In this document: positions 1 to 24,286 of the stretch, one piece after another
Position numbering within the stretch: position 1 is the stretch's first letter
Layout: every line of letters begins with the position of its first letter
Virus record (IMG/VR): IMGVR_UViG_3300038701_002089
Coordinates: 1-24,286 of that record
Direction: 5' to 3' (one strand)
Length of the DNA: 24,286 bases
Origin: a virus
Position numbers and translations under genes: made by a program
Notes under the pieces: generated by a model
Seen by the model: the letters and a program-made list of their open reading frames with translations, nothing else
Database searches by the model: none
What the model was told of the DNA's origin: nothing

Positions 1-356
1 GGAGGTACCAACTTAAAGTGCCCGATCTTATCATGCGGACAGATTTTCGCACGACCAGGACGAAACGAAAGCATAATGGGACCAGCCCACTTTTGGTGCA
101 TCTTCACTTTGCCGAAGCTTTTACAAGCATCTTGCAAGTTAGATAGGAACATTTCCCTGTCGGCTATGTTAAAGGCCTTAAACGAGGACATGTTCAACAA
201 CCTGTCCAGCGGTTCATAATATATAAACGTGTCCAGCTGCCTTATCTTGGCGTCATAAACAGACACCCACCAAGCAAAGCTTTTATGCTCCCATAGGCGT
301 TGCTGCCGGCAATGCATAACACTAACAACTGCGGTCTTTTCATCCTTCCGCATCAT
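1..356 (-). CDS. Partial hypothetical protein, 3' end beyond window
   Basis: The minus-strand frame opens with two consecutive ATG codons at 356 and 353 and stays open to the window edge, giving about 118 residues without a stop. It starts MMRKDEKTAVVSVMHCRQQR. The upstream sequence AAGGATGATGAGAG supplies an AAGGA ribosome binding site, and the start lies inside the end of the gene at 340-546, so the two are translationally coupled. The product is basic and rich in aromatic residues (a WEHKSFAWWVSVYDAK segment). I recognise no family and see no membrane segment or signal peptide. The C-terminus is outside the window, so length and function are unknown. Confidence 0.75.
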   Translation of the reverse strand, partial: MMRKDEKTAVVSVMHCRQQRLWEHKSFAWWVSVYDAKIRQLDTFIYYEPLDRLLNMSSFKAFNIADREMFLSNLQDACKSFGKVKMHQKWAGPIMLSFRPGRAKICPHDKIGHFKLVP

Positions 357-546
357 CTCTCATCATCCTTATGATTTCTTGTTTAAAATAAGTCTCTGCT
401 AGTTCTAGGTTCATAGACCACAGGTGATCTTCTAACATCCCATTGAATGTAATCTTCACACCGTAGCCTTTTTGACCGTCTAGCTTATCTTCCACTAGGA
501 CAACTTGTGACCCATTAAGTTTATATGCACCCAGTATTTCGCCCAT
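340..546 (-). CDS. Small hypothetical protein (68 aa)
   Basis: A short acidic protein starting MGEILGAYKLNGSQVVLVED. A GTG at 555 overlaps the previous stop (GTGA), but the ATG at 546 is preceded by GAGGTGA at ideal spacing, so I prefer 546. The sequence alternates short beta-like stretches (GSQVVLVEDK, GYGVKITFNG) with a helical C-terminus (LELAETYFKQEIIRMM), which suggests a small alpha/beta fold. It sits between an HTH protein upstream and the partial gene downstream in one transcription unit. Function is unknown. Confidence 0.7.
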   Translation of the reverse strand: MGEILGAYKLNGSQVVLVEDKLDGQKGYGVKITFNGMLEDHLWSMNLELAETYFKQEIIRMMRDDAEG

Positions 547-551
547 CTCGT

Positions 552-836
552 TCACCTCGCGTCTACGTGTTCAGCCGCCAATATAATAGGGGGCAAGTCT
601 TCTAACGGGTGTTTGGGACGATATTCATCCGACCTAAAGGTCTTTGTAACCGTCATTCTCAAGCCCACAGCGTCCATGATCTTACAGAAAGTTTTAAAGC
701 GTGGGTTGCCTTGATGATTTAACATCCGATACACCGTAGCCCTAGACACACCGGCTTCTTTAGCCGTAGCGCTAACACCCTTATTGAGGACGTAGGGCTT
801 CATCTGTTCGATTAACAGGATAACTTCAGGACTCAT
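552..836 (-). CDS. HTH DNA-binding protein, HI1420/HigA-like antitoxin type
   Basis: 94 residues. The helix-turn-helix spans about residues 20-60: the segment GVSATAKEAGVSRATVYRML is followed by NHQGNPRFKTFCKIMDAVGL. This order (HTH, then xGNPxxxTxxKIxxAxGL) is the signature of the HI1420-type addiction-module antidote family, whose members bind their own operator and neutralise a RelE-like toxin. No RelE/HigB-like toxin is next to it here, so it may act as a stand-alone repressor. The start is the ATG at 836, interlocked with the stop of the upstream gene. The C-terminal 25 residues (rich in Pro, Glu and Asp) lie outside the known domain. The family call is good; the role in this phage is inference. 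Confidence 0.82.
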   Translation of the reverse strand: MSPEVILLIEQMKPYVLNKGVSATAKEAGVSRATVYRMLNHQGNPRFKTFCKIMDAVGLRMTVTKTFRSDEYRPKHPLEDLPPIILAAEHVDAR

Positions 837-1009
837 TTGTCTTCTCTCAATCTAATGACTATGGACCAAGGTATAATGATCGGCCATAAGAAATATATAA
901 TCGCCAAGTTAATTCGCCTTAGCCTAATACCTCTCTTCTTACAGCCCCAAATTGCCAGCTCTCCCAATAGCATTCCGATCAGCAGATATGTGTAAGCCCA
1001 AGCCATCAT
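833..1009 (-). CDS. Small membrane protein with two predicted TM helices (58 aa)
   Basis: It starts at the tandem ATG codons 1009/1006, which overlap the preceding stop and follow a strong GGAAGGAGAATT site. An in-frame TTG at 1033 has no such support. Residues about 3-20 (AWAYTYLLIGMLLGELAIW) and 38-53 (NLAIIYFLWPIIIPWSIV) are hydrophobic and separated by a basic loop (CKKRGIRLRR), so both termini could face one side of the inner membrane. Function is unknown. Small two-helix proteins in phages include holins and superinfection-exclusion proteins, but no enzymatic lysis partner is adjacent, so I assign none. Confidence 0.72.
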   Translation of the reverse strand: MMAWAYTYLLIGMLLGELAIWGCKKRGIRLRRINLAIIYFLWPIIIPWSIVIRLREDK

Positions 1010-1482
1010 AATTCTCCTTCCGCGTCCCACCAATCGACCTTGGCTAGCTTGTTAGCAGAAGCGCCTAGTGTTGTCGCTCTTGATAAGCCGTAGTCGTGGC
1101 AGACGAACCGACCTTTGTACATACCAAAGTTTTGGTATTTAAAATCACAGAGAAACGTCGGCACCTTCTCTGGGTATTTGCCATGCTGTATCGGAGTGGT
1201 GCGTTTTTGAATAAGTACCGAACCAAAAGAAGATAGGCTTACACAAGGGGCCAGCCACTTGCCGGCTTCTGTGTGCTGTAGTTCGTTCCACATAAGCCAT
1301 TCCGCAACGTTTTGACTTAAACAGTTTTCCCAGCCATCTATCTTGATAACCAGGTCCGGCCGTTGCTTATGGGCGTAAACTTCTCTAATGCCTTTACCGA
1401 TTAATGGTCCAGCCATAGCGTTGAAAAATTCTCTCGCTATCGTGTCTTTAAAGAAGTTTTTACGAGCACGTCCCTTAGGCAT
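1006..1482 (-). CDS. Minimal protein-kinase-like fold protein (158 aa)
   Basis: Unassigned by name, but the order of motifs resembles a protein kinase core reduced to 158 residues. A glycine-containing start (GPLIGKGIREVYAH, about 25-38) is followed by DLVIKI with a candidate ATP-binding Lys47. A possible alpha-C Glu is at 61, a hinge-like LIQKRTTPI is near 90-98, a catalytic-loop-like DFKYQNFG is at 113-120 (compare HRDLKxxN), and HDYG at 129-132 resembles DFG. The ATG at 1482 follows CGGAGGTTTTG; the upstream TTG is rejected. It overlaps the previous gene by 8 bp. The C-terminal kinase lobe is essentially missing, so it may bind nucleotide without being a standard kinase. The fold call is inference. 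Confidence 0.7.
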   Translation of the reverse strand: MPKGRARKNFFKDTIAREFFNAMAGPLIGKGIREVYAHKQRPDLVIKIDGWENCLSQNVAEWLMWNELQHTEAGKWLAPCVSLSSFGSVLIQKRTTPIQHGKYPEKVPTFLCDFKYQNFGMYKGRFVCHDYGLSRATTLGASANKLAKVDWWDAEGEL

Positions 1483-1987
1483 CAAAACCTCCGAATATGC
1501 TTCCCAGTTTCAACTTAGTAGATTTACGCCACTTAGGCGGCTGCCGGTTAGTCCATTTAACGCTTATGGATTCGTCCCATTTATCCTGGAGGTAACGTTG
1601 ATATTGCTGCTCTAGGGTTTTACCCTCCCGGCCTTTAACTACAGCAGGTGGCTCTGAGAAGGCTCCTTCGGGGATAAATTCCTGCATTTGAATCAATGTG
1701 GCACAGTGCTGGGCGTGGGATTTGTGAACTCTGTGAAAACGCCAGCTATATTCTGCCGCCAGTTGGTCAAATAGACGTAGTAGCCATTTGTAATTGCCCC
1801 TGCTACAAGCAGCCCACTTAACACAGGGATGGTTTTCGTGGGTCCGCTTATAGCATCCTACACCGCCGTTCAATATGGCAGCCGTGGACAACATCTGGGC
1901 TGTCTCCAGGACCATTTTAACAAGACGCTTGTCGTCTAGGTCCATAGAGCAACGTTTTGGGTCATGTGACGTGTAAAAGATGTTCAT
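1475..1987 (-). CDS. Conserved phage protein, DPxxC..DDKRLVKM family (170 aa)
   Basis: The N-terminus has the pattern SHDPKRCSMDLDDKRLVKMV followed by LETAQMLSTA. I recognise this as a widespread phage family of similar length (N-terminal DP, then a conserved D-K-VKM-LE-Q-L-TA stretch) that usually lacks an established function. Later conserved-looking residues are ENHPCVKW (about 50-57) and a Trp-rich NYKWLLRLF. His, Cys and Asp residues in the N-terminal third could form a metal or catalytic site, but I cannot show it. The ATG at 1987 follows a purine-rich GGGGGAGATAGCAG. It overlaps the gene upstream by 26 bp. Confidence 0.75.
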   Translation of the reverse strand: MNIFYTSHDPKRCSMDLDDKRLVKMVLETAQMLSTAAILNGGVGCYKRTHENHPCVKWAACSRGNYKWLLRLFDQLAAEYSWRFHRVHKSHAQHCATLIQMQEFIPEGAFSEPPAVVKGREGKTLEQQYQRYLQDKWDESISVKWTNRQPPKWRKSTKLKLGSIFGGFDA

Positions 1988-2699
1988 CTGCTATCTCCCC
2001 CTCGAACTCTTTTCCCATGTAATCTTGGATATCTATATCTGGTTTGTAAGGCTTAGGCAAGTGAGATTGTATAACTGTGTGATACAAGTCCAAAGCATAC
2101 TGCCAGTTCTTCGTCTCGTAGTGATCAACAATCTTCCAGGCAGTCCTATGGGTGTCGAATTGGTAAACCCGTACCCAGTACCTATTTCCGCAATCGAACA
2201 CATCGACTTTTTTGTAGGGTGTGCCCTTATCAGTTAACATTTCGCTAGAGGCTTGTAACGTTGTGTGGTGAGCCTTTATTCCTAACGGTCTGTCCCAAAG
2301 AGCCAAGCATTTCCACTGTCCATCACAGGCTTGACCGTGAATATGTAATTGGTAGGTGCCATTGTTTATGTGGTGCAAAATCTTACGCAACACCTCATAA
2401 TTAGGCGATCCCTTTCCGGTGCCCGTACCTTTTGTGTAGGAGATTTTAATGCTCCACTCATTTATGTTGTAAGGGTCTTGGCTTTTGTGCAGGGCCAACA
2501 TATCCTCGTGGCCGGACTTATTGACTGCGTGTATGGCAAAAGCGTTGTGTACAAATTTCCAAGGCTTGTCGTCGCGCCGAATTAAGGAAATGCGGAGTGA
2601 GTCCGTATCCTTGAAACAATTCTGGTATATGTAGTCAGAAACTACCATCTCTAAATAGCAGTTCTCTTTATCTACTGTAATAGTGTCAACGTCACTCAT
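1962..2699 (-). CDS. Hypothetical protein (245 aa)
   Basis: A 245-residue protein starting MSDVDTITVDKENCYLEMVV. The ATG at 2699 is preceded by GGAGATAGGCG. The sequence is beta-rich and mixed in charge, with a Gly/Thr-rich turn (YTKGTGTGKGSPNYE, about 89-103). That turn superficially resembles a P-loop, but the context (no preceding strand of four hydrophobics, no Walker B) does not support an NTPase. Two His-rich spots (HHINNGTYQLHIHG and KAHHTT) could bind metal. No family is recognised. It overlaps both neighbours, as expected for genes of one operon. Confidence 0.72.
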   Translation of the reverse strand: MSDVDTITVDKENCYLEMVVSDYIYQNCFKDTDSLRISLIRRDDKPWKFVHNAFAIHAVNKSGHEDMLALHKSQDPYNINEWSIKISYTKGTGTGKGSPNYEVLRKILHHINNGTYQLHIHGQACDGQWKCLALWDRPLGIKAHHTTLQASSEMLTDKGTPYKKVDVFDCGNRYWVRVYQFDTHRTAWKIVDHYETKNWQYALDLYHTVIQSHLPKPYKPDIDIQDYMGKEFEGEIADEHLLHVT

Positions 2700-2949
2700 C
2701 GCCTATCTCCAAGACCTTGTTATATTTCTGGCTCATCTCGACCATGTTCTCAATAATCTGAGGATACATGTACGTCGGGAACGGGAAGCGCATAGTTGTA
2801 AAGGGCGCCATGTTGACTTCTATGTAGAAGGTGTCGCCGGCAGCATTAGCTATGGCCATCTCTTCTCCCCAACTGGTGGGTTGGTACAGATCGTCAACGG
2901 TATCTATCGGCAAGCCGTATTCGTCGACTGGTGTTGTACTGCTGGCCAT
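2692..2949 (-). CDS. Small hypothetical protein (85 aa)
   Basis: An acidic protein starting MASSTTPVDEYGLPIDTVDD. The start ATG at 2949 is in a TAATG overlap with the previous stop and follows AGGAGGCTGTA, a near-perfect ribosome binding site. An unstructured Pro/Asp-rich N-terminus precedes a probable beta segment (DTFYIEVNMAPFTTMRFPFP) and a C-terminal helix (PQIIENMVEMSQKYNKVLEI). There are no cysteines and no membrane segment. No family is recognised. Confidence 0.72.
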   Translation of the reverse strand: MASSTTPVDEYGLPIDTVDDLYQPTSWGEEMAIANAAGDTFYIEVNMAPFTTMRFPFPTYMYPQIIENMVEMSQKYNKVLEIGDE

Positions 2950-3149
2950 TACAGCCTCCTAAAATAACTTTCTTTTCTTCCAATTCTAAGGCGCGCCATT
3001 TCTTTATTTGAAACTGGCTCCATAGGCTCGAAGTCTCTGCATGTCTGACCGTGGTCACGCCACTTTATTTTGGACACACCAGCAGCGCAATTATGTTCGT
3101 TTAATTTACAATCGAACCTAGCACAGCCAGACATACAGATTTCTGTCAT
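2949..3149 (-). CDS. Small Cys-rich, probable zinc-binding protein (66 aa)
   Basis: The N-terminal half holds five cysteines spaced C-x3-C-x4-C-x6-C-x15-C (EICMSGCARFDCKLNEHNCA, then GQTCRDFEPM). This pattern recurs in small phage and bacterial proteins of unknown function and probably binds one zinc ion; that reading is inferred from spacing alone. The basic C-terminal tail (ARLRIGRKESYFRRL) could contact nucleic acid. The start ATG at 3149 overlaps the preceding stop as ATGA. Function is unknown. Confidence 0.7.
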   Translation of the reverse strand: MTEICMSGCARFDCKLNEHNCAAGVSKIKWRDHGQTCRDFEPMEPVSNKEMARLRIGRKESYFRRL

Positions 3150-3355
3150 ACTCTACTCGACAGAATTTCTTCTACAGTGGCGGCGGGGAAAGAAGCAACG
3201 AAGATTTCGCCCTCTACGAATTCCTCTGCGATAACCTCTGCCTTAAGTGGTCCCTTGGCGCCCAAGCGAGAAGCGAAGACTTTCGCGCCGGATTTGCCGG
3301 GACAGCGAACGAATGTATCGTTACCAAATTTATCAGTGATTTTCCAGATATTCAT
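3146..3355 (-). CDS. Small hypothetical protein, first gene after promoter A (69 aa)
   Basis: A 69-residue protein starting MNIWKITDKFGNDTFVRCPG. The ATG at 3355 is preceded by AGGGGGATATT and lies about 18 nt downstream of the predicted start site of promoter A, so it opens the leftmost transcription unit. The short beta-like segments (WKITDKFGNDTFVRC, EGEIFVASFP) suggest a small beta-rich fold. No family is recognised. Confidence 0.72.
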   Translation of the reverse strand: MNIWKITDKFGNDTFVRCPGKSGAKVFASRLGAKGPLKAEVIAEEFVEGEIFVASFPAATVEEILSSRV

Positions 3356-3380
3356 AATATCCCCCTATGATTCTGAATTA

Positions 3381-3409
3381 AACCTAGCCTAGTCTGCGGC
3401 AGAAGTAAA
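3381..3409 (-). promoter_or_regulatory. Promoter A (phage promoter family, -35/-10)
   Basis: Minus strand: -35 TTTACT at 3409-3404, a spacer of exactly 17 nt and -10 TAGGTT at 3386-3381, with transcription expected near 3374. It shares the block TTTACTTCTGCC with five other sites in the window. The -10 is the weakest of the six. The -35 abuts the stop codon (3412-3410) of the gene before it. Confidence 0.7.
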
Positions 3410-3499
3410 CTACTTTTTTCTCTGCCTATGCTTGTGAATAGCAAGAGCTATTAGATACGCCACCGCAAACATAAGTAGATGTAAGACCCATATCGGCAT
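3410..3499 (-). CDS. Tiny single-TM membrane peptide (29 aa)
   Basis: MPIWVLHLLMFAVAYLIALA is followed by a basic tail (IHKHRQRKK). The ATG at 3499 overlaps the stop of the upstream gene as TAATG, so re-initiation is likely; its own ribosome binding site is weak (AGAGAT). One transmembrane helix fills residues about 4-20, and the positive C-terminus predicts an N-out/C-in orientation. It could be a small lysis or membrane-stress peptide, but no homology is recognised. Confidence 0.55.
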   Translation of the reverse strand: MPIWVLHLLMFAVAYLIALAIHKHRQRKK

Positions 3500-3720
3500 T
3501 ATCGGTAATCTCTAATGAGCTTTTCGAAGATTTCTGCTGCTTCGCGTTTAACAGGGTTTGGTGACCTTGACACTTGTTGAGCGGTCATATATAGAGCCGT
3601 GGACAGAATAACACTTTCCACCTCTGGGCGCTCTTCTAACATCATATCTATCTCTAAAGTTAAGCGCGTCGCAAGCTCTTTTGCTATCGCAGCTTCTTCT
3701 TGTTGAGTAATAGCGGTCAT
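3499..3720 (-). CDS. Small helical hypothetical protein (73 aa)
   Basis: The protein starts MTAITQQEEAAIAKELATRL at the ATG 3720, preceded by AGGGAGATTACTA. An in-frame extension to 3771 is not supported. The whole chain is predicted helical with an acidic middle (EIDMMLEERPEVESV) and a basic end. Its first 173 nt overlap, in another frame, the end of the lipoprotein-like frame upstream. No family is recognised. Confidence 0.68.
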   Translation of the reverse strand: MTAITQQEEAAIAKELATRLTLEIDMMLEERPEVESVILSTALYMTAQQVSRSPNPVKREAAEIFEKLIRDYR

Positions 3721-3898
3721 TAGTAATCTCCCTGTGCTTGATCCTATCAATAACCAATCGTGCGCTAGCACGCCCTGGGCTATATTCTAAGTTTATGTCA
3801 GTAGGAAGTTCTGACTGTATCGGCGGTAGCGGTTTAGCAGCGCAGCCACAGACAAGTGCTATCATAGCTATATTTCTTATCGTTTGGAAAGTACGCAT
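3548..3898 (-). CDS. Possible lipoprotein (o-spanin-like N-terminus), frame overlaps next gene
   Basis: The frame starts MRTFQTIRNIAMIALVCGCA, with a short basic n-region, a hydrophobic core and a Cys preceded by V-C-G, close to a lipobox. A Pro-rich segment (KPLPPIQSELPTDI) follows. Short lipoproteins with this layout include Rz1-type outer-membrane spanins, but no inner-membrane partner is visible and the call is speculative. The second half (below about 3720) overlaps 3499-3720 in another frame and looks like a shadow, being rich in Arg, Cys and Ser. The true C-terminus could therefore be shorter if there is a frameshift. The start has only a weak GGTAAG site. Confidence 0.42.
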   Translation of the reverse strand: MRTFQTIRNIAMIALVCGCAAKPLPPIQSELPTDINLEYSPGRASARLVIDRIKHREITNDRYYSTRRSCDSKRACDALNFRDRYDVRRAPRGGKCYSVHGSIYDRSTSVKVTKPC

Positions 3899-3954
3899 AT
3901 GCTTACCAATACGAAAATTGTGGCTAAAACGATAATGAGATTAATAGCTAACAT
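3877..3954 (-). CDS. Tiny single-TM membrane peptide, first gene after promoter B (25 aa)
   Basis: Sequence MLAINLIIVLATIFVLVSIC followed by VLSKR. The ATG at 3954 has a very strong site (AGGGGGAGAACC) and lies about 20 nt downstream of the predicted start site of promoter B, the best argument that this very short frame is translated. Almost the whole chain is one hydrophobic helix ending in Lys-Arg. It overlaps the start of the lipoprotein-like frame by 22 nt. Function is unknown. Confidence 0.6.
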   Translation of the reverse strand: MLAINLIIVLATIFVLVSICVLSKR

Positions 3955-3979
3955 GGTTCTCCCCCTAATGTTCATTACT

Positions 3980-4008
3980 TATATAGTATACTCTCAGGCA
4001 AAAGTAAA
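3980..4008 (-). promoter_or_regulatory. Promoter B (phage promoter family)
   Basis: Minus strand: -35 TTTACT at 4008-4003, a 17-nt spacer and -10 TATATA at 3985-3980. The block TTTACTTTTGCC is shared with promoter C. Transcription should start near 3973 and serve the small membrane and lipoprotein gene cluster 3954-3410. The -35 lies 3 bp past the stop codon of the peptidase-like gene (4014-4012), with no hairpin between them. Confidence 0.82.
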
Positions 4009-4011
4009 CCC

Positions 4012-4668
4012 CTAGGCTAAAATAATCCGACCACGCTTCAAATCGAATTCTAAATCTTCCTTCGTATAAGAGCTCACCTGCAAGACGTCTTCTATACACG
4101 CGAAGCCTTGTTCATTCTTCAATTTCACCCAGTGAGCCACGCCGGAGGCTCTTCTTGCCCTGGCCTCTCCATTGCCGGCGACGCTTATAAATTTCATGTG
4201 AGTACCTTCTAGCTTCCATTGCACATTGGCGTTCTCTAGCTTGATGGCTCTGTTGATGCGGCTTCGTGGTCGACCACCAATATAAGGATCTATGACGTGG
4301 CCTTCATGAACAACATATAAATGCTGTGAGGAACTTACCAAATATGTGCCTGAAGGGTATTCCTCGAGGAAACGGCCCAAGGTGATTCTATCCTGCTTCC
4401 ACGGACCACCAAAATGGTCCGCCCCCATATATGTGGGCTCTAGCCCCAACTCTTTAGAAGCCTTATAAGATAGCATCGTAGGTGTGCCAAGACCATAGTG
4501 CTTCGCATAGCCCCTTCCTAGAAAAGCCATGAACACTGTCATGTCGTCCCGACCACTAGCTATTTGAACAGCTCTTAAGGCACAAGAGGAATTAAGGTTG
4601 TCGAAGTTGGCCCCGTTTTTAACAAAGTCCCTATAGCACTCCAGCAACCTCTCCTCGCGCTTAGTCAT
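4012..4668 (-). CDS. Papain-like/transglutaminase-like cysteine peptidase fold protein (218 aa)
   Basis: The layout matches phage-encoded papain-like proteins: SSCALRAVQIASG with candidate nucleophile Cys29, then SGTYLVSSSQHLYVVHEGHVID with candidate His116 and Asp127. This gives a Cys-His-Asp order with the usual xxGxYLxxxxxHxxxxxxGxxxD pattern. The true start is the ATG at 4668 (MTKREERLLECYRDFV) after GAGGGTTTGGTG. The 70-residue in-frame extension up to 4878 is a shadow of the gene at 4661-4900. A basic region (RPRSRINRA, ARARRAS) follows the catalytic part. It could cleave a host or virion protein or be a transferase. The catalytic residues are inferred from pattern only. Confidence 0.74.
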   Translation of the reverse strand: MTKREERLLECYRDFVKNGANFDNLNSSCALRAVQIASGRDDMTVFMAFLGRGYAKHYGLGTPTMLSYKASKELGLEPTYMGADHFGGPWKQDRITLGRFLEEYPSGTYLVSSSQHLYVVHEGHVIDPYIGGRPRSRINRAIKLENANVQWKLEGTHMKFISVAGNGEARARRASGVAHWVKLKNEQGFACIEDVLQVSSYTKEDLEFDLKRGRIILA

Positions 4669-4900
4669 CACCAAACCCTCTTGGGGGAGACTCTCCAAGA
4701 AAGACGCCGTTGCAGTAAAAATATTTTTTACCGCTGGCTTTCTTCTTGATCGCTGCTCCTTCGGTACGGTGTAATCTTCCATGCTTGAAGTAGTATTCGT
4801 CACCGTTCGCATCAACAAGTGCTGGTCCGCCAACGCGATGTAATTTTCCAAGCTCGTCTTTGTGTGATTCGTGCCCATCAGGCCACCTCATTTTCGTCAT
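4661..4900 (-). CDS. GKLHRxxGPA-repeat protein (MORN-like, 79 aa)
   Basis: Two tandem copies of a short beta repeat are visible: GKLHRVGGPALVDANGDEYY (about 18-37) and GRLHRTEGAAIKKKASGKKY (about 41-60). The preceding WPDGHESHKDEL looks like a degenerate copy. Repeats of the form G-x-LHR-x-x-GPA-x(6)-G-x-x-x-Y occur in phage and bacterial proteins and resemble MORN/YwqK-type beta-hairpin repeats; their ligand is unknown. The ATG at 4900 has the site GGAGCAGAAAG. It overlaps the upstream gene by 23 bp and the peptidase-like gene by 8 bp, so the two may be coupled functionally. Confidence 0.78.
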   Translation of the reverse strand: MTKMRWPDGHESHKDELGKLHRVGGPALVDANGDEYYFKHGRLHRTEGAAIKKKASGKKYFYCNGVFLGESPPRGFGDD

Positions 4901-5228
4901 CTTTCTGCTCCAACTTTAAATGCTCAACAAAGAGCGCTGTAGCAGCCACTATTCCCATTCCAAATACTTCTTCGCTGTCCGCCCATTCCGCCACCACTTC
5001 TCCGGTAGGGTCTAGGACAGCCCACTTGCCGCTGCCCTTTGGGCTTATAGCGGTATACCCTGATATTTTCTTATTTACGTATATAATAGCTGTTCTGAGG
5101 TCTTCGATAGGCTCAGAAAGCGATACGTTTATAGTCGCGCCTTTCTGCTGCCACTCTATGCCCCTCTTCGTTCTTTTAGGAGAGACAAATATAGTCTTCC
5201 CTAATAATCTGAGTTTAATGTTAACCAT
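4878..5228 (-). CDS. Hypothetical protein (116 aa)
   Basis: A basic N-terminus (MVNIKLRLLGKTIFVSPKRT) precedes a beta-rich middle (GYTAISPKGSGKWAVLDPTG) and an acidic helical end (HLKLEQKDDENEV). A short hydrophobic stretch (FGMGIVAATALFV, about 88-100) is too short and polar for a confident membrane helix. The ATG at 5228 overlaps the end of the SpoT-like gene by 8 bp. No family is recognised. Confidence 0.72.
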   Translation of the reverse strand: MVNIKLRLLGKTIFVSPKRTKRGIEWQQKGATINVSLSEPIEDLRTAIIYVNKKISGYTAISPKGSGKWAVLDPTGEVVAEWADSEEVFGMGIVAATALFVEHLKLEQKDDENEVA

Positions 5229-5826
5229 GGATCAGCGCCCGTCTTCTAGATTGTTGGGTTTTGAGAACATCAAAAGCATGCTGCCAAAGCTTGTTGTACG
5301 GCGTAAGATAGCCTTGCGACCCCGGCTCAAAGAACGCGTTCAGTAAATCTTTCTTCTCACTAAGATAAGTTTTAGCGAAAGCTTTGTCGTACTTGACAAT
5401 GGTGCTAGTGTTATCTATTAGATCTGCGATTTTGACAGCCCTAGCTTCTAGGGGTGCCGCCTGAAGACGCCTTAAGCACATAAGTTTCCTTACAGCCCTA
5501 TTGCCATCCTCTGGACGGTCGTTATCCGTCAGCCATCGCACATAACCCTCTGTTTCTTTGTCGGTCAGGCTTCTAACGTCTGTAAATGTAGCCGAGGTGT
5601 CCTCGACAACGTCGTGGAGTAGCGCCGCACAGACCATCTGCCTATGGTAACCGAAATGCTGTATCACAGTATCAGCTACAGCTATCGGATGCGTTATATA
5701 TGGATCGTTTGTATACTTGCGGACCTGACCAGAGTGAAATACGTGAGCAGCCTCAAAAGAGCGTCTGACCATGCCACTACTAGCTATGAAATTTTGTAGT
5801 GCGTAACTAGCGTTTAAAAGTTTCAT
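5221..5826 (-). CDS. RelA/SpoT-type HD phosphohydrolase, small alarmone hydrolase-like (201 aa)
   Basis: The HD pattern of (p)ppGpp 3'-pyrophosphohydrolases (SpoT hydrolase domain, Mesh1) is complete: AHVFHSGQVRKYTNDPYITH with His28/His31 and HP at 46-47, ALLHDVVEDT with His71-Asp72 and Glu75-Asp76, and VKIADLIDNT with Asp135 and Asn139. No synthetase or TGS domain follows. It would act in the cytosol, most simply removing pyrophosphate from (p)ppGpp or a related nucleotide. The ATG at 5826 follows TAGGAGGAAGGAAT and lies 14 nt after the predicted start site of promoter C. Frame upstream of it (to 5868) lies before transcription starts and is excluded. Substrate is inferred from family. Confidence 0.88.
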   Translation of the reverse strand: MKLLNASYALQNFIASSGMVRRSFEAAHVFHSGQVRKYTNDPYITHPIAVADTVIQHFGYHRQMVCAALLHDVVEDTSATFTDVRSLTDKETEGYVRWLTDNDRPEDGNRAVRKLMCLRRLQAAPLEARAVKIADLIDNTSTIVKYDKAFAKTYLSEKKDLLNAFFEPGSQGYLTPYNKLWQHAFDVLKTQQSRRRALIHG

Positions 5827-5846
5827 ATTCCTTCCTCCTACACCCC

Positions 5847-5875
5847 TATATAAGTGCTTCTCCGGCAAAAGTAAA
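5847..5875 (-). promoter_or_regulatory. Promoter C (phage promoter family)
   Basis: Minus strand: -35 TTTACT at 5875-5870, a 17-nt spacer and -10 TATATA at 5852-5847. It carries the shared block TTTACTTTTGCC. It drives the unit beginning with the SpoT-like hydrolase. Its -35 begins at the base of the terminator hairpin 5876-5895, so the T-rich start of the promoter doubles as the terminator tail. Confidence 0.85.
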
Positions 5876-5895
5876 CCCCCGGACTTGTCCGGGGG
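5876..5895 (-). terminator. Intrinsic terminator-like hairpin
   Basis: A perfect inverted repeat, CCCCCGGAC-TT-GTCCGGGGG, of 9 bp. On the minus strand it is followed by TTTACTTTTG, an interrupted T tract. It lies just past the stop of the gene at 5902-6159 and should end the unit that starts at promoter D. The T tract is imperfect, so efficiency is uncertain. Confidence 0.75.
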
Positions 5896-5901
5896 CCTTA
5901 T

Positions 5902-6159
5902 TCAATAGATTTCTTCAAAACCTATCGTGTCTATTGTCTTTCCTTCAGAGCTCATGACGTAAATGCCGTTCAGCTCGCTGTCATTAGAAATTTCAAACGT
6001 TGCGTGGACGTCTCTATCGTCCGGACGTTTAAATTTAATTTCCATGGATAAGTGTGGTGGCTCTTTTCCTTTAGAGCTAGTTTTATGCGTTGTGACAACA
6101 TACTGCTCGCAAGGAATAACCATCTGCCTATCGCAGTACATAAATTTTAAATACATCAT
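5902..6159 (-). CDS. Small hypothetical protein (85 aa)
   Basis: The protein starts MMYLKFMYCDRQMVIPCEQY. Tandem ATG codons at 6159/6156 follow GGAAGATAGAG. The sequence is beta-rich with evenly spaced strands (VIPCEQYVVTTHK, LSMEIKFKR, VHATFEISND, GIYVMSSEGK), which suggests a small beta-sandwich or barrel. It is the last gene before the terminator at 5876-5895. No family is recognised. Confidence 0.72.
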   Translation of the reverse strand: MMYLKFMYCDRQMVIPCEQYVVTTHKTSSKGKEPPHLSMEIKFKRPDDRDVHATFEISNDSELNGIYVMSSEGKTIDTIGFEEIY

Positions 6160-6190
6160 CTCTATCTTCCTTTCTGTCTATCTAGGTACA

Positions 6191-6219
6191 AGCTCCCCAC
6201 ACATTGAGCGCGGGGAGCT
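6191..6219 (-). terminator. Hairpin between genes, possible weak terminator or processing site
   Basis: AGCTCCCC at 6191-6198 pairs with GGGGAGCT at 6212-6219 around a 13-nt loop. It lies in the 98-bp gap after the gene ending at 6258. There is no T tract after it on the minus strand, so it may be an RNase or attenuation structure rather than a terminator. Confidence 0.45.
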
Positions 6220-6257
6220 GATGAGATTCTCTAGTTGTGTAGTCTATCCACCATGCG

Positions 6258-6731
6258 TCATAGGCTTCTCCTCGCTTTAAGTTTTGCTTTGCGTTCTGCC
6301 TTAAGTAGCTTGTTCATCCACTTTCGACATTTTTTAAGTCGTCTTAAGTTTTGTTTGACTTCCTCTCTATCGATTCCGTAGTGAGGGTCATAAAGTTTTT
6401 CCATTTCGTTGGAGGCTCTATTGATTTCTACATAGACATCCTCAATGGCGTACTTCAAAGGCCTTTGGTACCCAAATCCGCTGTAGTTGCCAGACTTCTT
6501 ATAAGATTCAGTATGTAACATGCGTCCGGCACAATCGTAAAACGGTCCATCGTGTTTCTCGGGGTTCTTTATCAGATCGCCAGCTGAATCATATATTGCA
6601 ATTCTAACATTGCTGAACCGTTCTATTTTACCGTTAGCGTGGAGTTGTGGGTATTCCTTTTTGGCGTACACACCGCGCTTTATGTTGTCCTCTAGTTCTT
6701 CGGTATAGGCGTCTAATGCGCTAATAGGCAT
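6258..6731 (-). CDS. Hypothetical basic helical protein (157 aa)
   Basis: The start is the ATG at 6731 (MPISALDAYTEELEDNIKRG), preceded by AAGGACAAGTTAT and 16 nt after the upstream stop. The 60-residue in-frame extension to 6911 is a shadow of the nuclease gene and is excluded. The C-terminal 45 residues are strongly basic and helical (LRRLKKCRKWMNKLLKAERK, then AKLKARRSL), consistent with nucleic acid binding. The middle has Gly/Tyr-rich turns (YKKSGNYSGFGYQRP). No family is recognised. Confidence 0.7.
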   Translation of the reverse strand: MPISALDAYTEELEDNIKRGVYAKKEYPQLHANGKIERFSNVRIAIYDSAGDLIKNPEKHDGPFYDCAGRMLHTESYKKSGNYSGFGYQRPLKYAIEDVYVEINRASNEMEKLYDPHYGIDREEVKQNLRRLKKCRKWMNKLLKAERKAKLKARRSL

Positions 6732-6747
6732 ATAACTTGTCCTTATA

Positions 6748-7281
6748 TTAAGTTTTGCCACCCTGCCAAGAGCTATGCGGGCTTGGGTGATACGTTTCGA
6801 ACCCGAATTTCTTTTGCATCTTGCGAAGGCCGCTGTACAGCATTCGCGTTTCTTGGCGTTTATTTCCGACGAAGGGCTTGTCCCCACCCCAATAGTTACC
6901 CCTTGGGCCACCGTATATTTTACCTAATCGCTTCCCGTTGCATTCTATAAGTCCCCATCCAGCTCTCAGTTCGGAGGGGAGTATGAGTCCAGCCGGGGCC
7001 AAATAGAATTTCCAGTCACCCATAGACATAGCGCAGTCTTTACGAAAAGGCTTTTTCTTGTCGGCTAAAAAGTCGGATCGGGTAGCTTTGCACTCTATTA
7101 GTATAGAGCAATCGCTCCGCCACCCGATCGCGTCTGGCATTTCACCATAGCGTGATTGAAAGTACAGTTTCTCGGTTAACACCGCACCACAATTGATTTT
7201 ACGCAAAAAGCGAATTGCCAGGGGGATAAGTTCTCCGTGGGTGATCGACCCTGACACAGATTTAAAAGTACATTTCTTCAT
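6748..7281 (-). CDS. PD-(D/E)xK nuclease-like protein, MmcB/phage ECK family (177 aa)
   Basis: The endonuclease-fold core is visible as MPDAIGW with Asp50, then SILIECKATRSDFLADKKKP with Glu63-x-Lys65. The D-x(12)-ExK spacing, followed by the conserved (T/S)RSDFLxDKK helix, matches MmcB-like (DUF1052) and related phage proteins thought to act in DNA repair or recombination. The next conserved block, GDWKFYLAPAGLI, is also typical. The ATG at 7281 follows GGGGAGCAAT; the TTG at 7293 is rejected. It starts 21 nt downstream of the tRNA-like element, in the same unit. Nuclease activity is inferred from fold motifs. Confidence 0.8.
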   Translation of the reverse strand: MKKCTFKSVSGSITHGELIPLAIRFLRKINCGAVLTEKLYFQSRYGEMPDAIGWRSDCSILIECKATRSDFLADKKKPFRKDCAMSMGDWKFYLAPAGLILPSELRAGWGLIECNGKRLGKIYGGPRGNYWGGDKPFVGNKRQETRMLYSGLRKMQKKFGFETYHPSPHSSWQGGKT

Positions 7282-7302
7282 ATTGCTCCCCAATGTTATA
7301 GC

Positions 7303-7442
7303 ACTCGGAGGTGGGACTTGAACCCACAGTCTTTATTTACATTTACTCGTGTTTCGAACCACTTTCAAAAACCCCGCCCTTTTCTAAGGCCATTTACCTC
7401 AACCATAGCGAGGAGGCGGTTTACCAATTAACCTACTCCGAA
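7303..7442 (-). tRNA. Enlarged tRNA-like element with interrupted anticodon/variable region
   Basis: The 5' part has an acceptor strand TTCGGAG (7442-7436), TA, and a D arm GGTT-AATTGGTA-AACC. The 3' part has a perfect T arm GTGGG-TTCAAGT-CCCAC and the matching acceptor strand CTCCGAG (7310-7304). The outer 7-bp stem therefore closes, with one U-G pair. Between D and T arms lie about 86 nt instead of the usual 21-27. CCTC/GAGG pairs around a 12-nt loop next to the D arm. A second candidate arm, GCCT-TAGAAAA-GGGC, has a 7-nt loop with GAA where an anticodon would sit, but lacks U33. There is no encoded CCA. It could be a tRNA with an insertion, a decaying tRNA, or a tRNA mimic. It is too small for a group I intron. 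Confidence 0.55.
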
Positions 7443-7446
7443 TTCT

Positions 7447-7523
7447 TGGTGCACGCCGAGGGACTTGAACCCCCAACCAGACCGTTATGAGCGGTCAGCT
7501 CTAACCGATTGAGCTAGACGTGC
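7447..7523 (-). tRNA. tRNA with CAT anticodon (Met elongator or Ile-CAT)
   Basis: The cloverleaf is complete: acceptor GCACGTC/GGCGTGC, D arm GCTC/GAGC, anticodon arm GACCG-CTCATAA-CGGTC, variable TGGTT, T arm GGGGG-TTCAAGT-CCCTC, discriminator A and an encoded CCA. The anticodon is CAT. It is not an initiator, as it lacks the three G-C pairs and the 1-72 mismatch. The TGGTT/TTCAAGTCC segment resembles tRNA-Ile(CAT), which needs lysidine modification, more than elongator Met, but I cannot decide. The preceding coding frame ends on its first base. Confidence 0.93.
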
Positions 7524-7753
7524 TAAACTGTTTCGTGCCAGACGATTTCTACTTTGCCATACACAAGCTCAGTGATAATTTCTCCTGCCTCGTTTAATTG
7601 AAGGCTTCCGTTGGTATCACGCTTGTATCTTCTTACAAACTGTTTTTTACCACCCGCGCCATCTTCAATCTCGGTACACTCAAATTGGCGTTCTCCGTCC
7701 AAGTGAATCTCTTTGATCCCGTGAGCAATATTAGACCCCGCTGTAACATGCAT
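7523..7753 (-). CDS. Small hypothetical protein between tRNAs (76 aa)
   Basis: The frame runs from the ATG at 7753 (CGGAGAAGCTAT upstream) to a TAG whose last base is the first base of the next tRNA. It starts MHVTAGSNIAHGIKEIHLDG. The chain is beta-rich with a basic KKQFVRRYKR patch and an acidic C-terminal third. The tight packing between two tRNA genes argues that it is real and co-transcribed. No family is recognised. Confidence 0.68.
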   Translation of the reverse strand: MHVTAGSNIAHGIKEIHLDGERQFECTEIEDGAGGKKQFVRRYKRDTNGSLQLNEAGEIITELVYGKVEIVWHETV

Positions 7754-7769
7754 ATAGCTTCTCCGTTTC

Positions 7770-7846
7770 TGGTCCTCTCGCCAGGACTCAAACCTGGAAC
7801 CTGCGGTTTAGAAGACCGCTGCTCTATTCAGTTGAGCTACGAGAGG
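7770..7846 (-). tRNA. tRNA-Arg (TCT)
   Basis: The cloverleaf is complete: acceptor CCTCTCG/CGAGAGG (7 bp), D arm GCTC/GAGC, anticodon arm GCGGT-CTTCTAA-ACCGC giving anticodon TCT, variable AGGTT, T arm CCAGG-TTTGAGT-CCTGG, discriminator A and an encoded CCA. It reads AGA (and AGG by wobble), codons that are common in this window. Its first 10 bases overlap the 3' end of the coding frame at 7837-8055. Confidence 0.95.
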
Positions 7847-8055
7847 AGTTGGCTCGTAAAAAATCTCTCGCGCGATATCTCTCTGGCTTCTATAATACCT
7901 TTGTCTGTGAGCCGGCAAGTTGTTTTGTCAATATGCCCACTATTCCCGAGGAACTCTATCGCCGCTGACAAGGCCGCCCCTTGGGTCATATCGATGCCAT
8001 CATATATGTCAGCAAGGACTTTTCTTTCAAAGCCACATAATCCAATATCCCTCAT
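7837..8055 (-). CDS. Small winged-helix-like protein overlapping tRNA-Arg (72 aa)
   Basis: The protein starts MRDIGLCGFERKVLADIYDG at the ATG 8055, in a TGATG overlap with the previous stop. The pattern GAALSAAIEFLGNSGHIDKT followed by TCRLTDKGIIEAREI resembles the end of winged-helix domains (helix, a turn at GHI, a beta hairpin, then LTDKG). A small DNA-binding role is therefore plausible but unproven. The stop TAG falls inside tRNA-Arg, so processing of the tRNA would remove the 3' end of this mRNA. Confidence 0.68.
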   Translation of the reverse strand: MRDIGLCGFERKVLADIYDGIDMTQGAALSAAIEFLGNSGHIDKTTCRLTDKGIIEAREISRERFFTSQLLS

Positions 8056-8369
8056 CAGATGTAAATCCCATAGCCGCTAAAGCAATTATCTAAAACTGCT
8101 TTCGTGAATTCATAATATAATTTTGAGATGATGTCTTCCCTATATGGTCGAACGGAGAAGGACGAAACTGGTTCGGATGAACTATATACGCTATCGCCCT
8201 TAGAGAACCGAAAATGAAATTCCTTGATATATGGGCAACCAATAACGGTAAGAACTTTTTCGTGTTTGAGGCTCTCAGCATCATATATCGGCCAGACCAT
8301 TGTAGATGCCCAGCCGTGCCCGCCGGAATCCTCTCTCGTCTTCATGTTTATGACTAGGTCAACTCGCAT
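8055..8369 (-). CDS. Hypothetical protein (104 aa)
   Basis: The start is the ATG at 8369 (MRVDLVINMKTREDSGGHGW), with AAGGGGATTACA upstream. The TTG-initiated extension to 8408 would enter the inverted repeat and is rejected. The chain is mixed alpha/beta and ends in GYGIYI. It is the first protein gene after promoter D and the structured RNA, with its ribosome binding site immediately next to the left arm of the 21-bp inverted repeat. Translation may therefore respond to that structure. No family is recognised. Confidence 0.7.
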   Translation of the reverse strand: MRVDLVINMKTREDSGGHGWASTMVWPIYDAESLKHEKVLTVIGCPYIKEFHFRFSKGDSVYSSSEPVSSFSVRPYREDIISKLYYEFTKAVLDNCFSGYGIYI

Positions 8370-8382
8370 TGTAATCCCCTTA

Positions 8383-8492
8383 ATAACATAACGGAGCGCT
8401 AGGCCCAAACTGTTGCTCTACAAAACAACAATTTTCAGTAAGAAGGAGGTTGCATGGATATAAACCATTTACCTAGCGCTCCGTTATGTTAT
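8383..8492 (-). repeat. 21-bp perfect inverted repeat with 68-nt loop
   Basis: Positions 8383-8403 and 8472-8492 are exact reverse complements over 21 bp (core CGGAGCGCTAGG/CCTAGCGCTCCG). As RNA this gives a long uninterrupted helix. The 68-nt loop contains smaller possible hairpins on the minus strand (ATGG-tttatat-CCAT and GTTG-ttttgtagag-CAAC). There is no T tract after it, so it is not a standard terminator. It directly follows the RNA fold at 8494-8626 and directly precedes the ribosome binding site of the gene at 8055-8369. I see no target-site duplication. Confidence 0.9.
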
Positions 8493-8493
8493 C

Positions 8494-8626
8494 TGGAAGG
8501 AGGTGGGGTGCCTAACCCACCGACTCTAGAATTCTATTGGGGGTAAGTGCTCAGGCAAATGGACACTTGAATTCTAGATGCTTTATTCTCGGGCTGTCCC
8601 GATGAGGCTCTTAAGCTATCCTTCCA
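8494..8626 (-). ncRNA. Candidate new structured RNA: closed multi-helix junction with kissing loops
   Basis: The minus-strand RNA forms P1 TGGAAGGA/TCCTTCCA (8626-8619 with 8501-8494), closing the domain. Inside are a small hairpin GCT-TAAG-AGC (8616-8607) and P3 TCGGG-ACAG-CCCGA (8602-8589). P4 is TCTAGAATTC plus AAGTG paired with CACTT and GAATTCTAGA (15 bp with a 10-nt one-sided bulge, 8578-8525). P5 is GGTGGG-TTAGGCAC-CCCACC (8521-8502), which abuts P1. The P5 loop TTAGGCA can pair with TGCCTGA in the P4 loop over 7 bp, including one G-U. On the other strand that pair would be A-C, which supports minus-strand transcription. Promoter D predicts a start near 8625, at the base of P1. No family is recognised. 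Confidence 0.8.
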
Positions 8627-8632
8627 AATTCT

Positions 8633-8661
8633 TTTATATATCACTCTGCGTCAGAAGTAAA
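8633..8661 (-). promoter_or_regulatory. Promoter D (phage promoter family), drives the structured RNA
   Basis: Minus strand: -35 TTTACT at 8661-8656, a 17-nt spacer and -10 TATAAA at 8638-8633, with a start expected near 8626-8625. It carries the shared block TTTACTTCTGAC. It is embedded in the 3' end of the SLOG gene, whose TGA (8643-8641) lies inside the spacer. Downstream are the structured RNA, small genes and the tRNA cluster. Confidence 0.83.
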
Positions 8662-9093
8662 GCAAAAAGGGCTGAATTTGTGATTTAAAAAATTTTGCCC
8701 CAACAAATCCCCCTCCTGAGAGTATTCGGTAAATCCTTGGTGCGCTATAGATATGCTTAGTGTTTTAACACCCTTCTTTATAGCGTTCTTTGTCATGTGG
8801 CCGGTGCCAGAGCCGCCGGGAAAGGCTATGACTAAATCAGGTTCTCCGTCCCGTAGCATCTGGTCGTTTCTAATGAACCCTGCTGCCTTACCATGTAAGG
8901 TCCATTGTGCCGGAAATACTTTCAGTTGTTTATTTCTAGCATGTGCCCAGGCTTCTGCTAGGTTGTCGGCTCCGCGCGCGCCGCCACTAATCACGGTGCC
9001 AATTCCGTACTCCTTGTCTATCTGGTCTAGGATTTGAAAGGTTGCCTGGGCGTCATCCCAATTCCTACCGCCGCAAATAATAGCTGTTATCAA
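8641..9093 (-). CDS. SLOG-domain protein, YspA/DUF2493 family (150 aa)
   Basis: The Rossmann-like SLOG signature is clear: ITAIICGGRNWDD at the N-terminus, VISGGARGADNLAEAWA at 34-50, PAQWTLHGKAAGFIRNDQML at 61-80 and LVIAFPGGSGTGHM at 87-100. SLOG proteins bind nucleotides or nucleotide derivatives; the phage members have no settled function. The start is a TTG at 9093 overlapping the previous stop (TTGA) with AAGGAG upstream. No ATG precedes the conserved ICGGR, so the non-ATG start is required. The last 20 residues are encoded over promoter D. Confidence 0.88.
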   Translation of the reverse strand: MITAIICGGRNWDDAQATFQILDQIDKEYGIGTVISGGARGADNLAEAWAHARNKQLKVFPAQWTLHGKAAGFIRNDQMLRDGEPDLVIAFPGGSGTGHMTKNAIKKGVKTLSISIAHQGFTEYSQEGDLLGQNFLNHKFSPFCFTSDAE

Positions 9094-11396
9094 AATGGTA
9101 TATCTCCTTGAACTTCAGCTTCTAAATCGTCCCACTCAAACGGGCCACCCATAGTCTTATCGAAGTGGTCACGGCACTCCTGCAGGTCTGCTATCATATA
9201 GTAGGGGCGCTTGCTGTTACCCTTCTGTATGCGTTTCCTGCCAAGCCCAGGGATAACATCGTTTAAGAATTTACCGAGCTCAGGTCGGCTCTTGTTATAG
9301 TGCTGCCCCTGCTCTCGCATCTCCATTATGTAGGATTTCCAAATGTGCTCGGTTTCTATTTCTGGTATCCACCCGTCTTCAGGGTTTATAATGTAGCCAC
9401 GCTCCAGCCGGGAATACCACCACTGGGCACAGCTGTCCATGCTTCTTAATCTCTGGTCGATTAGAGCTTCCGTTATGGGAACAGTTCTAACGTTAAATCC
9501 AGATAGATCAATATCAAGAAGATAGCGAAGCAAATTTTCTCTGCCACCGTTGGACATATCATCGCGTATCTTAGCAAAATACTTGGCATCTTGAATCTTT
9601 TCATCACTTACATTAAGGACCATAAATCTTCTTGACTCCGGTCCGGCGGGAACAACCCATTCTGAGTTAGAAGACATTATGAGGTGGAGATAATTTGGCT
9701 CCATCATAATGTCCACGCCTTTAGGTTCAATTGGCATTGTGGCTTCTGTGATAAGCATTTTTAAAGTAGCTTCGTGCTTCTTATCGCCGGCAAAGAACGC
9801 TTCGTTGGCGTGTACTAAAACCTTATCCCTTAAATGTGAGTTGAAGTTACCTAAAAACTGCTGACTTGAAGAGCTTTCAAAGAAATGTTCGCGGAATAGC
9901 GAGGCTATTGCATTAACGAAAGTGTTTTTCCCGGTTCCCTCCTTACCTTTAAGGACTATGGCAGTTTCCGACTGTGTAGCGGGCGTCTGTACCATGCGAG
10001 CCACCCATTTAATTAGATATTCATAGTGTTCCTCGTTGCCGGAACAAATAACGTTCTCTATGTGGGCTAGAAGTGACTCGTGCTTATCCCCCGGCAAAGC
10101 CGCGCAGGAAAACCCGCGCCATAAATTATAGTGGTCCTCGGGAGCATCTCCGCTAGGATCAAAGACTAATCCTCTGTACGATCTCCGGTGTTTATGTTCC
10201 ACCCACCACTTGCCAAGCTTTTTGGTTAGAGGCATGCCTTCCTTTGTTTCCCCGACGACTACAAACTTGTTGCTGTAGTATTTTTCAAACGAGCCAGGGT
10301 CCATAAAGGACAGCTCCCGGCGGCCCGCCCTATATTTTTCTTCCACGACTTTCACCTTGCCACCTACGAACGTAACAAAATGTTCATCGTTAAAGCCTGG
10401 CAAATCCTCGTGGATTGCGTTCTCCTTGGCCCGCTGTATTTGCCTCACCGCATACCCTTGGGGGTTTTTCTGATCTAATACGTGCCCAGAGATAAGGAAG
10501 TCCGGGTCCAAGATAACTGCTGCGATAACGTCGTCCGGTATCTCGCACCGTACCAGTTCACAGACGACGTACCAAAACGCTTCTGACCTAGAAGGGTATC
10601 TGTCCGGCCTATCGGGGTCTAGACCTTGCACGATAAGCATTTTGACTTCACCTGGGACGTCTCCAAACTGATCCAGGTCATCGGGTTCGTTAAGTCTAGG
10701 CAAATTGCCCGAGAGTTTAACCTCAGGACGTCCAACGTCTCCTCGTTCTCCGCCATCGATCATAGGAGACTGCGTGAAAGTGTCTAGGGAATAGCATAAG
10801 TCCTCTTTATAGATAACTTTAGACAGAGCTTCTTTTCGACCTAGGCTTCTCTTCTTTTTATTTGGCACATTAATCGTACCCGGCAGCCTCATAATCCTGT
10901 CGACGTTGTGGCAGTGATCGCCCCCTAAGTCGGCTTCTATTTGTTTATTGTATCTTTCAAATTCGGACCACCCTTCGTCGTCTGCTTTTACAGGCTGGTC
11001 TAATTTCCAAAAGGCTTGGTAGCCCCCGCCGCTATCTATAACCAGGCTAGGCTTAGGAGCAAAATCCTTAATACGTTTTAGAATTCTTTTACGTTCGGCT
11101 TCAAACAGCTCGGCGTCAGCAGAAGGGTCCACATCTACGTGTAGCCAATGAGCTGTAGCTATGCTTTCTTTAGTAGCCTTCTTCTGGAGTATTTGGTCGC
11201 CAGAACTATTCACTTGGAAATAGACGTTCTCTATACCGGAACGGCTCTCTATCCACTTCGTCAATAAGTCTTTCTGCGAAGACTTAAAAGTGCTAGTGGT
11301 AATCTTGCCTCCTGGAACGATAGCCGACAGCACCCAAGGGCCACCGGGTCTGAACCATTCAAGAAACTCTATTGATTTTTGTATTTGTGGCTTCAT
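9090..11396 (-). CDS. Primase-helicase fusion (PrimPol-like plus D5/SF3-type helicase, 768 aa)
   Basis: The N-terminal part has archaeo-eukaryotic primase motifs: HVDVD at 86-90 (metal ligands), DSGGGYQAFW at 121-130 and DRIMRLPGTIN at 166-176. The C-terminal part has a superfamily 3/D5-like ATPase: Walker A GKEGTGKN at 484-491, a Walker B-like VLVHANEAFF near 526-535, a sensor-like LIMSSNSEW near 572-580 and a following SRR. It would lay primers and unwind DNA at the phage fork together with the family A polymerase in the same operon. The ATG at 11396 has only a weak ribosome binding site. No helix-turn-helix is seen at the C-terminus. Confidence 0.93.
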   Translation of the reverse strand: MKPQIQKSIEFLEWFRPGGPWVLSAIVPGGKITTSTFKSSQKDLLTKWIESRSGIENVYFQVNSSGDQILQKKATKESIATAHWLHVDVDPSADAELFEAERKRILKRIKDFAPKPSLVIDSGGGYQAFWKLDQPVKADDEGWSEFERYNKQIEADLGGDHCHNVDRIMRLPGTINVPNKKKRSLGRKEALSKVIYKEDLCYSLDTFTQSPMIDGGERGDVGRPEVKLSGNLPRLNEPDDLDQFGDVPGEVKMLIVQGLDPDRPDRYPSRSEAFWYVVCELVRCEIPDDVIAAVILDPDFLISGHVLDQKNPQGYAVRQIQRAKENAIHEDLPGFNDEHFVTFVGGKVKVVEEKYRAGRRELSFMDPGSFEKYYSNKFVVVGETKEGMPLTKKLGKWWVEHKHRRSYRGLVFDPSGDAPEDHYNLWRGFSCAALPGDKHESLLAHIENVICSGNEEHYEYLIKWVARMVQTPATQSETAIVLKGKEGTGKNTFVNAIASLFREHFFESSSSQQFLGNFNSHLRDKVLVHANEAFFAGDKKHEATLKMLITEATMPIEPKGVDIMMEPNYLHLIMSSNSEWVVPAGPESRRFMVLNVSDEKIQDAKYFAKIRDDMSNGGRENLLRYLLDIDLSGFNVRTVPITEALIDQRLRSMDSCAQWWYSRLERGYIINPEDGWIPEIETEHIWKSYIMEMREQGQHYNKSRPELGKFLNDVIPGLGRKRIQKGNSKRPYYMIADLQECRDHFDKTMGGPFEWDDLEAEVQGDIPF

Positions 11397-11411
11397 CCCA
11401 GGAGCTTAGCC

Positions 11412-11774
11412 TTAGCATTCCCAGAACCAAATGAGTTCGTCGCAGTCAACATAGCCATTTTCCATCTTGTTCACCCACAGCCTCGACTTTTTAAGCTCTT
11501 TGGCCACTTGTTCTTGTGTCATTTTGGCACGCTTTCTATATATGAGGCACCGCTCGCTGGGTTGTACGCCTTCTTCTAGTACGAGAGAAGCGGAGGAGGA
11601 ATAATCTTCCTTTAGTTTATCCCGCTCTAATTCTGAGTACATGTGTCGGCTAATATGTAGACCAGCTGCCATTTCTGACTGTGTCAGCAACAGGCGCTTT
11701 CTCAATAAGAGGTACGCTTCACCTTGCGTCAAATAGTCCTCTTTGCCGTTCAAATCTATCTTCGTGTAAAACAC
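11412..11774 (-). CDS. Tandem helix-turn-helix (XRE-type) regulator (120 aa)
   Basis: Two XRE-like HTH units occur in one chain: LLRKRLLLTQSEMAAGLHIS followed by RHMYSELERDK (about 23-53), and IYRKRAKMTQEQVAKELKKS followed by RLWVNKMENGYV (about 78-109). Each has the R-K/R-LTQ-E-A-x(3)-S-x(3)-ELE/KMENG layout. A covalent two-headed DNA binder would recognise two half sites without dimerising. The start is a GTG at 11774 with AAAGGAGTTAAAGA upstream, and no ATG exists before the first HTH. It overlaps the nuclease gene by 56 bp. Operator sites were not identified. Confidence 0.82.
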   Translation of the reverse strand: MFYTKIDLNGKEDYLTQGEAYLLLRKRLLLTQSEMAAGLHISRHMYSELERDKLKEDYSSSASLVLEEGVQPSERCLIYRKRAKMTQEQVAKELKKSRLWVNKMENGYVDCDELIWFWEC

Positions 11775-12165
11775 TCTTTAACTCCTTTGGCATGTTGCGG
11801 TCGCCCTTTTGCCAATAGCCGCAAGCATGCTGTATTAACTCTTCTCGAGTTGAGCTGCCAATATGTGAAGCAGCAACGTCTCCCCAAAACAATAATGATT
11901 CTCCGGTACCAATCCCTAATAAAACATGCGCCCTCCCGCCAGAATGTATCCTTCTTATCAGCCAGACCTTTTGCTGTGGCGTGAAATGGTCTATCCGCAC
12001 GTTGGTCGTAGGTCTCTTCGGCCATTCTTTTATCCACTTAAGCTCTATCCAGCCGTGTGTGTAATTCACGTCCGGCACGCCCAGGCCGGTGAGACTTTCT
12101 ATCCTCTGGGCATCTAGCCCAATAAGCATGGGCTTTATTCTAGCCCAATAGTTTGACTCAGACAT
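11719..12165 (-). CDS. ExK-type nuclease, VRR-NUC/Hjc-like (148 aa)
   Basis: The motif order is RIESLTGLGVPDVNYTHGWI followed by ELKW, with Asp32, Glu41 and Lys43 as candidate metal and catalytic residues. TPQQKVWLIRRIHSGGRAHV follows, typical of small phage VRR-NUC-like or Holliday-junction-type nucleases. Length fits that group. It could act on replication or recombination intermediates; the exact substrate is unknown. The ATG at 12165 overlaps the deaminase stop by 8 bp; the GTG at 12180 is less likely. It lies in the long replication operon. Confidence 0.82.
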   Translation of the reverse strand: MSESNYWARIKPMLIGLDAQRIESLTGLGVPDVNYTHGWIELKWIKEWPKRPTTNVRIDHFTPQQKVWLIRRIHSGGRAHVLLGIGTGESLLFWGDVAASHIGSSTREELIQHACGYWQKGDRNMPKELKSVLHEDRFERQRGLFDAR

Positions 12166-12652
12166 TGACCACCGATACACCGCCCTCAGAGAACAATTGC
12201 TTAGACAACTCGTGTTCGCGACGGAAGCGATGTTCTTGTGGAACCATAACGCTCTCTATGCCGGCAGCTATTATGTGCTTGGCACAGTCGGGGCATGGGT
12301 ACAGGGTTGTGTATAGATTGTATCCCTCGACAGGCTCTTTAGAAGCAAGGATGGCGTTCATCTCAGCGTGTATCACCCTTTCATACTTTCTTCTTTTGTC
12401 TTCCCATAGGTGTTTCCAGTCCACCACACGTCTAGGAAAGCCGTTGTAACCTGTAGAACAAATGCTTTTGTCCGGCCTTACTATTACACAACCGACTTTT
12501 GTATTCGGGTCACGTGACCTAGTACCGACCATCATAGCAATTCCCATCATGTAGTTATGAAAGCCTGGTCTACTAGCCGTTCCCTTTCTAACTTGCTCAA
12601 GGTATTCCTTCTCATAGTGAGCGTCAATTTGTTCGTCGTAGTGTCCCACCAT
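12158..12652 (-). CDS. Deoxycytidylate deaminase (164 aa)
   Basis: The zinc signature is complete: HAEMNA (His95, Glu97) and PCPDCAK (Cys120, Cys123). They are preceded by the family's SRDPNTKVGCVIV and the STGYNGFPR substrate loop. It deaminates dCMP to dUMP in the cytosol, feeding thymidylate-type enzymes. Here the ThyA-superfamily enzyme at 16179-17237 is the obvious consumer. The start is the ATG at 12652 in a TGATG overlap with the previous gene; the TTG codon before it is unnecessary. The length is usual for phage enzymes. Confidence 0.95.
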   Translation of the reverse strand: MVGHYDEQIDAHYEKEYLEQVRKGTASRPGFHNYMMGIAMMVGTRSRDPNTKVGCVIVRPDKSICSTGYNGFPRRVVDWKHLWEDKRRKYERVIHAEMNAILASKEPVEGYNLYTTLYPCPDCAKHIIAAGIESVMVPQEHRFRREHELSKQLFSEGGVSVVNV

Positions 12653-12894
12653 CAATCTCCATAATCAAAGGGCTTTATCACTTTGCCTGTTCTAGGCGTT
12701 ACCTTTTTAGCAAAGTAATTAAATATGCCCGGCCTTACTCGTTTCTGGTATAGAAACACCTTTCCATCGATAGCTGCTTGCCAAAACAACTTCTGTATTG
12801 CAGGACTTTTGGAGGCGTGGTCTGATTGAAGATACAATATGTTATCTCCAGGTTCAGAGTTCTCTATCCACTGCTTAAATCTTTCTATGCTCAT
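12652..12894 (-). CDS. Small hypothetical protein downstream of DNA polymerase (80 aa)
   Basis: The start is the ATG at 12894, overlapping the polymerase stop as ATGA with GGGGAGAAGTGAA upstream; the frame before it is a shadow. It starts MSIERFKQWIENSEPGDNIL. The pattern Y-x(20)-A-x(2)-GKVFLYQKR followed by NYFAKKV recalls small phage proteins with a helix and a basic beta hairpin that may touch DNA. No confident family. It sits between polymerase and dCMP deaminase. Confidence 0.75.
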   Translation of the reverse strand: MSIERFKQWIENSEPGDNILYLQSDHASKSPAIQKLFWQAAIDGKVFLYQKRVRPGIFNYFAKKVTPRTGKVIKPFDYGD

Positions 12895-14810
12895 TTCACT
12901 TCTCCCCACGAAGGACCAATCTCAATGTCTACTTTAGAAGGAACTTTTAACTCTACACAGTTCCTCATGATTTCGGCTAGTTGTTCCGCCTCCTGCCTAT
13001 GTTCTATGCTTAGGTCTAGTTCATCGTGGACTTGTAATTGCAAAGGGAAGCCAGCCTCGTCGCCAGCTACTAGAGCGGCTTTCGTTTGGTCAGCTGCAGA
13101 CCCCTGTATAAGTCTGTTTAAAGCCCTATGCGTCCACTTATAGTTTAATCCGTCGGCATCCTTTGGGAACCTACACCTCCGACCTGAGAGAGTGGTTATG
13201 TACCCTCTCTGTGTGGCTCGTTCTATGCAAAGTAATTCCATTTGCTTAAGAAATGGAACCTTTTCATGGAATTTGTTAAATAGCTTCTCTCCGTCGTCGC
13301 CCGCCACGACGATACGCTGCCCCTTCCTTGGGCCTCTCTTTAGAGTTATGACTTTTGTATTTAGACCTAGCGTTCTACAAAGCTTGGGCTGCCCCATGCC
13401 ATAGCAAAGTCCTAAGAATATTTCCTTAGCTTGCTTACGTGTAACACCAGCAAGCTGAGCCATCATTTCATGGTTATCTGTATCTGGGTTCTGGCGATAA
13501 GCTTCAGCGGCATCTATAGCGCCGGTCATGGGAAATTTAGGAAGCTTCATCCCGTGAACTAATTCCGCCCAATGTACCAGCATCCTAGGTTCTTGCTGTG
13601 AATAATCTAACACAGCCCACTGCTTGCCTTCTTCAGGAATATAAATGCTACGCCATAGCGGACCTATCTCCTCGTCACGAGAAGGTTGCTGTTGCATGTT
13701 AACGTGTTCGCAAGAAAGCCTTCCATACCTAGCGCCCTTACTGCCTTTGCCGTCGTCCTTATCAGCAGCGAGCTGGTTAAAGGTGCAGTGTATCCTACCA
13801 TTTACAAGGTGCTTTTTAACCGGGTCTATAGATAAGGTTTTAAGCGTGGTCCACTTTCTCAAATTGCCTAGTGCGTTTACGATCTGACAATCGTCTTTCC
13901 TGGCCTTAATAAATTCTTGGTCTAGGGAGTCATCGGCATCGATCTGGTGGCCGGCAGCTCTGAGGGCAGGTAATACAGCGGACCTTTTTAGAGCTTCATC
14001 AGGCCCAACGGCTACACCTGTCTCGCGGGTTATGAAGTCAGAAAATTCGCGGCGCTTCTCTTGGCATTTGATTTCAACCTCTAGCAGCCTTTCTTCGTCC
14101 ACCCGTACACCGCGCTGCCGCATCCTAACCAAGGCCGGAAGTAATTTACTTTCAAGCTCCCAAACGTTCTGTATTCCCTGGCGTTCTATTTCGTCTTCCT
14201 GGAAACGCAGAACTTTAAGCGGCAGATTAACATCCTGTTCTCCGTAAAGGCCAACATACCTGGCTGGCAATAGATGTATGTACGCTCCCAGTTCCCGGTC
14301 TGACTTCATACCATAATTTCTAGCAGCTTCTAACATAAGCTGTTTATCTTTTTGGTCTCCAACCCAGGTCTTCGCTACTGAGTCAAGGGAATAGCTGAAG
14401 CGGTTATCGTCGATTAAAGGCTCTGCTATAAGAACATCAAGAAAGCGCTTTACAGAAGGCATGTCTATGCCGGCAGCCCACAGCCAGTCTAGATCGTAGG
14501 CCAAGTTGGCTCCTACGATTTCCCCGTCGTACGTTTTAAGTTCATGCTTAAGGTAAGAGAGGACGGCATCCTTTGGTAAGTTGTCCTCAGGATGCCCGAA
14601 CGGTAAATAGAGGGATGGCCCTCCTTCTATGCCAACCCCAACTCCAACAAGATTTCCGCCCGTTCTAACTGAAGGTCCAGTGGTCTTAAGGTTAGGGTCT
14701 CGAGTTTCAACGTCTAGACAAAGACGTTTAACACCCTTCAGGGATGGCAAATCAGTAAGTGAAGGCGGCTTCCAAGCAGAAGCCGGGGGAAATAGTGGTT
14801 CTTGAATCAA
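12891..14810 (-). CDS. Family A DNA polymerase with 3'-5' exonuclease (639 aa)
   Basis: The exonuclease domain shows LCLDVET (Asp33, Glu35), GANLAYDLDW (about 100-109) and YGEQDVN (189-195). The polymerase domain shows motif A AVLDYSQQEPR (Asp402), motif B RKQAKEIFLGLCYGM (Arg458, Lys462, Tyr470) and motif C LQVHDELD (595-597). There is no 5' nuclease domain, as in phage replicative enzymes. The residue matching E. coli Phe762 is Leu466. The start is a TTG at 14810, forming TTGA with the previous stop, with AGGAG upstream; no nearby ATG precedes the exonuclease domain. It is the replicative polymerase of this phage. Confidence 0.97.
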   Translation of the reverse strand: MIQEPLFPPASAWKPPSLTDLPSLKGVKRLCLDVETRDPNLKTTGPSVRTGGNLVGVGVGIEGGPSLYLPFGHPEDNLPKDAVLSYLKHELKTYDGEIVGANLAYDLDWLWAAGIDMPSVKRFLDVLIAEPLIDDNRFSYSLDSVAKTWVGDQKDKQLMLEAARNYGMKSDRELGAYIHLLPARYVGLYGEQDVNLPLKVLRFQEDEIERQGIQNVWELESKLLPALVRMRQRGVRVDEERLLEVEIKCQEKRREFSDFITRETGVAVGPDEALKRSAVLPALRAAGHQIDADDSLDQEFIKARKDDCQIVNALGNLRKWTTLKTLSIDPVKKHLVNGRIHCTFNQLAADKDDGKGSKGARYGRLSCEHVNMQQQPSRDEEIGPLWRSIYIPEEGKQWAVLDYSQQEPRMLVHWAELVHGMKLPKFPMTGAIDAAEAYRQNPDTDNHEMMAQLAGVTRKQAKEIFLGLCYGMGQPKLCRTLGLNTKVITLKRGPRKGQRIVVAGDDGEKLFNKFHEKVPFLKQMELLCIERATQRGYITTLSGRRCRFPKDADGLNYKWTHRALNRLIQGSAADQTKAALVAGDEAGFPLQLQVHDELDLSIEHRQEAEQLAEIMRNCVELKVPSKVDIEIGPSWGEVK

Positions 14811-15028
14811 GCTTCAGGCTCCTGTACTATACGGTCTATAGCTATCCTCTGTATATTGGCAGCCAAATTAGCTGTTTGGTTCTGAACAGTAGTTGGGTTG
14901 CGTTCAGACAGCGCAGCTATTACTTGCCCCGATAGGTTAGCAAGAACTGTTAAGCAGGACTCCAAGTCACAATCACCGAGGTCGTCAACAATTGTGTTAG
15001 TAATCCGGGTCACTTCTTCCTGATTCAT
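14807..15028 (-). CDS. Small hypothetical protein (73 aa)
   Basis: The protein starts MNQEEVTRITNTIVDDLGDC at the ATG 15028, preceded by AAGGAGAGTGGGGA. The ATG at 15049 lies ahead of that site and is rejected. The chain is fully helical and acidic at the start, with regular hydrophobic spacing (CLTVLANLSGQVIAALSERN, ANLAANIQRIAIDRIV), suggesting a small helical bundle. It overlaps the polymerase start. Similar in style to the next upstream gene. No family is recognised. Confidence 0.7.
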   Translation of the reverse strand: MNQEEVTRITNTIVDDLGDCDLESCLTVLANLSGQVIAALSERNPTTVQNQTANLAANIQRIAIDRIVQEPEA

Positions 15029-15266
15029 TCCCCACTCTCCTTTTCTCATTCAACTTATTTAAAGTTGTTTGTATAAATGTTATTTGTATTTTCTTTAAAT
15101 ATGCATCTATTTCTTGAGGGTCTTCCACTTCCTCAAGAAGATCGGCCACCGTTTCGGCTAAGCCACAATTAAAAGCGCTAAGTCGTTCGGTGTCAGAAAA
15201 GCCTAGAGCCATTTGCAGTAGAGCATCTTTCAGCTGACAGCATACGTTCTGTTGTTTATCAATCAT
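14997..15266 (-). CDS. Small helical hypothetical protein (89 aa)
   Basis: The protein starts MIDKQQNVCCQLKDALLQMA. The ATG at 15266 overlaps the upstream stop by 8 bp and follows GAGGAAT. The chain is predicted helical with an acidic centre (ADLLEEVEDPQEIDAYLKKI) and a basic tail (KLNEKRRVG). It overlaps the next gene by 32 bp. No family is recognised. Confidence 0.7.
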   Translation of the reverse strand: MIDKQQNVCCQLKDALLQMALGFSDTERLSAFNCGLAETVADLLEEVEDPQEIDAYLKKIQITFIQTTLNKLNEKRRVGNESGRSDPDY

Positions 15267-15654
15267 ATTCCTCAGCCCCCGCCAAATCTAAGATAAGCTC
15301 ACGCGCCTTCTTAAAGCACCAGGGGCTGTGCCAGTTAACGATAAGTAGAATTATCTGGGCTTCCTCTTCGGGTATGTCGTTGGCCTTAAAGAAGGCAGAT
15401 ACATCTAACCGATGAGAATGCCCAGGGTGTATCTGGTTGTCCTCGGCCACTTCCTGCAGCTTGTGGCAATAATGCGCTGCCTTTAATAGGTCTTCTGTGC
15501 CGTTCTTCTTCCGCCAGCGGGTGACATATTTGGTAGCGCAGCCAATTAAATAGCTACCCCCAAAATTAGCTGTCATAAAATCCCAGTGTTGTGTGGAGCC
15601 ACCTTGCTTATAGTGGTCCCCACCTATCTGACTCTCATTTGCGTACTTTGGCAT
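15259..15654 (-). CDS. DUF3310 protein (131 aa)
   Basis: The DUF3310 pattern is plain: SQIGGDHYKQGGSTQHWDFM near the N-terminus, then YLIGCATKYVTRWRKKNGTE followed by DLLKAAHYCHKL. This domain is widespread in phage nucleotide-metabolism regions and is often annotated as nucleotide-kinase-like without biochemical proof. The start is the ATG at 15654 (MPKYANESQ) with AAGGAG 10 nt upstream; the frame up to 15714 is a shadow of the HD gene. The C-terminal half (EEEAQIILLIVNWH onward) is an extension beyond the core domain. Confidence 0.88.
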   Translation of the reverse strand: MPKYANESQIGGDHYKQGGSTQHWDFMTANFGGSYLIGCATKYVTRWRKKNGTEDLLKAAHYCHKLQEVAEDNQIHPGHSHRLDVSAFFKANDIPEEEAQIILLIVNWHSPWCFKKARELILDLAGAEEYD

Positions 15655-16201
15655 TATCCATAAGCTCCTTCCACCAAGAAGAATCTTCAGTATTGGGACA
15701 AGCCAATATCTCATTAACGGTATCCTTAATCTCGTCCCAAAGTGCCATGTATGTAATAGCTCTCATACCGTTATTGAACGTGCCTTGTATATGGACATTT
15801 CCCAGCTTTAATTCTTCGTGCGCCCATAATATGAGCTCTAACATGTCGCAAATCTTTAAAATGCCGTGACCTCTTTCATCCAAGTCAACGTTGCAATTTA
15901 AATAATGGTCAACTTTGTCCTCGGCTTGGTGGAGCACCTCAGCCAACTTGTTCCCAGTCATTGGGTACTTGGCCGGGTATGGACTATCGCCCACCCATCT
16001 CTCAGGAACATCGTGCCACAATCCTGCTTTAATTAGGTCAACTGTGACATCGTTAGGAAAGAGGAGGATGATTAAGTTAGCCACGTTCCACTGGTGCTCA
16101 CCAGTTCTGTATGACCTTTGCTTAATGACCGTATGCATACGGTCAACCCAGCCGCTTTCTCTAAATGCTACTACTTTTTCAGCTGTACTCAACACCGTCA
16201 T
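15635..16201 (-). CDS. YfbR-like HD phosphohydrolase (188 aa)
   Basis: HD-domain residues are in place: EHQWNVANL (His36), GLWHDVPE (His63-Asp64, Glu67), WVGDSPYPAKY (Asp72) and ILKICDMLEL (Asp119). This is the YfbR/5'-deoxynucleotidase group, which removes phosphate from deoxynucleotides with a divalent metal. Related phage enzymes such as DatZ remove a competing dNTP. Placed next to the ThyA-like enzyme, it may adjust the nucleotide pool for modified DNA; that role is inference. The ATG at 16201 follows AGAAGGGCTTCAG and overlaps the ThyA-like gene by 23 bp. No PurZ is seen. Confidence 0.88.
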   Translation of the reverse strand: MTVLSTAEKVVAFRESGWVDRMHTVIKQRSYRTGEHQWNVANLIILLFPNDVTVDLIKAGLWHDVPERWVGDSPYPAKYPMTGNKLAEVLHQAEDKVDHYLNCNVDLDERGHGILKICDMLELILWAHEELKLGNVHIQGTFNNGMRAITYMALWDEIKDTVNEILACPNTEDSSWWKELMDNAKVRK

Positions 16202-17237
16202 CTGAAGCCCTTCTGAAGCGTAAAAACCTCCGCCTGATCCATTCCTCAGCTGCCTTTCTCCAATCGTTGTCGAGAGGCATTTGAGAGAGGATTTCTAGCG
16301 GAATTTCATATTTGTCGCTTCCTTTGCCATTCTTAAACTCAGCGTGGGCGTTCCACATTGGAATGGCTATTCTTCTAAAAAATGCGTGCCTGTATCCGAT
16401 GGTCGTAGGGTTGTCCAAGAACATAAGTAAGTCCTGGTCCCAACTAGACCGCCCCTTTGGGCCTTTCTGTCCTTCAGACATAAGTGGGAAAGGCACAACC
16501 CCACCTAGTGGACTATAGGGACACTGTCCTTCGGTTCTGTTTTTCGATAAGCTGGCAAGCTCTTCGTAAAGTTCTTCATAAGCGTGATAGTTGTCGCTGA
16601 TTTGCCAATACCTGCCAACCGGTACAGATAGGGAGCATGCTATGTACTCTTGTAGGAAGGAGAAGTGGACAGCGTTTGCTCCGTAAGCGCCCCAAATTAT
16701 ATCGTTAGAACGGTTGAAGACAGACATGTCCAACTCGCCGTAGCGATTTATCTGAAGATGGAGGGTAACGTTACAAGGAACATCTTTACCACCTTCGTCA
16801 GCCACTCTGGGATCGTTTCTCCCATCCCACATAGCTATTACAACGCGGCGATCCTCTTTATTATTAGACAGTCTGGTTATGGCCCAGTCTATCTGATCGA
16901 TGTCGAAGAAGGAACGCCATCTCCATCCATACGCGCCCCACATAACCTTGCCGTCGTCGCTATAGTTTTGCATATTTTTAGCAAATCTCTTGACAAAGGC
17001 TAAGTCGTTGCGACCCGCTAACATCCAAAGAGACTCAAAGAAGTGGAAGAAGGGATTAGCATCCCTCTTCTCATCAAATATGACGCGCTCTGTCGGCTCC
17101 TTGTATAGCGTGGTTACAGGCTGACTAGAAACTCTGACTGTACCATTTCTAGAGCCGCTTGTATAACCCTCTTCCTGGAGATAGTGTAGACCAGCTCCGA
17201 GCGCGTCATTTACGTTTCTTACTTCTAATACTTTCAC
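16179..17237 (-). CDS. Thymidylate synthase superfamily enzyme (TS or dUMP/dCMP hydroxymethylase, 352 aa)
   Basis: The ThyA-fold landmarks are PFFHFFESLWMLAGRNDL, EDRRVVIAMWD (the Arg pair), VPCNVTLHLQ (nucleophilic Cys), FNRSNDIIWGAYGANAVHFS and ISDNYHAY. The enzyme adds a one-carbon group from methylene-folate to C5 of a pyrimidine nucleotide. The residue matching TS Asn177, which selects dUMP over dCMP, is Asn only if a one-residue insertion is accepted. The chain is about 90 residues longer than TS and lacks the usual C-terminal end. The start is a GTG (GTGA overlap) with AAGGAAGACGCTGC upstream. Neighbouring modification genes favour a hydroxymethylase, but TS is possible. Confidence 0.88.
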   Translation of the reverse strand: MKVLEVRNVNDALGAGLHYLQEEGYTSGSRNGTVRVSSQPVTTLYKEPTERVIFDEKRDANPFFHFFESLWMLAGRNDLAFVKRFAKNMQNYSDDGKVMWGAYGWRWRSFFDIDQIDWAITRLSNNKEDRRVVIAMWDGRNDPRVADEGGKDVPCNVTLHLQINRYGELDMSVFNRSNDIIWGAYGANAVHFSFLQEYIACSLSVPVGRYWQISDNYHAYEELYEELASLSKNRTEGQCPYSPLGGVVPFPLMSEGQKGPKGRSSWDQDLLMFLDNPTTIGYRHAFFRRIAIPMWNAHAEFKNGKGSDKYEIPLEILSQMPLDNDWRKAAEEWIRRRFLRFRRASDDGVEYS

Positions 17238-17878
17238 GCAGCGTCTTCCTTAACAGGCAGGTGTACCAAGTTGTTAACTTGCACACGTTTGGCTGCCGGC
17301 AAGTTCTTAGGAATAACAACTGTGTCCAGCTGCTCAACGAATGGTTTGATTTCAGGCCAGATAGAAAGCAACTTGCCAACCGTAGTTACCGAAGCCAAAA
17401 TACTTAACACTTCATTGCGGGCTGACTGAATAGCGTCGATAAGGTCTTCTGCCCTAGTTTTTAATTCACTGTAATGGGTGGCTTCCCTAGAAGTTGCTGG
17501 CCACTCGTGGGCGCAGCCAAGATCGTAAGGTAGAATTCTATCTTCTCTGAACTTGGCATAAGGTATGACGGAACCCGTTATATCATCCACCCAACAGCCC
17601 AGAAACAGTCTCATGTTCCCGCCGAAAGTCAGTTTGGCATAGTCCGAACCGAATTTCATATCGAAGCTTGAATACTTGTGGAACCACTTTTTGTTGGAAG
17701 CCGCTTTCATTGTATCTATGATATCCAGTTCCCGTTGAGTGAACAGCGTCTCATACATCTCGTCAACGAAAACAGACAACTCGTTCTCAAGGTCAGCTAC
17801 ATCATTGCTGAACCTGTGCTTTAACACGCCGATACAAATATCTTCACGCATTTCCCTATTTAGTCTCTGCGTCGCCAT
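17234..17878 (-). CDS. Nmad5-like nucleotide-modification-associated protein (214 aa)
   Basis: The N-terminus RLNREMREDICIGVLKHRF and the C-terminal VTTVGKLLSIWPEIKPFV match the layout of the Nmad5 family, which was defined by its recurrent association with phage DNA hypermodification genes; its activity is not established. The middle is a beta-rich region (KFGSDYAKLTFGGNMRLF). I prefer the ATG at 17878, because GAGG sits 9 nt upstream; the ATG at 17887 is too close to it. The gene lies between the glycosyltransferase and the ThyA-like enzyme. The family call is from pattern memory. Confidence 0.78.
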   Translation of the reverse strand: MATQRLNREMREDICIGVLKHRFSNDVADLENELSVFVDEMYETLFTQRELDIIDTMKAASNKKWFHKYSSFDMKFGSDYAKLTFGGNMRLFLGCWVDDITGSVIPYAKFREDRILPYDLGCAHEWPATSREATHYSELKTRAEDLIDAIQSARNEVLSILASVTTVGKLLSIWPEIKPFVEQLDTVVIPKNLPAAKRVQVNNLVHLPVKEDAA

Positions 17879-18692
17879 TCTTTTCATCCTCTTTCTGTGA
17901 AGACTGGTAAGCCTTCTTCCAATACACCGTTACTTCCTTGCGCGTCCCAAAACCTTCTCTGTCGGTCTTGTTCTGCTTTTGCCTAACCCTTACAAATCCG
18001 GGGTGGAGTTCGGCGAGGCGCTCAGCCCCAGCATTGTGCACCTCATGTGTGCGCCACACCGAACAGCCCCCAGCGGCTTGGGTCTTCTTCTGCCCTTGGG
18101 CATAGGAATAATAAATCTTAGATTTATGACCCATCCTCAACAGTTGTAAGGCAATATCAAAATCTTCCATAACCTCCACCCTTTCATGGGAGCAGGATAA
18201 ATATTCTTTAGTGCGGTAGGCTAAAAATCTCATGTACCGAGTATTTTCTACGAACTCGTCGCGCACCCTGTTATTTCCTTCACGTCCAGAAATGCCCACG
18301 TGAGCGTAGGTGTCGAGGTCGTCGTATATATCGTTGATAAGATTATTCAGCTGCCTGTTGTCTGGAGCCGTAAGCTTCCACCAGTCGTCTTTATCAGTGA
18401 ACTGGTTTTCCCTAATATAGAATTCTATATCGTCGTCCAACATTAAAAACTTTTCGATGCCTTCTTCTAGGCAATAGTCCGCGATATATTTTCGCGTTGG
18501 AACTATAGTTTTAATGTGTTCTGGCAAGATCAGGAGGTTACAATCAAATTGGTCCCTGAGTTTTAAATAGTCCATAGCTTCGTGCGTCTGGCAGACGATC
18601 GTAGCCTCTTGGGCGTCCGAAGCAGAAAGATTTGCTAACGTGCAATTTTTAGTTTCGTGAGCCCTCCCTAGAGAGGGGATAAATATAGACAT
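17856..18692 (-). CDS. GT-A glycosyltransferase, TET-associated/phage DNA-modification type (278 aa)
   Basis: IFIPSLGRAHETKN opens the nucleotide-sugar fold, TIVPTRKYIADYC precedes FLMLDDDIEFYIR with the metal-binding DDD at 86-88, and MEDFDIALQLLRMGH at 175-189 supplies the catalytic-region acids. GGCSVWRTHEVHNAGAERLA followed by ELHPGFV (208-234) is the C-terminal block typical of TET-associated glycosyltransferases, which decorate hydroxymethylated pyrimidines in phage DNA. The ATG at 18692 follows CGGAGGAAAG and is the first gene after promoter E. The sugar and base are unknown. No TET enzyme lies in the window, so the hydroxymethyl base would have to come from the ThyA-like enzyme. Confidence 0.82.
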   Translation of the reverse strand: MSIFIPSLGRAHETKNCTLANLSASDAQEATIVCQTHEAMDYLKLRDQFDCNLLILPEHIKTIVPTRKYIADYCLEEGIEKFLMLDDDIEFYIRENQFTDKDDWWKLTAPDNRQLNNLINDIYDDLDTYAHVGISGREGNNRVRDEFVENTRYMRFLAYRTKEYLSCSHERVEVMEDFDIALQLLRMGHKSKIYYSYAQGQKKTQAAGGCSVWRTHEVHNAGAERLAELHPGFVRVRQKQNKTDREGFGTRKEVTVYWKKAYQSSQKEDEKNGDAETK

Positions 18693-18716
18693 CTTTCCTC
18701 CGTTTCTAATCCCTGT

Positions 18717-18745
18717 ATACTACGAGGGTGTTACGCAAAAGTAAA
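18717..18745 (-). promoter_or_regulatory. Promoter E (phage promoter family)
   Basis: Minus strand: -35 TTTACT at 18745-18740, a 17-nt spacer and -10 TAGTAT at 18722-18717. The shared block is TTTACTTTTGCG. It drives the long operon from the glycosyltransferase to the SLOG gene. An 8-bp inverted repeat GCAAAAGT/ACTTTTGC (18735-18742 and 18762-18769) joins the end of the previous gene to this promoter and could be a weak attenuator. Confidence 0.78.
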
Positions 18746-18753
18746 GCACTTGT

Positions 18754-19611
18754 TTAAGGAAACTTTTGCTTGGGTCGACCATCTCCAGATTTAGCCCTGA
18801 GATATTTGTCAAATTCACACAGCGTGTGTTCAACCTCACGCATCTCCCAAGGAGGCATATCAGGTATGTAATCCTGGCTTTGCGCTAATAGTAATTGCAT
18901 GTGTGACATTATCTCATCTGTCTTACCAGATCGGAAATAGTCCTTGTCTAGCCCAAGTAGTCTGGATATACCTCGCCGGCAGCCTGGTCCTGGGTTAGCC
19001 CACGTCATAATGTCAGTGGCGTTCTCTAGGATATGTGTGTGGCGTAAATCAGTTATGACTTCGTAAGCCATAAAAGGCCCCATAAAAGGCATCTCCTTTA
19101 GGATTTCCCAGGAGCGTTCCAAGCTGTTACTCTCGCACATCTCTCGGTACATTCTACCTATATCATCTGCACATTGGTCTATGCACCACAGGACACCGTC
19201 TAGTTTGTTCATACCGTTAGGCGTCTTTATGATATAGGCCGCTGTAACGACCGGGGATATGCCCTGAAGAAGTTTCCTAGCCTCGTCTGAATCCCAATAG
19301 CTGAACATCATCTGGTCGTCTAATATCCTGCCTGTGGAAATTCTATTGAACCAGCGGAAAGCGATAGTGGCTAGTAGCACATCTTTCTTATCCCTAAATG
19401 GCTCTCGGATGTTGTTCCTGAACCAGATGGTGGTTTTATCCAGCTCTCTATATACGTTGGTGAACCGATATTCTTGTAGAATGGGATCGTCGGTCCAAGG
19501 GCCACCATTGGGGCCTTCCCCATAAGGATTAGGGGCATGACAAAAGCGCCGCAAATAAATATTGTGGCGCTCCTGTGCAAATTCAAAGAATTCTTTTGTT
19601 TTGTCTGACAT
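18754..19611 (-). CDS. ADDT / 5-hmdU-kinase helical-domain family protein, putative DNA base hypermodification (285 aa)
   Basis: The N-terminal block ERHNIYLRR, then PWTDDPILQEYRFTNVYREL (38-57) and DKTTIWFRNNIREP, matches the helical family linked to thymine hypermodification (amino acid:DNA transferase / alpha-glutamyl-putrescinyl-thymine pyrophosphorylase, and the helical domain of 5-hmdU DNA kinase). The later MPFMGPFMAYEVITDLRHTH and NPGPGCRRGISRLLGL are also typical. The family is thought to act on a pyrophosphorylated hydroxymethyl base in DNA. No P-loop kinase domain is in this chain. The ATG at 19611 follows GGAAGAATAAT; the extension to 19644 is a shadow. The chemistry here is inference. 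Confidence 0.8.
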   Translation of the reverse strand: MSDKTKEFFEFAQERHNIYLRRFCHAPNPYGEGPNGGPWTDDPILQEYRFTNVYRELDKTTIWFRNNIREPFRDKKDVLLATIAFRWFNRISTGRILDDQMMFSYWDSDEARKLLQGISPVVTAAYIIKTPNGMNKLDGVLWCIDQCADDIGRMYREMCESNSLERSWEILKEMPFMGPFMAYEVITDLRHTHILENATDIMTWANPGPGCRRGISRLLGLDKDYFRSGKTDEIMSHMQLLLAQSQDYIPDMPPWEMREVEHTLCEFDKYLRAKSGDGRPKQKFP

Positions 19612-19612
19612 A

Positions 19613-20038
19613 TTATTCTTCCAGACGGATAAACTCTTTCGCAATATTCCAGCGAATGTCCGCCAAAGAAACTCCTTTCATCTGGAGGTCCTCAATTGTA
19701 ATGCCGTCTTCATACTTTTCGAAGTTGGCATAGGCTTGAGTGCCCCAACGTTTTGGATTTTCTGCAGTGGTCAGTCGGATAACCGCAGATTTGTTTAAGA
19801 CAGATTTGCGTCCTGTGTTTTCAGATTTAAGCGGCACAACTTCTGGCGCACTATCTACTTCTGCGATTAATTCAGCCACACGGCGCTCGGCAGTCTTGCG
19901 ATCAGAAAACTTCTTAATAGTTTTGCCGGTCAACTCGTTATACGTGTCAACCAGAGCAGCCGTTGAGACCGGCTTAAGGTCCGCTGGTTTGCGAATTTCA
20001 TAAGAAGCGATATTCTTGCCGTCTACGATTGTGTACAT
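19613..20038 (-). CDS. Hypothetical protein, first gene after promoter F (141 aa)
   Basis: The protein starts MYTIVDGKNIASYEIRKPAD with ATGGAGGATGGGTT upstream. The segment TYNELTGKTIKKFSDRKTAE followed by RRVAELIAEV (about 32-61) is a small motif seen in several phage DNA-binding or nucleoid-like proteins (Y-N-x(2)-G-x-x-IKKF-x-DR-x-TA-x-RR). The linker (DSAPEVVPLKSEN) is followed by a second domain with a C-terminal helix-loop-helix (EDGITIEDLQMKGVSLADIR). It is co-transcribed with the ADDT-like gene, 1 nt apart. Function is unknown; DNA binding is a guess. Confidence 0.75.
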   Translation of the reverse strand: MYTIVDGKNIASYEIRKPADLKPVSTAALVDTYNELTGKTIKKFSDRKTAERRVAELIAEVDSAPEVVPLKSENTGRKSVLNKSAVIRLTTAENPKRWGTQAYANFEKYEDGITIEDLQMKGVSLADIRWNIAKEFIRLEE

Positions 20039-20070
20039 AACCCATCCTCCATTTCTATGTTGATAAGTTG

Positions 20071-20099
20071 TATATAATGGTCAGCTCGTCAGAAGTAAA
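20071..20099 (-). promoter_or_regulatory. Promoter F (phage promoter family)
   Basis: Minus strand: -35 TTTACT at 20099-20094, a 17-nt spacer and -10 TATATA at 20076-20071. The shared block is TTTACTTCTGAC. Transcription should start near 20064, 26 nt before the start codon at 20038. Confidence 0.83.
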
Positions 20100-20104
20100 G
20101 TACT

Positions 20105-20124
20105 TTTTACACTTTTCTGTAAAA
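20105..20124 (-). terminator. AT-rich hairpin, possible weak terminator
   Basis: TTTTACA and TGTAAAA (7 bp) flank a 6-nt loop just past the exonuclease stop (20129-20127) and just before promoter F. The stem is AT-rich and the following tract is GTACTTTACTT, so termination would be weak. Confidence 0.4.
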
Positions 20125-20126
20125 TT

Positions 20127-20711
20127 TTATAGCGAGTTGAAAAGTGTCCTCTTGTATTTATCGAGGAGTGCTGACGCGTCCTTCGCTTGGGCTATTGCAT
20201 CGGACAAAGCATTATGGGCTATCTCTGGCTTCGTATAGCCGTTTGGAGGATGGCCTACTAAAGCAATCAGGGTTCTGAGGTCTCTAGTGGACCTATATGA
20301 CCATGGAAGGTGACAAACTCCTCGTCTCATCATTTGTTCTAAGATAACCATATCGAATGATGGAGGTTTAGCCCAAAGAAGCAAGTCCTCGTTCTCTTGA
20401 CTTTGCTTCTTGTCCATTTCTTGGTACCACTCTTTAAATCTATTTGCGGCACAAGCTTCAGAAACTCTGTCGTTCGATTGGAAGACAGAATCCTTAGCGG
20501 CAGTAGATTGATTCATCCACCACTCTATGACTTTAAAATCTACATGAGCGTTGGGGTCTGGCTCAACATCTATCTGAATGGTCTCCAAAATACTGCCATC
20601 AGAAGCCCTGAACACACACGCACCAATCTGAACCACAGCCGCATTTGGTTCGGTTGACAAAGTCTCTATGTCAACCATAATATTTACGTCAGGTATATGA
20701 CCTACGAACAT
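20127..20711 (-). CDS. DEDDh 3'-5' exonuclease, Rv2179c-like/RNase T family (194 aa)
   Basis: The four acidic positions and the His are present: MVDIETLST (Asp14, Glu16), PPSFDMVILEQM (Asp120) and IAHNALSDAIAQAK (His166, Asp171). EWWMNQST near 63-70 is typical of the Rv2179c-like (PF16473) branch, found in many phages. It would remove 3' nucleotides from RNA or single-stranded DNA; which one is unknown, and the polymerase already carries proofreading. The ATG at 20711 follows GGGAGAAGAGA and overlaps the reductase gene by 10 bp. It is the last gene before promoter F. Confidence 0.9.
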   Translation of the reverse strand: MFVGHIPDVNIMVDIETLSTEPNAAVVQIGACVFRASDGSILETIQIDVEPDPNAHVDFKVIEWWMNQSTAAKDSVFQSNDRVSEACAANRFKEWYQEMDKKQSQENEDLLLWAKPPSFDMVILEQMMRRGVCHLPWSYRSTRDLRTLIALVGHPPNGYTKPEIAHNALSDAIAQAKDASALLDKYKRTLFNSL

Positions 20712-22459
20712 TCTCTTCTCCCGGTTTCTGAATCAATGAAGCATGCTGAGCCTTCTTCGTCTTCGTTAGAGGCAACCAACACGCCAAATCTCTTGCCTCC
20801 TGAATTAAATGTTGTACAACCCTTAGCGCCACCAGCCCAGGCTTTAAAGTATATGGCTTTAAATTCTTCCCAGGGCATGTCCGGTGAAACGTTGCAGGTC
20901 TTACTAACGGCGCTGTCGCTATATTTAGAAGCCATGTTTAATACGGCTACATGCTCGTCTGCAGTAACTTTGTCAGCTGTCTTCCCCCTAACCTTGAAAA
21001 CTCTGTAGCCATAATCTTGGACGAGTTCTTTACGAGGTCCATCAATTGTCTGAATAGTTCTGGTGTACTCGTGAGAAAACACTGGCTCTATGCCGGACGA
21101 TACGTTATCAGCGCATAGGGATATAGTCCCTGTGGGCGCTATAGATATAAGGTGACTGTTCCGAATTCCGTAGCTGCTGATCAGACGAGTTAGCTCGTCG
21201 CCTTCGTCTATTACTTTTAGATATTCAGACTTTATGTATTCAGTCCGGTCGAACAACGGGAACGCACCCTTCTCTTGGGCTAACTCTATAGACGCCATAT
21301 AACATCTATAGGCTAATTCGCTCAACACTTCTTCTTCGAACTCCAGAAAAAGAGTACTGCCGTATTCATAGCCCATAGCTTCGGCAGCATTAGCAAGCCC
21401 AGTAACGCCCAAGCCCATCCGGCGCTTAGACTTGGCTTCCTTCTCCTGCTCTGGAAGAGGGTATGTAGCGCGGTCTATGACATTATCCATGGCCCTTACC
21501 ACGGCTGGTATATCTTCCACAAACTCTGTCCACGCAAAATAATTTCCTATTGTATCGTGGGTTCTAATGTATTTGACAAGATTAAAGGAACCTAGCAGAC
21601 AAGCTCCATTTGGCGGCAACGGTTGTTCTCCACACGGGTTAGTCGCAACGATTGTCTCGCAGTACTTTAGATTGTTCATCTCGTTTACACGGTCGATAAA
21701 TATAACACCTGGTTCAGCCCAGTCCCAGGTTGATCTCATTATCATCTCCCATAAGTCTCGGGCGTCTACCCGTCTGTACTCTTGACCTTCAAAAACAAGT
21801 GGGAAGTCTGAGCCATCTTTAACAGCTTCCATAAAAGAATCAGTTATTGCTATGCTTATATTAAAGCCAGTTAGAGAAGTTTGGTTCTGCTTAGCATGTA
21901 TAAATTCTATAATGTCTGGATGGTCGACGCGCAGCACTCCCATCTGAGCGCCGCGCCTGTGGCCTGAAGAAGCAACGCACCTACAGATGGCATCATATAT
22001 TTCCATAAAGGATATAGGACCGGACGACTGGCTCTCTAACTTCTTAATTAGAGCGCCTCTAGGCCGTAGAGTTGAAAAGTCGTAGCCTATACCACCTCCC
22101 ATCCTCATAGTCGTAGCGGCTTCTGTAGCACGCTGCATAATCGACCCCTCGCCCTCTACAAAGCTGTCTTCAATGGTTCCGGACACAAAGCAATTGTACG
22201 GTGTAACGCTCTTGCCCGAACCCATAGCCGACTGTATTCTTCCTGCCGGCATAAACCTCATGTCTAATAGGATGTCTCGCAGCTTGTCATAGTGTTCGTC
22301 ATTGTCTTTGAGGGCATTTGCTATTCGTCCGACAGCCTCCCTAAAATCTTCACCACCTGTACGATATTTTTCTGAGTGTATTTCTTCGGAAATAGGGAGT
22401 TGCGGTCCGTACATTTTGAACTTCTTCCTTTTGATAAGATTATGATTGGAAATTTCCAT
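20702..22459 (-). CDS. nrdJ: Class II (adenosylcobalamin-dependent) ribonucleotide reductase (585 aa)
   Basis: The key class II features are YNCFVSGTIEDS (Cys90), NPCGEQPLPPNGACLLGSFN (Asn274, Cys276, Glu278), PTGTISLCADNVSSGIEPVF and SAVSKTCNVSPDMPW (second redox Cys). The YY pair of class I near the C-terminus is absent and no small subunit follows. It reduces ribonucleotides to deoxyribonucleotides using vitamin B12 coenzyme from the host. The acidic C-terminus ends in two cysteines (SACFIDSETGRRECS) for re-reduction. The start may be ATG 22459 or ATG 22414 (AAAGGAAG about 10 nt upstream); neither ribosome binding site is strong. It is central to dNTP supply. Confidence 0.94.
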   Translation of the reverse strand: MEISNHNLIKRKKFKMYGPQLPISEEIHSEKYRTGGEDFREAVGRIANALKDNDEHYDKLRDILLDMRFMPAGRIQSAMGSGKSVTPYNCFVSGTIEDSFVEGEGSIMQRATEAATTMRMGGGIGYDFSTLRPRGALIKKLESQSSGPISFMEIYDAICRCVASSGHRRGAQMGVLRVDHPDIIEFIHAKQNQTSLTGFNISIAITDSFMEAVKDGSDFPLVFEGQEYRRVDARDLWEMIMRSTWDWAEPGVIFIDRVNEMNNLKYCETIVATNPCGEQPLPPNGACLLGSFNLVKYIRTHDTIGNYFAWTEFVEDIPAVVRAMDNVIDRATYPLPEQEKEAKSKRRMGLGVTGLANAAEAMGYEYGSTLFLEFEEEVLSELAYRCYMASIELAQEKGAFPLFDRTEYIKSEYLKVIDEGDELTRLISSYGIRNSHLISIAPTGTISLCADNVSSGIEPVFSHEYTRTIQTIDGPRKELVQDYGYRVFKVRGKTADKVTADEHVAVLNMASKYSDSAVSKTCNVSPDMPWEEFKAIYFKAWAGGAKGCTTFNSGGKRFGVLVASNEDEEGSACFIDSETGRRECS

Positions 22460-22485
22460 TGTACTTATATCGGACCTAATTTAAA

Positions 22486-23709
22486 TCACAACTTTATCAC
22501 ATCAAGACGTTCTGCTGCTCTCGTGATTGCTGTATACAACCACCTGTCGGCATCTTTCCTGAACATCCTGGATTCATCCATAACCAAAACGTGATCCCAC
22601 TGACTACCTTGCGACTTATGACACGTTAGGCAGTAGCCATAGTCGAACTCCTCGGCTTCGTTACGGTCGTACCAAGCTGGCTCTGTAGACCATATCAATA
22701 AATTCTGTATAGAATTTTCATAGTCCTCGTTATACGCGTCCAGGAAATACTTCTCGCTATCTAGCGCTTGGGCATCTCCGGCAGCTATCCAGATTTGTCC
22801 ATTCAATAGCCCATGGTTGTGGTTGTTCCGTAGGCAGACGAGGCGGTCGCCTACTGTTGGCAGTTCGCTAGTGCGACCTAGGAATTGGCGCATCCTTTTA
22901 TTGGCGCGCTTTCTTGTCATGTTTCTGCCACATATCATCTGGTCTGCTTGCTTGGCTATTTCTGTAAGATTGGTGCCCTCTCTGTGGACGTGGCAATTAC
23001 CATAGGAGCCAACTAATAATGGTCGACCCTGTCTTACATCTGTGGCCATTGCGATAATAGGGGAGTCCTTAGCCTGACGGTGGATATCGGTAAGCATAAA
23101 GTCGGGGGTATGGTCTGTGAAGAAGCCACCACCGCCCACAGGGGGAAGCTGAGCCGGGTCTCCGAGGACTAGAACTTTCTTACCAAAACTTAATAAGTCC
23201 TCTCCGATTTGTTCGTTGACCATAGAGCATTCGTCCACCACAATAAGCTTAGAATATTGTAGGTCCGAGTTGAGATTTAGAATAAAAGAATGGCGTTTGC
23301 CGTTGTCCTCTTCCTCGGTTATCAGACGCTCTAGTTGAGCTATATCAGCTTTGATAAGTTTAATGTCTTCGAGTGGAGGATTTTCCTCGTTCCTCATTTT
23401 AGTCAGCACCTTATTTGCGTCTAGCAATTTTTGCTGGAGCTGTAGGAGCTTCTCTTTAGATTTGAATTTTGGTATGTAGATGAGCTGGTGTATAGTGGTG
23501 GCGGGACAACCCTTTGTACTCAGCACCTGAGCAGCCTTACCAGTATAGGCGCAGAAGTTCACTTGGCCCTCTACTCCTGCTGCCAGGTGCTTTGCTAGGG
23601 TCGTCTTACCCGTTCCGGCGTAGCCAAACAGTCGGAAGACTTGTTGGTCGCTCTTAAGCCAATCTGAGACTGCCTTAAGAGCGGCTTCTTGTTGCCTAGA
23701 CCATTTCAT
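22486..23709 (-). CDS. SF1 helicase, Dda/RecD2-like (407 aa)
   Basis: The helicase motifs run in order: Walker A GYAGTGKTT at 29-37, AYTGKAAQVL, VVDECSM at 157-163, VLGDPAQLPPVGGGGFF near 181-197, LTDIHRQA, CHKSQGSQWDHVLVMDE and WLYTAITRAAERL at the C-terminus. A charged helical insert (about 82-135) follows the Ia region and may form an extra arm. Dda-like enzymes unwind 5' to 3' and start phage replication forks. The ATG at 23709 overlaps the previous stop as ATGA. No RecB or RecC partner is present. Confidence 0.94.
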   Translation of the reverse strand: MKWSRQQEAALKAVSDWLKSDQQVFRLFGYAGTGKTTLAKHLAAGVEGQVNFCAYTGKAAQVLSTKGCPATTIHQLIYIPKFKSKEKLLQLQQKLLDANKVLTKMRNEENPPLEDIKLIKADIAQLERLITEEEDNGKRHSFILNLNSDLQYSKLIVVDECSMVNEQIGEDLLSFGKKVLVLGDPAQLPPVGGGGFFTDHTPDFMLTDIHRQAKDSPIIAMATDVRQGRPLLVGSYGNCHVHREGTNLTEIAKQADQMICGRNMTRKRANKRMRQFLGRTSELPTVGDRLVCLRNNHNHGLLNGQIWIAAGDAQALDSEKYFLDAYNEDYENSIQNLLIWSTEPAWYDRNEAEEFDYGYCLTCHKSQGSQWDHVLVMDESRMFRKDADRWLYTAITRAAERLDVIKL

Positions 23710-24008
23710 TTTTGCTTGGCCCGGTGCATCTTTTTGCGGAATGCTCTACTTTCGTAGCCGCTTGCTTGTCGAGCCTTAAAGCTTTCTTTGAAGTATTTCC
23801 GAACGCTAAGTTTGCCGCGTCGTCTTTCACTCGGCCCCTCACGAAGCTCGTCAGGGCTGGCTAAACCCGCCTCCATAGTTAGCTTCTCCACCCAAGTAAA
23901 ATGTTTGTTGCTGGGCTGTCTGAATCCGTTTGGATTGATGCCCGCCATTTGTATAAAGTATTCAACTTGTTCCAGCGGTGTCCGCTGCCTTCCTAATAGA
24001 ATTCCCAT
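23706..24008 (-). CDS. Small basic hypothetical protein upstream of helicase (100 aa)
   Basis: The protein starts MGILLGRQRTPLEQVEYFIQ at the ATG 24008, preceded by TAGGAGGATAGA, a very good site. The C-terminal half is strongly basic (RRRGKLSVRKYFKESFKARQ, then FRKKMHRAKQK), so nucleic acid contact is plausible. The N-terminal half is helical (EQVEYFIQMAGINPNG). It is coupled to the helicase by ATGA and could be a helicase accessory protein. No family is recognised. Confidence 0.72.
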   Translation of the reverse strand: MGILLGRQRTPLEQVEYFIQMAGINPNGFRQPSNKHFTWVEKLTMEAGLASPDELREGPSERRRGKLSVRKYFKESFKARQASGYESRAFRKKMHRAKQK

Positions 24009-24017
24009 TCTATCCTC

Positions 24018-24286
24018 CTAAGTTCGTGTTTCCTTTTTAGACGGTTTGATCTCAATTTGATCGATCAACTGTTTGAAGTGGCATTTCCCACTAAAGACCA
24101 TTAGTCCTCCCGTGGTGCTATCATAGAATTGAAAAACACCCGGTGATATAATCTTAATGGGACCATAGACAATACCCCTCATCACTCTCTTTTGCCCCAT
24201 GTAGCATAAAGCAAAGAACTTTTGAGTTGGGTCAGCTGATGCTGTTACTGGCGCAGGTCTATACGCTCCAGCTGCTATAAAACTTT
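24018..24286 (-). CDS. Partial hypothetical protein, 5' end beyond window
   Basis: The frame is open from the window edge to a TAG at 24020-24018, giving 88 residues. An internal ATG at 24200 has no ribosome binding site, so the true start is most likely outside the window. The visible part begins SFIAAGAYRPAPVTASADPT and ends KLIDQIEIKPSKKETRT-like with a basic tail. Beta-like segments (GIVYGPIKIISPGVFQFYDS, GGLMVFSGKC) dominate. No family is recognised. Confidence 0.65.
   Translation of the reverse strand, partial: SFIAAGAYRPAPVTASADPTQKFFALCYMGQKRVMRGIVYGPIKIISPGVFQFYDSTTGGLMVFSGKCHFKQLIDQIEIKPSKKETRT

Follow-up and report, generated by a model that had tools for sequence, protein, structure and literature searches.

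The leader of the phage lambda N transcript is laid out as promoter, RNA element (nutL), long RNase III hairpin and Shine-Dalgarno sequence, in that order. In T4-type phages, the gene 32 leader carries a pseudoknot upstream of the ribosome-binding site. In phage HK022, the putL element is located just downstream of the PL promoter; it is about 70 nt long and made of two stem-loops, needs no dedicated protein factors and is effective on terminators at a distance of 10 kb or more (PMC9378689). Stabilization of mRNA by 5′-terminal stem-loops is described in the work on ompA, papA and aprE cited in PMC3997798, and RppH of B. subtilis requires at least two unpaired 5′ nucleotides (PMC3997798). The ROOL and GOLLD RNAs are phage-encoded, are found near tRNA genes and contain kissing loops (PMC12286853).

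The region analysed here (8626-8494, minus strand) belongs to a 24 286-bp fragment, an IMG/VR virus record, which is called the window in this study. Like HK022 putRNA (putL), it is predicted to be folded and to lie at a phage transcript start, just past a sigma-70-type promoter (PMC9378689). Its start-proximal location is thus that of put. Its architecture is not: put has about 70 nt and two stem-loops, while the 133 nt seen here comprise a closing stem, several helices and a proposed loop-loop contact, and a 21-bp hairpin comes next. The order of the parts is shared with the lambda N leader, but no nut elements or N-like protein were identified here. As with the ompA and papA 5′-terminal stabilizing leaders and the T4-type gene 32 leader pseudoknot, a structured 5′ end precedes a ribosome-binding site; the present fold is much more elaborate and its role in stabilization or regulation is a prediction only. 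tRNA genes are close by, as for ROOL and GOLLD. However, GOLLD is often longer than 800 nt and ROOL has several hundred nucleotides, both being multi-domain, whereas a 133-nt domain within a leader-like stretch of 256 nt is seen here and no covariance-model match was obtained. The region had been set apart from these two families in the original prediction, and its much smaller size and the lack of any Rfam match bear this out.

Phage fragment and gene order

The window carries replication and nucleotide-metabolism genes. Its primase-helicase is 42-46% identical to the counterparts of Pseudanabaena phage Pam3 and of Mesyanzhinovviridae, and PolA, a thymidylate synthase, a ribonucleotide reductase and a Dda-like helicase are also encoded. 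Judging from these proteins, the source phage is a distant relative of the YuA-like (Mesyanzhinovviridae-like) phages. All recognized genes of the window are on the minus strand. The genes flanking the region are:

11396-9090, minus strand: primase, first in the local transcription order
9093-8641, minus strand: SLOG-family protein, directly after the primase
8055-8369, minus strand: 104-aa ORF without family match, first after the leader

The SLOG-family gene and the 104-aa ORF are separated by a 271-bp gap. Beyond the 104-aa ORF come a 72-aa ORF, a tRNA-Arg, a 76-aa ORF, a tRNA-Met and, last, a tRNA-like sequence that contains an insert. This last sequence (7303-7442, minus strand) scores 34.5 bits with the Rfam tRNA model, above gathering, and its acceptor, D and T arms are normal. 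It is detected by ARAGORN only if an anticodon-loop intron is permitted (57 nt, called tRNA-Ala CGC). The long insert is capable of independent folding, and the sequence may be a phage tRNA that carries an intron or whose anticodon domain is altered. Elsewhere in the window (16179-18692), a thymidylate synthase-like protein is encoded near a match to the beta-glucosyl-HMC-alpha-glucosyltransferase family (phrog_842, E 5e-57), a possible DNA base modification module.

Promoter and predicted transcription start

The following elements precede the folded region:

8633-8661, minus strand: promoter, with -35 TTTACT (8661-8656), a 17-nt spacer and -10 TATAAA (8638-8633)
8661-8652, minus strand: motif TTTACTTCTG, containing the -35 TTTACT, one of six exact copies of TTTACTTYTG
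8625-8626, minus strand: predicted transcription start (+1), 7-8 nt past the -10

The six exact copies of TTTACTTYTG in the window (starts at 3409, 4008, 5875, 8661, 18745 and 20099) are all on the minus strand, for 0.15 expected. They sit inside or at the edges of intergenic gaps, most of them with a TATA-like -10 about 17 nt away. A conserved TTYTG after the -35 is unusual for plain sigma-70 promoters. The copies may form a family of phage promoters, or be an operator that overlaps the -35. A promoter had already been proposed at this place, and the recurrence of the motif together with a -10 at 17 nt supports it independently. From the -10 at this spacing, the +1 is predicted at about 8626-8625, which coincides within 1-2 bases with the outer end of the closing stem P1, in agreement with the start that had been placed at the first bases of this stem. 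The remaining five promoters precede genes with short leaders. Weaker versions of the motif are found after the primase gene in two relatives (L010 and L012), so a promoter at this gene boundary seems to be conserved, but not the leader.

A GC-rich hairpin, CCCCCGGACAAGTCCGGGGG, is present at 5869-5901 (minus strand). Its T-rich tail doubles as the -35 motif of the next promoter, a terminator and a promoter being fused there.

Structure of domain 1

Folding of the minus strand gave the following features:

8494-8626, minus strand: structured domain 1, 133 nt (MFE -48.8, z -5.5)
8626-8619/8501-8494, minus strand: closing stem P1, 8 bp, pair probability near 1
8607-8616, minus strand: P2, 3-bp hairpin GCU-UAAG-AGC (8616-8614/8609-8607), pair probabilities 0.76-0.89
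8587-8605, minus strand: P3, hairpin UC-A-UCGGG-ACAG-CCCGA-GA (8605-8598/8593-8587), main pairs 0.96-1.0
8523-8581, minus strand: P4 arm, with lower helix 8581-8569/8534-8523 (UCUAGAAUUC/GAAUUCUAGA)
8568-8563/8550-8545, minus strand: P4 upper helix, 6 bp, above a one-sided 10-nt bulge (8544-8535)
8502-8521, minus strand: P5, hairpin GGUGGG-UUAGGCAC-CCCACC (8521-8516/8507-8502), directly adjoining P1

The minimum free energy was -48.8 kcal/mol, compared with -31.1 ± 3.2 in dinucleotide shuffles (z -5.5), and none of the 200 shuffles folded as well. The plus strand of 8494-8626 gave z -3.5. Pair probabilities were mostly 0.9-1.0 and were near 1 in P1, P4 and P5. Among the 201 intergenic gaps of the window and of 86 related loci, the gap containing domain 1 ranked second by z. 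The frames of a coarse sliding-window folding scan were out of register with domain 1 and its values are not directly comparable with z -5.5. The original prediction was thus right in describing a compact, structured minus-strand RNA closed by an 8-bp stem. The coordinates of this stem and of the internal helices are all correct, three to four internal helices are well defined and the region is indeed devoid of a long coding frame. The last internal helix had been said to stack on the closing stem: no linker separates the last base of P5 (8502) from the 3′ strand of P1, which starts at 8501, so stacking of P5 on P1 is possible.

A contact between the loops of P4 and P5 had also been proposed. 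Its two strands are:

8551-8557, minus strand: loop strand UGCCUGA
8509-8515, minus strand: loop strand UUAGGCA

The two loops (TTAGGCA/TGCCTGA) are complementary over 7 nt with a single G-U (A-C if read from the plus strand, as predicted); taken alone, this is only modestly unlikely. With loops as large as these, such complementarity arises by chance in 0.4-0.6% of cases. The scanned strands (about 2.4 Mb) contained 492 instances of a closing stem enclosing two hairpins with complementary loops, compared with 334 in shuffles, and the descriptor search built on this motif was rejected as too unspecific. Since chance complementarity reaches this level and the generic motif is frequent in shuffled DNA, the kissing contact is only suggestive. 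The geometry of P4 (12-bp lower helix, 10-nt one-sided bulge, 6-bp upper helix) would favour it: folding back at the bulge would bring the P4 loop about level with the loop of the 6-bp P5.

Domain 2 and the extent of the leader

A second domain, overlooked in the original prediction, directly abuts P1 on its 3′ side:

8382-8493, minus strand: domain 2, perfect 21-bp stem (8492-8472/8403-8383) with one G-U at each end and a 68-nt loop
8407-8434, minus strand: inner 12-bp hairpin within domain 2, whose three G-U pairs favour the minus strand
8442-8450, minus strand: ACCUCCUUC, resembling an anti-Shine-Dalgarno, largely unpaired within the loop of domain 2
8376-8381, minus strand: Shine-Dalgarno AAGGGG, just past domain 2, with the ATG next

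Apart from the 21-bp repeat, the window has no perfect inverted repeat of 14 bp or more within 300 nt, and domain 2 (about 110 nt) gave z -8.4. The ACCUCCUUC of domain 2 is a second copy; the first, 54 nt away, falls within P5/P1 (8504-8496). In the predicted ensemble, pairing of the Shine-Dalgarno sequence is only partial; its duplex with the ACCUCCUUC loop was calculated at -7.3 kcal/mol. For the 270-nt leader region as a whole, z was -7.8. The energy favours the minus strand (-102.8 vs -95.8 on the plus strand, a difference of 7 kcal/mol); seven G-U pairs of the predicted fold are A-C mismatches on the opposite strand. No intrinsic terminator was found on the minus strand between domain 1 and the 104-aa ORF, and the two domains fill the 256 nt ahead of the Shine-Dalgarno and ATG of this ORF. 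The end of the RNA had been set at 8494, which is wrong: in the absence of a terminator, domain 1 continues into the hairpin of about 110 nt and then into a Shine-Dalgarno sequence, which argues for a leader and not for a stand-alone RNA. The likely unit is a 256-nt 5′ leader with two stacked domains, rather than an isolated RNA of 133 nt.

Read on the other strand, the repeat at 8442-8450 and 8496-8504 is GAAGGAGGT, that is, a perfect plus-strand Shine-Dalgarno or a minus-strand anti-Shine-Dalgarno. A plus-strand ORF of 30 aa (8454-8546) has GAAGGAGGT before its ATG, and the second copy precedes a second in-frame GTG.

Search for relatives

No Rfam family matched the region at the gathering score, in line with the original prediction. 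GOLLD and ROOL had no match at this score on the whole window and none on 8360-8700 searched up to E = 10; the sub-threshold matches to miRNA precursors (long hairpin) and to a plant snoRNA were dismissed as noise. With blastn on phage and plasmid sequences (E values up to 10), no phage matched the region; a 20-nt match in Rhizobium plasmids was attributed to chance. Close relatives of the neighbouring proteins were sought in IMG/VR and none was found for the SLOG protein or the primase; one locus (L004) had a single 14-residue protein match and was useless as a relative. Alignment of the primase gave 80 distant loci, the best one being 54% identical. No homologue of the RNA was detected in the 86 related loci by blastn or nhmmer. 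The covariance model that had been called for was built and matched nothing in about 1.9 Mb of loci (1.2 Mb from related loci, 0.7 Mb from pattern hits) and 25 whole records; coming from one sequence, it has a low sensitivity to distant relatives. Viral and genome collections were scanned for the kissing pattern, and no match listed has the architecture (checked by folding, model or script); the hit in L098 (Sutcliffiella) is a plain long hairpin. An 18-bp inverted repeat in L010 lies far downstream, in an apparent terminase region, and is unrelated. There, at L010:15627-15705, it is accompanied by GGGGAGTAAA/TTTACTCCCC repeats in a downstream gap probably near terminase genes; this is possibly a packaging or operator site.

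As the nearest phages found have only about 54% primase identity, missing homologues are weak evidence against conservation. Without a homologue there is no evidence for selection on the pairs, and without a second copy there is neither covariation nor a class. The suggestion of a new phage RNA class is therefore unsupported: the leader is a single copy in all these searches, it matches no described family, and one sequence without relatives establishes no class. The region 8626-8494 is probably a real yet one-of-a-kind leader RNA, and the kind to which it would belong is that of structured phage leader RNAs.

Discussion

The reading that is tentatively favoured is that of a structured, cis-acting 5′ leader of about 256 nt for a minus-strand unit, with a stabilizing or processing role. 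From 8626/8625, transcription would proceed to the 104-aa ORF and on to the tRNA-bearing module. Given the predicted +1, P1 pairs from 8626/8625 with a probability near 1.0; the predicted +1 being the first paired base, no 5′ single strand is left, and the closing stem would hide the extreme 5′ end of the transcript. Domain 1 would be kept compact by two stacks (P5 on P1, P1 on the hairpin that follows) and probably also through the contact between the P4 and P5 loops. The long duplex of domain 2 would be a likely RNase III-type cut site just ahead of the ribosome-binding site. Together, the two domains would protect the transcript from 5′-end-dependent decay and set the choice of the processing site. 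Against this reading, a simple hairpin would suffice for stabilization; the elaborate fold and its putative tertiary contact suggest a more specific role. The short leaders behind the other five promoters also speak against it. The function of the leader is not readable from its sequence alone.

The best rival, second to the cis-acting leader and in itself unlikely, is a put-like antiterminator: the nascent leader would fold on emerging from the polymerase, stay on it and allow read-through of terminators in the downstream module. A folded element at +1 recalls HK022 putL just downstream of PL (PMC9378689), and a terminator-like GC hairpin with a T-rich sequence is found about 2.5 kb downstream (5901-5869). 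In the order of its parts, the region is also similar to the pL-nutL-RNase III hairpin-N leader of lambda. However, similarity to put in sequence or fold is not established, 133 nt with a kissing contact being another shape, and no boxA-like sequence was seen by eye. Moreover, the 5901-5869 hairpin is followed by its own promoter, which makes read-through unnecessary.

Somewhat less probable is a trans-acting small RNA, stand-alone or processed, whose ACCUCCUUC loop would cover Shine-Dalgarno sequences or which would bind a host protein; excision at the 21-bp stem would be possible. The two 9-nt anti-Shine-Dalgarno copies 54 nt apart, one of them largely unpaired in the domain 2 loop, fit this proposal, as does a compact fold near tRNAs, a setting like that of ROOL and GOLLD (PMC12286853). 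On the other hand, the 3′ end lacks any terminator, 9-mer repeats so close together are frequent by chance, and the first ACCUCCUUC copy is buried in P5/P1. A slightly lower likelihood is given to an undescribed RNA device, in which a kissing-loop domain at +1 is stacked coaxially on a 21-bp processing hairpin and modifies polymerase or ribosome. Such a device would drive the tRNA-bearing module through factor-free antitermination or anti-Shine-Dalgarno display.

Riboswitches are usually widespread, and a sensor leader for the downstream ORF (riboswitch, or ligand- or protein-sensing translational operator) is improbable with no homologues and no Rfam matches. A multi-helix junction with a loop-loop contact directly upstream of an ORF would suit a sensor, and the unpaired ACCUCCUUC loop could bind the Shine-Dalgarno AAGGGG at the calculated -7.3 kcal/mol; yet the 104-aa ORF has no known function and this Shine-Dalgarno is only partly paired in the ensemble. 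More improbable again is an element acting at the DNA level (protein-binding inverted repeat, insertion remnant or replication site), the RNA fold being a by-product. The Watson-Crick pairing of the 21-bp repeat is perfect, no other such repeat exists in the window and P4a is a near-palindromic TCTAGAATTC repeat. Nevertheless, the G-U pairs of the inner hairpin, P4 and the loop contact are meaningful only as minus-strand RNA, domain 1 adjoins the start site and no copies occur elsewhere. The 21-bp repeat was also considered, by eye, as an integron attC site or a MITE, and both readings were dropped. Finally, a spacer folding by chance or a short coding region is very improbable: conservation was found nowhere, kissing motifs are frequent in shuffled sequence and the plus-strand 30-aa ORF (8454-8546) has a perfect Shine-Dalgarno, but z reaches -5.5 and -8.4, the gap ranks 2 of 201, the recognized genes are all on the minus strand and a 36-aa minus-strand ORF (8644-8534) starts before the predicted +1, without a Shine-Dalgarno.

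If the cis-acting leader is real, it would be a compact phage leader RNA with clear boundaries and an exactly predicted start, whose loop contact yields clear mutational predictions. It would then join the small number of phage RNAs that control a transcript by folding at its 5′ end.
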